Assembly (NCBI GenBank): GCA_013153635.1 | Contig: JAADDZ010000020.1 | Span: 1 to 64,000, forward strand | Direction of reading: 5' to 3' | Length of the DNA stretch: 64,000 nucleotides | Source of the DNA: Aquificota bacterium | GTDB taxonomy: Bacteria > Aquificota > Aquificia > Aquificales > Hydrogenothermaceae | Part shown: positions 1 to 64,000 of the stretch, in pieces | Layout: every line of letters begins with the position of its first letter | Numbering within the stretch: the stretch's first letter is position 1 | The notes under the pieces: generated by a model | Database searches by the model: none | Told to the model about the DNA's origin: nothing | What the model saw: only the letters and a program-made list of their open reading frames with translations | Made by a program: the position numbers and the translations under genes

Positions 1-251
1 ACTATAGACCTAAATTAATGATGAAGCTAAACTCTATATTGGAGGAGAGAAAGATGCCTCTGTCTATAACAGACGAAATGCTTGAGAAAAATCCGTTTTT
101 CCAAAAAGGCAAACAAGAAGGTAAAAAAGAAGGCTTGCAGGAGGCAGTGGTTAGGCTGTATGAAAGTGGAAAAACACCTGAAGAGATTGCAAGTCTTTTA
201 AAGATGTCCTTACAAGAGGTTAATGGTTTTTTAAAAAGTAAGAGTGGATAA
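1..251 (+). CDS. C-terminal fragment of Rpn-family nuclease (5' partial)
   Basis: The reading frame is open to the window edge (codons from base 3, reading YRPKLMMKLNS), so the true start lies upstream and the ATG at 18 is probably internal. The protein ends with the signature tail of Rpn/PD-(D/E)XK transposase-like nucleases: a short 'MPLSITDEMLEKNPFF' stretch, a KQEGKKEGLQEA charged linker, and a small helix-turn-helix-like end (GKTPEEIASLLKMSLQEV). The nuclease core would be upstream and is not visible. Rpn proteins are linked to recombination and phage defence. The family call rests on the tail only. Confidence 0.6.
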   Translation, partial: YRPKLMMKLNSILEERKMPLSITDEMLEKNPFFQKGKQEGKKEGLQEAVVRLYESGKTPEEIASLLKMSLQEVNGFLKSKSG

Positions 252-318
252 GATGCCTCTATCTATAACAGACGAAATGCTTGAGAAAAATCCGTTTTTC
301 CAAAAAGGTAAACAGGAA
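51..318 (+). repeat. Direct repeat of Rpn tail DNA (51-119 and 250-318)
   Basis: Two near-identical 69-base arms lie 199 bases apart, both beginning AAGATGCCTCT and covering the same codons. Beyond them, the 3' parts share the segment ending GGAGGCAGTGGTTAG. Within copy 2 the octamer GGCTTGCA recurs at 319, 331 and 343, a 12-base period that encodes the repeated GLQ(E/K) linker. Confidence 0.75.
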
Positions 319-462
319 GGCTTGCAGGAAGGCTTGCAAAAAGGCTTGCAGGAGGCAGTGGTTAGAATGTATGAAAAACTGAACCTACCACCGGAACAGA
401 TAGCAAGCGTTTTGGATATAGACCTGAAAACAGTAAAGCAAATCTTAAAGGAAAAGGAATGA
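253..462 (+). pseudogene. Duplicated Rpn tail, copy 2
   Basis: This 69-residue frame begins at an ATG inside the duplicated segment and repeats the end of the preceding gene: MPLSITDEMLEKNPFFQKG, then KQEGLQEGLQKGLQEA, then PPEQIASVLDIDLKTV. It overlaps nothing but the preceding stop region and has no Shine-Dalgarno sequence of its own. Bases 51-119 and 250-318 differ at only about three positions, while the 3' ends have diverged. It carries no nuclease core, so it is best read as a detached tail module or pseudogene rather than a working enzyme. Confidence 0.6.
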
Positions 463-463
463 A

Positions 464-525
464 ATACCAATTACAATAACAGAGGAAATGGCAAAAAAGA
501 CCCTTTCTTTGAACTTAAGTTTTGA
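464..525 (+). pseudogene. Degraded Rpn tail, copy 3
   Basis: Just after the second tail, bases 464-496 read IPITITEEMAKK, matching the MPLSITDEMLEK motif. Shifting frame near the A-run at 493-498 continues as KKDPFFELKF then a stop at 523-525, matching the KNPFFQKG block. This looks like a third, frameshifted copy of the same tail. Too short and broken to be a gene. Confidence 0.45.
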
Positions 526-555
526 ACTAAAACTAGAAAAAAGTTTATAAAAAAG

Positions 556-939
556 CTACGAATCAAATATAGGAATTTCTTCTAATACAAAATCTTTTAG
601 TTTATCTACAACCTCCACAAAAGATTTTGGTCTTTTCTCGTAAACAATACTCGATGCACAACCATTCTCATATGGGACAAATGCAAGCTCCAAAAGTTGT
701 TCTTTGAAAGAAGGGAACTTTATAGTTGTTTGGTTTTCTATCTGTTCTATTAGATAGTCTATATGATCATCGGGTTCGACTTTTACTCCATAATAAGAAA
801 TCAAAGCCTTTAAAAACTTTTGGGCAGAGTTTTGTAAAAGATAAAAATCCAAACTTTCGTCACAAACTTTATCAATAGTAGACTTTGCTTCTTCTAATAT
901 AGAAACTCCTTCTAAGTAATACTCTTTGAAATCCTTCAC
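556..939 (-). CDS. HEPN-domain protein
   Basis: A 127-residue all-helical protein. The block AQKFLKALISYYG...DDHIDYLIEQI and the later AFVPYENGC...VYEKRP resemble HEPN proteins of the minimal-nucleotidyltransferase-associated type. The RNase-type R-x4-6-H motif is not visible, so RNase activity is not supported. Start is GTG at 939 with a strong AGGAGG six bases upstream, placed directly after the E2 stop (18-base gap), so it probably rides on the dehydrogenase transcript. No nucleotidyltransferase partner is adjacent. Its end faces the Rpn tail debris, which makes this a small accessory patch. Function unknown; ligand-binding or toxin-antitoxin roles are known for relatives. Confidence 0.6.
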   Translation of the reverse strand: MKDFKEYYLEGVSILEEAKSTIDKVCDESLDFYLLQNSAQKFLKALISYYGVKVEPDDHIDYLIEQIENQTTIKFPSFKEQLLELAFVPYENGCASSIVYEKRPKSFVEVVDKLKDFVLEEIPIFDS

Positions 940-957
940 TAGAGACCTCCTTTTTAT

Positions 958-2208
958 CTAGCTTTGGGACAAATCTTTATTGAGAGGTTCTTCTTTTAGG
1001 TTGTTTAGATAATCTGTATCTGTAAATCTTTTTTTAAATTCATCTACAAATAAAGCCGCTTCTCTACCATTTATTACCCTATGGTCAAAACTAAAAGTAA
1101 CCTTTGTTTTGCCTCTTTTTTGTGTTCCTATTGCTACAATACCAACTCTCTGTGGAGGGATTATAGCATCAAAAGATAGAATATCAAACATTCCAAGATT
1201 GGATATAGAAAATGTAGAACCGGTTATATCATCTAAGGATAACCTTTTTGATTGAGCTTTTTCTTTTAGAATTTTTAATTCTAATGCTATCTCTCTTAGT
1301 GTCTTTTTATTTACTTTCTTGATTACTGGCATAAACAATTCTTCTTCTATGGCTACTGCTATACATATGTTACTGTTTGGATAAATTTTATAGATATTTT
1401 CTTCTAGTTTTACTCTAGTCCTATAGTGATTTTGCATTGTATCTCCAAGAATTTTGATAATCCATACTGTTAAAGTTATGTCTTCTACCTTTGGTAGGTT
1501 TCCTGTTTTTATCTGTTCATATATGTGAAAAACAGGGATTGATGTACTTTTTTTTAGATTTTCTATAACTTTAAGCTGAATGTCTGAAATAGGCAATATC
1601 TGGGGTATGTTGTTTTCTTGGATAAATTCTAAGACATCTTTTTTTGTGATTTTTTCTTTTTTTAGATGTTTTACAATCTCTTCAAGAGAAAGGCTATATC
1701 TTTTTATAAGCTCAAGGGCATCTTTATCAAAAAAATTCTTATAGAATAGTTCTTTGATGTCTTTTTCATGAGCTGGAATAGGTAACAAACCTTTTTCTTG
1801 ATATATTTTTATGTCTATACCAAGTTCTCTAGCCAATCTTTTTGCTGAAGGTGAGGCTGTTCCTTCTGGAAGTTTTTGCCCTTCTTCTTGGCTTTCTTGC
1901 GGTATGCTAATGGTAATTTCTTCTTTTTCTTCTTTTGTTTCTTTTGGTGTAGTTTCTTCCTTTTTTTCTATCTCTGTCTGAACAATGGCTATTTGCGTAC
2001 CTACTGGAACTTCTTCCCCCTCTTCTACTAATATCTCTTTCAAAACTCCTGAACGAAAAGATGGTACTTCCATAACAGCTTTGTCTGTTTCTACTTCTAA
2101 AATAGGCTCATTTTCTTCTACAAAATCCCCCTCTTTCTTTAGCCATCTAACGATTTTTCCTGTTTCCATTGTATCTGTCAATTGGGGCATTGTTATTTTA
2201 TATTCCAT
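958..2208 (-). CDS. 2-oxoacid dehydrogenase E2 (dihydrolipoyl acyltransferase)
   Basis: A 416-residue E2 with the standard order. An N-terminal lipoyl domain carries the lipoylation lysine in ETDKAVME (about residue 43). A charged linker follows, then a peripheral subunit-binding domain (SPSAKRLARELGID), then a C-terminal acyltransferase domain ending in the core motif. It transfers the acyl group from E1 to CoA. The catalytic motif reads DHRVING, whereas the family consensus is DHR-x-x-DG: the usual Asp is Asn at residue 380 (bases 1069-1071). It overlaps the E1-beta end by 11 bases in one operon. No E3 (lipoamide dehydrogenase) is in the window. Pyruvate is the likely substrate but acetoin or branched-chain acids are not excluded. 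Confidence 0.88.
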   Translation of the reverse strand: MEYKITMPQLTDTMETGKIVRWLKKEGDFVEENEPILEVETDKAVMEVPSFRSGVLKEILVEEGEEVPVGTQIAIVQTEIEKKEETTPKETKEEKEEITISIPQESQEEGQKLPEGTASPSAKRLARELGIDIKIYQEKGLLPIPAHEKDIKELFYKNFFDKDALELIKRYSLSLEEIVKHLKKEKITKKDVLEFIQENNIPQILPISDIQLKVIENLKKSTSIPVFHIYEQIKTGNLPKVEDITLTVWIIKILGDTMQNHYRTRVKLEENIYKIYPNSNICIAVAIEEELFMPVIKKVNKKTLREIALELKILKEKAQSKRLSLDDITGSTFSISNLGMFDILSFDAIIPPQRVGIVAIGTQKRGKTKVTFSFDHRVINGREAALFVDEFKKRFTDTDYLNNLKEEPLNKDLSQS

Positions 2209-3175
2209 GTTTTCTTCCCCAGATTATTATCTGTTTTGCTATTTTTTCTGGTGTAGGAATCGAGGCTAATTCAAGAGTTCGATTGTATGGAGTAGGCACA
2301 TCTTCAGCACCAATTTTTAGTGGTGGAGCATCAAGCTCATAGAAAACTTCTTCTAAGACTTTGTTTAGTATTTCATTTGCGTATGAGCCTGTTTTTGGTT
2401 CTTCTGTTATTACGACTAATCTTTTGGTCTTTTTTACTGATTTTGATATAGTTTCTACATCAAGAGGATTGATAGAACAAAGGTCTATCACTTCACAGGT
2501 TGTATCTAATTCTTTTTCTATAGTAGGAACAGCTTTTAATGTATCATGGAGCATTTTAAGATAAGAGATTATAGTGATACCTTCCCCTTCTTTTTTTATC
2601 CTTGCTCTATAAGGAGAAAAATGCTTTTCTTCTTCTATTTCCATTTTTTCTGGATACAAGAGCAGATGCTCCAAGAATATAACTGGGTCATCAGTAGATA
2701 TTGCAAATTTTAACCCGTAATAGGCTGTAGTCGCATCTGAAGCAACCAAAACCCTTAGTCCCGGAATAGAAGCAAAAAGTCTCTCTAGACTTTGAGAATG
2801 CTGGGCGGCGAGCTGTTTTGCTACACCTTGAGGCATACGAATAACCATAGGAAGAGTTATCTTTCCTCCACTCATGTATCTAATTTTCGCTAACTGGTTT
2901 ACTATCTGGTCAAAAGCTATAAGAGAAAAATTTACAGTCATTATCTCTGCAACAGGTCTAAGACCACCAATAGCCATTCCAATAGCTGTACCTACTATCG
3001 TATTTTCTGCTATTGGAGTGTCGATTACTCTCTTTTCCCCATATCTTGCATACAAACCCTCTGTTACTTTGTAGTTTCCACCATAAAATCCAATATCTTC
3101 CCCTAGAAGAACTACAGAACTATCTCTTGACATCATCTCGTCAAGAGCCTTATTTAGAGCTTCACGATACAACAT
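2198..3175 (-). CDS. pdhB: 2-oxoacid dehydrogenase E1 subunit beta
   Basis: A 325-residue transketolase-like beta subunit. It starts with LYREALNKALDEMM, has the conserved LLGEDIGFYGG and RVIDTPIAENTIVG blocks near residues 24-60, and the QLAAQHSQSLERLFASIPGL segment near 125-145. It pairs with the alpha subunit to decarboxylate a 2-oxoacid on thiamine pyrophosphate and reductively acylate E2. The start overlaps the alpha-subunit end by 14 bases and the end overlaps E2, so the three are translationally coupled. Length is normal for the family. Confidence 0.9.
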   Translation of the reverse strand: MLYREALNKALDEMMSRDSSVVLLGEDIGFYGGNYKVTEGLYARYGEKRVIDTPIAENTIVGTAIGMAIGGLRPVAEIMTVNFSLIAFDQIVNQLAKIRYMSGGKITLPMVIRMPQGVAKQLAAQHSQSLERLFASIPGLRVLVASDATTAYYGLKFAISTDDPVIFLEHLLLYPEKMEIEEEKHFSPYRARIKKEGEGITIISYLKMLHDTLKAVPTIEKELDTTCEVIDLCSINPLDVETISKSVKKTKRLVVITEEPKTGSYANEILNKVLEEVFYELDAPPLKIGAEDVPTPYNRTLELASIPTPEKIAKQIIIWGRKHGI

Positions 3176-4133
3176 CTATACACACCTCACAAAAAACATC
3201 TTTATAAAGCTCTTCTAAAGGAGGTTCAGGAGAAGATATTGCAAACTCAACAGCATCTTCTACTATCTGTTTTACTTTATCATCGACAAACTTTATGTAA
3301 TCTTCTGTTAAGAGACCTTCTCTTAGGGCTATAGCTTTTAGGTTTTCTATTGGGTCTTTTTCTTTTGCTATTTTTAATTCTCTAGGGGAACGATAGTCTC
3401 CTGTATCAGTTATAGAGTGAGGCTCATATCTGTATGTGAGAGCTTCTATAAAATAGGGTTTTCCTTCTGACTCTATGTACTCTTTGGCTTTTTTAACTGC
3501 ATCAAAAACTTCAAAAATATTCATACCGTCTACTTGTTTAGCCGGCATGTAATCCTTTGCTTTTTTATACAAATCTACAAATGGAGACACTCTATCAATC
3601 CTAGTACCTATCGCATAATAGTTATTTTCACACAAAAATAAAACTGGGACTTCCCATTTTGATGCAGTGTTTATCGATTCGAAAAAATTTCCACTATTGG
3701 TTGCACCATCTCCAAAAGCAACTAGTACTCCTGTAGTATCTCCCATATATTTTCTTGCAAATGCGGTACCTACAGCATGAGGAATATAAGCTCCTACAAT
3801 TGCATTTCCCCCATAAAAATTAAACTTCGGGTCATAAAGATGCATAGAACCTCCTTTTCCTTTGGAAACTCCAGTAATTTTTCCAAAAAGCTCTGCCATT
3901 ATGTACTTAGGCTCTATACCTTTTGCAAGAGCATATACATGCTCTCTATAATGTACAAACACATCTCCCTTCCCAAATCCTAAAACGGAACCTACGTGGA
4001 CTGCTTCCTCTCCTATGGCTAGATGTAAAAAACCACCGATATTACCTTTCATATATTCTTCTTTTGCTCTAAGTTCAAAGACCCTTCCTAACTTCATCAA
4101 ATAATAAAACTGTTCTGCGTAAGATTTGTTCAT
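3162..4133 (-). CDS. pdhA: 2-oxoacid dehydrogenase E1 subunit alpha
   Basis: Thiamine-pyrophosphate-binding E1 alpha of about 323 residues. The GDGATNSGNFFES motif begins the TPP/Mg site near residue 141 and ends with LCENNYYAIGT. YRYEPHSITDTGDYR near residue 255 is the typical E1-alpha loop. The frame extends 11 codons further upstream, but the ATG at 4133 is preceded by GAGAGGA at proper spacing and gives the usual N-terminus, so this start is chosen. First gene of the dehydrogenase operon, behind the TTGACA promoter at 4173-4201 and divergent from the ATPase pair. Confidence 0.9.
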   Translation of the reverse strand: MNKSYAEQFYYLMKLGRVFELRAKEEYMKGNIGGFLHLAIGEEAVHVGSVLGFGKGDVFVHYREHVYALAKGIEPKYIMAELFGKITGVSKGKGGSMHLYDPKFNFYGGNAIVGAYIPHAVGTAFARKYMGDTTGVLVAFGDGATNSGNFFESINTASKWEVPVLFLCENNYYAIGTRIDRVSPFVDLYKKAKDYMPAKQVDGMNIFEVFDAVKKAKEYIESEGKPYFIEALTYRYEPHSITDTGDYRSPRELKIAKEKDPIENLKAIALREGLLTEDYIKFVDDKVKQIVEDAVEFAISSPEPPLEELYKDVFCEVCIDVVS

Positions 4134-4172
4134 TGAATTCCTCTCAAAACAAAAATATGGTATCATTCTTTA

Positions 4173-4201
4173 AATCTAAATATTAGTGTATATGCTGTCA
4201 A
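4173..4201 (-). promoter_or_regulatory. Sigma-70 promoter of the dehydrogenase operon
   Basis: On the minus strand a perfect -35 TTGACA (4201-4196) is followed after 17 bases by TAGATT (4178-4173, four of six to consensus). It lies about 40 bases before the E1-alpha start. It abuts the divergent ATPase start at 4202, so that gene's promoter must overlap it. Confidence 0.55.
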
Positions 4202-5482
4202 ATGAATTATTTTACAGATTTTTATGGCTTTCAAAGAGACCCTTTTGAGAATAGTCACGATATAGATTCGTACTATTTGTCTTCTGTACATAAACCTGTA
4301 CTGTCTCGTCTGTATAAATCTGTATATGAGGACGGAATAGATGTAATCTTGGGAGAGGACGGTACTGGCAAAACTATAACAGCAAAAAAATTTATAACAG
4401 AGTTAAAACAGACAAAAGCGATATATATATCTTGTTTAGAAAACTCTTTTGACAGTTTTATCAAAACTATAGGAGAAAAAATACTAGAAAGAGAGCTAGA
4501 TGAAACAAATAGAGAAATCCTCACAGAAATCGAAAATTACACTAGAGACCATAGAGTTGTAATAGTTATAGATAATCTCCAAGAAGCATCTTTAAACCTT
4601 ATAGAAAATATAAGACTTATTTCAGAAATCAAGAATATAAAACTCATCTTAATAGGAAACGGATATTTTGAAAAAATACTTAGACTCTCATTTATGAAAC
4701 AGTTGTCCACAAGGATAAGGAACTTTTTATTTTTAAAAAACCTAAACAAAAAAGATACAAAAAAATACATAGACGCCAAACTATACTATGCCCAAGGAAA
4801 CGTAACGATAGCTAGAGCAAGCTACAAGCTAATCTATGAAATAACAAAAGGAAACCCATACGATATAAATCTACTCATGGAAGAAGCTCTATATTTAGCT
4901 TCTTTAAAAAAGAAAAGAAAGATAAGACCTGCAGTAATCAAAAAAGCCGCAAAACATCTCGGATTTAAGACAAAGAAAAAGATAGGTATACTAGGAACAC
5001 TTATATTTATACTTATTTTACTAATATTTGGACTGTTCTTATATTACTCTGGAATAATAGGATTTAATACACAAGAGCAACCAAAACAAAAAGTAGAAAA
5101 AGTCCAAAAAGATACCCAAGAATTAGCAGTTAAAAAAGAAGAAACCACTCCACCAGCACTAACCCAAAATACAAACTCCCTCCAGAACATCACAACTCAA
5201 GAACCTAAAAAAGAAGAAATTAAAGAGGCTACAGAACCTACAGAAACAAAAGAAACTCAACCAGTAGAAGCAACGATAAATGTAAGTCTTTTAAATATAA
5301 GAGAAAAACCAAATACAAACTCTAGAATCCTTGCAGTAGTACCGAAAGGATATAAAGTAAAGATAATTGAAGAAAGAGAAGACGGTTGGGTAAAGATTAT
5401 ATACTATAGTAAGTCCCAAGGAAGAGAAATTATAGGTTGGGTGAACAAAAAATACTTATCAATTGGAAATAACAATGGGTAG
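4202..5482 (+). CDS. ExeA/GspA-like AAA ATPase with TM and SH3b domain (paralog 1)
   Basis: A 426-residue inner-membrane protein. The N-terminal FYGF..DPF start is typical of the ExeA/GspA family. Walker A is GEDGTGKT (51-58); the Walker B position reads VVIVIDN (about 119-125). One membrane helix lies near 260-285, followed by a long Lys/Glu/Pro/Thr linker and a C-terminal bacterial SH3 domain (about 358-420; VSLLNIREKP, GWVKI, GWV). In place of the usual Asp-Glu of ExeA (DEAQ) it has Asp-Asn, so hydrolysis may be weakened. ExeA/GspA helps secretins pass the cell wall; here the SH3b replaces the usual peptidoglycan-binding domain. No clear ribosome-binding site precedes the ATG. It overlaps its paralog by 8 bases. 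Confidence 0.75.
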   Translation: MNYFTDFYGFQRDPFENSHDIDSYYLSSVHKPVLSRLYKSVYEDGIDVILGEDGTGKTITAKKFITELKQTKAIYISCLENSFDSFIKTIGEKILERELDETNREILTEIENYTRDHRVVIVIDNLQEASLNLIENIRLISEIKNIKLILIGNGYFEKILRLSFMKQLSTRIRNFLFLKNLNKKDTKKYIDAKLYYAQGNVTIARASYKLIYEITKGNPYDINLLMEEALYLASLKKKRKIRPAVIKKAAKHLGFKTKKKIGILGTLIFILILLIFGLFLYYSGIIGFNTQEQPKQKVEKVQKDTQELAVKKEETTPPALTQNTNSLQNITTQEPKKEEIKEATEPTETKETQPVEATINVSLLNIREKPNTNSRILAVVPKGYKVKIIEEREDGWVKIIYYSKSQGREIIGWVNKKYLSIGNNNG

Positions 5483-6746
5483 CTTTATAGAATTTTTCGG
5501 TTTAAAAGATGACCCTTTTAAAATAACGCCAGATATAGAGTACTTCTTTTTATCTCAATTTCATCAAGAAGCACTTATATCATTAAACTATCTCCTAAAA
5601 TCTGGAGAAGGATTTGCTGTTATCGTAGGAGAACCGGGAACAGGAAAAACGATAACCCTTAGAAAATTTATCCATGACCTTCCTGAAAATGTAGAATATG
5701 CTTATATACTATTTCCGAACCTATCTCCTGAAGAAATGCTAAAAGCTATTCTAGAAGACTTTGGACTTACAGATGAAGTAAAAGATAAAAACCTATCCAA
5801 AAACAAACTTCTATCTATCCTAAGAGATTTTCTTATCTCAAAGAAAAACGAAAACAAAAAAGTTCTAGTCATCATAGACGAAGCTCAAAACCTCCCGGTA
5901 GAGACATTAGAAGAACTACGGATACTTTCAAACCTTGAAACAGATAAAGAAAAACTCCTCCAAATCATAATGTCTGGACAGCCAGAGTTAGAGAACAAAC
6001 TAGACTCCCCCCAGTTAAGACAGTTGAAACAGAGAATTACTCTATATGTTCGATTTAGGAATCTCCACTTTGATGAGATGGTAAACTACATCACCTATAG
6101 GTTGGCAAAAGCTGGAAATATGAATCTAGAGATAGACAAAAGAGCTTATAAACTCGTATACAAATACTCTAAAGGAAACATGAGATTAATAAATCTAATC
6201 ATGGAAAGAACCCTTATGGCGGCATACGTTGATGGGTCTCCAACTATTAAACCCCAACATGTAGAATCTGCCGCAGAAAGCCTAAACATGATAGAAAAAA
6301 CCTCAAAAAACAAAGCTATAATCGCAGTGTCTATCATACTAATACTGATACTAATAGTAGCTGGTATAGTAGGTTATACAAAATATCTAAACACAGCCCA
6401 AACTGCCCAAACCACAGCCCAAAAATCTCCTCCCATTCCTACCCCAGCTCCAAAAACTCAAAAACCACCTACTCAACCTCCTGAAAAGGAAGAAGAGTTA
6501 TCAAACATAAAAGAAGAAGCAGTAGTAGCTTTTCCAGTAGCAAATCTCTTTAAGAATCCAGACAATAACGCCCAAGTGGTAGCCCATCTAAAAAGAGGAG
6601 AACCTGTAAAAGTTCTTGAAACAAAAGACAACTGGATAAAAGTGGCAGTTAAAAAAGACAGCAAGATAGTAGAAGGCTGGATTCCTTCATCTCACATAGT
6701 ACTAAAAAAAGACAGTCCATTACCTACAGAAAGCGCCCAAAGGTAA
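5475..6746 (+). CDS. ExeA/GspA-like AAA ATPase with TM and SH3b domain (paralog 2)
   Basis: About 423 residues, the canonical member of the pair. It starts MGSFIEFFGLKDDPF; Walker A is GEPGTGKT (about 50-57); Walker B is VLVIIDEAQ (about 132-140). A membrane helix near 278-300 leads into a Pro/Thr/Ala-rich linker and a C-terminal SH3b domain (VANLFKNPDNNAQVVAHLKRG, NWIKV, GWI). The frame can start at TTG 5463, but the ATG at 5475 has GGA at good spacing and overlaps the upstream stop (ATGGGTAG), indicating coupling. Likely works with paralog 1 as a hetero-oligomer and may assist the PilQ secretin encoded at 29880-31880. That link is inferred. Confidence 0.78.
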   Translation: MGSFIEFFGLKDDPFKITPDIEYFFLSQFHQEALISLNYLLKSGEGFAVIVGEPGTGKTITLRKFIHDLPENVEYAYILFPNLSPEEMLKAILEDFGLTDEVKDKNLSKNKLLSILRDFLISKKNENKKVLVIIDEAQNLPVETLEELRILSNLETDKEKLLQIIMSGQPELENKLDSPQLRQLKQRITLYVRFRNLHFDEMVNYITYRLAKAGNMNLEIDKRAYKLVYKYSKGNMRLINLIMERTLMAAYVDGSPTIKPQHVESAAESLNMIEKTSKNKAIIAVSIILILILIVAGIVGYTKYLNTAQTAQTTAQKSPPIPTPAPKTQKPPTQPPEKEEELSNIKEEAVVAFPVANLFKNPDNNAQVVAHLKRGEPVKVLETKDNWIKVAVKKDSKIVEGWIPSSHIVLKKDSPLPTESAQR

Positions 6747-6761
6747 ACTCAAAACAAACCC

Positions 6762-6788
6762 TTGCTTTTACAATCTAAGTAATATAAT
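6762..6788 (+). promoter_or_regulatory. Probable promoter of the hemB operon
   Basis: A perfect TATAAT at 6783-6788 lies 32 bases before the hemB ATG. TTGCTT at 6762-6767 is the best -35 but the 15-base spacing is short. It sits in the 74-base gap after the ATPase pair. Confidence 0.45.
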
Positions 6789-6820
6789 CTTGAAATAAAA
6801 ATTCTGTAGTGGAGGAAATA

Positions 6821-7798
6821 ATGCCTTTTCCTATACATAGACCTAGAAGACTTAGGAAAAATGAAAATATAAGACGACTAGTAAGAGAGACAAATCTATC
6901 TATCGATGACCTTGTTTATCCTATCTTTATAGAAGATGGAAGCAACATCGAAATAGAGATACCTTCTATGCCTAACATATATAGATACTCTATCGACAGA
7001 CTGTCAAAAGAACTCGATGAAGTATCAAAACTACAGATACCAGCTGTATTACTCTTTGGGATTCCTTCCCAAAAGGACAGTGTAGGAAGTGATACATGGA
7101 ACGAAGAAGGGATTATACAAAAAAGTATCAGATTTATAAAAGAAAACTATCCTAACTTATACATAATAACAGATGTGTGCTTTTGTGAATACACCGAGCA
7201 TGGACACTGTGGAGTTTTATGCAACCATGATGTAGACAACGACGCAACATTAGAAAACACAAAAAAACAAGTAATCTCTCACGCAAAAGCAGGAGCAGAT
7301 ATGGTAGCCCCATCAGGAATGATGGACGGTGTAGTAAAAGCGATTAGAGAAGCTTTAGACGAAGAAGGTTTTACAGACATACCAATAATGGCTTACTCTG
7401 CAAAATATGCATCAGCCTATTATGGACCCTTTAGAGATGCGGCAGAATCAACTCCCGCCTTTGGAGATAGGAGAAGTTATCAGATGGAGCCGGCGAACAA
7501 AAGAGAAGCCATAAGAGAGGTCTCACTAGACATAGAAGAAGGTGCAGACATAGTTATGGTAAAACCAGCCCTTGCATACTTAGACATCATATCCCAGCTA
7601 AGAAATACCTTTGATGTCCCTATCGCCGCTTATAACGTCAGTGGTGAATACTCTATGGTAAAAGCGGCTGGGAAGTTAGGGTGGATAGACGAACAAAAAG
7701 TCATATTAGAAACGGCAACCGCCTTTAAAAGAGCAGGAGCAGACATTATTATAACCTACCACGCAAAAGAGATAGCAAAAATGTTAAAGGAGAATTAA
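6821..7798 (+). CDS. hemB: Delta-aminolevulinic acid dehydratase (porphobilinogen synthase)
   Basis: Condenses two aminolevulinate molecules into porphobilinogen for haem synthesis in the cytosol. The metal loop [14 protein letters not shown] (near residue 117) keeps three cysteines, the pattern of zinc-dependent enzymes. The Schiff-base lysines lie in [19 protein letters not shown] (near 195) and in [10 protein letters not shown] (near 250). A GTG at 6809 is in frame, but the ATG at 6821 follows GGAGG at ideal spacing, so 6821 is chosen. First gene of a tight plus-strand run; hemE of the same pathway is on the other strand at 40017-41060. Confidence 0.95.
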
Positions 7799-7799
7799 C

Positions 7800-8279
7800 A
7801 TGAAAGTACAAACTATCTTTTTGAGTATTATTTCTATAATTTTCACATCTATAGCTCAAGAAGATATTCTAAAAAAACTAAAAAAGCCTCTCATTAAAGA
7901 AAAAGAAAATCTGTATTTTATCGAACATTACGAAAAAGTAAAACTTAACAAAAAGACCTTTATATTATTTAAACAGTTTGACACTGTATATCTGAAAACT
8001 GAATGTAAAATGGAAAAAGGACTTATATCCAAAGGAAACTTTGTAGCTATCTGTGTATCTGTAGGCTCTGGATTTTCTCAAGGTCTCTTTAATCCGGTCT
8101 TTGACAAAATCAAAACTATAGAATGGGTTTTTGACAAAAACGAGATAAAACAAGCTGACTTTAATATACAGATAGACTTTAAAGAAAGTGGTTTAAAAGT
8201 TTCACTAATCCATGAAAGAGGTTCACAAGAGCTGTTTATACCTTACCAAGACATCATTAAAACCAAGGTAAACCCATGA
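7800..8279 (+). CDS. Exported protein of unknown function
   Basis: A 159-residue protein with a Sec-type signal peptide (MKVQTIFLSIISIIFTSIAQ, likely cleavage near residue 19). The rest is a Lys-rich, beta-rich domain with two cysteines and no recognised motif. It begins two bases after the hemB stop and its last codons overlap the next ATG (ATGA), so it is translated as part of the hemB-exonuclease-nth run. The link to haem synthesis or repair is unclear. Probably periplasmic. Confidence 0.6.
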   Translation: MKVQTIFLSIISIIFTSIAQEDILKKLKKPLIKEKENLYFIEHYEKVKLNKKTFILFKQFDTVYLKTECKMEKGLISKGNFVAICVSVGSGFSQGLFNPVFDKIKTIEWVFDKNEIKQADFNIQIDFKESGLKVSLIHERGSQELFIPYQDIIKTKVNP

Positions 8280-9154
8280 AAAGAGTAGTACTAATAGATG
8301 GTTCCTCATATATATACAGAGCCTTTTATGCGCTACCTTCACTAACAAGCCCAAAGGGAGAACCTACAGGAGCTATATATGGCTTTATCCGAATGATTTC
8401 AAAACTTCTAAAAGAACTCCAACCTGAATATATAGCGGTAGCCTTTGACTATCCGGGAAAAACCTTTAGACACGAGGAATACAAAGAATACAAAGCTACC
8501 AGAAAAGAGACTCCAGACGAGCTAAAAGCTCAAATACCCAAGATAAAGCAGATACTAAAACTATGGGGAATAAAAGTCATAGAAATACCCGGTTACGAAG
8601 CAGACGACATTATAGCTACACTAGCAAAAAAAGCTGTAGAGAAAGGTTTTGAAGTAATTATAGTAACTCCTGACAAAGATATGCTTCAGCTAGTAAACGA
8701 TAAAATAAAAGTCCTAAATCCTGTAAACGATGAACTTTTTGATAAAGACAAAATAAAAGAAAAATACGGAATCTACCCAGAGCAGTTTGTAGATTTTTTA
8801 ACTTTGATTGGAGATAAAGTAGACAACTTAATAGGAGTACACGGCATAGGGACAAAAACAGCTCAAAAACTCCTCAACCAATACAAAGACATAGAAGAGA
8901 TATATAAGAATTTGGACAAACTAAAAGAAAAACAAAAAAAATCTTTCGAAGAAGCAAAAGAGAGAATAAATTTAAACAAAAAGCTGATTCAACTAAAAAC
9001 AGATACTCCATTAGACATGGAGATAGAAGAACTAAAAAAAGAAAAAACAGATATGACAAATCTCAAAGAGATGTTCCATAACTTAGGGTTTAAATCTTTA
9101 AAGATAGAAGAGGAAAAAAAAGAAAATCAGATAAAACAAGGAAGGTTGTTCTAA
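8276..9154 (+). CDS. Stand-alone 5'-3' exonuclease / flap nuclease (PolA N-domain type)
   Basis: A 292-residue protein matching only the 5' nuclease domain of DNA polymerase I. It has LIDGSSYIYRAFYA at the start (metal-binding Asp), FDYPGKTFRHEEYKEYKATR for the arch region, YEADDIIATLA and VTPDKDMLQL (metal Asp cluster), and the helix-3-turn-helix GDKVDNLIGVHGIGTKTA near residue 183. No polymerase domain follows; the gene ends and nth begins. A separate nuclease is known in Aquifex, where PolA lacks this domain. It would remove RNA primers and flaps in replication and repair. It starts within the preceding stop codon. Confidence 0.9.
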   Translation: MKRVVLIDGSSYIYRAFYALPSLTSPKGEPTGAIYGFIRMISKLLKELQPEYIAVAFDYPGKTFRHEEYKEYKATRKETPDELKAQIPKIKQILKLWGIKVIEIPGYEADDIIATLAKKAVEKGFEVIIVTPDKDMLQLVNDKIKVLNPVNDELFDKDKIKEKYGIYPEQFVDFLTLIGDKVDNLIGVHGIGTKTAQKLLNQYKDIEEIYKNLDKLKEKQKKSFEEAKERINLNKKLIQLKTDTPLDMEIEELKKEKTDMTNLKEMFHNLGFKSLKIEEEKKENQIKQGRLF

Positions 9155-9816
9155 TGGCAAAAAGAGAAAGCAAAAGCTCCAAAAAACCTACATTTACAGA
9201 AAAAGAACTCCTACAAAAACTAAAAGAGCATTTCCCAGAACCTTGGATAGACCTAAACTTCGAAAATCCTTATCATCTCTTGGTAGTTACCATCTTAGCT
9301 GCACAAGAAACAGACAAAAAGGTAAATCAAATCTCCCCAAAATTCTTTGAAAAATTTCCAACACCTCAAGCACTAGCAGACGCTCCTCTAGAAGAGATAG
9401 AAAACCAGATAAAAAACATAAATTTTTATAAAAGGAAAGCAAAACTACTAAAAGACTGCTGTAAAGCACTCATCGAAAAATATGGAGGGAAAATACCAAA
9501 CGACATAAACAAACTAGTAAAACTTCCGGGAGTTGGAAGAAAAACAGCAAACGTTATACTCGTAAATGCATTTGACGAACCTGCTATAGTAGTAGATACG
9601 CACATGAAAAGAGTTAGCAAAAGACTAGGCTTAACAGAACACGACAACCCAGACAAAATAGAAAAAGATTTAGAAAAATTTTTCTCAAAAGAAAACTGGG
9701 GATACGTATCAAAAGCTTTAGTCCTATTTGGCAGATACATATGCACTGCAAAAAATCCTAAATGCAAAGAATGTAAAATCGCCGATATTTGCCCTTATGA
9801 AAAGAAAAACCTATAA
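9154..9816 (+). CDS. nth: Endonuclease III (DNA glycosylase/AP lyase)
   Basis: A 220-residue base-excision repair enzyme for oxidised pyrimidines. The helix-hairpin-helix LPGVGRKTANVIL (near 124-136) carries the catalytic lysine; VVDTHMKRV carries the catalytic Asp. The C-terminus binds a 4Fe-4S cluster with spacing C-x6-C-x2-C-x5-C (CTAKNPKCKECKIADIC). The ATG overlaps the exonuclease stop (TAATG), so the two repair genes are coupled. Confidence 0.93.
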   Translation: MAKRESKSSKKPTFTEKELLQKLKEHFPEPWIDLNFENPYHLLVVTILAAQETDKKVNQISPKFFEKFPTPQALADAPLEEIENQIKNINFYKRKAKLLKDCCKALIEKYGGKIPNDINKLVKLPGVGRKTANVILVNAFDEPAIVVDTHMKRVSKRLGLTEHDNPDKIEKDLEKFFSKENWGYVSKALVLFGRYICTAKNPKCKECKIADICPYEKKNL

Positions 9817-9834
9817 TCTAGTATGGAGGAAAAG

Positions 9835-10824
9835 ATGGAAATGCAACCAATTCCTGCTGTAGAACGGTTAAAAGCAGAACAAGGTAAAATATTACTTACC
9901 ACCCACGAAAACCCAGACGGAGACGGTATTGGAAGTATGCTAGCTCTATATAAATTCTTAAAGAAAAAAGGAAAAAACGTCGTCTGTGCCATGAAAGACG
10001 AAACTCCATATATATACAATTTTTTACCAAATGTAAACCAAATCCAAAAACTACCTATAAACAAACAGTTTGATTTGGCAGTGGTAGTAGATGCAGTTGG
10101 ACTGCATAGGGTAAAAGCCCCAGTACAAGCAAAAGAGATACTAAGAATAGACCACCATATTGGGGGAGAATTTAACAGATTTGATTACGTAGACCCAACA
10201 GCTCCCTCCACCACCTATCTAGTAGCAAAACTCCTAAGGAGCTGGGAAGAAACACAGATAGACAAAGATATAGCAACTAGTCTGTACACAGGACTAATAA
10301 CAGATACCGGCTCATTTAGATATAACAACGTTGATGAAAAAACTTTTGAAATGGCAAAATTCCTTGTAAAAAAAGGTGCAGACCCTGCCTATATATCTAC
10401 AATGATTTATGAGAGAAACAAACCAAATACCCTTTGGTTACTCACAAAAACATTATCAACCTTAGAGATTCATTACAATGGGCTAATCGCCTCCTTAATA
10501 GTAAGAAGAGATTTTATAAACGAAACACAAACAAAAGAAGAAGACACAGAAGGATTTGTTAACTACGCAAGATGCATAGAAGGAGTAGAAGTAGCCTTTA
10601 TAATGATACAAAAACCAGACCAGAAAACATGGAGAGTATCCCTAAGAGGAAAAGGAAAAATTCCTGTAAGAGAGATAGCACAGGAGTTCGGAGGAGGTGG
10701 ACATAAAGATGCGGCAGGTTGTAGGATACAAGGAGAAGAGGCAGAAGTAAAAAACAGACTTATACAGGTATCCTCAAAAATCATACAGAAAACTATAGCA
10801 ACCAAAAAACATATCCTTGTGTGA
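9835..10824 (+). CDS. nrnA: DHH/DHHA1 phosphoesterase, NrnA-like
   Basis: About 329 residues. The N-terminal DHH domain has HENPDGDGIGSMLAL and RIDHHIGG metal motifs; the C-terminal DHHA1 domain has the substrate loop GGGGHKDAAGC near residue 285. Family members degrade nanoRNA and dephosphorylate pAp. The frame opens at 9823, but GGAGG at 9825-9829 places the start at ATG 9835. It sits 6-18 bases after nth and probably ends this operon. A c-di-AMP phosphodiesterase role is known in some relatives and cannot be excluded. Confidence 0.85.
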   Translation: MEMQPIPAVERLKAEQGKILLTTHENPDGDGIGSMLALYKFLKKKGKNVVCAMKDETPYIYNFLPNVNQIQKLPINKQFDLAVVVDAVGLHRVKAPVQAKEILRIDHHIGGEFNRFDYVDPTAPSTTYLVAKLLRSWEETQIDKDIATSLYTGLITDTGSFRYNNVDEKTFEMAKFLVKKGADPAYISTMIYERNKPNTLWLLTKTLSTLEIHYNGLIASLIVRRDFINETQTKEEDTEGFVNYARCIEGVEVAFIMIQKPDQKTWRVSLRGKGKIPVREIAQEFGGGGHKDAAGCRIQGEEAEVKNRLIQVSSKIIQKTIATKKHILV

Positions 10825-10860
10825 ATAGCTGTTCAAGAATATATTTTAATATTTGTCAAG

Positions 10861-10877
10861 TCTTTCAAATTGAAAGA
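10861..10877. promoter_or_regulatory. Palindrome upstream of the PAS/MCP gene
   Basis: TCTTTCAAATTGAAAGA has perfect 8-base arms around one central base. It lies just upstream of the sigma-28-like promoter at 10889-10915. It could be an operator or a short transcript-end hairpin for the NrnA gene; there is no adequate T-run after it. Confidence 0.35.
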
Positions 10878-10888
10878 AATTTTCTCAT

Positions 10889-10915
10889 TAATACATTTAA
10901 AAAAAACGCCGAAAA
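10889..10915 (+). promoter_or_regulatory. Sigma-28-like promoter of the PAS/MCP gene
   Basis: TAAT (10889-10892), 15 bases, GCCGAAAA (10908-10915). The known flagellar sigma-28 consensus is TAAA-N15-GCCGATAA. It lies 40 bases before the ATG of a chemoreceptor-like gene, the class usually under this sigma factor. Confidence 0.55.
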
Positions 10916-10954
10916 ATAATTCTGTGTATTTATGGTAACCAAAAGAGGAGAACA

Positions 10955-12346
10955 ATGAGAAATATAGATATAATCCCTCAAAACATAGAATCACCATTTG
11001 AAAAAGATGAGATGTTCTTTTCTACAACAAACCCAAAAGGAAAAATCCTATCAGGAAATCAAATCTTTATAAGGACAAGTAAATACAAAGAAGAAGAGAT
11101 AATAAACCAACCTCACAACATAGTAAGACACCCAGACATGCCAAAAATAATCTTTAAACTACTTTGGGATTATATTCAAGCAGGAAAACCGATAGTAGCA
11201 TACGTGAAAAATATGGCAAAAGATGGCAGTTACTACTGGGTTTTAGCTACAGTCTTACCTATCTTTGACGAAGAAGGAAACATACTCAAATATCTATCCA
11301 TAAGAATAAAACCAGAAACAGAATACTTTAAGATAGCCAAAAAATTGTACAAAAAATTAAAAGAAATAGAAGAGATAGACGGCATAGAAGCCTCCTATGA
11401 ATATCTTATAAAAGAGTTAAACAAATTAGGATTCAAAGACTACGATGCATTTATGAAAAAAATCTTAGAAAGCGAGCTTAAGCTAAAAGAAGAAGTACTA
11501 AACACTAACCTAGAAGAAAAATCCCAATTTTCCCAAAAAATGAAAGAAATCTACAATATCTTCCTCTCATTTAAAGAGATACAAACTATATACAAGGAGA
11601 TATACAAATTTACAGAAGACTTTCTAAAAGCTGGTGAATTTCTAAAAGAAAATTCTGAAAGTATATTTTCTCTTTCAGACGACATTAGACTTATATCTCT
11701 AAACTCATCAGTAGAATCGTACAAACTAGGTGCAAATGGAAACTCATTCTTTGTACTATCTACAGAAATGAGAAAAACAGCAGAAAAAAGTGGAAAAGCT
11801 GTAAGGAATATGGAATCCTTGATAAATAAAGCTCTGTCCTCTATAGAAGACATTGTTTTTAGTATGAGTATATCAAAATTAGGTATCTTCATGATAAATA
11901 AATTTTTAGAAGAAGTACTTTGCGATAAATGTACAGAAAAAGATATAAGCGACCAGATTATAAGAGACCTTTGCGATAATCAAACTGTCATTAGAACCCA
12001 ACTTCTTAACATAAACAGTATCTCAAAGAGTCTAAACGACAGCTTTAGAAAAATATTAGACTATCTAAATACTATCAGATACCTTATAAAAAGGCTAAAC
12101 TTCCTATACTTATCAGGAATGGTAGAATCCGCCCATCAAACAAAAACGAACTTTTCTATTATATTCATTCAGATAAACGAACTAGTAAGCTGTACAAAAA
12201 AGACTATAGACCAACTAAGCTCAAACCTAAGCTCAATTTACGAAGGAAACAGAATCGTGAAAAAGGATATAGAAGAAGTTTTAGAAATCATGAACGAAAT
12301 AGAACAAACCCTACAGCGATTCAGTATTCCATCTGCCATTGGCTAA
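10955..12346 (+). CDS. Soluble PAS-MCP-like signalling protein
   Basis: 463 residues without a membrane helix. The N-terminal PAS domain resembles Aer-type sensors (TNPKGKILSGNQIFIRTSKYKEEE, QPHNIVRHPDMPK, DGSYYWVLAT; about residues 25-120). After a helical linker, IRLISLNSSVESYKLGANGN...FVLSTEMRKTAEKS (about 245-285) aligns with the conserved chemoreceptor hairpin-tip region, but most signature residues are replaced. Coupling to CheA/CheW is therefore uncertain. AGAGGAG precedes the ATG. The 3' end overlaps the convergent gene by 26 bases. No che genes are in the window. Confidence 0.65.
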   Translation: MRNIDIIPQNIESPFEKDEMFFSTTNPKGKILSGNQIFIRTSKYKEEEIINQPHNIVRHPDMPKIIFKLLWDYIQAGKPIVAYVKNMAKDGSYYWVLATVLPIFDEEGNILKYLSIRIKPETEYFKIAKKLYKKLKEIEEIDGIEASYEYLIKELNKLGFKDYDAFMKKILESELKLKEEVLNTNLEEKSQFSQKMKEIYNIFLSFKEIQTIYKEIYKFTEDFLKAGEFLKENSESIFSLSDDIRLISLNSSVESYKLGANGNSFFVLSTEMRKTAEKSGKAVRNMESLINKALSSIEDIVFSMSISKLGIFMINKFLEEVLCDKCTEKDISDQIIRDLCDNQTVIRTQLLNINSISKSLNDSFRKILDYLNTIRYLIKRLNFLYLSGMVESAHQTKTNFSIIFIQINELVSCTKKTIDQLSSNLSSIYEGNRIVKKDIEEVLEIMNEIEQTLQRFSIPSAIG

Positions 12347-12794
12347 GATATACATATATAGGAATCTTAACAGAAGAGTATCCAAAAAATACAAGATGGT
12401 TATTAAACTTCATCTTCTTTGTTAACACCACAGTTTTTAATAAAAAATCATTACTATCATAAAAATATAACGTTACCTTATTCAAGGTAAAACCTCTTAC
12501 AGAAGGAAAAACTTTTAATTTAACAAACAAAATCTCATCTATATATCTTGTTTCTAAAACAGCAGAAAGATTTTTATCTTTGAACTCTTTCCAATATTTA
12601 TAATCTCCAATCTCCTTCAAACTCAACTTAGTATCAAGCTTTATAACAGAAGAACCTTCTATCTTGTCAATCTTACCAGTAAAATTATCTAACCTATAGA
12701 CATTATCACCAGCACCTATAAAATCATACCTATTACTAAACAGTAGAGCTATAGCCAGTATAACAATAGCAAAAGAAGCGATAACCAGATGCAT
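12321..12794 (-). CDS. Membrane-anchored protein of unknown function
   Basis: A 157-residue frame with one N-terminal hydrophobic helix (about 2-19) and a beta-rich soluble part that would face the periplasm (SSVIKLDTKLSL, VFPSVRGFTLNKVTLYFYD). No known motif recognised. The ribosome-binding site is weak. It ends inside the convergent PAS/MCP gene. The long open frame with a sensible topology supports a real gene, but evidence is limited. Confidence 0.5.
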   Translation of the reverse strand: MHLVIASFAIVILAIALLFSNRYDFIGAGDNVYRLDNFTGKIDKIEGSSVIKLDTKLSLKEIGDYKYWKEFKDKNLSAVLETRYIDEILFVKLKVFPSVRGFTLNKVTLYFYDSNDFLLKTVVLTKKMKFNNHLVFFGYSSVKIPIYVYLSQWQMEY

Positions 12795-12850
12795 AAAGAT
12801 ACCAGATAGAATTTTTTAAATTAAAAATAAATCTATATACTTATACACCC

Positions 12851-13705
12851 TTAGTCAAATCTAAAAGCATCTCTAACAGAGCCTAGAATATCCTTTACCC
12901 CGGGGAAGTCCCCAGAGCAAACATTGTCCTTTTGGAGCATATAATACTGGTCTTTTGTCATTGGAGGCTCTGGAAAAAATGAGAAAAAAGGAAGTAAAAA
13001 TAATAAAAAACCCTTAGGAACTTCAACAACAGGTCTTTTGACTCCTATATAATCCAAAGCAAACTTAAACAGATATTTATAAGAAACTACCTTGTCCCCA
13101 CAAAGCTCAAAAATTCCACTATTTGGACTATCTAACTCTTTAACAAAACAGTCTCGAACATCATATATGTTTACCGGTTGAACCTTCCCCTTTGGAGCTA
13201 TAAAAAAAGGAGCAATCTTAGAAAACTTTTTTAAATCATAAAATAGCTTCTGCTCCTTCCCAAGAATGATAGATGGTCTAAATATCGCGTACTCTAGACC
13301 AGAATTTATAACATACTCCTCACCTAAAGCTTTTGTTCTCATGTACACACTTTTAGAATTTTTATCTGCACCTAGAGCAGACATCTGAATAAACTTTTTA
13401 ACCTCTATGTCCTTAGCACCATCAACTAGAGCTTTTGTAAATTCAACATGAACCTTATAAAAAGAATTTTCCCTCTCCTCTTTCAAAATACCCAACAGAT
13501 TTATAACAACGTCCGGTTTAGACTTTTTTACAATAAGTGAAAGATTTTCAACAAAAGGAATAAGAGTTACATTCTTTTTGCATTTTACAACCTTTTGAGC
13601 TTTGTTCATATCTCTAGCAAGGAGATATATCTGATGCTCCTCACATAAACTATTTACGATATATCTACCAACAAATCCTGTACCTCCAGAAATTAAAATC
13701 TTCAT
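12851..13705 (-). CDS. NAD(P)-binding SDR/epimerase-like protein (NDUFA9-like)
   Basis: 284 residues with an N-terminal Rossmann fold: ILISGGTGFVGRYIV (residues 3-17) is the nucleotide loop; VINLLGIL and MSALGAD are typical of atypical SDRs related to the NDUFA9 subunit of complex I. YMRTKALGEEYV supplies the Tyr-x3-Lys pair. The C-terminal third contains a hydrophobic segment (LLFLLPFFSFF) that could touch the membrane. Substrate unknown. Divergent from amrS with an 81-base gap. Confidence 0.7.
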   Translation of the reverse strand: MKILISGGTGFVGRYIVNSLCEEHQIYLLARDMNKAQKVVKCKKNVTLIPFVENLSLIVKKSKPDVVINLLGILKEERENSFYKVHVEFTKALVDGAKDIEVKKFIQMSALGADKNSKSVYMRTKALGEEYVINSGLEYAIFRPSIILGKEQKLFYDLKKFSKIAPFFIAPKGKVQPVNIYDVRDCFVKELDSPNSGIFELCGDKVVSYKYLFKFALDYIGVKRPVVEVPKGFLLFLLPFFSFFPEPPMTKDQYYMLQKDNVCSGDFPGVKDILGSVRDAFRFD

Positions 13706-13786
13706 AACAATTCTCCAAAATTTTAGTCTTGCATTATAAAATTTTAAACATATATTACCACCAAAATCATCTATGAGGAAAAAATC

Positions 13787-14812
13787 ATGAAAACTTTAGC
13801 ATGGATGTCAGAAAAAAAAGAAAACGGAAAAGTACTATGTAAGGCATGCAGTCAAAGATGTATTTTAGATAAAGGAGAACTAGGAAAATGCGGAATAAGA
13901 GTGGTAGGAGAAGACGGAAATCTATACCTAACCACCTACGGATTAGCCGCCGCATATAACGTAGACCCAGTAGAAAAAAAGCCTCTATTTCACTTCTTGC
14001 CTAATACTCCTATCTTTTCAGTAGGGACAGTAGGGTGCAATATGAGTTGTAAATTCTGCCAAAACTGGGAAATATCCCAATTTCCCCAAGAAAATCAAGG
14101 AAAAGTATTTGGAATAGAGTTAATGCCAGAAACAATTGTAAATATATGTAAAACAAATAAAATACCATCTATAGCTTATACATATAACGAACCTGTAGTA
14201 TTTTTCGAATACGCATACGATACGATGAAACTTGCAAAAGAAAAAGGACTAAGAAATGTATTTGTCTCTAGTGGGTACGAAACAAAAGAAGCTTTAGACA
14301 CCCTTGCACCATACCTAGACGCTATGAATATAGACCTAAAAGCCTTTAACGACAAATTCTATAGAGAGATAGTAGGAGCTAGACTAAAACCGGTACTAAA
14401 AACAATAGAACACGCAAAAGAACTAGGAATATGGGTAGAACTTACAACATTAATAATACCCGGACATAACGATTCAGAAGAAGAACTAAAAGAAGCCGCA
14501 AAATGGATAGCATCAATAGACAAAGATATGCCTTGGCATCTATCAAGATTCTTTCCTGCTTACAAAATGAAAGATGTTCCTCCAACACCAGTAGAAACCC
14601 TAAAAAGAGCCTATGAAATAGGAAAAGAAGCAGGTCTAAACTACGTATACGTAGGAAACATAGACGATGAAGATAGAGAATCAACATACTGTCCAAACTG
14701 TGGATATAGAGTTATAGACAGAAGAGGACACGTAGGACAGTACGTTATAAACCATCTAGAAGATGGAAAATGTCCAAAATGCAAAACAGAGATTAAAGGA
14801 GTATGGAAGTAA
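13787..14812 (+). CDS. amrS: AmmeMemoRadiSam system radical SAM enzyme
   Basis: 341 residues. The radical SAM motif CNMSCKFC (near residue 84) binds a 4Fe-4S cluster; additional N-terminal cysteines (CKACSQRC...CGIR) and a C-terminal zinc-ribbon-like CPNCGY...CPKCK are typical of AmrS (PflA-related). The usual partners AmrA (AMMECR1) and AmrB (Memo) are not in the window. The precise reaction of the family is not settled. The following 44 bases contain a weak hairpin (AACGG/CCGTT, 14843-14856). Confidence 0.85.
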   Translation: MKTLAWMSEKKENGKVLCKACSQRCILDKGELGKCGIRVVGEDGNLYLTTYGLAAAYNVDPVEKKPLFHFLPNTPIFSVGTVGCNMSCKFCQNWEISQFPQENQGKVFGIELMPETIVNICKTNKIPSIAYTYNEPVVFFEYAYDTMKLAKEKGLRNVFVSSGYETKEALDTLAPYLDAMNIDLKAFNDKFYREIVGARLKPVLKTIEHAKELGIWVELTTLIIPGHNDSEEELKEAAKWIASIDKDMPWHLSRFFPAYKMKDVPPTPVETLKRAYEIGKEAGLNYVYVGNIDDEDRESTYCPNCGYRVIDRRGHVGQYVINHLEDGKCPKCKTEIKGVWK

Positions 14813-14856
14813 GACGAAAATAATTCTAAATAAAAACTAGCCAACGGATAACCGTT

Positions 14857-15897
14857 TTGCAGATAAAATGCAATTTATATAAAAAAATAAAAAAAGGAAA
14901 ACCATTAGAACCATACGACCTAGAGTTAATTTCCCAAATAGCAAAAAGAGAACTTAGATTCCTGTTAAAATCAGGAATCCCCCTCACCCCCCAAAACTAC
15001 GAAAAATGGTTTAAAGTCTTCTGCTACATAACTGAAAGAAACCAAGAATACTCAAGAAACGAAATACTAAAGCTATACGAAATAATAAACAAAACAGAAA
15101 AAACACTACAAGAAAAAGAAAAAGAACAGATAATACAAAACATCATAGAAACCCTAAAAACAGAGGCAGAAATACTAATCGAAAACGTTAATAAATACGA
15201 AGAAAAACTAACCAAAAAAGAAACCCAAATCCTAAAAAAAACCCAAAAAATAGAAGAAAAACCTATCAAAAATCTTCTAGAACAACTAGTATCAGAACTA
15301 AAAGACATAAAAAAACAAAACGAAACATTCAAAGAAAAAATAGAAATCCAAATTAGAAAGATAACAGAACTAGAAGACGAACTCCAAAGAGCAAAATCAG
15401 AAGCAAAACAAGACCCACTAACAAAACTACTAAACAAGACCTCCTTCGAAAGGATACTCCAAGAGTACATAAACATTTACAAAAAAAACGGGAAAATCTT
15501 CTCCCTTATACTGTTAGACCTAGACAACTTCAAAAAGATAAACGATACTTACGGTCATGTAATAGGCGATGAAGTCTTAAAACATATAGCCACCCTATTA
15601 AAACAATACCTAAGAGACAAAGACATAATAGCAAGAATAGGAGGAGAAGAATTTGCAATCCTCCTACCAGATGTAGACATCAGTTTAGCCTTTAAAATAG
15701 CAGACCGACTAAGGGCAGTCCTAGAAAACAGGATAATAATGATAGACAAAAAACCTGTAAAAACAACAGCAAGCTTTGGAATAATAGAAATAAACGAAAA
15801 TATAAACACACCAAAAGATATGATGCAGATGGTAGACATAGCCCTATACAGAGCCAAAAAAGAAGGAAAAAACAAAGTTATACTTTTCCAAGATTGA
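14857..15897 (+). CDS. Diguanylate cyclase (GGDEF), cytosolic
   Basis: 346 residues. The N-terminal half is highly charged and helical with a long coiled coil (about 85-180). The C-terminal half is a complete GGDEF domain: LLDLDNFKKINDTYGH (metal/substrate) and GGEEF active site near residue 266. The RDKD allosteric I-site lies five residues before GGEEF, so product inhibition is expected. It would make c-di-GMP, which could act on the PilZ protein at 43726-44781. The only in-frame start after the upstream stop is TTG 14857 (or non-standard codons), with a poor Shine-Dalgarno, so the N-terminus is uncertain. Confidence 0.85.
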   Translation: MQIKCNLYKKIKKGKPLEPYDLELISQIAKRELRFLLKSGIPLTPQNYEKWFKVFCYITERNQEYSRNEILKLYEIINKTEKTLQEKEKEQIIQNIIETLKTEAEILIENVNKYEEKLTKKETQILKKTQKIEEKPIKNLLEQLVSELKDIKKQNETFKEKIEIQIRKITELEDELQRAKSEAKQDPLTKLLNKTSFERILQEYINIYKKNGKIFSLILLDLDNFKKINDTYGHVIGDEVLKHIATLLKQYLRDKDIIARIGGEEFAILLPDVDISLAFKIADRLRAVLENRIIMIDKKPVKTTASFGIIEINENINTPKDMMQMVDIALYRAKKEGKNKVILFQD

Positions 15898-15956
15898 AAA
15901 AATCCATTCAAGGTATAATCTATTAAAATTAAACCCAACTCAAATAAGGTAAAACA

Positions 15957-16742
15957 TTGGAAAAAATAACCCTAAATTTTAGTGAAACACAAGACAAACC
16001 CAAATGCAAACAATGCAAAGATATAGGGTGGATATACACCAAAAAAGGAGTAGTAAAATGTGAATGCAAACTAGGCAAACTAGACCAAAACATCTACACT
16101 AGAATGAGAATCCCCCCTAGATACAGACATGTATCCTTAGATAAATTTCAGATATTAAAAAAACATAAACATCATATACTTATAAAACAGATAAAAGACT
16201 ACATACTCTACCCAAAAGAATTCAAACTAGGAAAAGGACTCTTTTTAGTAGGTAATCCCGGGGTAGGAAAGACACATCTAGCAATATCCATACTAAAAGA
16301 ACTGTATAAAACAAGAGGTATAGTAGGTCTATTCTACGATACAAACAACCTCCTTTTTGACCTTAGAGCAACATTTGACGGCAAAACCTCAACAAGAGAA
16401 CTCCTAAATGAAGTAATAAGCACACCTATCTTAGTATTAGATGACCTAGGAGCAGAGAGGCTTTCAGATTGGGCAAAAGATATACTACACTACATAATAA
16501 CCACCAGATACAATCAACTAAAACCAGTAATAATAACCTCCAACATACATATAGACCAACCAACAGAAAAATCAAATCAACCACAAAATCTAGATATATC
16601 CCTAAAAGACAGACTAGGAAACTCAATAGCATCAAGACTAGAAGAAATGTGTAAAATATTAGAAGTACAAGGAGAAGACATGAGAAAAACCACAATAGTA
16701 AAGAAAATGCTGGAGGACACAATTGAGGAAAGCAACGATTAA
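15957..16742 (+). CDS. DnaC/DnaI-like AAA+ ATPase
   Basis: 261 residues with an N-terminal zinc-binding motif ([12 protein letters not shown]...VKCECK), then a P-loop [11 protein letters not shown] (near residue 100) and Walker [10 protein letters not shown] (near 160). This is the helicase-loader architecture (DnaC/DnaI, also close to IstB). No transposase is adjacent, which favours helicase loading over IstB. Start is TTG 15957 with AAGGT upstream; a TATAAT at 15914-15919 may be the -10 of its promoter. The end overlaps hisB by 20 bases. Confidence 0.75.
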
Positions 16743-17307
16743 AAGGGAAACCCAAGAAACACAGATAGAACTAACTATAAACCTAGACGGAACAGGAAAA
16801 AATGATATAGACACCCCAATAGGCTTTTTAACCCACATGCTAGAAAGCTTCTCATACCACTCACTAATAGACCTAGAAATAATAGCATCTGGAGACATAC
16901 ATGTGAGCCACCATCACACAGTAGAAGATGTAGGAATAGTACTTGGAATGGCGGTAAAAGAAGCATTAGGAGATAAAAAAGGAATAAAACGATTTGGACA
17001 CTCTATAATACCAATGGACGAAGCCCTCTGTATGTGTTCAATAGACCTATCAGGAAGACCCCTGTTATTTTACGATGACAAAGGACTAAGAGGAAAAATC
17101 ACAGAATTTGATTTTGAATTAATGGGAGAGTTATTTAAAGGCTTCACCCTTTCAGCAGGGATAACCATGCATCTAAAAACCCTCTCCGGACAAAACCTAC
17201 ACCATATAGCAGAATGTCTTACAAAATCATTTGCAATAGCCTTAAAAGAAGCAATATCCATAGACCCAAGAAGGACAGAAGCACCATCTACAAAAGGAGT
17301 TCTATAA
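16723..17307 (+). CDS. hisB: Imidazoleglycerol-phosphate dehydratase
   Basis: A 194-residue monofunctional HisB for histidine synthesis. The metal-binding motifs [25 protein letters not shown] and LHHIAECL are intact. The start TTG lies within the DnaC-like gene and the stop is followed two bases later by the HTH-NosL gene, so three unrelated functions share one transcript. No other his gene is present here. The dispersed arrangement is common in Aquificales. Confidence 0.92.
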
Positions 17308-17308
17308 A

Positions 17309-17917
17309 ATGAGACAAGACAACAACAGAAAAAAGAAAATCATAGAAATCTTAGAAAAAAAAGGCGAAGTTACAGTAAAAGAGCTAAGTAACTTTTTCTC
17401 CGTTTCAGAAATGACCATATATAGAGACGTTAAAATACTAGAAAAACAAGGTCTAATAAAAAGAAAACACGGTTCTATACTACTAAACAGTTCAGATAAC
17501 ATAGACGAAAAAACGATAAAAACATGTCCAATCTGCGAAAAACCAATCACCAGAACCAACCCCTACAAAATCGTAATCAATGGGAAAAAAACTGTAGAAG
17601 CCTGCTGTGAACACTGTGGACTTATGCTCCATAAAAAATATGAAAACCAAGAAGTAACAGCAATGACCTACGACTTTATAACAGAAAGACCTATAAATGT
17701 CCTTGACGCATACTACGTTGTAGGAAGCTCTGCAGTTCCATGCTGTAGCCCTAGTGTAATATCCTTTATCTCCCAAGATGATGCAGAAAAATTCAAAAAA
17801 GGGTTTGGTGGAAAAGTCATGACATTTATACAAGCATACCAAGACATCATAGAAAGAATGTCTCTAAACGTAAAAGACTGCTGTAACAGCCAAACCTTCA
17901 AAATAGGAGACCTTTAA
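17309..17917 (+). CDS. DeoR-type HTH fused to NosL/TRASH-like metal-binding domain
   Basis: 202 residues. Residues 5-58 are a DeoR-like winged helix (KKGEVTVKELSNFFSVSEMTIYRDVKILEKQG). The rest is Cys-rich: C73-x2-C76, C99-C100-x2-C103, C145-C146 and C191-C192. The middle part (VLDAYYVVGSSA, ISFISQDDAEKFKKGFGGKVMTF) follows the NosL copper-binding fold, and CPIC...CCEHC resembles a TRASH module. I infer a metal- (copper-) responsive repressor. No transporter is adjacent; the next gene, one base away, is a methyltransferase. The N-terminus follows hisB by one base. Confidence 0.7.
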   Translation: MRQDNNRKKKIIEILEKKGEVTVKELSNFFSVSEMTIYRDVKILEKQGLIKRKHGSILLNSSDNIDEKTIKTCPICEKPITRTNPYKIVINGKKTVEACCEHCGLMLHKKYENQEVTAMTYDFITERPINVLDAYYVVGSSAVPCCSPSVISFISQDDAEKFKKGFGGKVMTFIQAYQDIIERMSLNVKDCCNSQTFKIGDL

Positions 17918-17918
17918 A

Positions 17919-18530
17919 GTGAACAAATTTGACAAACTTGCACAGCAGTGGGACGAAAAACCATCTAGAGTAGAAAACGCAAAAAAAATAGGACAGAAGA
18001 TTTTAGATAATATCCCAATAGATAAAAGCTGGTCTGTAATGGACTTTGGAGCAGGAACAGGACTACTAACCTTTTATATACAACCTTATGTAAAAAATAT
18101 AGATGCTATAGACAGCTCAAAACAGATGCTCCAGACTCTAAAAGCAAAAGCACAAAAATCAAACATCAAAAACATAACTCCTATACTAAAAGACCTAGAA
18201 AAAGATGAGATTGGAAGCGAAAAATACAACCTCATCATAAGCAGTATGACCCTACACCACATAAAAAACATAGAACCCTTCTTAAAAAGACTACATAAAT
18301 CTCTAAAAAAACAAGGTTTTATCGCCATAGCAGACCTTGAAAAAGAAGAAGGTAGTTTTCATTCTGACAACAAAGGAGTTTATCATTTTGGATTTACAAA
18401 AGAAGAGCTAGAAAAATACCTAAAAAAAACTGGTTTTAAACAGATAAAAATCCTAACAGCAAACACAATACATAAAGAAGGCAAAAACTACCCAGTACTA
18501 TTAGCTATCGGACAAAAATCAGACAACTAA
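17919..18530 (+). CDS. Class I SAM-dependent methyltransferase
   Basis: 203 residues, with motif I VMDFGAGTGLLTFYI (about 40-54), IDAIDSSKQML for the adenosine acidic loop, and LIISSMTLHHIKN for motif IV. The N-terminus FDKLAQQWDEKPSRVENAKKI is shared with small-molecule methyltransferases. Substrate unknown. The GTG start lies one base after the HTH-NosL gene, so the regulator and enzyme are translated together. This hints at a metal- or metalloid-related role, which is inference. Confidence 0.75.
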   Translation: MNKFDKLAQQWDEKPSRVENAKKIGQKILDNIPIDKSWSVMDFGAGTGLLTFYIQPYVKNIDAIDSSKQMLQTLKAKAQKSNIKNITPILKDLEKDEIGSEKYNLIISSMTLHHIKNIEPFLKRLHKSLKKQGFIAIADLEKEEGSFHSDNKGVYHFGFTKEELEKYLKKTGFKQIKILTANTIHKEGKNYPVLLAIGQKSDN

Positions 18531-18541
18531 GAGGTTAATAT

Positions 18542-19846
18542 ATGAAATTATCCCAAATAGCAAAAATAACCAATGCAAAAATAAGCCACCTAAAAGACGA
18601 CTATATAAAAAACTTTGTTATTAACTCTAAAGATATAGAATCTGGAGACTTTTTCGTACCATTAAAAGGAACAAAACTAGACGGACATGATTTTATAGAC
18701 GATGCTTTTAAAAGAGGAGCTTACGGCAGTTTCTCATCTAAACCTATAGAAAAAGAAAATGTTTTCATTGTAAAAGACACTCTTGAAGCTTTGACAGATA
18801 TTGCAAGATACAAAAGGAAAAATATACCAAAAATCATAGGAATCACAGGAACTTCCGGGAAAACAACTACAAAAGAGATAGCAAAATTTTTATTGGATAA
18901 ACATTTTAGACTTTCTTCAACTCAAGGAAATTTTAACAACCATATAGGTCTACCTTTGAGTTTAGCTAACGCTAAGCCTGATACCCAGCTAGGAATATAT
19001 GAACTAGGAACTAGTAAAATAGGAGACATCCCATACCTTATAGATATTCTTAACCCAGATATTTCAGTACTTACATCTGTAGGTTACGCTCATACAGAAG
19101 GTTTTGGCTCATTTGAAGACATCGTATATGAAAAAGGAGAAATATTCAAAGGAACATCAATAGCTATACTTCCTGATAACTTATTACCTTACTATGAAGC
19201 AGACCTACCTAGTGATTATGTTACTTTTGGGTTTGAACCTGATGCAGATATTGTAGTTTCTAATGTTAAAGTTTCTGTAGAAGGAACATCAGGAAAAATC
19301 AGATATAAAAATAACCAAATATCCCTTAAAATCCCTGTAATTAACAAATCTATATTTCTCAATCTTGCGGCGGTTGCAGGCATCTTTTATGCCCTTGATT
19401 TAGACCCAATTGAAAACCTAAAACCTATAGAAGAATTTTCCGGTATAAAAGGTAGAGGGAAACTTATCAAAACCAAGGATTTTACAATAATTGACGATAG
19501 CTACAATGCAAATCATCTATCTATGTACAATGCGGTCAAAACCTTATCAAACCTTGAAGGAAAAAAGATTCTCGTATTTGGAGATATGTTAGAGCTAGGC
19601 AGTTTGTCAGAAGAACTTCACAGAGAAATAGGAATGTTAATAGATAGAGAAGATATAGATGAAGTTTATTTGTATGGAAATCATGTTAAATATACTCTCG
19701 AAGCGATTAAGAATAAACCAGCCTACCTATACGATGATAAGTACGAACTCTCCCAAGAGTTAAAAAAGAAAAAAAACAGTATCATTCTTATAAAAGGTTC
19801 TAGAGGCATGAAAATGGAAGAAATTATCTCACAACTAACAGATTAA
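18542..19846 (+). CDS. murF: UDP-MurNAc-tripeptide--D-Ala-D-Ala ligase
   Basis: 434 residues. The Mur-ligase ATP loop is GITGTSGKTTTKE (near 99-111); GNFNNHIGLPLSL and the late ILVFGDMLELG block are typical of MurF rather than MurE/C/D. It adds D-Ala-D-Ala to the peptidoglycan precursor in the cytosol. AGAGG precedes the ATG, 11 bases after the methyltransferase. Codon choice shifts toward TTA/TTG leucine compared with the CTA-rich genes just upstream. Ends one base before a convergent gene. Confidence 0.93.
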   Translation: MKLSQIAKITNAKISHLKDDYIKNFVINSKDIESGDFFVPLKGTKLDGHDFIDDAFKRGAYGSFSSKPIEKENVFIVKDTLEALTDIARYKRKNIPKIIGITGTSGKTTTKEIAKFLLDKHFRLSSTQGNFNNHIGLPLSLANAKPDTQLGIYELGTSKIGDIPYLIDILNPDISVLTSVGYAHTEGFGSFEDIVYEKGEIFKGTSIAILPDNLLPYYEADLPSDYVTFGFEPDADIVVSNVKVSVEGTSGKIRYKNNQISLKIPVINKSIFLNLAAVAGIFYALDLDPIENLKPIEEFSGIKGRGKLIKTKDFTIIDDSYNANHLSMYNAVKTLSNLEGKKILVFGDMLELGSLSEELHREIGMLIDREDIDEVYLYGNHVKYTLEAIKNKPAYLYDDKYELSQELKKKKNSIILIKGSRGMKMEEIISQLTD

Positions 19847-20239
19847 TTACAGGTCATTTGTAGGAAGCATCTTTTCCTTCATAACATTGAACAGTTTTTG
19901 GAACAGCTCAAAAGACGTTTCTCCATCTTCCGGATAGGTTACTACCCCTTCTACAGTCTTAACCGTGAACTTTTTATTTATTCTGTTTAAAAATTTGTAA
20001 GCACCTTCTTTACCTGTCTCTGGTAAAAATACAAAAACAAAGTCCTTTTCTATTGAAGCTATAACATCAGAAGACCTAAGGTCTGTTCTCAAAATAGTGG
20101 CTATATCTGTATCTTTTATATTTGGTGTGTATATAAAAGCTATAGAAAAAGGTTGCTGTTTTTTGTACCTTTTAATTCTCGATATTTCAATATCAACAAG
20201 CGCTTTTAGAACATCTAAATTATAGATTCCTTCACTCAC
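19847..20239 (-). CDS. Degenerate GGDEF-like small protein
   Basis: 130 residues resembling the second half of a GGDEF/nucleotidyl-cyclase fold: LRSSDVIASIEKDFVFVFLPETGKEGAYKFLNRI corresponds to the region around GGDEF, but the signature itself is replaced (SIEKDF). No catalysis expected; it may bind a nucleotide or protein. It starts 8 bases inside the metK end, so it is the last gene of the long minus-strand operon. Family call is tentative. Confidence 0.5.
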   Translation of the reverse strand: MSEGIYNLDVLKALVDIEISRIKRYKKQQPFSIAFIYTPNIKDTDIATILRTDLRSSDVIASIEKDFVFVFLPETGKEGAYKFLNRINKKFTVKTVEGVVTYPEDGETSFELFQKLFNVMKEKMLPTNDL

Positions 20240-21359
20240 TTTTTAATCTCTCTTGAAAATTTTTGTCTAAGTTTTCCCATAATAACTCTTCGTCAAAAAT
20301 TCCAAAATGTCCATATTTAGTTGCTTTTTTATATATAGGCTTTCTCAAATCCAAAAACTCTATAATCTCATATGGAGACAGACTAAACATATTTTTTATC
20401 TTTTTCGTTATATATTCTCCTTTTTCGTTGTAAGTATACACATTAAAAGATATAGGGTGTTCCATACCTATCACATATACCATCTCTACATTACACCTTT
20501 TTGCCAGACCTGAAGCTACTACATTCTTTGCTATAAACCTTGCCATGTAGGAAGCTGACCTATCTATCTTAGTTGGGTCTTTTCCAGAAAAGGCACTCCC
20601 TCCAGAAGCCGCAGAAGTACCGTATGAGTCCGCTATTATCTTTCTCCCTGTTAATCCTGTATCTGCCATAGGTCCCCCTATCACAAATCTTCCAATAGGG
20701 TTAATAACAATATTTGTTTTTGAGGTGATATATTTCTCATCAATCACTTTTTTAACTACTTCTTCCATAACAGCTTCTTTAAGCTCGTGTTCAGCTATAT
20801 ACGGCTCATGCTGAACAAGGATAGTCAAGCTATCTAGTCTTACTGGTTTTCCGTTTTCGTACTCTACGACAGCGATAGCTTTTCCATCTGGTCTAAGGAA
20901 AGTAAGAATATCTTCTTTCCTCAAATAATCAAGCCTTTGGGTTATATTTTTTGCAATATTACAAGCAAGAGGCATAAAATTTTCTGTTTCGTCAGTAGCA
21001 TAACCTACAACGATACTAGTATCTCCTGCTCCTTCTGAAGGTATACCTAACGCTATTTCTGGACTTTGTTCATCAACAGTAGTTATCACTCCTGCTGAAT
21101 ATCCATCAAAACCATATTCAGGTTTTGTATACCCTATCTCTATAAGAGTATTCCTTGCGATATTTGGAATATCTACATAAGCATCAGTAGACAACTCCCC
21201 AGAAACATGTACTAATCCAGTAGTTATTAGCACTTCAATAGATGCTTTTGCATATGGGTCTTTTTGTATCAAATCGTCTAAAATAGCATCTGATATAAGG
21301 TCTGCTATTTTGTCTGGGTGACCTTGGCAAACTGATTCTGCACTTTGTATTGTTTTCAA
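20232..21359 (-). CDS. metK: S-adenosylmethionine synthetase
   Basis: 375 residues. GHPDKIADLISDAIL (about 13-27) binds ATP; GGPMADTGLTGRKIIADSYG and GGSAFSGKDPTKIDRSASY near 230-260 are the conserved catalytic blocks. Makes SAM from methionine and ATP, feeding the many methyltransferases and radical SAM enzymes here. Start is TTG at 21359 with AGAGGGG upstream, 9 bases after ilvD. Confidence 0.95.
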   Translation of the reverse strand: MKTIQSAESVCQGHPDKIADLISDAILDDLIQKDPYAKASIEVLITTGLVHVSGELSTDAYVDIPNIARNTLIEIGYTKPEYGFDGYSAGVITTVDEQSPEIALGIPSEGAGDTSIVVGYATDETENFMPLACNIAKNITQRLDYLRKEDILTFLRPDGKAIAVVEYENGKPVRLDSLTILVQHEPYIAEHELKEAVMEEVVKKVIDEKYITSKTNIVINPIGRFVIGGPMADTGLTGRKIIADSYGTSAASGGSAFSGKDPTKIDRSASYMARFIAKNVVASGLAKRCNVEMVYVIGMEHPISFNVYTYNEKGEYITKKIKNMFSLSPYEIIEFLDLRKPIYKKATKYGHFGIFDEELLWENLDKNFQERLKSE

Positions 21360-21368
21360 TTTACCCCT

Positions 21369-23042
21369 CTAAAAGCAATCATCTTCTAAAATAGCTCCTT
21401 TATTTGCTGATGTTACATGTTTGGCATACCTTCTAAGCCATCTACTATTTATCTGTTTCTTTTTTGGAACAAACTCCTTAATTCTTTCATTTAGTTCTTC
21501 TTCAGATATTAAAATCTCAAGCTTTCTATTTGGAATATCCACAAGTATCTCATCTCCATCTTTTACAATACCTATAACTCCTCCTGATGCGGCTTCTGGA
21601 GACACATGTCCTATACATGCCCCTCTGGTAGCTCCAGAAAATCTACCGTCTGTAATGAGAGAGACTTTATCCCCTAGCCCCATTCCCATTATAGCTGACG
21701 TAGGAGAAAGCATCTCCCTCATTCCTGGACCACCTTTGGGTCCCTCGTACCTGATAACTACAATATCTCCAGCTTTAACCTTTCCATTTAAAATACCATC
21801 GATAGCTTCTTCTTCACTTTCAAAAACTACCGCTTTTCCCCTATGAACCATTATTTTTGGGTCAACCGCGGCGGCTTTTACCACTGCTCCATCTGGAGCC
21901 AGATTCCCAAATAAAACAGCAAGCCCTCCACTTTCACTGTAAGGGTTTGTTATAGGTCTAATCACATTTGGGTCTTTTATCTGTGCATCTTCTATAACTT
22001 CACCAAGAGTTTTTAGAGATACAGTAGGTCTATCCAAATGCAGAAGACCCTTTTTAGATAGTTCCTTTAGTATAGCACTTATACCTCCTGCTCTATCTAA
22101 GTCTTCCATATGATACGAAGATGCAGGAGCTAACTTACATAAAGTAGGTGTTCTTCTAGATATTTTGTCTATCTCTTCCAAAGGAAAATCTATCCCTGCC
22201 TCGTAAGCTATAGCAAGAAGATGAAGAATCGTGTTTGAAGAACCACCCATAGCTATATCTAGGGTAAAAGCATTTTCAATCGTCTCTTTATTTACAATAT
22301 CTCTAAATTTTAGGTCTGCTTTAAAAAGCTCTAAAATCTGCCTTCCAGCTTGTTTTGCTAATTCTTGTCTCCTCGGGTCTATAGCAAGTATGCTACCATT
22401 TCCGGGTAAAGCAATACCCAAAGCTTCTGCTAGACAATTCATTGAGTTTGCGGTAAACATTCCAGAACAAGACCCACAAGAAGGACAAGCATTTTCTTCT
22501 ATAATTTTTAAATCTGCTTCAGTCATCAAACCTCTAGAGACAGCACCTACAGCCTCAAAAGCGGTTGCTAGGTCTATAGCCTTTCCATCTGGAGTATGAC
22601 CTGCTACCATAGGTCCCCCACTTACGAATATTGTAGGTATATTTAGCCTAGCCGCCGCCATCATCATACCCGGAACTATTTTATCGCAGTTAGGAATACA
22701 CACTAAGGCATCTAGTTTATGAGCTTCTACCACTGTTTCTATAGAGTCAGCTATAAGCTCTCTACTTGGCAGAGAGTAATGCATTCCAGAATGTCCCATA
22801 GCTATGCCATCATCTACCCCAATAACATTAAATTCAAAAGGTACTCCTCCTGCCTCTCTTATCGCTTCTTTTACTATCTGTGCAAACTCTCTTAAATGTA
22901 CATGCCCGGGAATAATATCTATATAGGAGTTCGCTACTCCTATAAATGGTTTTCCAAAATCCTGTTCTGTTAGACCACAGGCTCTAAGCAAGCTTCTATG
23001 AGGTGCTTTTTCGAAACCTTTTTTTATCGTATCACTTCTCAT
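21369..23042 (-). CDS. ilvD: Dihydroxy-acid dehydratase
   Basis: 557 residues, full length. Converts dihydroxy-acids to 2-oxoacids in valine, isoleucine and leucine synthesis. Cluster cysteines lie in [12 protein letters not shown] (near 122) and [19 protein letters not shown] (near 191-209). Part of the minus-strand operon with metK 9 bases downstream and the YdcH-like gene 32 bases upstream. Confidence 0.95.
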
Positions 23043-23074
23043 TAAAAACCTCTCAAAATTTAAAGTATTAGAAT

Positions 23075-23308
23075 TTATGCCTGTTTTTGTGCTTTTTCCA
23101 TAAATTCCTTTATTCTCATTTCCATCATATCTTTAAGATAAAGTTTTCTTCTTTTTAACATCTCTTCTTGAGCTTCTAGCTCTGGGTCTGGGGGATAATG
23201 CTTGTCTAGTTTATGTACTTTCCACTTTAATTCTTCATGCTCTTCATACCACTCCTTGAATTTTGGGTCTGTCTCTAGTAAAATTTTGATAGCCTCTTCT
23301 CTTGTCAT
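23075..23308 (-). CDS. DUF465/YdcH-like small helical protein
   Basis: 77 residues, highly charged and almost all helix: [50 protein letters not shown]. The HEEL...KLDKHYPP...[10 protein letters not shown] pattern fits DUF465 (YdcH). Function unknown. AAAGGGGTG precedes the ATG. Sits between cdsA and ilvD in the operon. Confidence 0.65.
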
Positions 23309-23340
23309 AACATCACCCCTTTTAAGTAGTATTTATTTAA

Positions 23341-24105
23341 TTATAAAGTAAAAATTCGGTAGAAAGTATAGAAAACTACAGATGCGAAGATAAGAGCATC
23401 TATCCTATCTAACACACCTCCATGCCCGGGGATAATCTGTGAAGAATCTTTTACATTTACTTGTCTTTTTATAAAACTCTCAAACAAATCTCCTATCTGC
23501 ATGATGACAGCAGATATTACTATAGGCACGTACGCACTACCAATACCAAAATAGTAAGCGACTCCTCCTCCAAAAATTATCGAACCTAAAACACTTCCTA
23601 AAGCTCCTTCCCAAGTTTTCTTTGGGGATAGTTTTGGTGCTAGTTTTCTCTTTCCAAATTTTTTCCCTATAAAATAGGCAAAAGAATCACCAGCCCAAAC
23701 TGTGGCAAACAGTATTAAAACTAGTCTTTTGTCTATTTCGTGTAAAAAGCCTAGACTACTAACAATGACTACTCCGTATAAAAAGATAAATCCAAGATAG
23801 GATAGGTAGTTAAGGTTATACTCTTTGTAAGACCACCAAAAACTGTACAAAATCCATACAAGAACAGCTAGATAAAAATCTACATAGAAAAGAAGAATTG
23901 CACAGATAAAAGAGAAAAAAGCTATCGGTACAGGTTCTAAAGAGAACAAAACCTTTTTAAATAGATTAGAAAGTTCCCAAACTGCTATTCCTATAACTAT
24001 AGAAATCAAAAATTTGAATATGTAAGAAGGAAGGTACAATACACTCCCAACAGCCAAAATTCCTAATATGAAACCGGTGATAGTCCTTTTTAGGAGGTTT
24101 TTCAA
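23341..24105 (-). CDS. cdsA: Phosphatidate cytidylyltransferase
   Basis: 254-residue polytopic inner-membrane enzyme making CDP-diacylglycerol for phospholipids. The C-terminal signature is clear: PKKTWEGALGSVLGS and GDLFESFIKRQ...SQIIPGHGGVLDRIDALIFA. Six or more hydrophobic segments precede it. Start overlaps the uppS stop by 4 bases, the usual uppS-cdsA pairing. Confidence 0.93.
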   Translation of the reverse strand: MKNLLKRTITGFILGILAVGSVLYLPSYIFKFLISIVIGIAVWELSNLFKKVLFSLEPVPIAFFSFICAILLFYVDFYLAVLVWILYSFWWSYKEYNLNYLSYLGFIFLYGVVIVSSLGFLHEIDKRLVLILFATVWAGDSFAYFIGKKFGKRKLAPKLSPKKTWEGALGSVLGSIIFGGGVAYYFGIGSAYVPIVISAVIMQIGDLFESFIKRQVNVKDSSQIIPGHGGVLDRIDALIFASVVFYTFYRIFTL

Positions 24106-24806
24106 ATTTCTATCCTTCCAAACCTTCTTTCTCTGTTTTGGTAATCATAGAGAGCTTTTAAGAACTCCTCTTCATCAAAATCTGGCCATAAGACTTCAGT
24201 AAAGTACAACTCTGAATAGGCAAGTTGCCATAATAAAAAGTTAGAGATTCTAACCTCTCCACTTGTTCTAATAAGAAGGTCTGGGTCTGGGACATCTGGA
24301 AAATAGAGATAATCTCTAAAAGATTCTTCTGTTACACTGGATATACCTTTTGAAATTATCTTGTTTACAGCATCTATAATTTCTGCTCTTCCGCTATAGT
24401 TAAGAGCTATGATAAGATTCATGCCTGTACAATTTGATGTCTCCTTTTCTGCCTTTTGTATGGTCATTACAATACTTTGAGGAAGTTGTTCTTTTCTACC
24501 TAAAAATCGTAAATTTATGTTTTTCTCTACTAAAGAATCTAACTTGTTATCTATATAGTCAACTAAAAGTTTTAATATAAAATTAACTTCCTCTTGGGGT
24601 CTCGCCCAATTTTCTGTAGAAAATGCAAAAAGTGTTAAATATTTTATGCCTAATTCTGAAGCAAAGGTTATAGCTTTTTCTGCGGCTTTTGCTCCTTCTT
24701 TATGTCCAAAGACTCTAGGAAGTCCCCTTTTTTTTGCCCATCTGCCGTTACCGTCCATAATAATAGCAACATGGCTTGGCAGTTTATATATATTGTGATG
24801 TTTCAA
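24102..24806 (-). CDS. uppS: Undecaprenyl diphosphate synthase
   Basis: 234-residue cis-prenyltransferase. HVAIIMDGNGRWAKKRGLPRVFGHKEG near residues 12-38 holds the catalytic Asp and Asn; LTLFAFSTENWARP and DLLIRTSGEVRISNFLLWQ are also intact. Supplies the lipid carrier for peptidoglycan and surface glycans. Directly upstream of cdsA. Confidence 0.95.
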   Translation of the reverse strand: MKHHNIYKLPSHVAIIMDGNGRWAKKRGLPRVFGHKEGAKAAEKAITFASELGIKYLTLFAFSTENWARPQEEVNFILKLLVDYIDNKLDSLVEKNINLRFLGRKEQLPQSIVMTIQKAEKETSNCTGMNLIIALNYSGRAEIIDAVNKIISKGISSVTEESFRDYLYFPDVPDPDLLIRTSGEVRISNFLLWQLAYSELYFTEVLWPDFDEEEFLKALYDYQNRERRFGRIEI

Positions 24807-24817
24807 TGTTAGACCTT

Positions 24818-25066
24818 TTATCTCTGTTTTAGTAATTTTTTTAATTTTTCTATTTCTAAGGAATTTTGAGCGGTTTTTTGGGATAGTTCATCTACCCTAA
24901 CAGATAAAACTTCTATCATCTCTTTTAGATTTGTATTTTCTCTTTTTAATTCTTTTACAGACCTTTGAACATCTATAAGAGCATCTTGTAAAGCTCTTAC
25001 CTCATCTTTAGATGCACACCCATACATCACAACTGCTACAGCAGGAATTAATAATAGTTTTCTCAA
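24818..25066 (-). CDS. Small coiled-coil lipoprotein
   Basis: 82 residues. The signal ends in a lipobox VMYGC (Cys17), followed by one long heptad coiled coil (DVQRSVKELKRENTNLKEMIEVLSVRVDEL). Size and shape recall Lpp-like envelope lipoproteins, but sequence identity to them is not claimed. TTG start with AAGGAGG upstream. Confidence 0.7.
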   Translation of the reverse strand: MRKLLLIPAVAVVMYGCASKDEVRALQDALIDVQRSVKELKRENTNLKEMIEVLSVRVDELSQKTAQNSLEIEKLKKLLKQR

Positions 25067-25081
25067 TTTAAAAACCTCCTT

Positions 25082-25282
25082 TTATTTTAAAGTCAAGAAT
25101 ATAACAAATATTACTACAGAAATTGCTCCGATTAGAAGGATAGACATTTCAAGTAAAAAGAACGCTTCTGTAGAGAGATTATGTTTCATAAGAACTCTAT
25201 CTAGGAATATAAATAAAAAAGGTAAAAAACCTATAAAACCTATCGAAATTATAAGATAAAATGGGTTTATCTTCTTTTTCAT
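25082..25282 (-). CDS. Small two-helix membrane protein
   Basis: 66 residues with two hydrophobic segments (about 8-28 and 41-64) joined by a charged loop. No family recognised. It lies between the nitrilase (1-base gap) and the lipoprotein gene (15 bases), so it is probably expressed with them. Confidence 0.5.
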   Translation of the reverse strand: MKKKINPFYLIISIGFIGFLPFLFIFLDRVLMKHNLSTEAFFLLEMSILLIGAISVVIFVIFLTLK

Positions 25283-25283
25283 A

Positions 25284-26027
25284 CTAATAGTCCATCTTTA
25301 TTTTCTTTCTTACTTTATAAATATCTGCTAAATCTACTTCTGTTTCAAATAAACCCTCTTCTTCATTTGAAAAAACAAGGGTTTCCCCCCATGGAGAATA
25401 TATCCCTGAAGCTCCAGCATACTCTACATTTCCTATCTTTCCCACAGTATTACTAACAACTACAAAAGATTGAGATTCTACAGCTCTTGCTTTTGACAAA
25501 ATCTCTAAATGTTCCTTTCTGCTTTTTCCCCATTGAGCTGGGACAAGTATAATCTCCACTCCTTTACGCCTCAATGTGTAAGATATGTTAGGGAATCTAA
25601 GCTCAAAACATATCATCATTCCTAAATTTCCCATTGAAGATTCGGCAATATCAAATCTACTATTACCAGACACAAAAAATTTGTGTTCTTTTGTAGGTTT
25701 AAAAAGTTTTACTTTATCTTGTCTGTGAATAACGTTCCCACAATCTATAATAAATCCTTTATTTACTATACCTTTTTTGTTCTTCTCTGGTAGAGTTCCT
25801 GCAATAACCAACTGTTTTTCTTTAGATAGTTTTTTTAGCTCTTTATAGATATTTTTCGTTCTTTGAACGTGTTTGTCTAAATGTTTATTGTCAAATCCAC
25901 AACTCCACATTTCAGGTAAAAGAACCAAAGAGTTAGGCTTTGCTCTTTTTAGAAAGTCAAATATTTTCTCTACATTCTTATCAACATTACCAAGCTTTAG
26001 ATTTGTTTGTATTGTAGACAATCTCAT
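25284..26027 (-). CDS. Carbon-nitrogen hydrolase (nitrilase superfamily)
   Basis: 247 residues with the Glu-Lys-Cys triad: LLPEMW (Glu near 38), KVKLF (Lys near 107) and MMICFELRFP (Cys near 140). Related to omega-amidase / YafV-type enzymes, which clean up deaminated glutamine or methionine products. Substrate not provable from sequence. First gene of the minus-strand operon reaching 19847; its promoter must lie in the 168-base divergent gap before DUF505, where no strong minus-strand -35 was seen. Confidence 0.8.
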   Translation of the reverse strand: MRLSTIQTNLKLGNVDKNVEKIFDFLKRAKPNSLVLLPEMWSCGFDNKHLDKHVQRTKNIYKELKKLSKEKQLVIAGTLPEKNKKGIVNKGFIIDCGNVIHRQDKVKLFKPTKEHKFFVSGNSRFDIAESSMGNLGMMICFELRFPNISYTLRRKGVEIILVPAQWGKSRKEHLEILSKARAVESQSFVVVSNTVGKIGNVEYAGASGIYSPWGETLVFSNEEEGLFETEVDLADIYKVRKKIKMDY

Positions 26028-26133
26028 TGTGATACTCTATAGTACAGAATTTTATCTTGATATTTTATCATATATTGAAATTATTAAAATAAGCACCTTT
26101 AGTATGACCTTTATAAGAAATTTTAGTTAACTA

Positions 26134-26163
26134 TTGACAAATTTTGCATTAAGACACTATAAT
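26134..26163 (+). promoter_or_regulatory. Consensus sigma-70 promoter of the DUF505 gene
   Basis: TTGACA (26134-26139), 18 bases, TATAAT (26158-26163): both hexamers perfect. A 10-base palindrome TAGTTAACTA (26124-26133) abuts the -35 and could be an operator. GGAGGG at 26181-26186 precedes the ATG at 26196. Strong expression is expected. Confidence 0.8.
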
Positions 26164-26195
26164 GTAAGAAAAATTTATTTGGAGGGTGCAAATAT

Positions 26196-28142
26196 ATGAT
26201 TCTTAGAAAAGAACATATCAACGCTTTACTCACAGTTAAGGCAGAAGAGGAATCAGGAAGAGCTTGCTACATAAAGCTTCATGCAGAAAGCGAGCCTTTT
26301 ATAGAACTAGAATTTCAAAACCTTTTAGAACAGAGAAACCCCTTGGAGTTTGTTATGACTTATTGGGGAAAGAGAATAGTGAATATTTACACAGAGATGG
26401 TGGAAAAAGGACTTATTGACCCTATATCTGACTGGGACGATAGATTTAGATGGATTGGGTCAGAAATCATAGCTATGATTGATGCTTCGGTAAGAAATGA
26501 CGACCTACCGGGAAAATATATCCAAGATGAACTTATAAAAAGAGGGTTTGCTCAACAGATAAAAGAAGAAAAAAAGGGTACTTTCATAAAAGTAAATGAG
26601 TATGCCAAAGAGATATACAACATCTACAAAAATTCTAGACCAAGATTAACAATATCAAAAGACCTTGCACACTATATATCAAATATGCCTCCAGGTCCTG
26701 CAGAGACAAGTATGCTACCGGAACATGGCAGATTTCCTATCCTCATGGAGAGTATGAGACTACTATCCTTTTCTGTACCTCAATCAGATGTATACACTCT
26801 AAGTGGTTTAGGACAGGAAGTTCAACAAGTTATTCAAAATATGGCACCAGCATTCGAAACGGTGATAAACGAAGATTACATGTATTCATTGATTAAACTA
26901 TTAGACAAAGGTATATCAGCTTTAACAACAGATGAGATAGAGCTGTTAGAAGCTTTAGCCTTTATAGACAAAGACGGAAATATACTCAAAGCTGGTGAGC
27001 ATCTTTTACATGTGTATCATTTATGGAATGAAAAAGCATACAGACCTGTTAAAACTTTTAACCTAGAGACCCTCGACGAAGAAATTCTCAAAATTATAGT
27101 AGAAATATGGAAAAAACATGAACAGAATCCAGAGATTGTACCAACAGTAGAAGAAATCGTTCACTACTTGTTAGAAAAACCTTTAAAAGAGTACAAACAC
27201 CTAAAAGAGTTTTACGGTAGACAGCTCAATCAAGCCTTAGGTTACCAAAAGAAAGAAGAACTAAAAAAGAAATTCGAAGAGTTGTTTACAGTCGAGGAAC
27301 TATTCAAACATTTTTGGGAAAAAGGTGGTCAATGGTATGAAAAGATGTATGACACCGTAGAAGAATCCCTTTTTACATTGGAAGCGTTTGACCTTATTGT
27401 ATCTCACGAGCAAAATGGAAAAAGAGTTTACAAACTTACAGAGTACGGGAAAGAAGTTCTATTAGAAGATATAAAAGTCCATGGAATCAGAGATATTCAT
27501 GCTCCTGCTGTAAAAGCGGTAAATATTACAAAAACAGAGTTTGGCGCTCCAAACTACCAATGGTACAAAGAGGCAGAAGAAACACATCTCATAGGAGGTG
27601 GTTATCCTACAAAATCTGGAAAACTATATGGAGAGTTATCCTATAAGATAAAAAGGAAACCTCATCTTACTAGGTTTGAACTCCAAATCTTACATAAACT
27701 ACCAGAAAAAGGATATTTAGTTGACGATATATACAACGATTTTGATGAAACATTAAAAGAAGAAATAGAATTTGGACTCAACAAATTAGAAGCGAGAGGT
27801 TTTTTAGATATATTACCTAACAATGCCATTGTCCTTACAGAAGCAGGAAAACTTATAAAAAAGGCAACCTCTGGAGTCCCAGAAGGATTAGGAAACCCTG
27901 TAAACCCACTGATAGTAAGGATTCTTGAAGCGTTAGCAAAAGTAGGAAACCTATATGTAAAAGAAGAAAAAGTTAGAATTTTACCTAAAAACTGGGAACA
28001 AGCTATCAAGCTCTCTGGTCTTGATAAAGAAACATTTGAAAAAGAGTTAGCTGTAGCTAGAATCGCGAATTACATAGGAAAATCAAGTATAAACGAGGCT
28101 GGTTTATTAATTTTGAAAGCTTATGAACTTATAAATCAATAA
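26196..28142 (+). CDS. DUF505-family protein
   Basis: A 648-residue soluble protein. I recognise it as DUF505, a family known mainly from Aquificales and archaea; its function is not established. It contains repeated winged-helix-like segments of the form ...LIxxL..G...LTEAGK: residues 405-440 (LFTLEAFDLIVSHEQNGKRVYKLTEYGKEV), 490-555 (TRFELQILHKLPEKGYLVDDI...IVLTEAGKLI) and similar elements near 220-275. No signal peptide, membrane helix or nucleotide loop. It stands alone behind a consensus promoter and ends with a terminator at 28178-28203 that lies inside mqnC. Confidence 0.75.
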   Translation: MILRKEHINALLTVKAEEESGRACYIKLHAESEPFIELEFQNLLEQRNPLEFVMTYWGKRIVNIYTEMVEKGLIDPISDWDDRFRWIGSEIIAMIDASVRNDDLPGKYIQDELIKRGFAQQIKEEKKGTFIKVNEYAKEIYNIYKNSRPRLTISKDLAHYISNMPPGPAETSMLPEHGRFPILMESMRLLSFSVPQSDVYTLSGLGQEVQQVIQNMAPAFETVINEDYMYSLIKLLDKGISALTTDEIELLEALAFIDKDGNILKAGEHLLHVYHLWNEKAYRPVKTFNLETLDEEILKIIVEIWKKHEQNPEIVPTVEEIVHYLLEKPLKEYKHLKEFYGRQLNQALGYQKKEELKKKFEELFTVEELFKHFWEKGGQWYEKMYDTVEESLFTLEAFDLIVSHEQNGKRVYKLTEYGKEVLLEDIKVHGIRDIHAPAVKAVNITKTEFGAPNYQWYKEAEETHLIGGGYPTKSGKLYGELSYKIKRKPHLTRFELQILHKLPEKGYLVDDIYNDFDETLKEEIEFGLNKLEARGFLDILPNNAIVLTEAGKLIKKATSGVPEGLGNPVNPLIVRILEALAKVGNLYVKEEKVRILPKNWEQAIKLSGLDKETFEKELAVARIANYIGKSSINEAGLLILKAYELINQ

Positions 28143-29230
28143 AATTTCTTTATAATCTTGTAATATGTATCTCTTTGGGCTGGTTTAAAACCAGCCTCTT
28201 TTATTATCTTTGCCATTTTTTCAGGTTTAGGATAGGAGACTTGAAGACCTGTAGAACTAACTACATTTTCTTCTATCATAGTACTTCCTAAATCGTTAGC
28301 TCCAAAATGAAGTCCTATAGGACCTACTTTCATAGTTTGAGTAACATGGGAAGTTTGGATATTGCCAAAATTATCTAGATATATTCTAGCTATAGCTAGG
28401 ACTCTAAGATAGTATACAGAGGTAGCATCAGGTAAATAATCAAGCTTTGTGCCACCTTTTTGAAAAGTCCAAGGTATAAAAGCGGTAAAACCTTTTGTAA
28501 TATCTTGAAGTTTTCTAATATGTTCAAGATGTTCTATTATATGTTTTGGTTTTTCTATATGTCCACACATCATCGTTGCTGTAGTTTTCATTCCTAGATT
28601 ATGAGCTAATCTATGAACTTCTAACCACTGGTTCGTGGTAGTTTTATTAGAAGATATAAACACTCTAACCTCATCAGAAAGTATCTCTGCTCCTCCTCCG
28701 GGAAGACTATCTAAACCTGAATCTTTTAGTATCTTTAGTACTTCTTGTATACTAAGTTTCTCTATTTTTGATAGATAATTTATCTCTGTGGCAGAAAGAG
28801 AATGTATCTGAACTTGGGGAAACCTTTCTTTTATACCTTTGAACAGAGTTGTATAAAAATCCAATCTCAAATCTGGATTTAGTCCTCCTTGCATCAAAAG
28901 GGTAGTTCCCCCCCATTTGAGTAACTCTTCTACTTTTTTATATATCTGTTCAAAATCTAAAACATAAGCATCTTTATCTGTTTTTTTTCTTTGAAAAGCA
29001 CAGAACTTACAACCTGCCACACATATATTGGTGTAATTTATGTTTCTATCTACAACGAAGGTTACCAGATTATCTTGATGCTTCTTTTTCCTAATATGAT
29101 TTGCAAGAAGACCTAGGGTGTTTAAGTCTGCGTGTTCAAAAAGGTACAAAGCCTCTTCATATGATATTCTCTTATCTTGAATGACTTTGGAAAAAATCGC
29201 ATCTATATCAGATGATACCGTATTTCCCAT
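28136..29230 (-). CDS. mqnC: Dehypoxanthine futalosine cyclase (menaquinone synthesis)
   Basis: 364-residue radical SAM enzyme with CVAGCKFCAFQRKK (near residue 70) binding the 4Fe-4S cluster. The HSLSATEI and LDSLPGGGAEIL blocks are typical of the MqnC/MqnE/CofG-H group; GFTAFIPWTFQKGGTKL fits MqnC. It cyclises dehypoxanthine futalosine in the futalosine route to menaquinone, the respiratory quinone. Transcribed alone or from the end of the pil cluster (49-base gap with a TATAAT at 29272-29267). Converges with DUF505, overlapping 7 bases. Confidence 0.9.
   Translation of the reverse strand: MGNTVSSDIDAIFSKVIQDKRISYEEALYLFEHADLNTLGLLANHIRKKKHQDNLVTFVVDRNINYTNICVAGCKFCAFQRKKTDKDAYVLDFEQIYKKVEELLKWGGTTLLMQGGLNPDLRLDFYTTLFKGIKERFPQVQIHSLSATEINYLSKIEKLSIQEVLKILKDSGLDSLPGGGAEILSDEVRVFISSNKTTTNQWLEVHRLAHNLGMKTTATMMCGHIEKPKHIIEHLEHIRKLQDITKGFTAFIPWTFQKGGTKLDYLPDATSVYYLRVLAIARIYLDNFGNIQTSHVTQTMKVGPIGLHFGANDLGSTMIEENVVSSTGLQVSYPKPEKMAKIIKEAGFKPAQRDTYYKIIKKFY
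28178..28203 (+). terminator. Intrinsic terminator of DUF505, inside mqnC
   Basis: GGCTGGTT/AACCAGCC, an 8-9 bp GC-containing stem with a tiny loop (28178-28196), followed by TCTTTTATT. It is 36 bases after the DUF505 stop and within the last codons of convergent mqnC (GFKPAQ region). Confidence 0.75.
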
Positions 29231-29251
29231 AAAATAAAACCAATAGATTTA

Positions 29252-29272
29252 TTACTTAATAAGTAAATTATA
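29252..29272 (-). promoter_or_regulatory. Putative -10 and palindrome before mqnC
   Basis: On the minus strand TATAAT (29272-29267) is followed at once by TTACTTATTAAGTAA (29266-29252), a palindrome with 7-base arms at the expected transcript start. No good -35 is visible, so promoter strength is doubtful. The palindrome could be an operator. Confidence 0.3.
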
Positions 29273-29279
29273 AACTATT

Positions 29280-29870
29280 TTACATACACAAGTTTGGAAT
29301 GCCTTCCTCAATTCTATTCCTTATATCAAGTGTAAAGTCTGTACTTACTTGGAAATTTTCGTCATAGTATACCTCAACTACATCAAAAGTTACTTTTACT
29401 TGATATGTACCTACTAAATTGTTTAAAAAGAAATACTCTTTTACCTCCTGTGTTATTACAGGAATAACTACAGTAGTCTCTAAGTTTTCTCCAAAAATAA
29501 CTGTAGGAATATCTACTTCTAATGGTGGTATTGGTTCATAAGTATCCTTTTTGGGCGTATAATTTAGCGTAGCTTTTACTATTCTGACGCTAGAAGGGTC
29601 TAGGTTTGGAAGAATAGGAGTGAGTTTAAAGTACACTTCTAAAGTTTCCTCTGGTGGGATAAATATCCTATCTCCAGCATCTCCACAGATTTCATTTTCA
29701 TTTTCATCGTAGATAGCAATTATATCTGATTGAATAAAGGATACCCCGTTAGTAGAAGCTGTTACCAATACAGACACACCAGTATCAGCTCCTCCCCCTA
29801 CGTCACATGAAGAAAAACTAATCATTCCTGCTAATAATGGCAGTAGAGCTAATCTCTTTAAAAAAGACAT
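29280..29870 (-). CDS. Lipoprotein at the end of the pil cluster
   Basis: About 196 residues. The signal peptide ends in a lipobox FSSC (Cys near 22), followed by a beta-rich domain (PPEETLEVYFKLTP, VVIPVITQEVKEYFF, YQVKVTFDVVEVYY). No family recognised. Two ATGs in a row follow AGGAGGAG; the second (29870) has better spacing. It begins 9 bases after pilQ, so it may be a pilotin-like or pilus-associated lipoprotein. That role is inferred from position only. Confidence 0.6.
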   Translation of the reverse strand: MSFLKRLALLPLLAGMISFSSCDVGGGADTGVSVLVTASTNGVSFIQSDIIAIYDENENEICGDAGDRIFIPPEETLEVYFKLTPILPNLDPSSVRIVKATLNYTPKKDTYEPIPPLEVDIPTVIFGENLETTVVIPVITQEVKEYFFLNNLVGTYQVKVTFDVVEVYYDENFQVSTDFTLDIRNRIEEGIPNLCM

Positions 29871-29879
29871 CATCTCCTC

Positions 29880-31880
29880 CTATTGATATATGATTTTTGG
29901 AGTTATAAATATCAAAAGTTCTCTATTTGTACGATTTATAGATTTACTTTTAAAGAGATTTCCTACTATAGGTATCTTACTTAGTCCCGGCACACCCTTT
30001 TGCTGGTTGAAATCTTCTTTTTCTAAGATTCCTCCTATTACAACTGTAGAGCCATCTTTTACCACTACTTTACTGGTGATAGCTTTGGTTTGTATAGGTA
30101 TATTCCCAGAGATTGTATTTTTAAAATCTGGTATGTCTTGGGTTATAGTAAGATTAAGGATTATGTTACCATCGATGGTAGTTCTTGGGGTTACATTCAG
30201 TCTTAAAACTGCCTGCTTAAATTGTACAGTAGGAATTGTAGTTCCTCCAGCGGCGGCGGCTATCACATATGGTATCTCAAATCCTTGAGAGATTTCTGCA
30301 GGTTCTCCATCTATAGTAACGAGTTTTGGTCTAGAGAGTATCTTTGATTTTCCTATCTGTTCTAAAGCTGTTAATCTAAGGTCTAGATTATCTGTTAATG
30401 TTCCTATCAAAATTCCAATAGCGGCTCCTGTTCCCGGGGCAACATTTCCAGCAGGAAAGTCAAACATATATGAATTTCCTGTCATACCTGTATTTAGACC
30501 TACTCCTGATGTAACATAGGTTGCTCCGCCTAGACTTCCTGAAGAGTTAACACCCCACTGTATACCTAAATCTCTTTTGTAGGAAGATTCTATCTGAACA
30601 ATTCTAGCCTCTATCTCTACTTGATATGGTCTATCTAGTAGAAAATCTGCATAATCTTTTTTCACTCTCTCTATTATCTCTGGTTTGTCTGTGATACATA
30701 CCTTTGGAAGAGAAGTTATAATCTCATCTTCTATGGTTCTACTTTGGGACATATTTCCCATACCTGTTCTACCCGGCTGTATTCTAAGAGATTTTCCTTT
30801 TACTTTTGAGGTTGTTTTTATAGTCTTAAATACTACTGTTCCATATTTGGATAGGTAGTTTTCTTGTATATTTAAAATTATCTCTGATGGTTCTAAAGCT
30901 CTAGAGTAAAAACATCTCGTTATAAGTTTAACTCTCTTTGCTTTTGCTATTATTTTACTTAGTTTTGGTATGTTAACTCTCTTATCTACGATGATAAGCT
31001 TACATTTTTTCTCGTCAAAATCATACCTTCCAAAGTCTGATAAGGAAACGATAAGCTCATCTTCTATCTCCTTAAATTGGTCTTTGCATATGTCTACTTC
31101 TTTTTTTATCAGTTTTTCTTCTATTTTTCTTCTCTCTGCTTCTGCTTGTTGCTTTTTGAATTCTTCAGCTTTTCTTATTCTTTCCTCTTCTAATAAAGCA
31201 CTTGCTTTACTCTCTAAAGATTGTACGTATGGATATATGAGATTTATCGCTTTTATTATTGATTCTTTGTCATACCTTGCATAAATGGTAAATGATGTAT
31301 TGTTTATAGTGATAGTTGCCGTTTTAGGGAGGCTTTTTCTAAACATGGAAACGATATTTTCAAAAGCTTCTCTGCCTAAATATTTTATTACAGCTGGGTG
31401 GATAGATATATATACTTCCGATGCTACTTTTATTCTGTATAGTCTTCCCCTTGGTATGGCTATTAAGCCATTATTGTATATAGAAAAGGAGGATTCAATA
31501 TTAGAGGTGACTTCTAATCCTGCCTTATCCTTACCTGAAGAAACTACTGTTGTTCCAGATACATTGTGACTTCTCGATAGAGAAAAAGAAACATTCTCGA
31601 CTTTGTAAGGACCTACTTCTTTTAGAATAGTATTAAAAAGTTCGTAAACTGATAGGGGTCTTTCTACACTTAGGTATACTCTTTCTTCATCTTTTGACCC
31701 AAGTTTTACCTCTTTTACAGCATTTTTGTCCCAAATAATGTTTGTATGGGACACTTTTGCAAGTGTGTCAATAACTGTTGATATTTTTGCACCGTAGAAT
31801 TTTGCACTTATTTTTGACTTTGCGTATGATAAAGGGACTGTTATTAGTATAGCTAATATAATTATCTGTTTTATTTTCAT
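29880..31880 (-). CDS. pilQ: Type IV pilus secretin PilQ
   Basis: 666 residues with a signal peptide (MKIKQIIILAILITVPLSYA). An N-terminal STN/N0-like domain (KFYGAKISTVIDTLAKVSHTNIIW, about 27-90) is followed by a central region including a Lys/Glu-rich coiled coil (about 225-265). The C-terminal secretin domain has VEIEARIVQIESSYKRDLGIQWGV, SRPKLVTIDGEPAEISQG, VVKDGSTVVIGGILE and VPGLSKIPIVGNLF (about 420-655). It forms the outer-membrane pore for pili or DNA uptake. The last member of pilM-N-O-P-Q in order. A GspD-type secretin is the alternative; the neighbours favour PilQ. Confidence 0.87.
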   Translation of the reverse strand: MKIKQIIILAILITVPLSYAKSKISAKFYGAKISTVIDTLAKVSHTNIIWDKNAVKEVKLGSKDEERVYLSVERPLSVYELFNTILKEVGPYKVENVSFSLSRSHNVSGTTVVSSGKDKAGLEVTSNIESSFSIYNNGLIAIPRGRLYRIKVASEVYISIHPAVIKYLGREAFENIVSMFRKSLPKTATITINNTSFTIYARYDKESIIKAINLIYPYVQSLESKASALLEEERIRKAEEFKKQQAEAERRKIEEKLIKKEVDICKDQFKEIEDELIVSLSDFGRYDFDEKKCKLIIVDKRVNIPKLSKIIAKAKRVKLITRCFYSRALEPSEIILNIQENYLSKYGTVVFKTIKTTSKVKGKSLRIQPGRTGMGNMSQSRTIEDEIITSLPKVCITDKPEIIERVKKDYADFLLDRPYQVEIEARIVQIESSYKRDLGIQWGVNSSGSLGGATYVTSGVGLNTGMTGNSYMFDFPAGNVAPGTGAAIGILIGTLTDNLDLRLTALEQIGKSKILSRPKLVTIDGEPAEISQGFEIPYVIAAAAGGTTIPTVQFKQAVLRLNVTPRTTIDGNIILNLTITQDIPDFKNTISGNIPIQTKAITSKVVVKDGSTVVIGGILEKEDFNQQKGVPGLSKIPIVGNLFKSKSINRTNRELLIFITPKIIYQ

Positions 31881-31895
31881 ACCCTTCTCCTCTTC

Positions 31896-32144
31896 TTATT
31901 TGATTTTAAAATCTTCTCGTGAAATACCTTTACTCCCTTTTAAAATCTTCTCTGGGTCTTCTTTTACTTCTATCAATTTTGCTCCGCTTGTAGTTTCGAC
32001 TACTATATATTTTCTACCGTCATCTGTTTCGATATAACCTACTGCATTTCCAAAGTCAGTAAAATAGTTGTCTTTGGTAACATCTTCAGCAAAAGCAGAT
32101 ATTGCTCCTGCCAATATAAAAGTTATTAAAGCTATCATTTTCAT
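31896..32144 (-). CDS. Small exported protein in PilP position
   Basis: 82 residues: a signal peptide (MKMIALITFILAGAISAFA) and a short beta-rich domain (GYIETDDGRKYIVVETTSGAKLIEV). It lies between pilO and pilQ where PilP is usually found, and GYI...GRKYIVVE recalls the PilP/GspC core, but it is much shorter than PilP and has no lipobox. The ATG at 32144 overlaps the pilO stop (TGATG). Confidence 0.5.
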   Translation of the reverse strand: MKMIALITFILAGAISAFAEDVTKDNYFTDFGNAVGYIETDDGRKYIVVETTSGAKLIEVKEDPEKILKGSKGISREDFKIK

Positions 32145-32842
32145 CACTTCTTCTCCGGTAAGTAGTATGTTTTTATAAAAACCTTAGATGATATGATTCC
32201 TTTTTTATCTTTCTCTAAGGCTATACTTTCTACAGAGAGAAATCTTTCTGAAGAAGCAAAATCTCCAAGAGCATCTTTTAAACTTCTTATACTTCCTGAC
32301 GTTTCAACTGTTATAGGTACTTCTTGGAGCTTAAGCTCTTCTTTTTTCTCTTTTTTCTGGTTTTGGTTAGGAGCTTTCTTCTGTTGTTCTACTTTTTTCT
32401 CTTGATAGAAAACTAACTTTTTCCCTTCTTTATATACATAGATAGTTTTCTCTTTTTTAATTCCTAGGTCTTTTATTTCCATTCCATTCTTTGAAAAAAT
32501 ATTAGAGATAGTATATACAAGCTCCTCAAAGTCCGGCTTTGGAGGTATTCTGCTTTCTAACTTTTCTATCTCTTGTTTTATCTGCTGTAACTCTTTCTTT
32601 TGGGATATTATCTTTTGGTTTAATTCTCTTAATTTCTCTGGTTTGGCTATCTGTCTTAGTTTTGCAACTTGTTTTTGCAAGCTATCTACTTCTAACTTTA
32701 ATTGGTTTACTTTCTGTTTTTGAGGAGCTATCATAAAAAAATAAAAAAGATAAGCTAAAGATAGCATAAGAATACTGATTATCAGTATCCTCTGCCACTG
32801 GGGTAAGCTTATCCACTGATATTTTATTTCTTCTTTAGTCAC
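32144..32842 (-). CDS. pilO: Pilus assembly protein PilO-like
   Basis: 232 residues: short cytoplasmic start, one membrane helix (about 17-37, ILIISILMLSLAYLFYFFM), a long periplasmic coiled coil (about 40-100), and a ferredoxin-like C-terminal part (LQEVPITVETSGSIRSLKDALGDF). Typical of PilO, which pairs with PilN to align the pilus machine. Insert of Lys/Gln-rich residues near 150-170. GTG start overlaps the pilN stop. Confidence 0.78.
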   Translation of the reverse strand: MTKEEIKYQWISLPQWQRILIISILMLSLAYLFYFFMIAPQKQKVNQLKLEVDSLQKQVAKLRQIAKPEKLRELNQKIISQKKELQQIKQEIEKLESRIPPKPDFEELVYTISNIFSKNGMEIKDLGIKKEKTIYVYKEGKKLVFYQEKKVEQQKKAPNQNQKKEKKEELKLQEVPITVETSGSIRSLKDALGDFASSERFLSVESIALEKDKKGIISSKVFIKTYYLPEKK

Positions 32843-33491
32843 TTTCTTCCCCTTTTATTAGATTTTTGAGGTTTAATGAAAATGTATAAAACTCAAAGTT
32901 AGAGTTTTTGACTTTTCTAGGTTTCTCTATGCACAGAACCATATCTTTGTTTTTACAGAATTTTGTTCTACCTAAAGTCCCTAGCTTTAAATCTGGATAT
33001 TTTTGTTTTAACTGTTTAAAAAAACTGTATATATTCTCTGGTACAAATGTGTAGCCGTTTAGATTAACAGATGATTTTGATATTCTCATATTTTCTATCC
33101 ATATCCCTTCTGGGATAGAGCTTCCAATGCCTAATAGCACATCTTTTATATTTGACTTTTGTTTTAAAAGTTCATCAAGTATATCTTTTCTCAATGCATA
33201 TCTTTCTTTTAATTTTTTTGTTTTTTTAACTTCTTCTTGGAGAGACCTGATTTTCCTTTGAATTATCGACAGTTTCTTTTTCTCTTCTAGAAGATATTCT
33301 TTTTTAGAGAGAAGATTTCTTTCTTGGATTTTTAAGGAGAAGAAGTATAGTAATCCTAGTCCAATCAATATCAGTCCTACTATCGCAACAATTACTTCTT
33401 TATGATGAAATATATTCCATATATTTAACTTTGACTCAAAACTCCCTTTAAAATCTTTTTTCTTTTTTGTTTTAAGGTCGATTCTTATCAT
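32835..33491 (-). CDS. pilN: Pilus assembly protein PilN-like
   Basis: 218 residues: cytoplasmic N-terminus beginning MIRIDL (PilN binds PilM here), membrane helix about 32-52, periplasmic coiled coil, then VLLGIGSSIPEGIWIENMRISKSSVNLNGYT as in PilN. The ATG overlaps the pilM stop (ATGA). Inner-membrane alignment subunit. Confidence 0.78.
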   Translation of the reverse strand: MIRIDLKTKKKKDFKGSFESKLNIWNIFHHKEVIVAIVGLILIGLGLLYFFSLKIQERNLLSKKEYLLEEKKKLSIIQRKIRSLQEEVKKTKKLKERYALRKDILDELLKQKSNIKDVLLGIGSSIPEGIWIENMRISKSSVNLNGYTFVPENIYSFFKQLKQKYPDLKLGTLGRTKFCKNKDMVLCIEKPRKVKNSNFEFYTFSLNLKNLIKGEESD

Positions 33492-34417
33492 TCTTCTAAA
33501 CCTCTATATATTAAGCCAAAAGGAACGGCATAAACTCCCGGGTGCTTATCTCCTACATAGTTGATACCTAGTATCTCTGGAGGGTCTATATCAACAAAGG
33601 CGAATTTTCCTATAAATTTACTTTGTATGTATTCTTTTACATCTGGATACTCTAATATTGCCCCTGCTATGTATACTACAGGTGGTTCATTTACAGTTAG
33701 AAAGAAATAGTTTATCTCATTTATAAGTTTGGTTAGCTCTGGCTCACTTTCTTCGAAAGTTTTAAAATCTTTTAGTTTGAAACTAAGGGTCTCTGTAGAA
33801 AGTCCATTTTGATAGTATATTATGTAAGAAATATCTTCATCTATATACAAGGAGCAAACAGCGTTGTCCTCTTCTCCTAATACTCCTTTTCTCTCTTTTT
33901 GAAGTATGGATATGTTTATTAAAGCTATAGGGTTAGAATCTATATGGAGTATTTTTATACCTGCTTCTTTTTCTATCTGCTCTAATCTCTCTATATCAGA
34001 TTTTTTGGCAACTACCACTATGATATTGTACATATCATTTTCTTCTCCAAGAATGTCAAAATCGTAGATAGTATCTCCTTTTATGGTTTGCATTTCTTCT
34101 TTTATGTTCCATTCTATAGCTTCCATTAAGTCTTTTTTATCCATTTTTGGAAGTTTTAGGTTTTTGATAAGACTTACAGATATAGGAAGACCCACTACTG
34201 CATCTATAGGCTCTCCAATATTCAGTCCTAAAAGCTCTCTTTTGAGGACTTCTGGTATGTTTTCTTTTTCATCTTCTGACAGATGGTACTCTATTGGTTG
34301 GTTATATGTAGTAAGGTTTTCTTTATCTACTACAAGAATTCGTATTATGTCCCCTTCTAATTGGATACCTGCAAGTAGTTTCGTTTTTTTCATTATATTC
34401 GATAAAATTGCTGGCAT
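33488..34417 (-). CDS. pilM: Pilus assembly protein PilM-like (actin fold)
   Basis: About 309 residues of actin-like ATPase fold. VVGLPISVSLIKNLKLPKMDKKDLMEAIEWNIKEEM near residues 72-107 is the conserved PilM segment; PPVVYIAGAILEY is the late phosphate-binding region. Cytosolic ring component recruiting PilN. The frame can start at TTG 34429, but GGGGGA precedes the ATG at 34417, which is chosen. First gene of the cluster. Confidence 0.78.
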   Translation of the reverse strand: MPAILSNIMKKTKLLAGIQLEGDIIRILVVDKENLTTYNQPIEYHLSEDEKENIPEVLKRELLGLNIGEPIDAVVGLPISVSLIKNLKLPKMDKKDLMEAIEWNIKEEMQTIKGDTIYDFDILGEENDMYNIIVVVAKKSDIERLEQIEKEAGIKILHIDSNPIALINISILQKERKGVLGEEDNAVCSLYIDEDISYIIYYQNGLSTETLSFKLKDFKTFEESEPELTKLINEINYFFLTVNEPPVVYIAGAILEYPDVKEYIQSKFIGKFAFVDIDPPEILGINYVGDKHPGVYAVPFGLIYRGLEE

Positions 34418-34488
34418 TTCGTCCCCCAAATCTTACTATTTTTAAAAACCCAAACACCCAAATACTTAATTTATATAATATTTTCGTC

Positions 34489-34517
34489 AAAAGAAGGGAA
34501 AATTATAATATCCCTTC
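34489..34517 (-). terminator. Probable terminator after ppsA
   Basis: Minus-strand stem GAAGGGA/TCCCTTC (34517-34511 with 34499-34493), 11-base AT loop, then TTTT (34492-34489). It lies about 50 bases after the ppsA stop. The loop contains TATAAT, so a pilM promoter may overlap the hairpin. Confidence 0.45.
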
Positions 34518-34566
34518 CTTATCTATTATAATACAACTTTTTGGATAAAGTTCTACCAATGTAGGC

Positions 34567-37002
34567 TTATTTTATCCCTAGTTTCTGTTCTATTTCATAT
34601 ATAGCTTTTGTCGTTTTTAGTATAGCATCTGGGTTTATAGATATAGAGTCTATACCTTGCTCTACTAAAAATTGGGCAAAATCTGGATAGTCAGAAGGTC
34701 CCTGTCCACATATACCTATTTTCCTTCCATGCTCTTTTGCTGTTTTTATAACCTGTGCTATCAATCTTTTGACTGCTTCATTTCGTTCGTCATACAGGTG
34801 AGCCACAAGGTTTGAGTCCCTATCTAGTCCTAATGTGAGCTGGGTTAAGTCATTAGAACCTATAGAAAATCCATCAAAGTATTCTGAAAATTTGTCTGCC
34901 AATACTACGTTTGAAGGAATCTCACACATAACGTAAACTTGTAGTTCATTTTCACCTTTTTTAAGTCCGTACTCTTCCATAACTTCAAGAACTTTTTTCC
35001 CCTCTTCTGGAGTCCTACAGAAAGGAACCATAACGATTACATTTTTTAATCCCATTTTGTTTCTAACTCTAAGTATAGCTTTACATTCTAGACCAAATGC
35101 TTCTTTAAATTGAGGTGAGTAGTATCTTGAAGCTCCTCTCCACCCTATCATTGGATTTTCTTCTTTTGGCTCAAAGTATTGCCCTCCTAAAAGGTTAGCA
35201 TATTCGTTTGTTTTAAAGTCTGAAAATCTTACGATAACAGGTTTTGGGTAAAATGCGGCTCCTATTTTCGCAATACCGTAGGAAAGCTTTTTTATGTAGT
35301 ATTCTGTTTTGTCATCGTATCCAAAGGTTTTTTCTTCTATTTTTTTTGCCAGTTCAGGGTCTTTTTCTTTTATCTCTTCAAATTTTATGAGTGCTAATGG
35401 GTGAATACCGATATAGTTGTTTATTATAAACTCTTCTCTAGCTAAACCTACACCATCATTTGGCAAAAACGAGTAATCAAATGCGCCTTCTGGTGTGGCT
35501 ATGTTCATCATGATAGGTGTTTTTGTTTTTGGTAGGGTACTTATGTCTACTTCTTCTATCTCATAATCTATTTTGCCGTCGTAAACATAACCTACTTCTC
35601 CTTCTGCACAGGATACTGTTACTTCTTGACCGTCTTTAAGAACTTCTGTAGCTTTTCCTGTCCCTACAACAGCTGGTACTCCAAGTTCTCTTGCTACTAT
35701 TGCGGCGTGACATGTTCTTCCTCCTCTATTTGTAACTATGGCTCCTGCTTTTTTCATGATAGGTTCCCAATCTGGGTCTGTCATATCTGTAACTAGTATA
35801 TCTCCTGCTTCGAATTTTTTTGCATCATCTAGGGAGTTTAAGATTTTTACTTTTCCAAATGCTACCTTATCTCCTACTGCTATACCTTCTAGTATTCTTT
35901 TTTCTATTCTGCTTTCTATTGGTTCTGTTATATGGTATATGGTTATTTTTGAGTGGTCTTTCCTTGAATGTACCGTCTCTGGTCTCGCTTGCACGATAAA
36001 TAGTTCGTTTAGCTCTCCATCTTTTGCCCATTCAACGTCCATAGGTGTCCACTTTTGATACTTGTCTGAATAGTATTTCTCTATCTCTATTACCCATTTT
36101 GCTAGTTTTAATACTTCATCGTCTTCTAAACAGAACTTAGCTTGGTCTTCTTTTGAAACTGGAACTATTTTGACTCTTTCTTCTTCAGTCGTTCCATATA
36201 TCATCTTTTGGGTTTTTACCCCTAGTTTTTTTTCGATTATGGCTTCATATCCTTCTAAAAGGGTTGGTTTAAATACAAGCCACTCATCTGGAGTAACCGC
36301 TCCTTGAACTACTAATTCTCCTAAACCGTAAGCTCCATTTATAAGAACTACATCTTTAAAGCCGCTCTCTGTATCCAAAGAGAAAGCCACTCCTGCTGAT
36401 GCTAGGTCTGAACGAACCATCTTTTGTACTCCTACAGCTAAACCTATAGAAAAATGGTCAAAACCAAAGGATTCTCTGTATGAGATGGCTCTATCTGTGA
36501 ATAGAGAGGCAAAACAACTTTTGATTGCTATAAGGAGGGATTCTTCTCCTTTTATGTTTAGGTACGTTTCTTGCTGTCCTGCAAATGAAGCATCTGGTAA
36601 ATCTTCTGCTGTAGCAGAAGACCTTACAGCTACATCTACTCTGTGTTTTCCATACATTTTGCTAAGTTCTATGTAGTACTCGATGATTTTTTCTCTTAGG
36701 TCAGGAGGAAAATCTCCTCCTTTTATCATTTCTCTTATTGTTAGTCCTCTTCTATGTAAGTCTTCTATATCGTCTACATTAAGTCCTGCTAATGTTTCTC
36801 TTATTTTTTGGTCTAATTTATTGTATTTTATGAAGTAATAGTAAGCTTCCGCTGTAACAACATAACCCATCGGAATTTTTATGCCTTTGGGTGTAAGTCC
36901 TCTAATCATTTCTCCTAACGATGCGTTTTTTCCTCCTACTAGGTTTACGTCTTCTATCCCAACTTCGTTTAACCAGAGGACTAGCTTTTTTTCATTACTC
37001 AT
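34567..37002 (-). CDS. ppsA: Phosphoenolpyruvate synthase
   Basis: 811 residues. N-terminal ATP-binding domain (VGGKNASLGEM; VAVRSSATAEDLPDASFAGQQ near residues 122-145), central phosphohistidine domain with the catalytic His in GGRTCHAAIVARELGVPAVVG (near 425), and a C-terminal barrel (GFSIGSNDLTQLTLGLDRDS). Makes PEP from pyruvate and ATP, the step that carries fixed carbon out of the reductive TCA cycle in autotrophic Aquificales (inference from lineage). The start overlaps the glyS stop (TAATG), with GGAGG inside the last glyS codons. Confidence 0.94.
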   Translation of the reverse strand: MSNEKKLVLWLNEVGIEDVNLVGGKNASLGEMIRGLTPKGIKIPMGYVVTAEAYYYFIKYNKLDQKIRETLAGLNVDDIEDLHRRGLTIREMIKGGDFPPDLREKIIEYYIELSKMYGKHRVDVAVRSSATAEDLPDASFAGQQETYLNIKGEESLLIAIKSCFASLFTDRAISYRESFGFDHFSIGLAVGVQKMVRSDLASAGVAFSLDTESGFKDVVLINGAYGLGELVVQGAVTPDEWLVFKPTLLEGYEAIIEKKLGVKTQKMIYGTTEEERVKIVPVSKEDQAKFCLEDDEVLKLAKWVIEIEKYYSDKYQKWTPMDVEWAKDGELNELFIVQARPETVHSRKDHSKITIYHITEPIESRIEKRILEGIAVGDKVAFGKVKILNSLDDAKKFEAGDILVTDMTDPDWEPIMKKAGAIVTNRGGRTCHAAIVARELGVPAVVGTGKATEVLKDGQEVTVSCAEGEVGYVYDGKIDYEIEEVDISTLPKTKTPIMMNIATPEGAFDYSFLPNDGVGLAREEFIINNYIGIHPLALIKFEEIKEKDPELAKKIEEKTFGYDDKTEYYIKKLSYGIAKIGAAFYPKPVIVRFSDFKTNEYANLLGGQYFEPKEENPMIGWRGASRYYSPQFKEAFGLECKAILRVRNKMGLKNVIVMVPFCRTPEEGKKVLEVMEEYGLKKGENELQVYVMCEIPSNVVLADKFSEYFDGFSIGSNDLTQLTLGLDRDSNLVAHLYDERNEAVKRLIAQVIKTAKEHGRKIGICGQGPSDYPDFAQFLVEQGIDSISINPDAILKTTKAIYEIEQKLGIK

Positions 37003-39089
37003 TATTTGCCTCCTTGGACATTGATTTTTGTAAAATCAGATAGTTTTTTAAATAAATCATTTATTCTCTTTAGTAGAGAGAGCCTATTTGTTTTTATTCT
37101 GTTTTCTTTTACCATTACCATAACATTATCAAAAAATCTATCAACGTGGGGCTTTAGCTCTAAAAGTTTTTCTAAAGCTTTCTTGTATTCTTTTTCTTCT
37201 AATAATTTTAAAACTTCTTTTTCTGTTTTTAAAAGTTTTTGGTACAGATTTTTCTCTTCTTTTTTTGTAAGATACTTTTTATCAAAGTTTTCTTTAAAAT
37301 CTGAAGGTATGATATTGCCTATTCTTTTAAATGTTATCATAATATCTTCAAATTCTGGATTGTGTTTTAGGTCTGATACTGCTTGAATTTTGAGGTATGC
37401 TCTGTATAGATTTGGTTCTTTTGTGGATAGGACTGAATTGATTATATCTGTGTCTATCCCTTTGTTCTTTAAATAGAAGACAAATCTTGCATTTATAAAA
37501 TCTAATACTTGGTCTTTGAGGGTTTTATCTATATTCGGCAATTTTACCTGCTCTATGGTCTGTTCTAAGATTTTCTCTAAGTTTATATCTAGCTTGTTCT
37601 CTACTAAGATTCTTACAATACCTAATGCTAATCTTCTAAGTCCAAATGGGTCTGCTCCTGCTTTTGGTTTTTCTCCTATGGAGAAAAATGCTGTTAAGGT
37701 ATCTAGTTTGTCTGCTACTGCTAGTATTGTACCTATTTTTGTTTTTGGAAGGGGGTCTTCAGCTGTCTTTGGTAGATAGTGTTCATATATAGCTTTGGCT
37801 ACTTCTTCTTTTTCTCCTTGCTTTAGTGCATAGTACATGCCCATTATACCTTGTAGTTCGTCAAACTCCTTTACCATCTCTGTGAGTAGGTCTGTTTTTG
37901 ACAGCTTGTTTGCTCTATTTATATCTGATTTTTGTTTCATTTTAAGTGTTTTTGCGATTATTTGAGCTATTATCCCGTTTCTTTTTACCTTGTCTAGCAT
38001 TGTTCCTAATTTTTCGTGGAATAGGATACCTTTGAGCTTGGGATATAGGTCTTCTAGGTTTTTTTTCAGGTCTTCTTCGTAGAAGAACAATGCATCTTCA
38101 AGACGAGCTTTTAACACTTTTTCGTATCCTGCTTTTACTACATTTTTATCTTTTACTGCTGTATTTGAGAAAGCTAAAAATTTTGGAATTAGTTTTCCAT
38201 CTTTTTCAAAATTGAAAAATCTCTGGTGATGTTTGCATACCACTATGATGACTTCTTTCGGCAGTATTAGATATTCTGGGGAAAAATCCCCGAGTATACC
38301 TACTGGAAATTCTAGGAGGTTTGTTACTTCATCTAGAAGTTCTTCATCTAATATAGGAGATGCGTCTATACTGTTTGCAAATCCTATCACCTGTGTTTCT
38401 ACAGCTTTTTTTCTGTCTTCATACCTTGGTACTATAAATCCTAATTTTAGGATTTCTTCATATCTTGTAGGCGTAGCTATCTCTTTTTTTTCTCCTCTTC
38501 CTATAGGTTTTGTCATAAACCTGTGTAGGTAGGTGTATCTGCTGGATTTTATGCCTGCTATCTCTATATCTATTATGTCTTCGTTTAGGAGAGATACTAT
38601 CCATCTGATAGGTCTTGAGAATCTAAAGTTTGTACGATTCCACCTCATTGTTTTTGGGAATGGTATGTTTGATATTATGCTAGGAACTGCTTGTTTTATA
38701 TGCTCTTGAAGAGGTTTTCCCTCTTTTTTTATCACTGCTCCTATATATACACCCTTTTCTGTTTCTATCTTCTGGAGGTTTTCTATAGGTATATTATTTT
38801 TCTTTGCAAATCCTATAGCCGCTTTTGTAAATCTACCTTCATTGTCTACTGCAACTTTGTAGGGAGGTCCGATAATAAGCTCTTCTTTGGAGTCTTCTTT
38901 TTCTTTTAGGTTTTCTAACAGTACTGATAGTCTTCTAGGAGTTGCAAATATGTTTATATTTTGAGGTGTATCATACATAAAAAAATTTTCAAAGCTTTTA
39001 TGAAAGCTCTGCTGTAGGTATTCTCTTCCTATGTTTATACTTTGGGAAGGTAGCTCTTCACACCCTATTTCTAATAGGTATCTATTCAT
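37002..39089 (-). CDS. glyS: Glycyl-tRNA synthetase beta subunit
   Basis: 695 residues of the alpha2-beta2 bacterial GlyRS. It opens YLLEIGCEELPSQSI, has FPKTMRWNRTNFRFSRPIRWIVSLL near 140-165, the HD-like FHEKLGTMLDKVKR segment, and a C-terminal anticodon-binding region ending FDNVMVMVKENRIKTNRLSLL. Its start abuts the glyQ stop without a gap. Confidence 0.94.
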   Translation of the reverse strand: MNRYLLEIGCEELPSQSINIGREYLQQSFHKSFENFFMYDTPQNINIFATPRRLSVLLENLKEKEDSKEELIIGPPYKVAVDNEGRFTKAAIGFAKKNNIPIENLQKIETEKGVYIGAVIKKEGKPLQEHIKQAVPSIISNIPFPKTMRWNRTNFRFSRPIRWIVSLLNEDIIDIEIAGIKSSRYTYLHRFMTKPIGRGEKKEIATPTRYEEILKLGFIVPRYEDRKKAVETQVIGFANSIDASPILDEELLDEVTNLLEFPVGILGDFSPEYLILPKEVIIVVCKHHQRFFNFEKDGKLIPKFLAFSNTAVKDKNVVKAGYEKVLKARLEDALFFYEEDLKKNLEDLYPKLKGILFHEKLGTMLDKVKRNGIIAQIIAKTLKMKQKSDINRANKLSKTDLLTEMVKEFDELQGIMGMYYALKQGEKEEVAKAIYEHYLPKTAEDPLPKTKIGTILAVADKLDTLTAFFSIGEKPKAGADPFGLRRLALGIVRILVENKLDINLEKILEQTIEQVKLPNIDKTLKDQVLDFINARFVFYLKNKGIDTDIINSVLSTKEPNLYRAYLKIQAVSDLKHNPEFEDIMITFKRIGNIIPSDFKENFDKKYLTKKEEKNLYQKLLKTEKEVLKLLEEKEYKKALEKLLELKPHVDRFFDNVMVMVKENRIKTNRLSLLKRINDLFKKLSDFTKINVQGGK

Positions 39090-39974
39090 TTATACCTCTA
39101 TTTCTCTTTTTTTTATTAATGGGTATCCTAATTCTTTTCTGTGCTTTAAAAAGGCTTTGGCACATTCTTTTGATATGTTTCTCACTCGTGCTATATATCT
39201 AGCCCTTTCTGTTACAGATAAAGCTCCTCTAGCATCTAATAAGTTAAATACGTGAGAACATTTTAAGGCATAATCATATGCAGGTATGGGGAGATTATGT
39301 TTTATCAATCTATGTCCTTCCTTCTCGAATAACTCAAATGTTTTTTTTAGCATTTTGACATCTGCAAGCTCGAAGTTGTATATAGACCACTGTCTTTCTG
39401 CTTCTTTGTAGATGTCTCCATATGTAAGACCTTCAGCCCAAACTATGTCGTACACACTATCTACACCTTGAAGGAACATAGCTATTCTCTCTAGACCGTA
39501 TGTTATTTCTACGCTTATATCTTCTAAATCGATACTTCCTGCTTGCTGGAAATATGTAAACTGGGTTATTTCCATTCCATCTAGCCAAACTTCCCAACCA
39601 AGTCCCCATGCCCCAAGGGTAGGACTCTCCCAATCATCTTCTACAAATCTAACGTCATGTGCAGTAAGGTCTATGCCAAGAGCTTGTAAACTCTTTAAGT
39701 AAAGTTCTTGTGGATTTTCTGGAGCTGGTTTTAGAATAACCTGAAACTGATAGTAATGCTGAAGTCTATTTGGATTTTCTCCATATCTTCCGTCTTTGGG
39801 TCGTCTTGACGGTTCAACATAACAAACGTTCCATTCTTCTGGTCCTAATACTCTCAAAAAGGTAGCAGGATTCATCGTTCCTGCACCTACTTCTATGTCG
39901 TAGGGTTGCCATAAAATACATTTATTTTCTGTCCAGAAGTTTTGAAGAGTCAGGATTATATCCTGAAATTTCAT
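39090..39974 (-). CDS. glyQ: Glycyl-tRNA synthetase alpha subunit
   Basis: 294 residues, the class II catalytic subunit: [48 protein letters not shown] and [28 protein letters not shown] are diagnostic. AGAGG precedes the ATG. Placed between hemE and glyS in one operon. Confidence 0.95.
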
Positions 39975-40016
39975 ATATTTTCCTCTTTGTTTATTAACCT
40001 AAATATTTTAACAGAT

Positions 40017-41060
40017 TTAGCGGATACTTTCCTGTTTGACTACATCTACTAAAAACTTTACGTTTTCTACAGACATATCTGGCATAAGCCCATGTCCTAG
40101 ATTAAATATGTGTCCTGTTTCTTTGCCCCATTTTTGTAAAATCTTTAGTGCTTCTTTTTTTATGGTTTCTTTAGAAGCGTATAGGACTATAGGGTCTAGA
40201 TTTCCTTGAGCTGAAGCTTTTGTGTTTAGTTTTTGTTTGACTTTTTTTAGGTCTATCATCCAATCTACACTGTATACGTCTGCTCCTGAAGTAATCATCT
40301 CATCAAAAAATCCTGCTACTCCTTTTGTAAAGTGAATAATCGGCTGATAGTTTCTTTTAATAGATGTTATAATCTTTTTTATAGGTGCTAACGCAAACTC
40401 TCGATAATCATCTGGGGTTAGATACCCTGCCCAGCTGTCAAATATCTGTACTGCATCTGCTCCAGAGTCTATCTGGAAGTTTAGATATTCTATTAACATA
40501 TCAGAGAGTTTATCTAGTAGATTTTTAAATGCAGTAGGGTTTTGATACATAAATTTTTTGGTTTTTTTAAAATCTCTAGATGTTCTTCCTTCTATCATGT
40601 ATGCGGCAAGGGTAAAAGGCGCTCCACAGAATCCTATAACTGGAAGTTCATAGTCTATACTCTTTCCTGTTTGCTTTATGATTTCTCCAACATAACTTAT
40701 GTCTTTTGTATCAAACTGTTTTAGATTGTGTATATCTTTTTCATCTTTTATTGGGTTTTGAAAAACGGGACCTTCTCCTTCTTTAAAATCAAACTCCATA
40801 CCTATAGATTCTAGTGGTGTTAGAATGTCTGAAAATATGATTAATGCATCTACTCCTAGTAGATGATAGGGAAGCAGGGTAGCCTGTACTGCTAGATGTG
40901 GGTCTTTATAGAAATTTTTAAAATTTCCAGCCTTTTGTCTAAGTTCTCTATATTCGGGCATATATCTTCCTGCCTGTCTCATAAGCCATATTGGTGTTCT
41001 TTCTATAGGTTCTCTTTTTGCGGCTCTTATCAAAAGGTCATTTTTAGGATACTTTTTCAT
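40017..41060 (-). CDS. hemE: Uroporphyrinogen decarboxylase
   Basis: 347 residues. RTPIWLMRQAGRYMPEYRELR (near 20-40) is the substrate-binding signature; GFCGAPFTLAAYMIEG, DSWAGYLTPDDY and NLGHGLMPDM are also intact. Converts uroporphyrinogen III to coproporphyrinogen III. First gene of hemE-glyQ-glyS-ppsA. AGAGGAA precedes the ATG, and a TATAAT (41092-41087) upstream may be its -10. Confidence 0.95.
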   Translation of the reverse strand: MKKYPKNDLLIRAAKREPIERTPIWLMRQAGRYMPEYRELRQKAGNFKNFYKDPHLAVQATLLPYHLLGVDALIIFSDILTPLESIGMEFDFKEGEGPVFQNPIKDEKDIHNLKQFDTKDISYVGEIIKQTGKSIDYELPVIGFCGAPFTLAAYMIEGRTSRDFKKTKKFMYQNPTAFKNLLDKLSDMLIEYLNFQIDSGADAVQIFDSWAGYLTPDDYREFALAPIKKIITSIKRNYQPIIHFTKGVAGFFDEMITSGADVYSVDWMIDLKKVKQKLNTKASAQGNLDPIVLYASKETIKKEALKILQKWGKETGHIFNLGHGLMPDMSVENVKFLVDVVKQESIR

Positions 41061-41174
41061 AGAATTTTCCTCTGATTTTTTTGAAAATTATACACTTTAG
41101 ATGTTTAAAATTGAAAATTTTGGTGCTATATTTATTCTTAATTATTAATAAAAATTATTACAAGGAGGGTTACG

Positions 41175-41558
41175 ATGGCAAAGTTTCTTTCTGAAGAATG
41201 GATAAAACAGTATGCAGAAGTTTGGAACAATGATGAGGAACTGGTGAGCGGACTAAAAGGTTTTAATGCTACTATCAAGTACTTTATCGAAGGGAGCGAC
41301 CAACCTCCTGTTTACATCAAGGTAGAAGATGGAAAAGTTGTAGAAGCTGGCTTGGCTGAAGAAGGTAAAGAGTATGATTTTGAGATGTGGGCAAGCATAG
41401 ATAACTGGAAAAAACTAGCCACTGGAGAGTTAGGTCCTAAAAAGGCTATGATGTTTAGAAAACTTAAATTTAAAGGTGATATGGCTACAGCTATGGCTAA
41501 AATGGGTCCTTTTTCAAAATCTCTACAAGATATGTCTCAAGTTCCTACTGATTGGTAG
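41175..41558 (+). CDS. SCP2 sterol-binding-domain-like protein
   Basis: 127 residues resembling SCP-2-like lipid-binding domains: YFIEGSDQPPVYIKVEDGKVVEAG, then EYDFEMWASIDNWKKLATGELGPKKAMMFRKLKFKGDMATAMA, the 'sampling and G-x-hydrophobic-lowering' end of the fold. Probably binds a hydrophobic ligand; ligand unknown, since this organism need not make sterols. Strong AAGGAGGG before the ATG. It is a single-gene unit with a terminator at 41567-41590. Confidence 0.75.
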   Translation: MAKFLSEEWIKQYAEVWNNDEELVSGLKGFNATIKYFIEGSDQPPVYIKVEDGKVVEAGLAEEGKEYDFEMWASIDNWKKLATGELGPKKAMMFRKLKFKGDMATAMAKMGPFSKSLQDMSQVPTDW

Positions 41559-42258
41559 TAACCACAGGCGCTTTTTTAGCGCCTTTTTTTGCATCTGATA
41601 GGTCTGTTCTTACTTTCTTTATCTGTATCAATATCTCTACTCTGTCGTTCCTTCTATTTAAAAGTGGGTGGTTCCATGTATAAATAGGTCTTGTATCTCC
41701 GTATCCGGAAGCTGATATTTTTCTTGGGTCTACTCCGGTGTTTATTAGATACTGTGCTACTTCTACTGCCCTTTTTACTGATAGATTCCATGGGTTTTTG
41801 TGGTTACTTGTGTGTCCTTCTATTCTTATTTCTAAATCATCTTTAGATAGGGCTTTTAGTACTTGAGATATGTCTTTGAGGGCTTTTTTTGACTTTTCTG
41901 TGAGTCTATAATCGCCTTCCTCAAATGTTATGTCGTTAAAGAGTCTTATAAGTACATAGTTCTCTATAACCGCTATCTGGTAAGCGTGGATTGGTAAAAC
42001 TCTCTGTATTCTTTTTTTTACTTCTTTTGCTATGTCTTTAGGTAGTAAGTTTATCGGGGGCAAAATAGCGACTGTTTTAGTAGCGAATGTTACTTCTTCT
42101 CCTTGGAAATACCACAAAAATTTCATCAATTTTTTTATGTCTAGAACACTCATTGAGTATAGAAGTATAAAAAATGTTAAAAGGAGGGACATTAAATCAC
42201 TAAAACTTATAATCCATGCTGGTGCGCTAGGGCATTCTTCTTTCTTTTTTCTTGGCAT
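41545..42258 (-). CDS. MotB-like stator protein, paralog 2
   Basis: 237 residues: a short basic start, one membrane helix with the proton/sodium-pathway Asp (SFSDLMSLLLTFFILLYSM, about 18-36), a linker and an OmpA-like peptidoglycan-binding domain (IRIEGHTSNHKNPWNLSVKRAVEVAQYL). The usual EGHTD is EGHTS here, so wall binding may differ. Starts immediately after paralog 1. The last 20 residues are Lys/Ala-rich because the sequence doubles as a terminator for the opposite strand. Confidence 0.82.
   Translation of the reverse strand: MPRKKKEECPSAPAWIISFSDLMSLLLTFFILLYSMSVLDIKKLMKFLWYFQGEEVTFATKTVAILPPINLLPKDIAKEVKKRIQRVLPIHAYQIAVIENYVLIRLFNDITFEEGDYRLTEKSKKALKDISQVLKALSKDDLEIRIEGHTSNHKNPWNLSVKRAVEVAQYLINTGVDPRKISASGYGDTRPIYTWNHPLLNRRNDRVEILIQIKKVRTDLSDAKKGAKKAPVVTTNQ
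41567..41590 (+). terminator. Intrinsic terminator inside the convergent motB gene
   Basis: GGCGC (41567-41571), 7-base T-rich loop, GCGCC (41579-41583), then seven T (41584-41590). It is 9 bases after the SCP2-like stop. Read on the minus strand the same bases encode KKGAKKAP near the end of the second MotB. Confidence 0.85.
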
Positions 42259-42954
42259 TTATCCACCTACATCTATAACAAATTCTATTCTTCTATTTTT
42301 AGCTCGCCCTTGTGGTGTATCGTTTGGAGCTATTGGTCTGTATTCTCCGTAACCTCTAGCTGACAGTATTTTTTCTGGGTATCCGCACTTGATAAAGATT
42401 TTTAAGATGTTTACTGCTCTTTCTACTGACAGCTCTAAGTTTGTCTTCCCAGAGAGTATTGGGAGATTGTCGGTATGTCCTTCTATCGTTAGTGGAAGAT
42501 ACAGTATTTTTAATCTATCACATATCTGGGTGAGTAATGGAATCACAGTGCTGTATGGGTATGCCTTTCCTACTGGGAACATTTTATCAGTATTTAGTCT
42601 TAGCCTTATATTAGAACCATGAGATTGTATCTGTGTATCTATACCTGCTGATTTTAGTATATTTTGGATTTCTCGAAGTTCTTTTTTTAATCTCTTTTTC
42701 TTTTCTAACTTTGGGTACATGTCTGGAAACTGGACTACTCCTTTAGGAGCATTTAGTATTTTTGATTCATGAATAACTTTTCTACCTCCTAATGATTCTG
42801 TAATACCTTTTATTACCATATGGAATTTTTCAAGGGAGATTGTACCCATAGAAAATAGAAGTATAAAAAATGTTAAAAGGAGGGACATTAAGTCCCCAAA
42901 GCTTATTAGCCAACCGGGTATGCTTTTACATTCTTGTTTTTTTTTACGAGCCAT
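42259..42954 (-). CDS. motB: Flagellar motor stator MotB, paralog 1
   Basis: 231 residues. Membrane helix with the ion-pathway Asp (SFGDLMSLLLTFFILLFSM, about 18-36) and a C-terminal OmpA domain with the full motif EGHTDNLPILSGKTNLELSVERAVNIL...RGYGEYRP...NRRIEF. It anchors the stator to peptidoglycan. Start shares one base with the motA stop. First of two adjacent motB genes. Confidence 0.9.
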   Translation of the reverse strand: MARKKKQECKSIPGWLISFGDLMSLLLTFFILLFSMGTISLEKFHMVIKGITESLGGRKVIHESKILNAPKGVVQFPDMYPKLEKKKRLKKELREIQNILKSAGIDTQIQSHGSNIRLRLNTDKMFPVGKAYPYSTVIPLLTQICDRLKILYLPLTIEGHTDNLPILSGKTNLELSVERAVNILKIFIKCGYPEKILSARGYGEYRPIAPNDTPQGRAKNRRIEFVIDVGG

Positions 42955-43715
42955 TATTCTTGTCCAGATTTGACACCTAAAAGTGCCATAAGTTTACTTC
43001 TTAGTAGATTTGGATTTACTCCTTTGTTTATGGCGTCTACTACTAGGAGATAACTTTCTTTGTATATCATTGTTAGGTCTTTGTAATATTTTAGTTTTTT
43101 AGATAATGGTACACAAAGAGCGTTTGCTAAAACTGCTCCGTAAAGGGTTGTTATCATAGCTACTGCCATACCGGGACCAAGGGCTGATGGGTCATTTAGG
43201 TTTTGGAGCATCTGTATCAACCCTATAAGAGTTCCTATCATTCCAAAGGCTGGAAATAGTTCTCCTAGTGCTTCCCATACGCTTACCTCTGTGGTGAGTT
43301 CTTGTTCTATTTTTGTCAGTGCGCTTTCGGCGTTGCTTTTGATTTCTTCAATGTCTTGACCGTCTATAAGCATTCTCATAAGGTCTCCAAAGAATGAATC
43401 CTTTTGGTAGTAGTTATCTATGTCTGATTCTAATGCTAGGATTCCTTCTTTTCTTGCTTTGTTGGCTATCTCTACTAGGAAGTCTATATGCTCCATAGGA
43501 TTTGGAAGTCCGGGATTTAGAGCTTTTTTTACAGATACTAGACCAGTTATAAAATCTTTTAGTGGAAAAGAGGTCATAGAAGCGGCTAGTCCTCCGCCTA
43601 CTGTAATAAGTAAGGACGGTATGTTTACAAAGGCTAATGGACTTCCTCCTATTGATATAGCTATTATGATTAGTAAAAATGCTCCTGCTACTCCTATTAT
43701 TGTTGATATATCCAC
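42954..43715 (-). CDS. motA: Flagellar motor stator MotA (PomA type)
   Basis: 253 residues with four membrane helices and the conserved segments: N-terminal GVAGAFLLIIIAISIGG...NIPSLLITVGGGLAASM, then LFPAFGMIGTLIGLIQMLQNL...GPGMAVAMITTLYGAVLANALCVPLS near 155-210. Forms the ion channel of the stator with MotB. Starts 10 bases after the PilZ gene, in one operon. Confidence 0.92.
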   Translation of the reverse strand: MDISTIIGVAGAFLLIIIAISIGGSPLAFVNIPSLLITVGGGLAASMTSFPLKDFITGLVSVKKALNPGLPNPMEHIDFLVEIANKARKEGILALESDIDNYYQKDSFFGDLMRMLIDGQDIEEIKSNAESALTKIEQELTTEVSVWEALGELFPAFGMIGTLIGLIQMLQNLNDPSALGPGMAVAMITTLYGAVLANALCVPLSKKLKYYKDLTMIYKESYLLVVDAINKGVNPNLLRSKLMALLGVKSGQE

Positions 43716-43725
43716 GATAGACCTC

Positions 43726-44781
43726 TTATTCTATGTATTTTCCGCGGTATTGTTTTAGAATTTCTTTTTGTTTTTCACTTATGAATGTTTTGAGAAATTC
43801 TTTGTCTTCTTTGTCTATTTGGTCAAATTTTGCTCCAAAGCAGAGTTTTTTCCCAACTTCTCGTACATTTTTTATTACAGCTTCACCTTTTATGGTTCTG
43901 TTATCTATTTTTAACTGTGCTTTTATTTTTGTTTCTACTGACAATTTTTTATCCCTCGCTTCCAAAATAGGTAAACAAAATCCAAATCCTTCTATACTTA
44001 TATCGGTAGTTTCTGTGTTTATTTTTACTTTCTTTCCTTCTTTTGTTTCTAATTCAAGTATTATTGGGATATGTTCCCTAAGTCTAAATTCTTCTCTTCT
44101 GTTTATTGATTCTAGTTTGAAGGTGTGAGGTAGTTTTACTATGTATTTGCCGTCTTCGTGGATTATATCTTGGATTGTCTCCTCAAATGAATAGATAGCA
44201 TCGTCCTTTCTTATGAATCTTATTTTTACTTTTGAACCTACTTCAAAATCAAATGGAGGTTTTTTGTCTATAACCCACCAATATGTAAAAAGTTCGTCTT
44301 TATCGTATAAGGCTACTGGGTATATCTGTTTGTTTGGCGATATAAGGTTTCCTGTTTGGTATATGTCTATATCTTTTGTTGATATTAAAGGAACATATGG
44401 GGGAATTTTGTCAAATCCTAGCTTTCTTCTAATTCGTCTGATGAGTTTTTCGTCAAAGTTTGGATTTTCTTTTATATAGAGGTCTATAACTTTTTCAAAT
44501 GGAGCTTTAAACTCTAAAACTAAAAAAGGGTCTCTTTTTAATTTTTTAGAGTAGTTCCATAAAAGCTGGGCTTCTTCTTTTGTCAAACCTAAATCTTGTG
44601 CGTATATAAAAAATAGTCTCTTTAGGTATCTGTGGTTTATGAACTCTTTTATTTTATCTATGTAGTAAAGACCTAGTCCTAAAAGTATGAATATTACAAC
44701 TATAAGAAAAAATATCTTTAGATTCTGGGTTTTTATGGTGCTTTTGAATGCATCTGTTACTATGTTGACTCTTTCGTCCAT
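43726..44781 (-). CDS. PilZ-domain c-di-GMP receptor, membrane-anchored
   Basis: 351 residues: one membrane helix near 22-42, a cytosolic helical part (LTKEEAQLLWNYSKKLKRDPFLVLEF), a YcgR-N-like domain (GSKVKIRFIRKDDAIYSFEETIQDI), and a PilZ domain with the c-di-GMP motif: RREEFRLR (near 229) and TTDISIEGFGF (near 261). It sits directly before motA, so a motor-brake role like YcgR is likely. The diguanylate cyclase at 14857-15897 is one possible source of ligand. Confidence 0.85.
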   Translation of the reverse strand: MDERVNIVTDAFKSTIKTQNLKIFFLIVVIFILLGLGLYYIDKIKEFINHRYLKRLFFIYAQDLGLTKEEAQLLWNYSKKLKRDPFLVLEFKAPFEKVIDLYIKENPNFDEKLIRRIRRKLGFDKIPPYVPLISTKDIDIYQTGNLISPNKQIYPVALYDKDELFTYWWVIDKKPPFDFEVGSKVKIRFIRKDDAIYSFEETIQDIIHEDGKYIVKLPHTFKLESINRREEFRLREHIPIILELETKEGKKVKINTETTDISIEGFGFCLPILEARDKKLSVETKIKAQLKIDNRTIKGEAVIKNVREVGKKLCFGAKFDQIDKEDKEFLKTFISEKQKEILKQYRGKYIE

Positions 44782-44812
44782 GTTAAAAGTTTCCTTTGAA
44801 GTGTTTTATATC

Positions 44813-44840
44813 TAATCGGATATTTTTTTCTTGAGTATTA
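44813..44840 (-). promoter_or_regulatory. Sigma-28-like promoter of PilZ-motAB
   Basis: Minus strand: TAAT (44840-44837), 16 bases, TCCGATTA (44820-44813). This is near the flagellar consensus TAAA-N15-GCCGATAA. It lies 31 bases before the PilZ start, overlapping the end of the AddB-like gene. Confidence 0.45.
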
Positions 44841-47528
44841 GTTAGTATTTTTTGAAGGTAGATGGTCTTTTGGACAAATGTCTAAAAATTGGCAGTAGTT
44901 ACACTCGTCAGTTTGTATAGGGGTAAAGTTTTTACTGATTAATCTGTGTAGTATCTCTTTTAGGTGTTGGTCTAATTCTTCAGTTGGAGATACTGTATAG
45001 TAGGTGCGTCCTGTTTTGTCATTTATGGATATGATTCCTATATGTTTTACTTTTTTTCCTTTTTGCTCTAGGAGCTGTTTATATATGATAAGCTGGACAT
45101 ATTTGGTTTGTACCTCTTTTTTTATATTTTTAGGAGGAGTTTCTCCTGTTTTGTAGTCGTATATGTAGTAGTTATCGTTATCTTGGTCTACTCTATCTAA
45201 CCTTCCTATAAACATTCTGTTTTTTAGTCTTTTCTCTAAAAACTCTTTTGCTATTTTTATATTTTGGGCTTTTAGTCTATCTATATCTTCTTGTAGGAAA
45301 AGTATCAATCTATTGAACAAGTCATAGGCTCGCCTCTCTTCAAAAGGTCTGTAAGAGGGGGGTATCTGGGATAAGAAATGGTTTATACCTTTTTTGTCGT
45401 TTATACCTTCGTAAAACTGCTTTTTTAGTTTTTGTTTATCAATGATAGGTTCGTCTAAATCTAACTCTAAGAAAAACTCTTTTAGTATTTCGTGGATAAG
45501 TAACCCTTTTTCATAGGGAGGAATTTTGGTTCTGTCTAAGATGGGATATTCTTCTATCTGTAGTATCTTTTCCAAAAAGAATCTGTATGGACAAACTGCA
45601 AATAGCTGAAAATCCGTAGCATACATAGGAAATCTCAATTCAATATCTATCACAAAATCTTCAGTGGTAGGATTTTCATACTTTTGTTTTCTCTCTAATA
45701 TGCTTTTTAGGTCTTTTAGAATCTCTTTTAGCTCGTTTGCGTATTGGATTCTAAACTCTTTTTCTAGATATATCTGTTTTGGAGTATAAAGATGCTTTTT
45801 TTCTTTGTAGAACCAATCTGGATAAAGAATCCTTTTTATCTCTTCTAAAAATGTAGAAGTAGATGTTTGCTGGGTATAGATAGAGCCTGTCAGATAGGAT
45901 AGATATATATTTTTGTTTTTATCAAAGATAGCTGAAAAGTTGGCAAGTTGTTGAAAGATGATATGAAATTTGTAATCAAGGTTGTTTAGCTCTAGAGGTG
46001 ATGTTAATAATTCTTCTCTTAGTGGTTTTGGAAATATGTCCTGATTTAGACCGACGAAGAAGATATATTCAAAATTATTTCCCTCTGCTCCTGTTGGTTT
46101 TAGAACAGAGATGATATTCCCTCTCTGTTTTTTGGTTTTGTTTTCTTTTTGGAAAAAGGTTTTTATCACTTTTGTAAAATCTTCGTACGATATTTCTTTA
46201 AAAAGCGTTTTATAAAAGGAATTTGTTTTCAAAGAAAAAAGTATATCTTCTAGATATGCTCTCTCTTCGCAAGGTTTAATAAACTCTTTTATGAAATTAT
46301 CAAAAAATGTTACATAGTTTTCTATACTGTCTTTATCTGGCAGGTCTAAAAGCTGTTGTATAAGAGATAGAATCACTGGATTTTTGATATATTTCTGCCA
46401 CTGTTTAGGGTCTTCTATTGAAGGCAAAGAGATGATGTGTGCCTCTAGCTGTTCTATATCTGGTATAGAAAAAAGAGTTTTTGAAAGTATATGAAGTATA
46501 CTCTCTTTTGAAAAAGATTTTAGTTTTATCTCAAAGAGCATGTAGAGTTTTCTATAGTTTGGACTGTTTATGTATCTGTTCTCTTCAGCGAGATAATAAG
46601 GTATGTAGTACCTATTTAGTATCTCTTTTAAAAATGGAAGGTATCTATTAAAATCTGGGATTATTATACATATCTTATCCCAAGAGACTCCGTTAATAAC
46701 GAGGTGTATAATCTCTTTTGCTACGTTTTCTATCTCTTCTTTTTCTGAATTTGCTTCCATAATTTTTATACTGTGATTTTCCAATTTTGGGATATTGTAA
46801 TCGTGTTTGAAGAGGTAACTTGCTATCTTTGAGTTTTTATCGAGTTCTTTTTGAGTTACTGCAAAACTTTCAGTTAGGGTTTCATAAAAATGTCTCACTT
46901 CTTTAAAATGGTTGTAGTTTTGGTAATAACCACTATCAAATATAAATGGAGCAAAAACGAGTAATTCCCTTTTGGTTAACTTTTTTAATTTTTTAAACAG
47001 AGCTTGATGTAAGCTAGGTACAGATTTTATCCCAAATATAAAAAGATAATCTGTGAAAGGTTCTTTGTCTTTCTTTATCGCTAATTCGTGTACATCTTCT
47101 CTATCAAAGTAACCGTTATCTTTTAGAAATATTTGATATTTTGTTAATATGTTCCTTACCCAGTTTGATTTTATCTTTTGAAAAGGGATTTGATACTCTT
47201 TTAACTGCTGGAGAAGGAGGTTAAAATCTTCACTTAGAGTATCTAATTTTATACCTTCATCGTAAAGCAATTTTTTTAAGATAAGTTCTTTTTCAAAATC
47301 TCCCAGAGGCTCTATATTTGTTAATTTTTTGGAAATATCGATAAGAGTATAAAATTCTGTATTTGCCAGTATCTCTAAATTCTCGGCAAGAGTCTCCTTT
47401 AGGTAGATTTTCTGCTGGTTTGTATGCACTACAAACGTTAGTTTGGAAAGAGGTTCTTTTTGTTTTATCTGTTTTATCTTTTTGGTTAAAACTGTTTTTA
47501 AAAAATCATAATCACCACAGAAGAACAT
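44838..47528 (-). CDS. AddB-like RecB-family exonuclease
   Basis: About 896 residues. The N-terminal two thirds resemble an inactivated UvrD/AddB helicase: no Walker A is visible, but GNIISVLKPTGAEGNNFEYIFFVGLNQDIFP near 490-520 matches the helicase C-domain. The C-terminal PD-(D/E)XK nuclease has MFIGRLDRVD, YIYDYKTGE and QLIIYKQLL, preceded by CPYRFFLEK. Three final cysteines (877, 880, 886) complete an AddB-type Fe-S site with that first one. It would process DNA ends with an AddA helicase, which is not in the window. Start at ATG 47528, overlapping the upstream stop (TGATG). Confidence 0.78.
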   Translation of the reverse strand: MFFCGDYDFLKTVLTKKIKQIKQKEPLSKLTFVVHTNQQKIYLKETLAENLEILANTEFYTLIDISKKLTNIEPLGDFEKELILKKLLYDEGIKLDTLSEDFNLLLQQLKEYQIPFQKIKSNWVRNILTKYQIFLKDNGYFDREDVHELAIKKDKEPFTDYLFIFGIKSVPSLHQALFKKLKKLTKRELLVFAPFIFDSGYYQNYNHFKEVRHFYETLTESFAVTQKELDKNSKIASYLFKHDYNIPKLENHSIKIMEANSEKEEIENVAKEIIHLVINGVSWDKICIIIPDFNRYLPFLKEILNRYYIPYYLAEENRYINSPNYRKLYMLFEIKLKSFSKESILHILSKTLFSIPDIEQLEAHIISLPSIEDPKQWQKYIKNPVILSLIQQLLDLPDKDSIENYVTFFDNFIKEFIKPCEERAYLEDILFSLKTNSFYKTLFKEISYEDFTKVIKTFFQKENKTKKQRGNIISVLKPTGAEGNNFEYIFFVGLNQDIFPKPLREELLTSPLELNNLDYKFHIIFQQLANFSAIFDKNKNIYLSYLTGSIYTQQTSTSTFLEEIKRILYPDWFYKEKKHLYTPKQIYLEKEFRIQYANELKEILKDLKSILERKQKYENPTTEDFVIDIELRFPMYATDFQLFAVCPYRFFLEKILQIEEYPILDRTKIPPYEKGLLIHEILKEFFLELDLDEPIIDKQKLKKQFYEGINDKKGINHFLSQIPPSYRPFEERRAYDLFNRLILFLQEDIDRLKAQNIKIAKEFLEKRLKNRMFIGRLDRVDQDNDNYYIYDYKTGETPPKNIKKEVQTKYVQLIIYKQLLEQKGKKVKHIGIISINDKTGRTYYTVSPTEELDQHLKEILHRLISKNFTPIQTDECNYCQFLDICPKDHLPSKNTN

Positions 47529-48364
47529 CACAGTTCCTCTATAGTTGGCTCTTGTTTCTGTATCTGTTCAAAAGAGCCAAACTTATATACATCTCCAAGT
47601 AGATACTTGTTTATATAGGCAAAAAGCATAGCTGTAGCTTTTACATCTTCGGCACAGTATCTAGCTATCTGGGTTAGATTGTTTTCATTAAAAAGCTGAA
47701 AAACTATATCCCCCTCTCCTTCTTGTTTTACTGGAATATTACACAGATAGCACAGCTTCTTTAGGGATACTTTTCTACCTCCAAATATATCTACAGAAAT
47801 ATCTATATGATAAGGGGTATATCTGTTTGTATATCGGGGAAAAACTTCTTCCCATTTATCAAACTTGTCCATATACATGTTTATAAAACGCCTTATACTA
47901 AGGCTTTTTTTGTTTGTGTCTAATCTCTGTTTGTCATCTATGTATCTCATATATTTTAAGGTTCTAAGCTTCAAAACAGGCAAATCAAAATCTTTTCCGT
48001 TAACTGTTATCAAAACTGGAAAGTTCTTTATATAGATTCTGTTTTTATCTTTGATAGTAAATTGGTGGGATTTTCTAAAAACCTCCCAAAACTTAGATAT
48101 GACCTTTTTTTCATCTTTACTTACATATGCACAGAAAGAATCTATCTTTTTATTTTTAACTAAAAGATAGCTAAAGGCTACTACCTTGTGGTAGGGATTT
48201 GGTAGGAATTCTCCATTTTCTTTCTTTTCCTTTTCTCTGCTGTCTGCTATAGATTGAAACATATCTTCATCTATAACTGTTTCTATGTCTAAAACCAGAA
48301 AGCTAAAAAATCTATCCCCAAATTCTTTCCTTTTTTGGAGTATGTCTTCCCCTGTCCATTCCAT
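47528..48364 (-). CDS. Predicted 3'-5' exonuclease, PolB exonuclease-like
   Basis: About 278 residues of the RNase H-like DEDD fold. LVLDIETV near residue 24 is the first acidic motif; [17 protein letters not shown] the second; [14 protein letters not shown] the third. It fits the stand-alone exonuclease family related to the proofreading domain of family B polymerases. A TTG upstream extends the frame to 48409; the ATG at 48364 is preferred, though its ribosome-binding site is weak. Translationally coupled to the AddB-like gene and divergent from uvrB, giving a repair-gene cluster. Confidence 0.78.
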
Positions 48365-48421
48365 AAGTATTACCAAGTTTTTCGTATATACAAAAGATAA
48401 TTTTATCAAAGATAATCTATC

Positions 48422-48449
48422 TTGGTCTTACAAAATAATGAAATATATT
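48422..48449 (+). promoter_or_regulatory. Possible uvrB promoter
   Basis: TTGGTC (48422-48427), 16 bases, TATATT (48444-48449), about 30 bases before the uvrB ATG. No SOS-type operator was recognised. Confidence 0.4.
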
Positions 48450-48479
48450 ATTAAGCTAAAAAATTATAGGATAAAGAGA

Positions 48480-50468
48480 ATGAGCAAAAGTCCTTTTAAA
48501 TTAATTTCTGAATTTGAGCCAAAGGGAGACCAGCCAAAAGCTATACAACAGCTGTATCAAAATCTGAAAAATGGAGTTAATGAACAAGTTTTATTAGGTG
48601 CTACAGGAACAGGAAAAACATTTACTATAGCTAATGTTATCCAAAAGTATGGAAAACCTACTCTTGTAATATCCCACAATAAAACCCTTGCGGCACAGCT
48701 ATACAGGGAGTTAAAAGAGTTGTTCCCGAATAATGCGGTAGAGTATTTTGTCTCTTACTATGACTATTACCAACCAGAAGCTTACCTCCCAGAAAAAGAT
48801 GTGTACATCGAGAAAGACAGTTCTATAAATGACGCTATAGATAGGCTTAGACATTCAGCTACAAGAAGCTTGATAGAGAGACCAGATACAATAGTAGTTG
48901 CTTCTGTATCATGTATATACGGTCTAGGTACTCCAGAATTTTACGAAAAGCTTAGACTACATCTCTATGTAGGACAAGAGTTGGACAGACAAAATTTACT
49001 AAAAAAACTGGTAGACCTTCAGTACACAAGAGATGATTTTTCTTTTAAGAGGGGTACTTTTTGTGTAAAAGGAGATACTGTTGAGATTTTGCCGTCTCAT
49101 ACTGAAGACATTATCTTAAGGGTTGAGTTTTTTGGTGATGAGATAGAAAGCATCACCGAGCTAAATCTATTTAACAGGAATGTTAAAAGAACCTTAGAGA
49201 GAACTGTTATCTTTCCTGCTAGTCATTATGTTATACCAAGACCTGACATGGTAGATGCTATAAAACATATAAAGGCAGATTTAGAAAAAGAGGTAGCAGA
49301 GTTTAGAAAAGAAGGAAAAGAGATAGAAGCTAATAGGCTATGGCAAAGGACTAATTACGATATAGAGATGATGTTGGAGTTAGGTACTTGTAAAGGGATA
49401 GAGAACTATTCTAGATATTTTGATGGTAGAAAACCGGGAGAACCTCCGTATACTCTTATAGACTACTTTCCTGAAGATTTTCTACTAGTGGTAGATGAAT
49501 CTCATGTCACAATACCTCAAATAAGAGCTATGTACAACGGAGACAGAAGAAGAAAAGAAAATCTAGTTAAGTATGGTTGGAGGATAAAATCTGCATTTGA
49601 CAATAGACCTCTAAAATTTGATGAATTTTTGAAAAAGATACAAAAGGTTATATATGTGTCAGCTACCCCTGCTAACTGGGAGATAGAAAGGAGCAAAGGG
49701 GTTATCGTAGAGCAGATAATAAGACCTACAGGTCTTCTAGACCCAGTAGTAGAGGTAAGACCTACCCAAAATCAGATAGACAACCTTGTAAGTGAAATAT
49801 GGGAGCTGAAGAAGAAAGAAGAAAGAGCCATAGTTATAACCCTAACAAAAAAGATGGCAGAGAATCTAGCTGACTATCTAGAAGAGAGAGAGATAAAGTC
49901 TATATACCTTCATTCAGAGATAGACACGATAGAAAGGGCAAAAATAATAAAAGAGCTAAGAGAAGGTAAATATGATGTTGTAGTTGGGGTAAATCTCCTA
50001 AGAGAAGGTTTGGACATGCCAGAAGTCTCTTTGGTAGCTATTTTAGATGCAGATAAACAAGGCTTTCTAAGGTCTAAAACAGCTCTTATCCAGATAATAG
50101 GAAGAGCCGCAAGAAATATCCATGGAAAAGCTATCTTATATGCCGACAAGATAACCCCAGCAATAGAAGAGACTCTAGAAGAAACAAACAGGAGAAGACA
50201 GATTCAAAAAGAGTACAACCAAAAGTATGGTATAACTCCAAAATCAGTATCAAAAGAGATAAAAGAGCTTATAGCTTTAGAGGATATAGGTCTGATACAA
50301 GAGTACAACGACCTTCCTGAAGGTATCCAAACTGAAGAAGAGCTATTAAAAGAGATAGACAAACTAGAAAAACAGATGTGGGAACATGCTAAAAACTGGG
50401 AATTTGAAAAAGCCGCAGAGTTAAGAGACAAGATAGACAAACTTAGAAAACTTATTGGGGTTGTTTAA
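48480..50468 (+). CDS. uvrB: Excinuclease ABC subunit B
   Basis: About 662 residues. The start [22 protein letters not shown] is canonical UvrB; an upstream extension of 65 residues has no conserved content and is rejected. Walker [13 protein letters not shown] (near 40), beta-hairpin [12 protein letters not shown] (near 93), Walker B VVDESHV, helicase motif [11 protein letters not shown], and the C-terminal UvrC-binding helix pair ([23 protein letters not shown]). Acts in nucleotide excision repair with UvrA and UvrC. It overlaps the convergent glycosyltransferase by 17 bases. Confidence 0.96.
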
Positions 50469-53337
50469 CAGTTTTTTTCTCTAAAAGCTTAGAAAACATT
50501 TTAAAAAACTCTTTAGTTAGTTTTTTGTCTCTAGGTTTTTGAAAAAGCTCCAAAAAGGTTCTATCTAGCTCTTGGTTTCCGTAGAGTTCTTGTGTATAAA
50601 TTCTGGCTTTTACAGTCTGCTCTATATTTTCTCTTTTTCCTTTTTTACCAAGTAAAAAATCGTACATTCCTAGATACATAGCTCTTAAGAGATGTTTGCT
50701 GTGTTTTATTATTGGATAAATATCTAATAACTCTTTTAAAGAACTAGAATATTCAAAATCTTTCGTTTTTTCTTCTAACAGAAAGATATTTCTCGAAAAG
50801 TAATATACTGAAACTACCGATTTTAAAAATCCTCCTATAGAACCTCCTCCTTTGTGATATATATGGGTGTAAGGTGTGTACAGATGAAGAATATTTCTTC
50901 GCTTTACGTTTTGGGTAAAGTGGTTATCCTCAAAGTACAAGAAAAAGTCCTCGTCCCAGTAACCAACATCTTCTATAAGGTCAGTTTTAAACAAAATGTT
51001 AGCTCCAGATAAAATCAATGGTATTTTAATGATGTCTAGACTGTCCGTTTTACCACCTAGAGATACAACTTTTCCATCATACTGAACTTTTGTCCTATCT
51101 TTGAAATCCTTTATTTTACAAGTTACTAAAGGAGCATCATAAACAGCAGAGGTTTTTAACATCTCTTCCAAAGTATCTTTTTGTACAACTGTATCCGGAT
51201 TCAAAACCCATATATAGTCAGCCTTATTATTTTGGGCTATCTGGATACCTAGATTATTCCCTCCCCCAAAACCTAGGTTCTCTTTTGACTTTACTACAAT
51301 CACATCTCTATCAAAAGATATAACTGCGTTTTGTATCTGTTCTTGATACAGATATTTTGTATCTACTCCTAAGTCCTGTATCTGTTTGTACAGACTTTTT
51401 GGATATTCCTCGCTGTGAGAATTATCAATCACTACAATAGATAAATTAGGGTAGTCCTGCTCTAACAAAGATTTTATAGAAAAAAAAGTGTCTTCTATGT
51501 TTTGATAACTTACTAAGATAACTACTACTTTTTGGTTTATCCTTGTATCGAGTTTGGAAAGGTCTGCATTTTTACCTCTAATACTAAACATAAATTTATA
51601 TCTCTCTCCTTTTGGGATAAACCAGTCTATACCCCATAGTTCTGTAGGGTGTGGCACATTTCCATATCCGTAATACTCTATCAGCTTATCTGCAAGTTTG
51701 TCTGTACTTTCTTGTACCAGTTTATCTATTTTTAAACTGTTTTGGGTTTTGAAAGATTCTTGACCTTTATGGTATATGTAACTATCTAAAGCTACTTTTA
51801 GTTTGTAACCATTTTCTCTAAGTCTCCAGCATATTTCAAGGTCGTCATTCCCTAAAAATAGGTCTTCATCAAAGTAACCTACCTCCTGTAAGATTTCCCT
51901 TTTGGTTGCAAAGCAAAAACCTATGAGTAGTTTTGAAAAAACTGATTTTTTATAATTTTTATTTTTTATATAGTTAGCTAACAAATCTACATTCTTCTCA
52001 TCAAAATCTACAAGTTCTGGGAAATATGAGATATACTGTTGAAAAGGAACAGCGTAACTGGACAACGGAGCTACCCCTCCAATATCCTCTGAAGTAAAAT
52101 GCTGTAAAAGGCTGTCTATCCAACCATCAGGTACAATAGTATCTGGATTGAGAAAAATAATGTTTGGGTTTTTGGAAGCTTTAATCCCTATATTTATAGC
52201 CTTTGGATAACCTAGATTCTGCGGATTTAATATGATTTTTAGATTTTTGTGGTTTAATCCTTTTAGTAGTTTTACTGTACCATCTGTAGAGCTGTTATCC
52301 ACTATGACCAGCTCATCTTCCTCTGAAAGGGAAGGCAAAACAGAGTTTAAGAAATTTTCCAAAGTCCTTTCAGAATTATAAGTTACAGTAATCACACTCA
52401 CCGGCTCTCTATCTTGTTTTTTGTACAGTCTTTTATTGTACTCTACAGCTTTGGTTACGAAGTTTTTAAATCTCTGTCTTATATCCTTTTGGGTGTCTAA
52501 ATCTGGATATTTTGAAAGATTTAACAAACCATAGATAAAAGATGTTAACTGATATTTTTTTTCTTCTTTGGTAATATTAAATTCCCTATTAAAAAAGTCA
52601 TTTTCTACGAAAAAAAAGGTTTCTTCAAACCCCCTCATCATCACATCTGGGTTACATTGGTCGTTAGTCCCATCTATCCTAAATAAAGACAAAGGCTCTG
52701 ATATATATGCAACTTTACCTTTCTTTGCTAGCATCAACCATGTAAACCAATCTGCATTTGCTCTAAAACTAAATTTACCTAACTTAAAAAGTTCAAAATC
52801 TACGTCCCTTTTTCTAAATAAAAAGGTAGAAAACTCTCCAATATAGTTAGACAGATTTAATAAAGTAACTTTACCTACAACCTTTCCATCTATTACAGTA
52901 TCCTCATTAAACAGTTTTCTGGTAGCTGGAATATCATCTGTTGATAAAGGATTTAGATACTTATCTACCGCTATCCTAGCAGAGGTTGCTACTTTTACTT
53001 CTGGATATGTATCTAAAAAATAGGATAGTCTCTCCAAAGCTTGCGGTAAAAGATAATCATCTTCAGCTAACCATTTTATATAATCTCCTGATGCATGATT
53101 AAATAAAGCTCTAAAGTTAGCAACTGGACCGATATTCTTTTTATGTTTTATATATCTGATAAAATCGTATTTTTTTATATAGTCTTTTATAGTTTCATAA
53201 TTTTGGCTATCTTTTGGGTTGTCATCTGCTATTATTACCTCATCTGGTAGCCGTGTCTGTTTTAGTACACTTTCTAATGCTTGTTTTAAGTAATCTGGAC
53301 GGTTATAAGTTGGAATTAAAACAGATATTTTTGACAT
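50452..53337 (-). CDS. Triple-domain GT2 glycosyltransferase
   Basis: A 961-residue protein with three successive family 2 glycosyltransferase domains. Domain 1 (about 1-290): [38 protein letters not shown]. Domain 2 (about 300-560): [35 protein letters not shown]. Domain 3 (about 580-900): [31 protein letters not shown]. Each keeps the D-x-D-like metal site. Likely adds or extends a glycan on a surface structure. A sigma-28-like promoter lies upstream and flagellin genes are nearby, so flagellin is a candidate acceptor (inference). Confidence 0.82.
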
Positions 53338-53372
53338 TAGGTTACCTACTTAGGTTTTTCTTTATGTTAGAC

Positions 53373-53400
53373 TTATCGGTCTAAGCTAGATGCTGAATTA
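53373..53400 (-). promoter_or_regulatory. Sigma-28-like promoter of the triple GT2 gene
   Basis: Minus strand: TAAT (53400-53397), 16 bases, ACCGATAA (53380-53373), seven of eight to the flagellar -10. It is 36 bases before the start, in the gap after the methyltransferase. The -10 also sits in a small inverted repeat (TTAGAC/GTCTAA), an alternative reading as a hairpin without a T-run. Confidence 0.5.
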
Positions 53401-53402
53401 AT

Positions 53403-54959
53403 CTATCCCAAAATAGAAGATTGGAATGTCTGCTCTATATCTATATGATTTTGAAATCTCTTAATATCGTATTTAGGAAATATAGATTGTATGGTTGAAA
53501 ATATGAACTGTTCTTTTGTCATACCTTGTACGAAAGGTGCAAAATCTTCCCAGAGATACAAAAGATTTCTAAACAGTACAAAATCAATGGTTATATCTGT
53601 TTTTAATCTCCATTTTTTATCAAAAAAGTGCCATCTTCCTTGTTCATCTTCTTTCAGATTCCAGTAAGTAAAATCAATAGCTTCCCCATTTACCAATGGG
53701 TATCCTTGTAAATCTTCTCTACCTGTACCAAAACTTTTTACCAAATTCTCTAAAAGAGTATTATTTATCTGGTGTAATGTTTTGAAGCTGTCTTGGGCAA
53801 ATAGAGCTTTTAGGGCTTTTATGTATATGCTAGTCCCTTTTACCCAATTTTGATTTAACAATCTGTATTCAAAAATCTCGTTTTCTTGTTTTTTTGTATT
53901 TGTGTAGAGAGGAGATTTTTTAACTTTTATCTGATTTTTATCTTTTATTACATCTACAAAGTGGTGATACTCTTTTTTTATAAAAGGTTCATTCCAGTAT
54001 TTTCTAAAAATCCATCTGGTTTTTAGGTTTTTATTTTTTGATTTAGAAGCGAGTACTAAGAAAGAGTTAGAAAATTCAAAAAAAGTTCTAGATTTTAGGG
54101 TGTTTTCTATAAATAAAGGGTCTGAAAATAAAAACGCTCTACTTCCTGAATAATCATTAAAAGAGCCTCTCCATATACCACTTGGATTTAAATCATAAAA
54201 TTCTGTAGTTTCTCTAACAAATATCTTTGGAAGTTTGTAGTCTGGTAGGAGATGATAAAATTGGATATTTTCAAAACCAGCATCTTTTAGTAAGCTCTCC
54301 AACTCATACCTACTGTAAGTAATAGGCGATTTAAATGGGTAGTCGATAATCCCAGAGAACAATACTCCGTTGTGGTCTTCTCTACACCCAGAAAAATATT
54401 TTGCACCTAATTTGTTCTCTATTGAGATTAACAATATCCCTTCTTTGTCTAAGGTATGATACAGATTCTTTAAAAATCTACTAACAGCAGTTTTTCTGTC
54501 TTCTTTTGAGTAAAAAGGTATGTACTCTAAAACACCTACCAATGTAACTAACTGATAGAACTCTTTAGGATAGTTTATCTGTGTAATATCTGCAGTTGTT
54601 ACATGTACATTGTCGTATCTTTTGGTTCGCTCTTTTATTATGGAAGACCTAGCACTGCTCCCCTCTACAGCATCTACATGTTTAAAATTCTGTGCTAGAT
54701 ACCATGTTATAGCCCCTGCACCTGCTCCTAGTTCTAGCACTGTACTATTTTTATCCAAAAGTTCTTGAACACTGTGAATAACAGCAGTTCTCTCTACTGT
54801 AAGATGGTACTTAGAAGCCCAATCTTTTATATATCTATGTAAGTCAAAAGAGTCTCTGTAATTTTTTCTTTTGAAGATTTTATAAAGGTATTTCTCTCCT
54901 CCGTCCATATAAGCTATTTCTGTATTTTGATTGCTGTCTAACACACCTTTTTCACTCAT
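53403..54959 (-). CDS. SAM methyltransferase with long C-terminal extension
   Basis: 518 residues. Class I methyltransferase core near 70-245: VLELGAGAGAITWYLA (motif I), VDAVEGSS, LVTLVGVLEYIPFY, LLISIENKLGAKYFSG. The C-terminal half (about 290-518) is Trp/Phe/Lys-rich with no recognised fold; it ends in segments such as NGEAIDFTYWNL and WHFFDKKWRL that recall kinase-like or sugar-pathway methyltransferase tails. Neighbouring glycosyltransferases suggest a glycan or carrier substrate. A weak sigma-28-like element (TAAG-N15-AACGAAAA) lies in the divergent gap upstream. Confidence 0.7.
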   Translation of the reverse strand: MSEKGVLDSNQNTEIAYMDGGEKYLYKIFKRKNYRDSFDLHRYIKDWASKYHLTVERTAVIHSVQELLDKNSTVLELGAGAGAITWYLAQNFKHVDAVEGSSARSSIIKERTKRYDNVHVTTADITQINYPKEFYQLVTLVGVLEYIPFYSKEDRKTAVSRFLKNLYHTLDKEGILLISIENKLGAKYFSGCREDHNGVLFSGIIDYPFKSPITYSRYELESLLKDAGFENIQFYHLLPDYKLPKIFVRETTEFYDLNPSGIWRGSFNDYSGSRAFLFSDPLFIENTLKSRTFFEFSNSFLVLASKSKNKNLKTRWIFRKYWNEPFIKKEYHHFVDVIKDKNQIKVKKSPLYTNTKKQENEIFEYRLLNQNWVKGTSIYIKALKALFAQDSFKTLHQINNTLLENLVKSFGTGREDLQGYPLVNGEAIDFTYWNLKEDEQGRWHFFDKKWRLKTDITIDFVLFRNLLYLWEDFAPFVQGMTKEQFIFSTIQSIFPKYDIKRFQNHIDIEQTFQSSILG

Positions 54960-55016
54960 TGAAAAACTCCTAAAGCTACTTTTATTGAAGATTTTCGTTA
55001 AAAGCTACAGCTGACT

Positions 55017-55044
55017 TAAATTTTTGTACTCAAAGATTCGATAA
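55017..55044 (+). promoter_or_regulatory. Sigma-28-like promoter of the GT2 gene at 55074
   Basis: TAAA (55017-55020), 16 bases, TTCGATAA (55037-55044). It lies 29 bases before the GTG start. It shares TAAA and CGATAA with the flagellin promoter at 59582-59608. Confidence 0.5.
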
Positions 55045-55073
55045 ATATTTCATAAGATAGTTGGAGGTGTTTT

Positions 55074-56369
55074 GTGAAAATATCAGCTTGTATAATAGCA
55101 AAAAACGAAGAGAAGAATCTCCCTAGGTTACTAAAGAGTATAAAAGATAAATTTGATGAGATTATCCTTGTGGATACAGGCTCTACAGACAAAACTATAG
55201 ATATAGCCAAGAACTTCAGCTGTAAAGTCTTCCAGAAAGATTGGAAAGGTTTTGCTGATGCTAGAAATTTTGCAGTCTCAAAAGCTACAGGTGATTGGAT
55301 ATGGCATTTTGATGCAGATTTTGAGTTAGAGAACTCCCAATATCAAAAAGCGGTATTCTTTTTAAAGAACATTCCCCAAAGCTATGACGCAGTTATGATA
55401 GGAGTCAAAAATTTTGATAAAAACGGAATAGTTACCACATACTCTTCACAGATTTTTATCCACAGAAATAAACCTAATATAAAATGGGTAGGAAAAGTTC
55501 ACGAATATATAAATGTAGATGTATCCTATGGAATACCTGTTTTTGTGAATCATTACGGTTATCAAGATAATGAGATTTTGTACAAAAAAGCTCAAAGAAA
55601 TCTTAAGCTTTTGGAAGAAGAGATTAAAACATTAGAGAGAGATTCCCAAGAGTATCTTTTTAAGCTGTTTTACATAGTTCAATCATACGTAGTTTTTTTT
55701 AGTACGAAAAAATCTGACAGTACTCTTTACAAGAAAGTAGAAAAATATATAAACGAATATCTAAACATAAAACAGACCTTTCACAAAGGAAGAGGTATCA
55801 CTATTTTTGATAATCACATATTCTCATACGCTTTAACCGTATATATCTCTCAAAAAGAGTTTAAAAAAGCAAAACAGATGCTAGAACATCAACTTATAAA
55901 AGATAGTTCATATCCAGATATTGTGTACTATCGAATCCTTGTAGAAAATCACTATAAGAATTACAAAGAGTTAGTAGAGCAGATAATAAATTTTGTAGAA
56001 ATCCTAGATAAAGCCAAAAAAAACCTCTTTTTAAATGGGGAAAACAAAGTTATAGAATCTGCAAACAAGATAAACCAAATTTTAAACTTACTACAAGAGC
56101 CTCTATCAAAACTAGACACAGTTACCAAAGAATCTTTTGAAAAAAAAGCTTTACAGATTTTCAAAGCTACAAAAGGGGAAAATTCTGGATTAGTTTTGTA
56201 CAAGATTTTAAAATCCCTAAAAAAAGACCACCAAGCCAAAACATTACTGAAAAAACTCTCCCGATTATCTAATGACAAATTATCTACCTTAAGGGTAGCT
56301 GTAGAGATGGTAAAAGAAGGGGAAAAAGAACAAGCAAAAAAGATACTTCAAACTATCCATAAAGTCTAG
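55074..56369 (+). CDS. GT2 glycosyltransferase with helical-repeat C-terminus
   Basis: 431 residues. The N-terminal GT2 domain has ISACIIAKNEEKNLPRLLKSI, IILVDTGSTDKTIDIAK, WIWHFDADFELE (metal site) and KWVGKVHEYI, about 1-160. The rest is helical, TPR-like (KAKQMLEHQLIKDS, KILKSLKKDHQAKTLLKKLSRL). This class often modifies proteins or surface glycans. GTG start with GGAGG at good spacing, behind a sigma-28-like promoter. It converges with the flagellar chaperone genes, overlapping by 4 bases. Confidence 0.8.
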   Translation: MKISACIIAKNEEKNLPRLLKSIKDKFDEIILVDTGSTDKTIDIAKNFSCKVFQKDWKGFADARNFAVSKATGDWIWHFDADFELENSQYQKAVFFLKNIPQSYDAVMIGVKNFDKNGIVTTYSSQIFIHRNKPNIKWVGKVHEYINVDVSYGIPVFVNHYGYQDNEILYKKAQRNLKLLEEEIKTLERDSQEYLFKLFYIVQSYVVFFSTKKSDSTLYKKVEKYINEYLNIKQTFHKGRGITIFDNHIFSYALTVYISQKEFKKAKQMLEHQLIKDSSYPDIVYYRILVENHYKNYKELVEQIINFVEILDKAKKNLFLNGENKVIESANKINQILNLLQEPLSKLDTVTKESFEKKALQIFKATKGENSGLVLYKILKSLKKDHQAKTLLKKLSRLSNDKLSTLRVAVEMVKEGEKEQAKKILQTIHKV

Positions 56370-56608
56370 AACTTGTATTCTTTTAGATTCGACTTGTCAG
56401 AGATAGCTTTTACAATCTCCATCTGTTTTTCTGAAATTTTTGATATTACATAGTCTACTTTTTTCAACAGGAAATCTACCTCTTCTTTATTGAGAGAAGA
56501 AAGGTCTATATCCCCAAATGAAAAATCCTTAGGAATCTCCCCATTTTCTAACCTTATTAGTATCTCATCTAACTTCTGCTCTATAGCTTTTTTTCTATTT
56601 CCTCCCAT
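56366..56608 (-). CDS. Small helical protein in FliT position
   Basis: 80 residues, charged and helical (KKAIEQKLDEILIRLENGE, EEVDFLLKKVDYVISKISEKQMEIVKAI). It follows fliS with a 28-base overlap, the place where FliT or another export chaperone is usually encoded. No sequence signature of FliT is recognised, so the role is inferred from position only. Confidence 0.5.
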   Translation of the reverse strand: MGGNRKKAIEQKLDEILIRLENGEIPKDFSFGDIDLSSLNKEEVDFLLKKVDYVISKISEKQMEIVKAISDKSNLKEYKF

Positions 56609-56949
56609 CCTTCCCTCAATAGTTCCATAATCTCTATTAGCTCTCTCAATAGAGTTACATCATTTCTTGCATTTACAATTACCATCTGGTCTAGAATAAA
56701 TGTGTATAACATGTGTAAATTTTGAGCAATCTCTCCACCTTTCTCAAAATCTAAAAATGAATCAAGAGCATTTATCACCCTTTCTATCTCATAGATACTT
56801 TCTATCTTTCCTTTCAAATCTCCTGTTTGGATACTCTCGTCAGCAACTTTCATAAGGGTTATAACTTTCTCATACAGGAGAACTATCTGTTTTATCGGAG
56901 AAGCTGTCTCTACACTTGTTTTAACATATGTATCATATGGATTTACCAT
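56581..56949 (-). CDS. fliS: Flagellin export chaperone FliS
   Basis: 122 residues. MVNPYDTYVKTSVETASPIKQIVLLYEKVITLMKVA is the classic FliS N-terminus, binding the flagellin C-terminal helix to keep it unfolded before export. Four-helix bundle length is normal. It lies 4 bases after fliD. Confidence 0.88.
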   Translation of the reverse strand: MVNPYDTYVKTSVETASPIKQIVLLYEKVITLMKVADESIQTGDLKGKIESIYEIERVINALDSFLDFEKGGEIAQNLHMLYTFILDQMVIVNARNDVTLLRELIEIMELLREGWEEIEKKL

Positions 56950-56953
56950 CTAT

Positions 56954-58264
56954 CTATCCTCCCTGATTTATTGAACCAAAAGATTGAGAAAGTCTAGATT
57001 TTACATCTTCCATCTGTGCCATAAGCATCTGAAGAGAGATAAACTGTTTTTTTAATGTTTCTATCTCTATATCTATCCTTTTTGTCATAAGTTCTATTCT
57101 TTCTTCTATGTTATCTATCTGTTTGTCAAAAGATTTCTCTTTTAGCTTTACTGGACTTTGTGTTCCTGTGGCGTATATAAAGTAGTCATAAAGGTTATTT
57201 TTTAGGTCTTCAACAACGGTTTTTACTTGAGAAACATCTGTAGAAAGCAAGTTATCTAACTGTAGGGTATCTAAATTGATGTGACCGGTGTTTTTATCTA
57301 CAGATATAAGATTTTTGTCCATTAAAGGCTGAAGCTTTTTAAAAATCGTACTCCTTATCTGCTGAAGAGAAAATTCTCCAGATAAAATCCCGTCTTTCCC
57401 TGTATTTTCTGTTATAAAATCTACCATCTGGTTGTACTTATCTATAAACCCTTTTAAATCTTCTTTGAAATCTGTATAGTCATTTTGAACTGTGATATTA
57501 ACAGGAGAAGATGAGACAGCCTTTGCAGTTATAGACAGTCCTGTTATAACATTATCAAATCTGTTTGTTTGGCTTGTTACTGTAACACCATAAACAGAAA
57601 TCTCTGCATCTTGGGCAGTTTGAGCATGGTTTAAACCACCAAGAGTAGATATTAGATTTCCATTATCAGTGATGTTTATTGTATTGTCTGCTCCTGTATC
57701 TAGACCTTTTATAAGTAATCTATAATTTGTCCCATCATAGAATATAGATGCTTTTATGTTCAAGTTATTATCCACTGCTTGGGCGTTTATCTTATTTACG
57801 ATACTCTCCAAAGAATCTGTGCTATCGTAATTTACAGTAATACTGTTCCCTCCATACGATATATCTAAAGACGAGGAAACTAAAGAAGTTATAGGAGATG
57901 TTTTATCTGTTAGTCCTGAACCTGTCAACCAAACGTCATTTTGGGCTAATTTGTTAACAGTTATGTCGATGTTAGAGCTAGATAAAGCTAGGTCATCTGT
58001 TATATTTGCCTCAAGCACTGACTCATCAGACACAAATACCGCTTTCTTTTCTAATTTTGTTATGTCTGAAATCTTATCTAAAGAGTCTTGCATATCTTTT
58101 AAAATGTCACCAAAACTAGAGATAGCTTCTTTTTTAGCTAATATCTGACTTTCTCTTTGCTGTAAAAAGACTATCTGCTGGCTTTTTATAGCTCTTATAT
58201 TTTCTAACATCTGGGCGTAATCAAAATTTCCTGCAAGGTTGCTTAGATAAATTTCGCCAGCCAT
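56954..58264 (-). CDS. fliD: Flagellar filament cap protein FliD (HAP2)
   Basis: 436 residues. N-terminal coiled-coil region (DYAQMLENIRAIKSQQIVFLQQRESQILAKKEAISSF) and DVWLTGSGL as in HAP2-N; central beta domains (about 100-270, SNIDITVNKLAQ, VTSQTNRFDNVITGLSITAK); C-terminal coiled coil ending LQMLMAQMEDVKSRLSQSFG. Caps the filament and promotes flagellin assembly. Starts 3 bases after flaG. Confidence 0.88.
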   Translation of the reverse strand: MAGEIYLSNLAGNFDYAQMLENIRAIKSQQIVFLQQRESQILAKKEAISSFGDILKDMQDSLDKISDITKLEKKAVFVSDESVLEANITDDLALSSSNIDITVNKLAQNDVWLTGSGLTDKTSPITSLVSSSLDISYGGNSITVNYDSTDSLESIVNKINAQAVDNNLNIKASIFYDGTNYRLLIKGLDTGADNTINITDNGNLISTLGGLNHAQTAQDAEISVYGVTVTSQTNRFDNVITGLSITAKAVSSSPVNITVQNDYTDFKEDLKGFIDKYNQMVDFITENTGKDGILSGEFSLQQIRSTIFKKLQPLMDKNLISVDKNTGHINLDTLQLDNLLSTDVSQVKTVVEDLKNNLYDYFIYATGTQSPVKLKEKSFDKQIDNIEERIELMTKRIDIEIETLKKQFISLQMLMAQMEDVKSRLSQSFGSINQGG

Positions 58265-58267
58265 TAT

Positions 58268-58627
58268 TTATGCCTCCTTATTAAATAGTAACCCTACAAG
58301 CTCATCTAACTTTTTTGCTAATTCTAAGAGATGTTCTGGAGGAATCTGCCTAATAACTTTATCTGTTTTTTTGTCTATTATCTTTACTACAGGTTGGTGA
58401 AGTTCTTTATCAATCTCGATTTTCAGATATTTATTCATGTAATCAAACTTATCTTTCATCTTTTTGAATAAGTCTTCTAACTCTTCTTTTGAGAACTCTT
58501 TTAGAGATTGCTGATTCTCTTTTTGGACTGTAGTTGTACTTTTCTGTAACTGATTTTTTATCTCTAAATCAGAAGAACCTTGAGATACTGCCTTATTTAA
58601 AACATTATCAATGCCTTTGATTTCCAT
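58268..58627 (-). CDS. flaG: FlaG-family protein
   Basis: 119 residues. The C-terminal domain KYLKIEIDKELHQPVVKIIDKKTDKVIRQIPPEHLLELAKKLDELVGLLFNKEA is the FlaG signature, thought to influence filament length. The N-terminal half is Gln/Lys/Ser-rich. AAAGGTG precedes the ATG. It follows the fliC terminator, so readthrough or a separate promoter is needed. Confidence 0.88.
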   Translation of the reverse strand: MEIKGIDNVLNKAVSQGSSDLEIKNQLQKSTTTVQKENQQSLKEFSKEELEDLFKKMKDKFDYMNKYLKIEIDKELHQPVVKIIDKKTDKVIRQIPPEHLLELAKKLDELVGLLFNKEA

Positions 58628-58648
58628 GGCATCACCTTTAGAGTTTAA

Positions 58649-58672
58649 TTAAAAGGGGAGACCCCCTCCCCA
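58649..58672 (-). terminator. Terminator between fliC and flaG
   Basis: Minus-strand stem GGGGAG/CTCCCC with loop GGGGT (58671-58655), then TTTTAATT. It is about 7 bases past the fliC stop. The other strand also has a T-run (ATATTTTTTA) after the stem. Partial readthrough would set flagellin above fliD/fliS levels. Confidence 0.75.
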
Positions 58673-58678
58673 TATTTT

Positions 58679-59542
58679 TTATCGGAGTAACTGTAGAACA
58701 AGTTGAGGAAGCTGATTTGCTTGAGCCAGCATAGCTGTACCAGACTGCATTAATATCTGTCTTCTTGTGAACTCTGCCATCTCTTTGGCAAAATCAACAT
58801 TTCTTATACGAGATTCTGCTTCTTCAGTATCGATTTTTGCTGATTGATTATTACTTATGATTTTTTCTAACTCTATCTGATATGCACCAAATTTTGCCGC
58901 CATATCGTCAACCGCTTTGATTAAAGCATCTACTACTGATACTGCATTATTAGCTTTTGTTTGAGAAGTTACATCGATAGTATAAGCTGTAGCTCCTATT
59001 GTTAAAGTTGCTGGTGCAGTACTAGAACCTTCGGCACCTGCCGCCGCCGCTGTGGCTACTACCATAGCTAACTCTTGGTCTACTCTTCCTCCATAGTGGA
59101 TAGTAAACGTCTGTGCGCCTGCAGAAAAAACTTTTCTACCGTTGAACTCTGTATCTGCGAATATCTTTTCTATAGCATCTATTAGACCGTTGATGTCCTG
59201 CTGGAGCTGTTTTCTATTGGTTGCATCATTCGTTTCGTTTGCGGCTTGGATAGCTTTTGATTTTACATCGTTTAAGATATTGTAAACTTCTGATAACGCA
59301 CTTTGAGCTATCTGGGCTAAGCTAACTCCATCTTGCGCATTTTTTATACCTCTGTCTAAAGATACTGCATATGTTCTAAGCTGATTGGCGATGTAGTAAC
59401 CTGCCGCATCATCAGCCGCTCGATTGATTCTATACCCAGTAGCTAACCTTTCTAAAGATTTGTTCATGTAAAATTCGTTCTTTAGAAGGTTAACATGGGT
59501 AAAGTTAGCTTGGAAGTTGTAGTTGATTCTTAAAGCTCCCAT
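58679..59542 (-). CDS. fliC: Flagellin
   Basis: A 287-residue compact flagellin. N-terminal D0/D1: RINYNFQANFTHVNLLKNEFYMNKSLERLATGYRINRAADDAAGYYIANQLR and IKNAQDGVSLAQIAQSAL. C-terminal D1/D0: ESRIRNVDFAKEMAEFTRRQILMQSGTAMLAQANQLPQLVLQLL. The variable middle (about 155-205) is short, with an Ala/Gly/Ser/Thr-rich stretch (TAAAAGAEGSSTAPATLT) that offers possible O-glycosylation sites. Strong AAGGAGG. Behind a sigma-28-like promoter. The main structural protein of the filament, exported by the flagellar apparatus. Confidence 0.95.
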   Translation of the reverse strand: MGALRINYNFQANFTHVNLLKNEFYMNKSLERLATGYRINRAADDAAGYYIANQLRTYAVSLDRGIKNAQDGVSLAQIAQSALSEVYNILNDVKSKAIQAANETNDATNRKQLQQDINGLIDAIEKIFADTEFNGRKVFSAGAQTFTIHYGGRVDQELAMVVATAAAAGAEGSSTAPATLTIGATAYTIDVTSQTKANNAVSVVDALIKAVDDMAAKFGAYQIELEKIISNNQSAKIDTEEAESRIRNVDFAKEMAEFTRRQILMQSGTAMLAQANQLPQLVLQLLR

Positions 59543-59581
59543 AATGTTTACCTCCTTGGATTTTAATTTCTTTGATTTTGA

Positions 59582-59608
59582 TTATCGGAGGCGTTTATAA
59601 ATTTTTTA
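59582..59608 (-). promoter_or_regulatory. Sigma-28-like promoter of fliC
   Basis: Minus strand: TAAA (59608-59605), 15 bases, TCCGATAA (59589-59582). This is a near-perfect flagellar sigma promoter, about 40 bases before the fliC ATG. Confidence 0.75.
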
Positions 59609-59664
59609 GTTTTTAAAAGTTTTTTAAAATGAAAAACTTCAGGGAGCTTTTTTTATAAAAACTT

Positions 59665-59994
59665 CTAAGGAGTTTCTTCTTTTATTACCTCGTAAACCTC
59701 TATAGATATTTTGCCTGCAAAAATATCTCTTGGTGGCTGTTTTTCATGAGCTTTTCTAAAAGCTTCGCTTCTTGTGTAGTTTAGAAAGTCTTCCAAGCTT
59801 TCCCAGTATGTAACGATGATAAAAGTATTGTTTTCTGGGATATGAGGGATAGGGAGTTTTTTCGGCTCTAGTATTTCCATTTTTATGAAACCTTTTTGTT
59901 CTTTTATCCCTTTTTGTCCAAAGTTATCTACAATAGTTTTGAACTGTTCAAAGTACTCTGGATTTACTGGAAATTTTGTCATAACTACTATCAT
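59665..59994 (-). CDS. ABM-domain (antibiotic biosynthesis monooxygenase-like) protein
   Basis: 109 residues of the dimeric ferredoxin-like ABM fold: MIVVMTKFPVNPEYFEQFKTIVDNFG, then FIKMEILEPK, then NTFIIVTYWESLEDFLNYTRSEAFRKAHE. Family members include haem-degrading IsdG/MhuD and quinol monooxygenases; the HxxE-like end (SEAFRKAH) is present. Substrate uncertain. It follows the heptosyltransferase gene (24-base gap). Confidence 0.72.
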   Translation of the reverse strand: MIVVMTKFPVNPEYFEQFKTIVDNFGQKGIKEQKGFIKMEILEPKKLPIPHIPENNTFIIVTYWESLEDFLNYTRSEAFRKAHEKQPPRDIFAGKISIEVYEVIKEETP

Positions 59995-60018
59995 TTTTAT
60001 TCCTCCTAATGTTTGTTT

Positions 60019-61026
60019 TTAACAGTTTTGTAAACAGTTTTGTACGTTTTCTAAAACTAAATCTGGACTTATTTTTTCCATACATTCATGGGTACCTATT
60101 GGACATTCTCTATGTCCGTGAAGTCCACAAGGGCGGCATTCTAAATTTTTGATTTCTACAACTTTTCCTTTTCTATAAGGATAAAATCCAAATTCTGTTA
60201 CTGTGGGTCCATAGATGTCCACCACTGGTGTACCATACGCTACTGCCATATGTACAGGTGCAGAATCGTTAGATATTAAAAGCTTGCCATGTTTTATTAT
60301 TGAGAATGTCTCCCGTAGATTAGTTTTTCCTACTAGGTTTTTAACGCTGTCTTTATGCTTTGTATACTGTAAGACCTTATCTGTAAACTCTTTATCTTCA
60401 GGACTTCCTATTGTAACGATATTTTCTCCCTCTTGTAGTAATCTGTCTATAACTTGTCCGTAACCTTTGGCTGTCCATCTTTTGGTTTCCCATTTTGAAC
60501 CGGGTGCGATTATTATATAATCTTTGTCTTTTAGATTAAATCTTTTATAAGAGTTTTCTTCTCTCTCATCTAGAGGTAATTTTGGAATTTTTTCTAGTTT
60601 TTGGGAATCATATTCAGGTAATACAGAGAGGAGTTTTAGATTCCTCTCTATTTCATGAGTACCGTCAAATCTGTGAGGAACTTTTTTTGTGTACAAGAAG
60701 GAAAACCCTCCTTTATCAAACCCTATTCTTTCTGGTATCCTTGCTAAAAACAGAGAGTATGAAGCTCTATGGGAACGATGGGGGGATATTGCAAGGTCAT
60801 ATTTTTGAGACTTTATCGATTTTATAAGCTCCCAGTTTGACATTGTTTTTTTATTGAAGGTTATAAGATGGTCTACATCTGGATTGTTCTTTAGAACCTC
60901 TTTACCAAAAGGTTTCGTTATTACAGATAGATATGCTGATGGGTACAGTTTTTTTAATGAGGAGAACAAGGGAGTAGTCAGTATTAAATCACCTAAGAAA
61001 GCTGTCTGCCAAACTATTATCTTCAT
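60019..61026 (-). CDS. waaF: Glycosyltransferase family 9, heptosyltransferase II-like
   Basis: 335 residues. MKIIVWQTAFLGDLILTTPLFSSLKKLYP is the family start; IIIAPGSKWETKRWTAKGYGQV and LISNDSAPVHMAVAYGTPVVDIYGPT form the nucleotide-sugar site. A Cys-rich end (CRPCGLHGHRECPIGTHECM) is typical of this subgroup. It would build the LPS inner core, supporting an outer membrane. Substrate (ADP-heptose) is inferred. Overlaps rsgA by 4 bases. Confidence 0.85.
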   Translation of the reverse strand: MKIIVWQTAFLGDLILTTPLFSSLKKLYPSAYLSVITKPFGKEVLKNNPDVDHLITFNKKTMSNWELIKSIKSQKYDLAISPHRSHRASYSLFLARIPERIGFDKGGFSFLYTKKVPHRFDGTHEIERNLKLLSVLPEYDSQKLEKIPKLPLDEREENSYKRFNLKDKDYIIIAPGSKWETKRWTAKGYGQVIDRLLQEGENIVTIGSPEDKEFTDKVLQYTKHKDSVKNLVGKTNLRETFSIIKHGKLLISNDSAPVHMAVAYGTPVVDIYGPTVTEFGFYPYRKGKVVEIKNLECRPCGLHGHRECPIGTHECMEKISPDLVLENVQNCLQNC

Positions 61027-61922
61027 TTTTTACCTTCTGGACAGATATGTTTTAGGTCTTCTACGAAAGATTTTGTTATTTTTAGATAGTTTTTGTATCT
61101 ATGGCAGGATATTTCTCCTTTTTCAACAGCTAGTTTAACGGCACAGTAAGGCTCTTTGGTATGACTACAGTTGGGATATTTACATCGGTAATTTAAGAAC
61201 TCTCTAAAGTAGTTTTTTATCTGGTCTTTTTTCACAAATTCTAATGCATTTACTTTGGAAAACCCGGGAGCGTCTCCTACAAATGAGTTTTTACCAAATG
61301 GAATAAGCTTTACTCCTGTTGTTGTATGTTTTCCTCTTTTTAATTTTTTGCTAATCTCTCCTATCTCTAATTTCGTTCCTGTTAGTTTGGATAGTATGGA
61401 GCTTTTCCCTACCCCAGAGAGTCCTGCTAGTATACATATCTGCCCTTTTACAAAATCTTTTAATTTTTGTATCCCTTCTCCAGATTTTGCACTAACCCAT
61501 ATCACTTGATACCCTACTTTTGCGTAGATTTTTGTCCATTCCTCTAATTTTTTTAGTTCTTGCTGGCTTAATAGGTCTACTTTGTTGAATACGATTATAG
61601 GTTCTACCTGAACTCTTTCGTAAACTACGAGAAGGTTATCTAGAAAAAAGCTATCAAAGTCTGGTTGTTTAAAAGTCTCTACTATGATAACTGTATCTAC
61701 ATTAGATATAGGTGGTCTAATGAGTATGTTTTTTCTGTCTTCTATCTGTTCTATAACAAAGTTTTTTTCATCTTCTAAAAATCCGTAAACATAGTCTCCT
61801 GCATATATTTTTGTTTTTTTCTTTATGTTACCTCTAGGAATTCCTCTATAGGTTTTGCCTGTATCAGGAAGATAAACTCCTATCATCTGGGCTTCTCTAT
61901 CTACTACTAATCCTTTGTGCAT
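61023..61922 (-). CDS. rsgA: Ribosome small-subunit-dependent GTPase
   Basis: 299 residues. Circularly permuted GTPase with an N-terminal OB fold (VYLPDTGKTYRGIPRG), G4 (VFNKVDLL), then G1 GLSGVGKSSILSKL and G3 DAPGFSKV. A C-terminal zinc site contains CKYPNCSH...CAVKLAVEKGEISCHRY. Matures the 30S ribosomal subunit. Starts in the last base of the prohibitin-like gene. Confidence 0.93.
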   Translation of the reverse strand: MHKGLVVDREAQMIGVYLPDTGKTYRGIPRGNIKKKTKIYAGDYVYGFLEDEKNFVIEQIEDRKNILIRPPISNVDTVIIVETFKQPDFDSFFLDNLLVVYERVQVEPIIVFNKVDLLSQQELKKLEEWTKIYAKVGYQVIWVSAKSGEGIQKLKDFVKGQICILAGLSGVGKSSILSKLTGTKLEIGEISKKLKRGKHTTTGVKLIPFGKNSFVGDAPGFSKVNALEFVKKDQIKNYFREFLNYRCKYPNCSHTKEPYCAVKLAVEKGEISCHRYKNYLKITKSFVEDLKHICPEGKK

Positions 61923-62776
61923 TATTTTCCTTGTTTTACATTTGGTATATTTATGATTGGTGCTAGATTCGTATCATAAGGAAGCAAAATTACTGTGTTA
62001 TTGTCTCCTTCTGCATAAGATTTTATGTTTTCTATAAATTTCCATTGTAGATACTCTTTGGTTAAAGAGCCAGCTATTATCCTGTTAGCATCTGCTATTC
62101 CTTTAGCTTCTACTCGTTTTCTTTCTGCTTCTAGTTTCTCTTTTTCTACTACGAATTTCATCTTTTGCATCTCTTCAAAGGCTCTTCTTTTTTGTTCTAT
62201 GGCTTCTACTACTTTTGGAGGGAGTTTTATATCCCTTAGGAGAATCTCATCAAGGTTTATGTACCTTTTTTTCAGCTCTATAGATACTCTTTCTACTAGT
62301 TTTTTTCTTATTAGCTCCCTTTCTTGATATACTTGGGAACTGTCTAGCATAGCTATTACATCTCTTACTGCTGAACGGATAACAGGTTTTATAATTTTAT
62401 CTTCATATTCTAGACCATACTCTACAAATATCTCTGCGGCTTTATCTGGTTGTATCTTGTATAGTACAGTAAGCTCTATTCTTATCGTTAGTCCATCTTT
62501 TGATAGAGCTTCAATTGCTCTTTGACCTCTAAGGTCGTAGGACTGGGTTCTTACACTCATTTTTATAACTTTTTGAACATAAGGTATTATAAAATGAAGT
62601 CCCGGAGGTAGCTCTTCCATATCTGCTTTGCCTAAGGTGAGTTTTACTCCTACAAATCCACTAGGAACTATAGCTATAGGTGGAGCTACTACTGCAAATA
62701 GTATGATAAGAACTACAACTATTGGAAGTATACCTTTGAACATATTTATTAGAGGATTAAACTGTTTATCAGCCAT
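61922..62776 (-). CDS. Prohibitin-like SPFH/band 7 membrane protein
   Basis: 284 residues. One membrane helix near 13-36, then the SPFH domain (IVPSGFVGVKLTLGKADMEELPPGLHFIIPYVQ, DGLTIRIELTVLYKIQPDKAAEI) and a long charged coiled coil (about 195-240, EQKRRAFEEMQKMKFVVEKEKLEAERKRVEAKG). Prohibitin-class proteins form large rings that scaffold membranes and regulate the FtsH protease; FtsH is not in the window. Overlaps the neighbouring glycosyltransferase gene by 8 bases. Confidence 0.85.
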   Translation of the reverse strand: MADKQFNPLINMFKGILPIVVVLIILFAVVAPPIAIVPSGFVGVKLTLGKADMEELPPGLHFIIPYVQKVIKMSVRTQSYDLRGQRAIEALSKDGLTIRIELTVLYKIQPDKAAEIFVEYGLEYEDKIIKPVIRSAVRDVIAMLDSSQVYQERELIRKKLVERVSIELKKRYINLDEILLRDIKLPPKVVEAIEQKRRAFEEMQKMKFVVEKEKLEAERKRVEAKGIADANRIIAGSLTKEYLQWKFIENIKSYAEGDNNTVILLPYDTNLAPIINIPNVKQGK

Positions 62777-64000
62777 TTAAAATCTCCTTATTGTCTTTTT
62801 CTACACACTGCATAAGCTTCTCTGAAATATCAGGAATCGCGGCTCTAACTCTAACCCATGCAGATAACATAGGTATTCCTATAGGATTTTCTATAAACTC
62901 TTTCTCTGCTAACTTTAGAGCTTCTACAAAAGCTTCTACAGCTTCTATCTCTCCATGTCTATCGTATTCTAGACCGTTTATCAGGGATAAGGCGTTGTAC
63001 TTTTCTACTGCTATTCGTGATTCTTGTAGGTATGTGGTTAATAGTGTTCTGAAAAATGATTCAGACATGATTATTCCATCATGGCTCAAAACTCTAAACA
63101 GGGTTTTGGATATATCTTTTGCCATTCTGATTAAACCTGTCTCTGGTTTTTCTTTTTTTAGCTCTTGATGTTTATGTTCATAAGTTTCCATTATCTCTAC
63201 TTGACATATTCTATTCACTGAAGTGTTCTGGTATACTTCACTTAACATAGAAACTTCTAGTCCCCAAGTGGGAGATATTCTTATACCTCTAGCCAAAGTT
63301 CTTATAAATGCAAACTCACCTGCCAAAGCATATCTAAAACTATCTAGGTACTCTAAGAACTCTAAGTCTTTTTCTCTAACGAGCTTTTTTAAGGCTCTTA
63401 TCAATGGGGTATAGAACAGTCTAGTAACTCTTCCATATAATTTGTTTGTAACTCTTGCGTAGTATCCCTTGCTAAACTCAAAATCTAAAGCTGGGTGTAC
63501 CACTGGATATACGAGTCTAGCTAAGAGTTCTCTAGAATAGTTAACGATGTCAGAATCGTGCAAAGCGATAGCGTATGCTGATGTATCAGACAGAATATAT
63601 CCCAAAGTTAGCCATACAGAACGACCTTTTCCGGGAAAGTCCACTTTGAAACCTGCTTCTCTTAGCTCCTTGTACAGCTTTTGTAGTCTAGGACCATCAT
63701 GCCATACTATCTTTGTTTCTACTGGGAGAGAGGATAGCATATGCTTCGCTTTTTTGAACTGTTCTTTGTCTGCTTTATCTAGAGAAACTACAATACGGTA
63801 CAAATAGTCTGCTCCTTTTAACTCTTGTATAATCTTAGGCATAGCTGGTCCTTCAAATTCTGAATAAAGAGCTGGTAATAGAAGTACTATATTTCTTCGT
63901 CTTTTTGCAAAAGTCCTCAATTCATCTTCTAGCTGTTCTAAAGGTCTTTTATTTAGCTTTTGTAAAGTAGTGATAACCCCATTTTGAAAAAAATCAGCCA
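62769..64000 (-). CDS. GpgS-like glycosyltransferase (5' partial)
   Basis: The frame continues past TTG 63920 to the window edge: the first visible residues are ADFFQNGVITTLQKLNKRPLEQL. Bases 63999-64000 are CA, so a T next would make an ATG one base outside; about 410 residues are then complete. LLLPALYSEFEGPAMPKIIQEL and the metal-binding HDSDIV are typical of the glucosyl-3-phosphoglycerate synthase-like group, which makes compatible solutes such as glucosylglycerate, known in Persephonella. Phosphoglycerate as acceptor is not proven. The fold core ends near residue 260, followed by a helical tail. Confidence 0.7.
   Translation of the reverse strand, partial: ADFFQNGVITTLQKLNKRPLEQLEDELRTFAKRRRNIVLLLPALYSEFEGPAMPKIIQELKGADYLYRIVVSLDKADKEQFKKAKHMLSSLPVETKIVWHDGPRLQKLYKELREAGFKVDFPGKGRSVWLTLGYILSDTSAYAIALHDSDIVNYSRELLARLVYPVVHPALDFEFSKGYYARVTNKLYGRVTRLFYTPLIRALKKLVREKDLEFLEYLDSFRYALAGEFAFIRTLARGIRISPTWGLEVSMLSEVYQNTSVNRICQVEIMETYEHKHQELKKEKPETGLIRMAKDISKTLFRVLSHDGIIMSESFFRTLLTTYLQESRIAVEKYNALSLINGLEYDRHGEIEAVEAFVEALKLAEKEFIENPIGIPMLSAWVRVRAAIPDISEKLMQCVEKDNKEILNG

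Follow-up and report, generated by a model that had tools for sequence, protein, structure and literature searches.

The closest described relatives of the gene studied here are the members of the DUF505 family (PF04458) in Thermotoga maritima and Methanocaldococcus jannaschii, the latter of which also has UPF0128 and prefoldin. Other systems that bear on it are the archaeal-type prefoldin (GimC), the Csm5/RAMP proteins of type III CRISPR and the HxlR/PadR-type winged-helix regulators. DUF505 and UPF0128 are named families without an assigned function. In the literature records as far as they were available, nothing on DUF505 was recognised (matches to this prefix were DUF5059 or, judging by their titles, unrelated), and the search returned nothing for UPF0128 or for the phrase 'bacterial prefoldin'. 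The DUF505 gene of a thermophilic member of the Hydrogenothermaceae (Aquificota) was analysed within a window, i.e. the whole stretch of 64,000 nucleotides, and compared with its orthologues.

The DUF505 gene and its promoter region

The gene encodes a 648-aa protein, which is matched by the PF04458 profile over all of its 622 positions (1-622; E 2.7e-237, 789.6 bits, curated cut-off 28.7). It is the only DUF505 copy in the source genome, and no DUF505 was found on plasmids. The locus comprises the following features:

25284-26027, minus strand: carbon-nitrogen hydrolase gene, divergent neighbour, outside the proposed system
26124-26133, no strand: 10-base palindrome TAGTTAACTA, abutting the -35 hexamer
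26134-26163, plus strand: sigma-70-type promoter TTGACA-18-TATAAT, 12/12 to consensus
26181-26186, plus strand: Shine-Dalgarno sequence GGAGGG, ending 9 nt 5' of the ATG
26196-28142, plus strand: DUF505 (PF04458) gene
28136-29230, minus strand: mqnC (menaquinone pathway), convergent neighbour, outside the proposed system
28177-28197, plus strand: intrinsic-terminator-like hairpin of 9 pairs, followed by the T tract CTTTTATTAT

A sequence-only reading of this DNA had described the gene as monocistronic, with a strong promoter, an operator-like palindrome and its own terminator, and had proposed that its product is abundant. The promoter was confirmed. Indeed, TTGACA starts at 26134 and TATAAT ends at 26163, with an 18-nt spacer, and only four exact pairs of these hexamers with 16-18-nt spacing occur in 1.69 Mb (two per strand; one for the reversed-pattern control), among which, on our own reading, only that of DUF505 lies at a normal distance (62 nt) 5' of a clear gene start. 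Promoter strength is also kept among the orthologues: the 30 upstream regions, the window included, have a mean best promoter score of 10.3/12 (8.7 when shuffled), and 21 of them contain an exact TTGACA, where shuffles would give 0.6. The monocistronic organisation holds for the window, in which no operon partner of DUF505 was found, and across the Hydrogenothermaceae, but not for some relatives outside this family, in which DUF505 is operonic. The flanking genes differ between genera, and an Rfam search of positions 24000-30500 gave no match.

The palindrome is real and abuts the -35 hexamer, and its position coincides with that of a promoter-adjacent element conserved in relatives; the palindrome itself is nevertheless unconserved. 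Within the window, 62 palindromes of this kind were counted, 43% of the shuffled versions of the intergenic region (168 nt) have at least one, and TAGTTAACTA was absent from the same place in the DUF505 upstream regions of the other genomes inspected. A conserved operator is ruled out by this chance-level frequency and this absence. What stands at this position is TTAGT, formed by the palindrome together with the T at 26123, which occupies the place of ACTAA in most Hydrogenothermaceae orthologues and is also found there in genomes G001, G002 and G003. The terminator hairpin likewise recurs in G002 and in G001, where one pair shows a compensatory change (read by eye), but it sits within the 3' end of the convergent mqnC, the ends of the two genes overlapping by 7 nt. 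As for abundance, codon usage lends it no support, being average (CAI rank 34/58 among those window ORFs that reach 100 aa; 0.55 sd below expectation). As the search of the assembly yielded no ribosomal protein S7, the ribosomal genes were located by means of L2.

Association with a prefoldin module and a shared promoter element

The association of DUF505 with a prefoldin module is well supported in Aquificota, where the two have operons and promoter DNA in common and show a nested distribution. Besides prefoldin alpha and a divergent prefoldin beta, the module contains UPF0128 (TIGR00703) and a stand-alone RAMP-like protein. Among 136 Aquificota genomes, with prefoldin alpha counted above its family cut-off, DUF505 was present in 65, UPF0128 in 47 and prefoldin alpha in 47; DUF505 occurred in 45 of the 47 genomes with prefoldin alpha and in 45/47 of those with UPF0128 (Fisher 8e-18, uncorrected for phylogeny). 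A prefoldin alpha match was missing in 20 of the 65 DUF505 genomes, and Thermotoga maritima, used as a control, has DUF505 without UPF0128 or prefoldin, so that DUF505 is independent of the module.

Operons shared with prefoldin genes were identified in two groups, (i) genus g18, where three loci (L084, L085, L086) carry the run prefoldin alpha, C7, C6, UPF0128, RAMP-like gene, prefoldin beta and DUF505, and (ii) family f4, where one locus (L087) has prefoldin alpha together with a small ORF resembling prefoldin beta (the label is our own) immediately 5' of DUF505. DUF505 and the UPF0128-prefoldin operon occupy separate places in most genomes, and a shared operon is absent from the window genome, which has a prefoldin alpha (TIGR00293, E 1.1e-27) and a RAMP-like gene shrunk to 65 aa.

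Furthermore, a gene-specific element, ACTAAAAT-N3-TTGACA, precedes most Hydrogenothermaceae DUF505 orthologues at the position of the window palindrome. In 41 genomes of the family, 38 exact copies of ACTAANANNNNTTGACA were counted, a total about equal to that of the reversed control, and 28 of these lie before DUF505 (16 sites, 51-67 nt upstream of the match) or the UPF0128-prefoldin operon (12 sites, 101-124 nt upstream of the UPF0128 match); two further copies precede DUF505 remnants. The half-site ACTAA/TTAGT, at -11 to -7 relative to the -35 hexamer and in opposite orientation in genera g1/g2 and in the others, accompanies TTGAYA at 13/16 DUF505, 6/11 UPF0128 and 11/22 Hsp20 sites, against a background of 7/80 in 400 kb sampled from one genome. 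Related sites were also seen, as examples, upstream of DnaJ and DUF1931 genes; second Hsp20 genes had a promoter of this type in none of the six readable cases (10 fetched). In the window genome, the ACTAA element is missing before DUF505 and the exact element from the UPF0128 promoter. No obvious element common to DUF505 and UPF0128 was found in family f5, which we take to be the Desulfurobacteriaceae (f2 presumably being the Aquificaceae).

These observations could also be explained if DUF505 simply stood alone as an abundant protein with a strong promoter of the housekeeping type, ACTAAAAT serving RNA polymerase as an UP element and the co-occurrence with prefoldin reflecting shared ancestry or lineage loss. 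The proximal subsites of UP elements adjoin the -35 hexamer, which the present element abuts, and its occurrence before tRNA-Lys (G018) and, in the TTAGT form, before tRNA-Met (G024) fits a strong-promoter (UP-like) element without a regulator. This explanation, which the wider distribution of DUF505 compared with prefoldin and its monocistronic state in Hydrogenothermaceae also favour, is considered somewhat less likely than the one preferred below; against it, the exact element is nearly limited to two transcription units per genome (28/38), DUF505 is linked in operons in two other families and its codon usage is average.

Winged-helix-like units and possible function of DUF505

Judged from its sequence, DUF505 probably consists of several winged-helix-like units in series and lacks an enzyme motif. 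The repeated winged-helix-like segments that had been proposed are borne out at this level by weak profile matches and by five wing-type motifs:

26349-26378, plus strand: wing-type motif FVMTYWGKRI (aa 52-61)
26586-26615, plus strand: wing-type motif IKVNEYAKEI (aa 131-140)
26793-26822, plus strand: wing-type motif YTLSGLGQEV (aa 200-209)
27345-27497, plus strand: best winged-helix-like segment (aa 384-434; profile matches and the motif YKLTEYGKEV)
27828-27857, plus strand: wing-type motif IVLTEAGKLI (aa 545-554)

Such wing-plus-LTxxG-type motifs number 0.3 per shuffle, for a pattern devised after the sequence was seen. Weak, sub-threshold matches to HxlR, PadR, HTH_45 and DUF4364 were obtained in many of 29 orthologues; the top score of the window protein is 15.7 bits (DUF4364, cut-off 26.9). 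When the DUF505 profile was compared with itself by HHalign, no internal repeat was significant (E 0.21, probability 0.3%), an argument against regular repeats. Structure models predicted from few usable homologues had a pLDDT of 35 when the whole protein was modelled and of 50 with a fragment, which shows the element order H-H-H-E-E (best PDB match E 0.78), and Foldseek with these poor models gave no significant match. No solved relatives of DUF505 were found, and its best profile matches (E 0.06), to a type III secretion needle protein, were judged to be due to chance.

The winged-helix likeness could be superficial and DUF505 an enzyme or another metabolic protein, in line with the uninformative fold models and with matches that stay below curated cut-offs, except in one orthologue, where HxlR totals 26.4 bits, a sum of sub-threshold pieces. 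However, the Pfam and NCBIfam matches of the protein include no enzyme family and the neighbourhoods compared no conserved operon with metabolic genes, and this reading appears improbable. It is likewise doubtful that DUF505 is a DNA-binding regulator of a small regulon, binding ACTAA/TTAGT half-sites at its own and the UPF0128-prefoldin promoters: the several winged-helix-like units, the element at these two transcription units and the half-site reversed at a fixed place are set against a size large for a simple regulator, a genome (G110, assembly 86% complete) that retains the element before UPF0128 where no DUF505 was found, the absence of the exact element from the UPF0128 promoter of the window genome and the different promoter DNA of f5, in which DUF505 is conserved.

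We tentatively prefer to regard DUF505 as a non-enzymatic, multi-winged-helix partner of the prefoldin module, the association being supported and the mechanism conjectural. Its own strong promoter would give a high rate of DUF505 synthesis and would answer to the same control as the module, perhaps within a stress or proteostasis regulon which, to judge from promoter similarity, may also extend to Hsp20 and DnaJ. More speculatively, DUF505 might serve as a scaffold that binds nucleic acid, or else proteins that are unfolded or unassembled, with partners delivered or kept soluble by prefoldin, and could perhaps have a role in the assembly of a nucleic-acid-protein complex. A scaffold or nucleic-acid-binding role had already been suggested by the sequence-only reading, to which the gene context adds the possible tie to prefoldin. 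It is a long shot that an assembly system of archaeal type persists in thermophilic Aquificota, with prefoldin, UPF0128, the stand-alone RAMP-like protein and a multi-winged-helix DUF505 scaffold building or protecting such a complex under one stress-linked promoter code, possibly read by DUF505 itself.

With the link to a bacterial prefoldin, two families without assigned function become a system that can be tested, and one may ask which role an archaeal-type co-chaperone has in bacteria. The gene neighbourhood, control DNA and distribution that relatives of DUF505 share with prefoldin offer a first testable functional idea.

Comparison with known systems

DUF505 of the window shares the full-length match and single copy of the PF04458 family members, whereas the context with UPF0128, the RAMP-like protein and prefoldin is established for Aquificota only. 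With HxlR/PadR-type regulators it has in common the motif of a wing and the following helix; it differs from them in having several such units in one 648-aa chain and scores under the curated cut-offs.

The protein C32 of g18 resembles Csm5 (E 1.7e-6 with NCBIfam, 4.5e-7 with PADLOC), the similarity being centred on a GSxxKxAxxxA segment. Unlike Csm5/RAMP proteins, C32 lies below the cut-off (27.8 bits against TIGR01899, cut-off 38.3) and is located in the prefoldin operon; with E values of up to 1 allowed, only 1/11 members matched the RAMP family of Pfam. Many cytochrome c chains matched by the UPF0128 profile in the PDB (E 0.003 and above) were judged spurious.

Finally, prefoldin alpha is a clear match to its archaeal-type counterpart (alpha/beta, PF02996/TIGR00293, TIGR02338). 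In contrast to archaeal prefoldin, the host is a bacterium, the beta-like subunit, of 71-99 aa, is short and has diverged strongly, and the Aquificota genes share an operon with those of UPF0128 and the RAMP-like protein.

The DUF505 gene, its promoter and its protein

DUF505 (PF04458) is encoded by a single-copy gene in the 1.69-Mb genome of origin, G000, and the sequence-only reading described the anatomy of this locus (open reading frame, promoter and terminator) correctly. Its features are the following:

26196-28142 (+): DUF505 ORF, 648 amino acids, with a PF04458 match spanning the entire profile
Between the promoter and the DUF505 start: Shine-Dalgarno sequence GGAGGG, read from the sequence
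28177-28197: terminator hairpin, inside the end of mqnC, a gene opposite in direction to DUF505 that overlaps the DUF505 end by 7 nt

The promoter (TTGACA-18-TATAAT) matches the consensus at 12 of 12 positions. Exact TTGACA/TATAAT pairs with 16-18-nt spacing occur four times in the genome, versus once for a reversed-pattern control, and only the pair of DUF505 is followed, according to our reading of the ORFs listed near the other three, by a clear gene start at the usual spacing. Among 30 orthologue upstream regions, 21 carry an exact TTGACA at -110 to -15, where 0.6 are expected, and the mean best promoter score is 10.3 versus 8.7 in shuffles. The DUF505 promoter is beyond chance, and the gene is conserved together with this strong promoter. 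The 10-base palindrome abutting the -35 hexamer (26124-26133), which had been described as operator-like, is to be dropped as independent evidence since it is at chance level when taken alone and is not seen at the same place in relatives. Indeed, the window contains 62 ten-base palindromes, shuffling the intergenic region yields at least one in 43% of cases, and the palindrome was not found at that place in the DUF505 upstream regions printed for other genomes (30 and 17, in two sets). Codon adaptation, calculated with 24 ORFs of G000 from its ribosomal-protein region as reference, gave no hint of the abundance that the sequence-only reading had suggested for DUF505 (rank 34 of 58). Ribosomal protein S7 (PF00177) had no match in this 96%-complete assembly, which is probably an assembly gap.

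Repeated winged-helix-like segments had also been proposed. No winged-helix family matched the DUF505 protein of the window above its cut-off. Among 29 orthologues, weak profile matches recurred (DUF4364 in 23, HxlR in 20, HTH_45 in 19 and PadR in 18). Most of them fall within residues 385-447, and pieces of HxlR occur at 46-72 and 193-220 as well; since Archease (17) and RRM_DEAH11 (16) match the same orthologues weakly, these matches are not all meaningful. A wing-plus-helix motif, the pattern of which was composed after inspection, is present in five copies versus 0.3 per shuffle, and HHalign self-comparison detected no significant repeat. An AlphaFold2 model from three sequences had a mean pLDDT of 35; fragment 350-432 was modelled as helix-helix-helix-strand-strand (pLDDT 50), with no significant Foldseek match. 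On these sequence signals, DUF505 is likely a multi-winged-helix protein.

Association of DUF505 with the prefoldin module

DUF505 is present in 65 of the 136 Aquificota genomes (43 of the 88 of good quality). The gene has suffered loss or disruption more than once: it is split into two matches on two ORFs in G025 (L069), a one-contig genome, is interrupted by an in-frame TGA stop in G031 (L026), has disappeared in G111 (L120), where its promoter remains, and is reduced to a promoter and a short stub in G022 (L121). UPF0128 (TIGR00703) was found in 47 genomes, as was prefoldin alpha above its cut-off (48 at E 0.001, the sole weak match, in G036, being excluded), and DUF505 accompanies each of them in 45 of 47; completeness is 78% for G017 and 86% for G110, the two exceptions. 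Twenty DUF505 genomes have no prefoldin match. The Fisher probability for this co-occurrence is 8e-18, a statistic that ignores shared descent. Of 14 named control genomes, only Thermotoga maritima, with DUF505 alone, and Methanocaldococcus jannaschii, with DUF505, UPF0128 and prefoldin, encode the protein. DUF505 is associated genomically with an archaeal-type prefoldin module.

This association includes linkage of the genes. At three loci of genus g18 (L084, L085, L086) the order is C7, C6, UPF0128, the RAMP-like protein C32, a prefoldin-beta-like protein and, last, DUF505, with prefoldin alpha at the head of the run (at two loci by clustering, at the third, in G066, by family search). At a fourth g18 locus (L088), DUF505 is preceded by C7 and C6 alone, and in family f4 (L087) it lies downstream of prefoldin alpha and of a small ORF, prefoldin-beta-like by our reading. 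Elsewhere an operon of its own is made up of UPF0128, C32, prefoldin alpha and prefoldin beta: among 15 loci examined, the UPF0128-first order is found in 11 and the g18 order in two, and in two more (family f3) UPF0128 has none of the others nearby. In Hydrogenothermaceae DUF505 is solitary and its neighbours vary. In family f5, presumably Desulfurobacteriaceae, C1, a protein of 357-374 aa of no known family and apparently made of two similar halves, lies downstream of DUF505 in 10 of 12 loci (L072-L076, L078-L082). In two families DUF505 has the C6/C7 pair beside or ahead of it (L073-L075, L084-L086, L088); both C6 and C7 are probable membrane proteins and have no Pfam match.

Promoter DNA of DUF505 and UPF0128

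In most Hydrogenothermaceae DUF505 promoters, ACTAAAAT-N3 or a near form stands immediately upstream of TTGACA. The exact element is confined to DUF505 in four genomes, and a two-mismatch form lies upstream of UPF0128 in G024 and G015. Exact matches to a looser pattern, ACTAANANNNNTTGACA, number 38 across 41 genomes of the family: 16 upstream of DUF505 (genera g4, g5, g7, g8 and g9), 12 upstream of UPF0128 (g2, g5 and g7) and 10 elsewhere, namely upstream of two DUF505 remnants, one Hsp20, one DUF1931 and one tRNA-Lys gene, and five that we read as coding. As the total is close to that of a reversed control, the signal lies in placement, not in number. In G023, a ACTAAAAAAACTTGACA element is found at the DUF1931 gene (L123:299-745, +), DUF1931 being a histone category in text of PMC11390915, and dnaJ on the same locus (L123:1642-2802, -) has TTGACA-N9-ACTAA.

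A half-site, scored as ACTAA or its complement TTAGT at most 20 nt before or at most 18 nt after TTGAYA, could be the site of a regulator. It is present at 13 of 16 DUF505, 6 of 11 UPF0128, 11 of 22 Hsp20 and 1 of 1 DUF1931 sites, at 7 of 85 other sites, including one dnaJ and one Hsp20 gene whose start was misjudged, and at 7 of 80 in 400 kb of G024. Genera g1 and g2 carry TTAGT exactly where other genera carry ACTAA, the palindrome of the window included; this swap, based on one evolutionary event, would fit a symmetric site. The DUF505 genes of G011 and G013 have TTAGT downstream of the -35, like many Hsp20 genes, and Hsp20 of G011 has the DUF505-type form. Against a regulator's site, however, tRNA promoters have the half-site too (one of the G024 sites is a tRNA-Met promoter), and its exact forms are absent from the UPF0128 and Hsp20 promoters of G000.

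Proposed common control and the C32 protein

We infer that DUF505 and the prefoldin module are under common control and have a joint function. The least certain step is a possible role of DUF505 as a binding scaffold that takes part in folding or assembly.

In G000, the UPF0128-prefoldin operon lies on C13, and C32, between UPF0128 and prefoldin alpha (L089:2213-2410), has shrunk to a 65-aa ORF; in 12 other operon copies examined, the C32 match covers nearly the full 240 aa. A second C32 member had no match in PADLOC. The g18 C32 resembles the RAMP protein Csm5, with a score below the cut-off, and the best PDB matches of C32, none of them significant, include Csm5 chains.

What the first reader, a model, noticed from the sequence alone, without database searches (positions are those of the whole stretch)
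50452..59542. Candidate flagellin-modification island
A three-domain GT2 protein, a methyltransferase with an unknown C-terminal half, and a GT2-helical-repeat protein flank fliC-flaG-fliD-fliS. Two of the three carry sigma-28-like promoters. Flagellin is short with a Ser/Thr-rich middle. Modification of flagellin with a methylated glycan chain built by three GT domains is a testable idea, and could stabilise filaments in heat.
Basis: inference. Interest (0 to 1): 0.7.

Follow-up and report, generated by a model that had tools for sequence, protein, structure and literature searches.

The report
Flagellin sugar-coating genes, likely phosphate-capped
Next to the gene for its short flagellum protein, this heat-loving bacterium carries three enzymes that probably build a small sugar chain on the filament and seal it with a methylated phosphate, reusing a sealing enzyme otherwise known from bacterial surface polysaccharides; this is a new combination within a known kind of system.

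Summary
The window is from a Hydrogenothermaceae (Aquificota) genome.

The helical-repeat GT is a GmaR/SunS-type protein glycosyltransferase (best PDB match: GmaR GT domain, E=5e-29). Orthologs occur in 11 of 41 family genomes. In seven they lie directly upstream of fliC, the slot held by Maf in other genomes, and they accompany only ~285-300 aa flagellins. In one genus the whole filament cassette, with this GT, is swapped against a long-flagellin cassette between near-identical flanks.

The methyltransferase's "unknown half" is not unknown. The full-length protein is homologous to methyltransferase-kinase O-antigen terminators of the Klebsiella O7 type: all six published SAM-site residues and the catalytic Asp are conserved. 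It lacks the coiled-coil ruler, and its genome lacks Wzt_C, so it cannot be an ordinary O-antigen terminator.

The three-domain GT2 has three motif-intact domains, lies near the initiator GT in four of five genomes that have both, and decays together with fliC in one genome.

Best reading: GmaR-like initiation on flagellin, extension by the triple GT2, and (less certain) phosphate/methyl capping. New variant of a known kind. The heat-stability idea is unsupported. No step is shown biochemically.

The parts
50452..53337 (-). GT2x3: 961-aa protein of three GT2 domains (about residues 1-300, 301-590, 591-900), proposed glycan extender
   Evidence: Pfam three GT2 stretches; catalytic motifs D38/D39-D93D94, D347-N397xD399-D490-D498D499, D638-N713xD715-E796-E803D804 invariant in six orthologs
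53373..53400 (-). sigma-28-like promoter TAAT-N16-ACCGATAA of GT2x3
   Evidence: p about 0.023 per 210 bp; degenerate in sister genome G002
53403..54959 (-). MTkin: 518-aa methyltransferase-kinase, proposed phosphate/methyl capping enzyme
   Evidence: Methyltransferase Pfam; full-length homologs next to Wzm/Wzt; six SAM-site residues and catalytic Asp of Klebsiella O7 ORF6 conserved
53403..54212 (-). C-terminal kinase-like half of MTkin (residues 250-518) with D429-x4-N434...D447-x2-W450
   Evidence: D429 and N434 invariant in four full-length homologs and present in gut homologs
55017..55044 (+). sigma-28-like promoter TAAA-N16-TTCGATAA of GT2rep
   Evidence: p about 0.023 per 210 bp; the GT2rep operon of G001 has TAAA-N15-ACCGATAA
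55074..56369 (+). GT2rep: GmaR/SunS-type protein glycosyltransferase with helical (weakly TPR-like) C-terminal part, proposed initiator on flagellin
   Evidence: PDB GmaR E=5e-29, SunS E=5e-16; conserved slot directly 5' of fliC in 7 of 11 genomes
56366..56608 (-). orf80, conserved small ORF overlapping the end of fliS
   Evidence: homologs detected after fliS in two relatives, similarly sized ORFs there in others; no Pfam match
56581..56949 (-). FliS
   Evidence: PF02561 E=5e-31
56954..58264 (-). FliD
   Evidence: PF07195/PF02465
58268..58627 (-). FlaG
   Evidence: PF03646 E=5e-26
58679..59542 (-). FliC, short flagellin (287 aa), presumed acceptor
   Evidence: PF00669/PF00700; middle 60 residues 22% Ser/Thr
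59582..59608 (-). sigma-28 promoter of fliC, TAAA-N15-TCCGATAA
   Evidence: identical elements in most relatives' fliC

Best explanation
A flagellin O-glycosylation island. GT2rep, a GmaR-type GT2 with a helical docking region, puts the first sugar on Ser/Thr of the short flagellin's exposed 60-residue middle in the cytoplasm. GT2x3 extends it by up to three sugars, its second and third domains resembling rhamnosyltransferases. MTkin, a stand-alone O-antigen-type methyltransferase-kinase without the coiled-coil length ruler, phosphorylates the last sugar and methylates the phosphate, capping a short oligosaccharide. Shown: gene content, homologies, conserved linkage, conserved active-site residues, sigma-28 site at fliC. 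Inferred: the acceptor, the order of action, the sugars and the cap.
For: GT2rep: closest solved structure is GmaR, a flagellin O-GlcNAc transferase (PMC9638930). Orthologs are in 11 of 41 family genomes, all with short flagellins (Fisher p=0.002, not phylogeny-corrected), and directly 5' of fliC in seven. Maf (PF20157) holds that slot in G004, G006 and G013 and is absent from G000. Cassette swap: flanks 86-98% identical between G015 and G008/G024 while FliS/FliD/FlaG are 31-39% identical. GT2x3: near GT2rep in four of five genomes with both; broken together with fliC in G014; all three domains keep their motifs. MTkin: same strand as GT2x3 and adjacent in G000, linked in G002; family residues Y28/Y66/G91/G93/E112/Y158 and D441 of Klebsiella O7 ORF6 map to Y17/Y51/G78/G80/E99/Y146 and D429; no Wzt_C in G000. 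Sigma-28-like sites. Precedents: GT1+GT2/methyltransferase at C. difficile type B flagellin (PMC5207246); phospho-methylated amino-acid caps on C. difficile type A and P. aeruginosa b-type flagellin (PMC10714395, PMC11833859).
Against: No glycan data. MTkin is confined to two genomes of one genus, and its relatives with readable context serve ABC-exported polysaccharides. GT2x3 lies far from flagellar genes in G009, next to UDP-galactopyranose mutase. The window's GT2rep lacks the last ~70 residues of its orthologs. MTkin has no own sigma-28 site. The kinase-fold test failed for want of an alignment.
Confidence: 0.6

Rival explanations
1. Split function: GT2rep alone (or with GT2x3) glycosylates flagellin, while MTkin, and perhaps GT2x3, decorate lipopolysaccharide or another surface glycan and merely sit nearby.
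For: MTkin's full-length homologs sit directly 3' of Wzm/Wzt O-antigen exporters; GT2x3 of G009 is far from fliC beside GLF, and in G001 beside WbqC and DegT; a GT9 heptosyltransferase lies beyond fliC in the window.
Against: No Wzt_C domain in G000 or five relatives and no coiled-coil ruler in MTkin, so the known O-antigen role cannot operate as described; GT2x3 has a sigma-28-like site, lies near GT2rep in four of five genomes and decays with fliC in G014.
Confidence: 0.25
2. Type-A/b-type chemistry: the kinase-like half helps to attach a phosphodiester-linked methylated amino acid or similar group, not a simple methylphosphate.
For: Phospho-N-methylthreonine caps exist on flagellins of C. 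difficile 630 and P. aeruginosa PAO1 (PMC10714395, PMC11833859); G011's cluster carries a CDP-glycerol phosphotransferase-like protein (PF04464), the kind of fold reported for CD0244.
Against: No PF04464 protein among the genes examined at the window locus; MTkin matches the methylphosphate terminator at all published active-site residues.
Confidence: 0.08
3. Decayed or inactive island: the truncated, relocated and inverted GT2rep no longer initiates, and flagellin is unmodified in this species.
For: GT2rep ends ~70 aa early and no remnant is found downstream; its position at the far end of the fliC operon was not seen in the relatives read.
Against: GT domain intact, with a sigma-28-like site and no internal stop; the neighbouring genes are intact and conserved at 59-67% identity with G002.
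Confidence: 0.07

Closest known systems
GmaR of Listeria monocytogenes (flagellin O-GlcNAc transferase and antirepressor) and SunS peptide glycosyltransferase
   Same: N-terminal GT2 domain homologous over 184 residues to GmaR (E=5e-29) and to SunS (E=5e-16); helical C-terminal region; linkage to flagellin
   Different: 431 aa instead of 637, so no room for GmaR's full linker and antirepressor part; TPR signal only weak (E about 0.02); donor sugar unknown; below the NCBIfam SunS cut-off
C. difficile type B flagellin locus (GT1-GT2-GT3; PMC5207246)
   Same: Initiating GT2 beside fliC, then a multi-function extender and methylation; short oligosaccharide on flagellin
   Different: Here the extender has three GT2 domains and the methyltransferase is a separate methyltransferase-kinase
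Methyltransferase-kinase O-antigen terminator of Klebsiella O7 (ORF6-N; PMC11231755)
   Same: Methyltransferase plus AmiN-like kinase half; all published SAM-site residues and the catalytic Asp conserved
   Different: No coiled-coil ruler, no fused GT, no Wzm/Wzt neighbour, no Wzt_C in the genome; sits at a flagellin locus
WbdD of E. coli O9a (PMC3482155)
   Same: Kinase then methyltransferase, capping a glycan
   Different: Not detected by sequence; the O7-type kinase is reported as distinct from WbdD's
Geobacillus and Enterobacteriaceae flagellin glycosylation islands (PMC5109656, PMC4875605)
   Same: Variable GT/methyltransferase cargo beside fliC, Maf in some and other GTs in others; thermophile precedent
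   Different: A word search of the two papers found no 'kinase' and no 'tetratricopeptide'

Membership tests
Flagellin glycosylation island | glycosyltransferase genes beside fliC | tested here: met
Flagellin glycosylation island | linkage conserved across species beyond chance | tested here: met
   GT2rep directly 5' of fliC in 7 of 11 genomes; Maf in the same slot in three others
Flagellin glycosylation island | shared flagellar (sigma-28) regulation | tested here: inconclusive
   fliC clear; GT2rep and GT2x3 p about 0.023 each; MTkin none
Flagellin glycosylation island | glycan on flagellin | not testable with these tools
   needs mass spectrometry
GmaR-type flagellin glycosyltransferase | homologous GT2 domain | tested here: met
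   E=5e-29 to 22ao
GmaR-type flagellin glycosyltransferase | C-terminal TPR region | tested here: inconclusive
   weak TPR matches; last ~70 aa missing in the window copy
GmaR-type flagellin glycosyltransferase | O-GlcNAc transfer to flagellin | not testable with these tools
   enzymatic
Methyltransferase-kinase O-antigen terminator (Klebsiella O7 type) | SAM-site residues Y28, Y66, G91, G93, E112, Y158 | tested here: met
   Y17, Y51, G78, G80, E99, Y146
Methyltransferase-kinase O-antigen terminator (Klebsiella O7 type) | catalytic Asp (D441) in the kinase half | tested here: met
   D429, with N434 at +5, invariant in four homologs; aligned through the Pseudomonas homolog L085, whose Asp is D443; the O7 sequence itself was not at hand
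Methyltransferase-kinase O-antigen terminator (Klebsiella O7 type) | coiled-coil length ruler | tested here: not met
   protein ends after the kinase half
Methyltransferase-kinase O-antigen terminator (Klebsiella O7 type) | Wzt with C-terminal glycan-binding domain in the genome | tested here: not met
   PF14524 absent from G000 and five relatives, present next to three homologs
Maf-type flagellin nonulosonic acid system | Maf N-terminal domain PF20157 | tested here: not met
   absent from G000, G001, G002

The most novel reading that the evidence does not exclude
An O-antigen-type methylphosphate terminator, stripped of its length ruler and exporter coupling, has been recruited to cap a flagellin O-glycan begun by a GmaR-type enzyme, so that the filament of this thermophile is coated with methylphosphate-capped oligosaccharides.
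Probability: 0.4. Interest if true: 0.65.

Novelty: new variant of a known kind. Interest (0 to 1): 0.52.

Why it matters
If true, it joins two glycan worlds usually treated apart, the chain terminators of exported O-antigens and cytoplasmic flagellin glycosylation, and predicts a flagellin decoration (methylphosphate on sugar) that can be looked for directly by mass spectrometry. It also brings GmaR-type flagellin glycosylation to Aquificota and shows it exchanging with Maf, and with a long-flagellin cassette, at one locus. That makes the question of what filament glycans are for (a substitute for outer flagellin domains?) testable by comparing sister species.

Tried and rejected
Maf/nonulosonic acid system: rejected, no PF20157 in the genome. 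Plain sugar methyltransferase: rejected for the C-half, because full-length homologs and the D-x4-N...D motif point to a kinase. Ordinary O-antigen terminator: rejected for lack of ruler and Wzt_C. WbdD homology by sequence: none found. Structure prediction of MTkin: single-sequence model pLDDT 36, two-sequence model of the C-half pLDDT 45; the Foldseek search with the latter gave only noise, so the kinase fold is not shown by structure here. Remnant of the missing GT2rep tail downstream: none. Ser/Thr enrichment as evidence for glycosylation: dropped, since the long flagellins without either GT have it too. No paper pairing flagellin with a methylphosphate cap was found in the searched library, which holds open-licence papers only.

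Full report
OBSERVATION. Pfam assigns three GT2 stretches to the 961-aa protein, a SAM-methyltransferase to the N-half of the 518-aa protein, one GT2 to the 431-aa protein, and FliS, FliD, FlaG and FliC to the rest. The C-half of the 518-aa protein matches nothing in Pfam even at E<=10. The flagellin is 287 aa; its middle 60 residues are 22% Ser/Thr versus 9% in the conserved ends, but long flagellins of relatives have 20-22% in their middles as well, so this feature is weak evidence. With an a priori sigma-28 consensus (TAAA-N14-16-GCCGATAA), fliC has TAAA-N15-TCCGATAA, shared by most relatives' fliC. The helical-repeat GT gene has TAAA-N16-TTCGATAA and the triple GT2 gene TAAT-N16-ACCGATAA; the methyltransferase gene has nothing. 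Sites as good as the two GT sites occur in 2.3% of random 210-bp pieces of the window.

ORGANISM. A sister genome of the same genus (G002) is a public Hydrogenothermaceae MAG, so the window is from Aquificota. The host genome is 1.69 Mb, 28 contigs, 96% complete.

THE HELICAL-REPEAT GT (GT2rep). The best match among solved structures is the GT domain of Listeria GmaR (E=5e-29), followed by SunS peptide glycosyltransferases (E=5e-16); NCBIfam gives SunS at E=2e-18, below its curated cut-off. GmaR transfers GlcNAc to flagellin, and its TPR part is proposed to bind flagellin (PMC9638930). Full-length orthologs (37-53% identical among the seven aligned) are in 11 of 41 family genomes and in none of the 40 genomes of the two other families of the order searched. 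In G003, G008, G009, G011, G024, G028 and G036 the gene is directly 5' of fliC on the same strand. In three family genomes without it (G004, G006, G013) a Maf protein sits in exactly that place; no genome has both. All 11 genomes with GT2rep have flagellins of about 285-300 aa. Of flagellin-bearing family genomes without it, nine have ~500-540 aa flagellins and six have short reading frames; the six comprise four with Maf, the sister genome G002 whose assembly breaks there, and one incomplete genome (Fisher p=0.002, not corrected for phylogeny). In genus g7, genes flanking the locus are 86-98% identical between G015 and G008/G024, while FliS, FliD and FlaG are only 31-39% identical, FliC differs in length (508 vs 286 aa), and GT2rep is present only with the short flagellin. 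The filament cassette, with its glycosyltransferase, is therefore exchanged as a unit. In the window the gene has been moved to the far end of the fliC operon, inverted, and lacks the last ~70 residues of its orthologs, with no remnant downstream.

THE TRIPLE GT2 (GT2x3). Intact orthologs (33-63% identical per domain) occur in G001, G002, G009, G011 and G016; catalytic motifs are invariant in all three domains. Domains two and three carry NPD motifs, and the protein's best rhamnosyltransferase-model match (TIGR01556) starts in domain two and is below cut-off. The gene lies 1-7 kb from GT2rep in G000, G001, G011 and G016, and 590 kb away in G009. In G014 both GT2x3 (13 stops) and fliC are broken, side by side. 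The dTDP-glucose 4,6-dehydratase needed for dTDP-rhamnose passes its cut-off in G000 and all other GT2x3 genomes tested, but also in genomes without GT2x3, so the donor remains a guess.

THE METHYLTRANSFERASE WITH THE 'UNKNOWN' HALF (MTkin). In Aquificota it exists only in G000 and G002 (2 of 136 genomes; 67% identity). Full-length homologs were found on plasmids of Pseudomonas asturiensis (29%) and Citrobacter braakii (26%), each immediately downstream of an ABC transporter permease and an ATPase with the Wzt C-terminal domain; a human-gut contig shows the same order. The Pseudomonas homolog has the architecture published for Klebsiella O7 ORF6: methyltransferase, unannotated domain, spacer, GT2 modules. 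ORF6-N was shown to phosphorylate and then methylate the terminal rhamnose of an O7 mimic, and its unannotated domain was shown to be the kinase by the D441A mutant (PMC11231755). The reported SAM-site residues Y28, Y66, G91, G93, E112 and Y158 have the same numbers in the Pseudomonas homolog and are conserved as Y17, Y51, G78, G80, E99 and Y146 in MTkin; the catalytic Asp corresponds to D443 and D429, followed at +5 by an invariant Asn. The O7 sequence itself was not at hand, so the correspondence runs through the Pseudomonas homolog. Together this is strong evidence that the C-half is a kinase of that type. MTkin stops right after the kinase half: it has no coiled-coil ruler, and G000 and five relatives have no Wzt_C domain. 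The two features that tie such enzymes to O-antigen export are thus missing, and it should not be filed as an O-antigen terminator although its catalytic module is homologous. A structural test could not be completed: models were of low confidence and the fold search returned noise.

MECHANISM. Most likely: (1) GT2rep attaches the first sugar to Ser/Thr in the exposed middle of the short flagellin before export; (2) GT2x3 adds up to three sugars; (3) MTkin phosphorylates and methylates the end, capping a short chain whose length is set by the number of GT domains rather than by a ruler. Step 1 rests on homology plus conserved linkage (about 0.85). Step 2 rests on linkage and co-decay (about 0.65). 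Step 3 rests on active-site conservation for the chemistry (about 0.8) and on neighbourhood only for the acceptor (about 0.5). Neighbouring islands carry other enzymes beside GT2rep: a sulfotransferase in an operon with a strong sigma-28 site in G001, a CDP-glycerol phosphotransferase-like protein in G011, and methyltransferases in G003, G016 and G024. Variable, often anionic, caps would fit this (inference).

COMPARISON AND NOVELTY. Flagellin glycosylation islands, including thermophile ones with Maf/GT alternation and methyltransferases, are known (PMC5109656, PMC4875605); an initiator GT beside fliC followed by a multi-function extender/methyltransferase is known from C. difficile type B (PMC5207246); phosphate- and methyl-containing flagellin glycans are known from C. 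difficile type A and P. aeruginosa b-type, but made by other enzymes (PMC10714395, PMC11833859). What appears new is the O-antigen-type methyltransferase-kinase at a flagellin locus, the GmaR-type initiator in Aquificota, and its exchange with Maf and with long-flagellin cassettes at one chromosomal site. No prior description was found in the open-licence library, which does not exclude one elsewhere. The heat-stabilisation idea is not supported: species of one genus differ in having the island.

VERDICT. Observation confirmed; flagellin-modification interpretation partly supported and sharpened (phosphate/methyl cap); heat role unsupported. New variant of a known kind.

Noticed in passing
L071, L072 versus L081, L082 (genomes G024, G008 versus G015, G020): Filament cassette swap within one genus: flanking genes 86-98% identical between G015 and G008/G024, FliS/FliD/FlaG 31-39%, FliC 286 versus ~508 aa; the neighbouring FlgL-like genes also differ in length (318 versus ~421 aa).
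   Followed up: partly
window 55074-56369: The window's GmaR-like gene is inverted, relocated to the far end of the fliC operon and lacks the last ~70 residues of its orthologs.
   Followed up: yes
window 56366-56608: Conserved small ORF (80 aa) overlapping the end of fliS, without a Pfam match; similarly placed small ORFs of ~80-105 aa follow fliS in relatives; possibly a FliT-like chaperone (guess from position).
   Followed up: no
L063:1086-9307 (G001): Sister species carries GT2rep in an operon with DegT aminotransferase, WbqC, a sulfotransferase and an unknown 286-aa protein under a strong sigma-28 site, with GT2x3 divergent; suggests a sulfated flagellin glycan.
   Followed up: partly
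L065:13782-15089 (G011): A CDP-glycerol phosphotransferase-like protein (PF04464) lies downstream of fliS, recalling CD0244 of the C. difficile type A flagellin glycan.
   Followed up: no
L074:6610-12423 (G014): GT2x3, fliC, flaG and fliD all broken side by side while fliS is intact: filament genes and glycan gene decaying together.
   Followed up: partly
L087, L088, L089 (MT836085, MT839147, MT836982): Records deposited as 'Bacteriophage sp.' encode what look like bacterial polysaccharide genes (L087: Wzm/Wzt, methyltransferase-kinase, glycosyltransferases; L088 and L089: methyltransferase-kinase and glycosyltransferases); probably bacterial DNA in virome assemblies.
   Followed up: partly
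G002 contigs C241 and C273 (L070, L077): Both FliS and GT2rep are missing from this assembly, and the contig ends (truncated MTkin, truncated FliD) match the order in the window, so an assembly gap probably hides them.
   Followed up: partly
G023:C255:15093-15581 and G030:C1:452661-453131: Maf-like genes also lie beside long (~505-527 aa) flagellins, so Maf is not confined to short flagellins.
   Followed up: no
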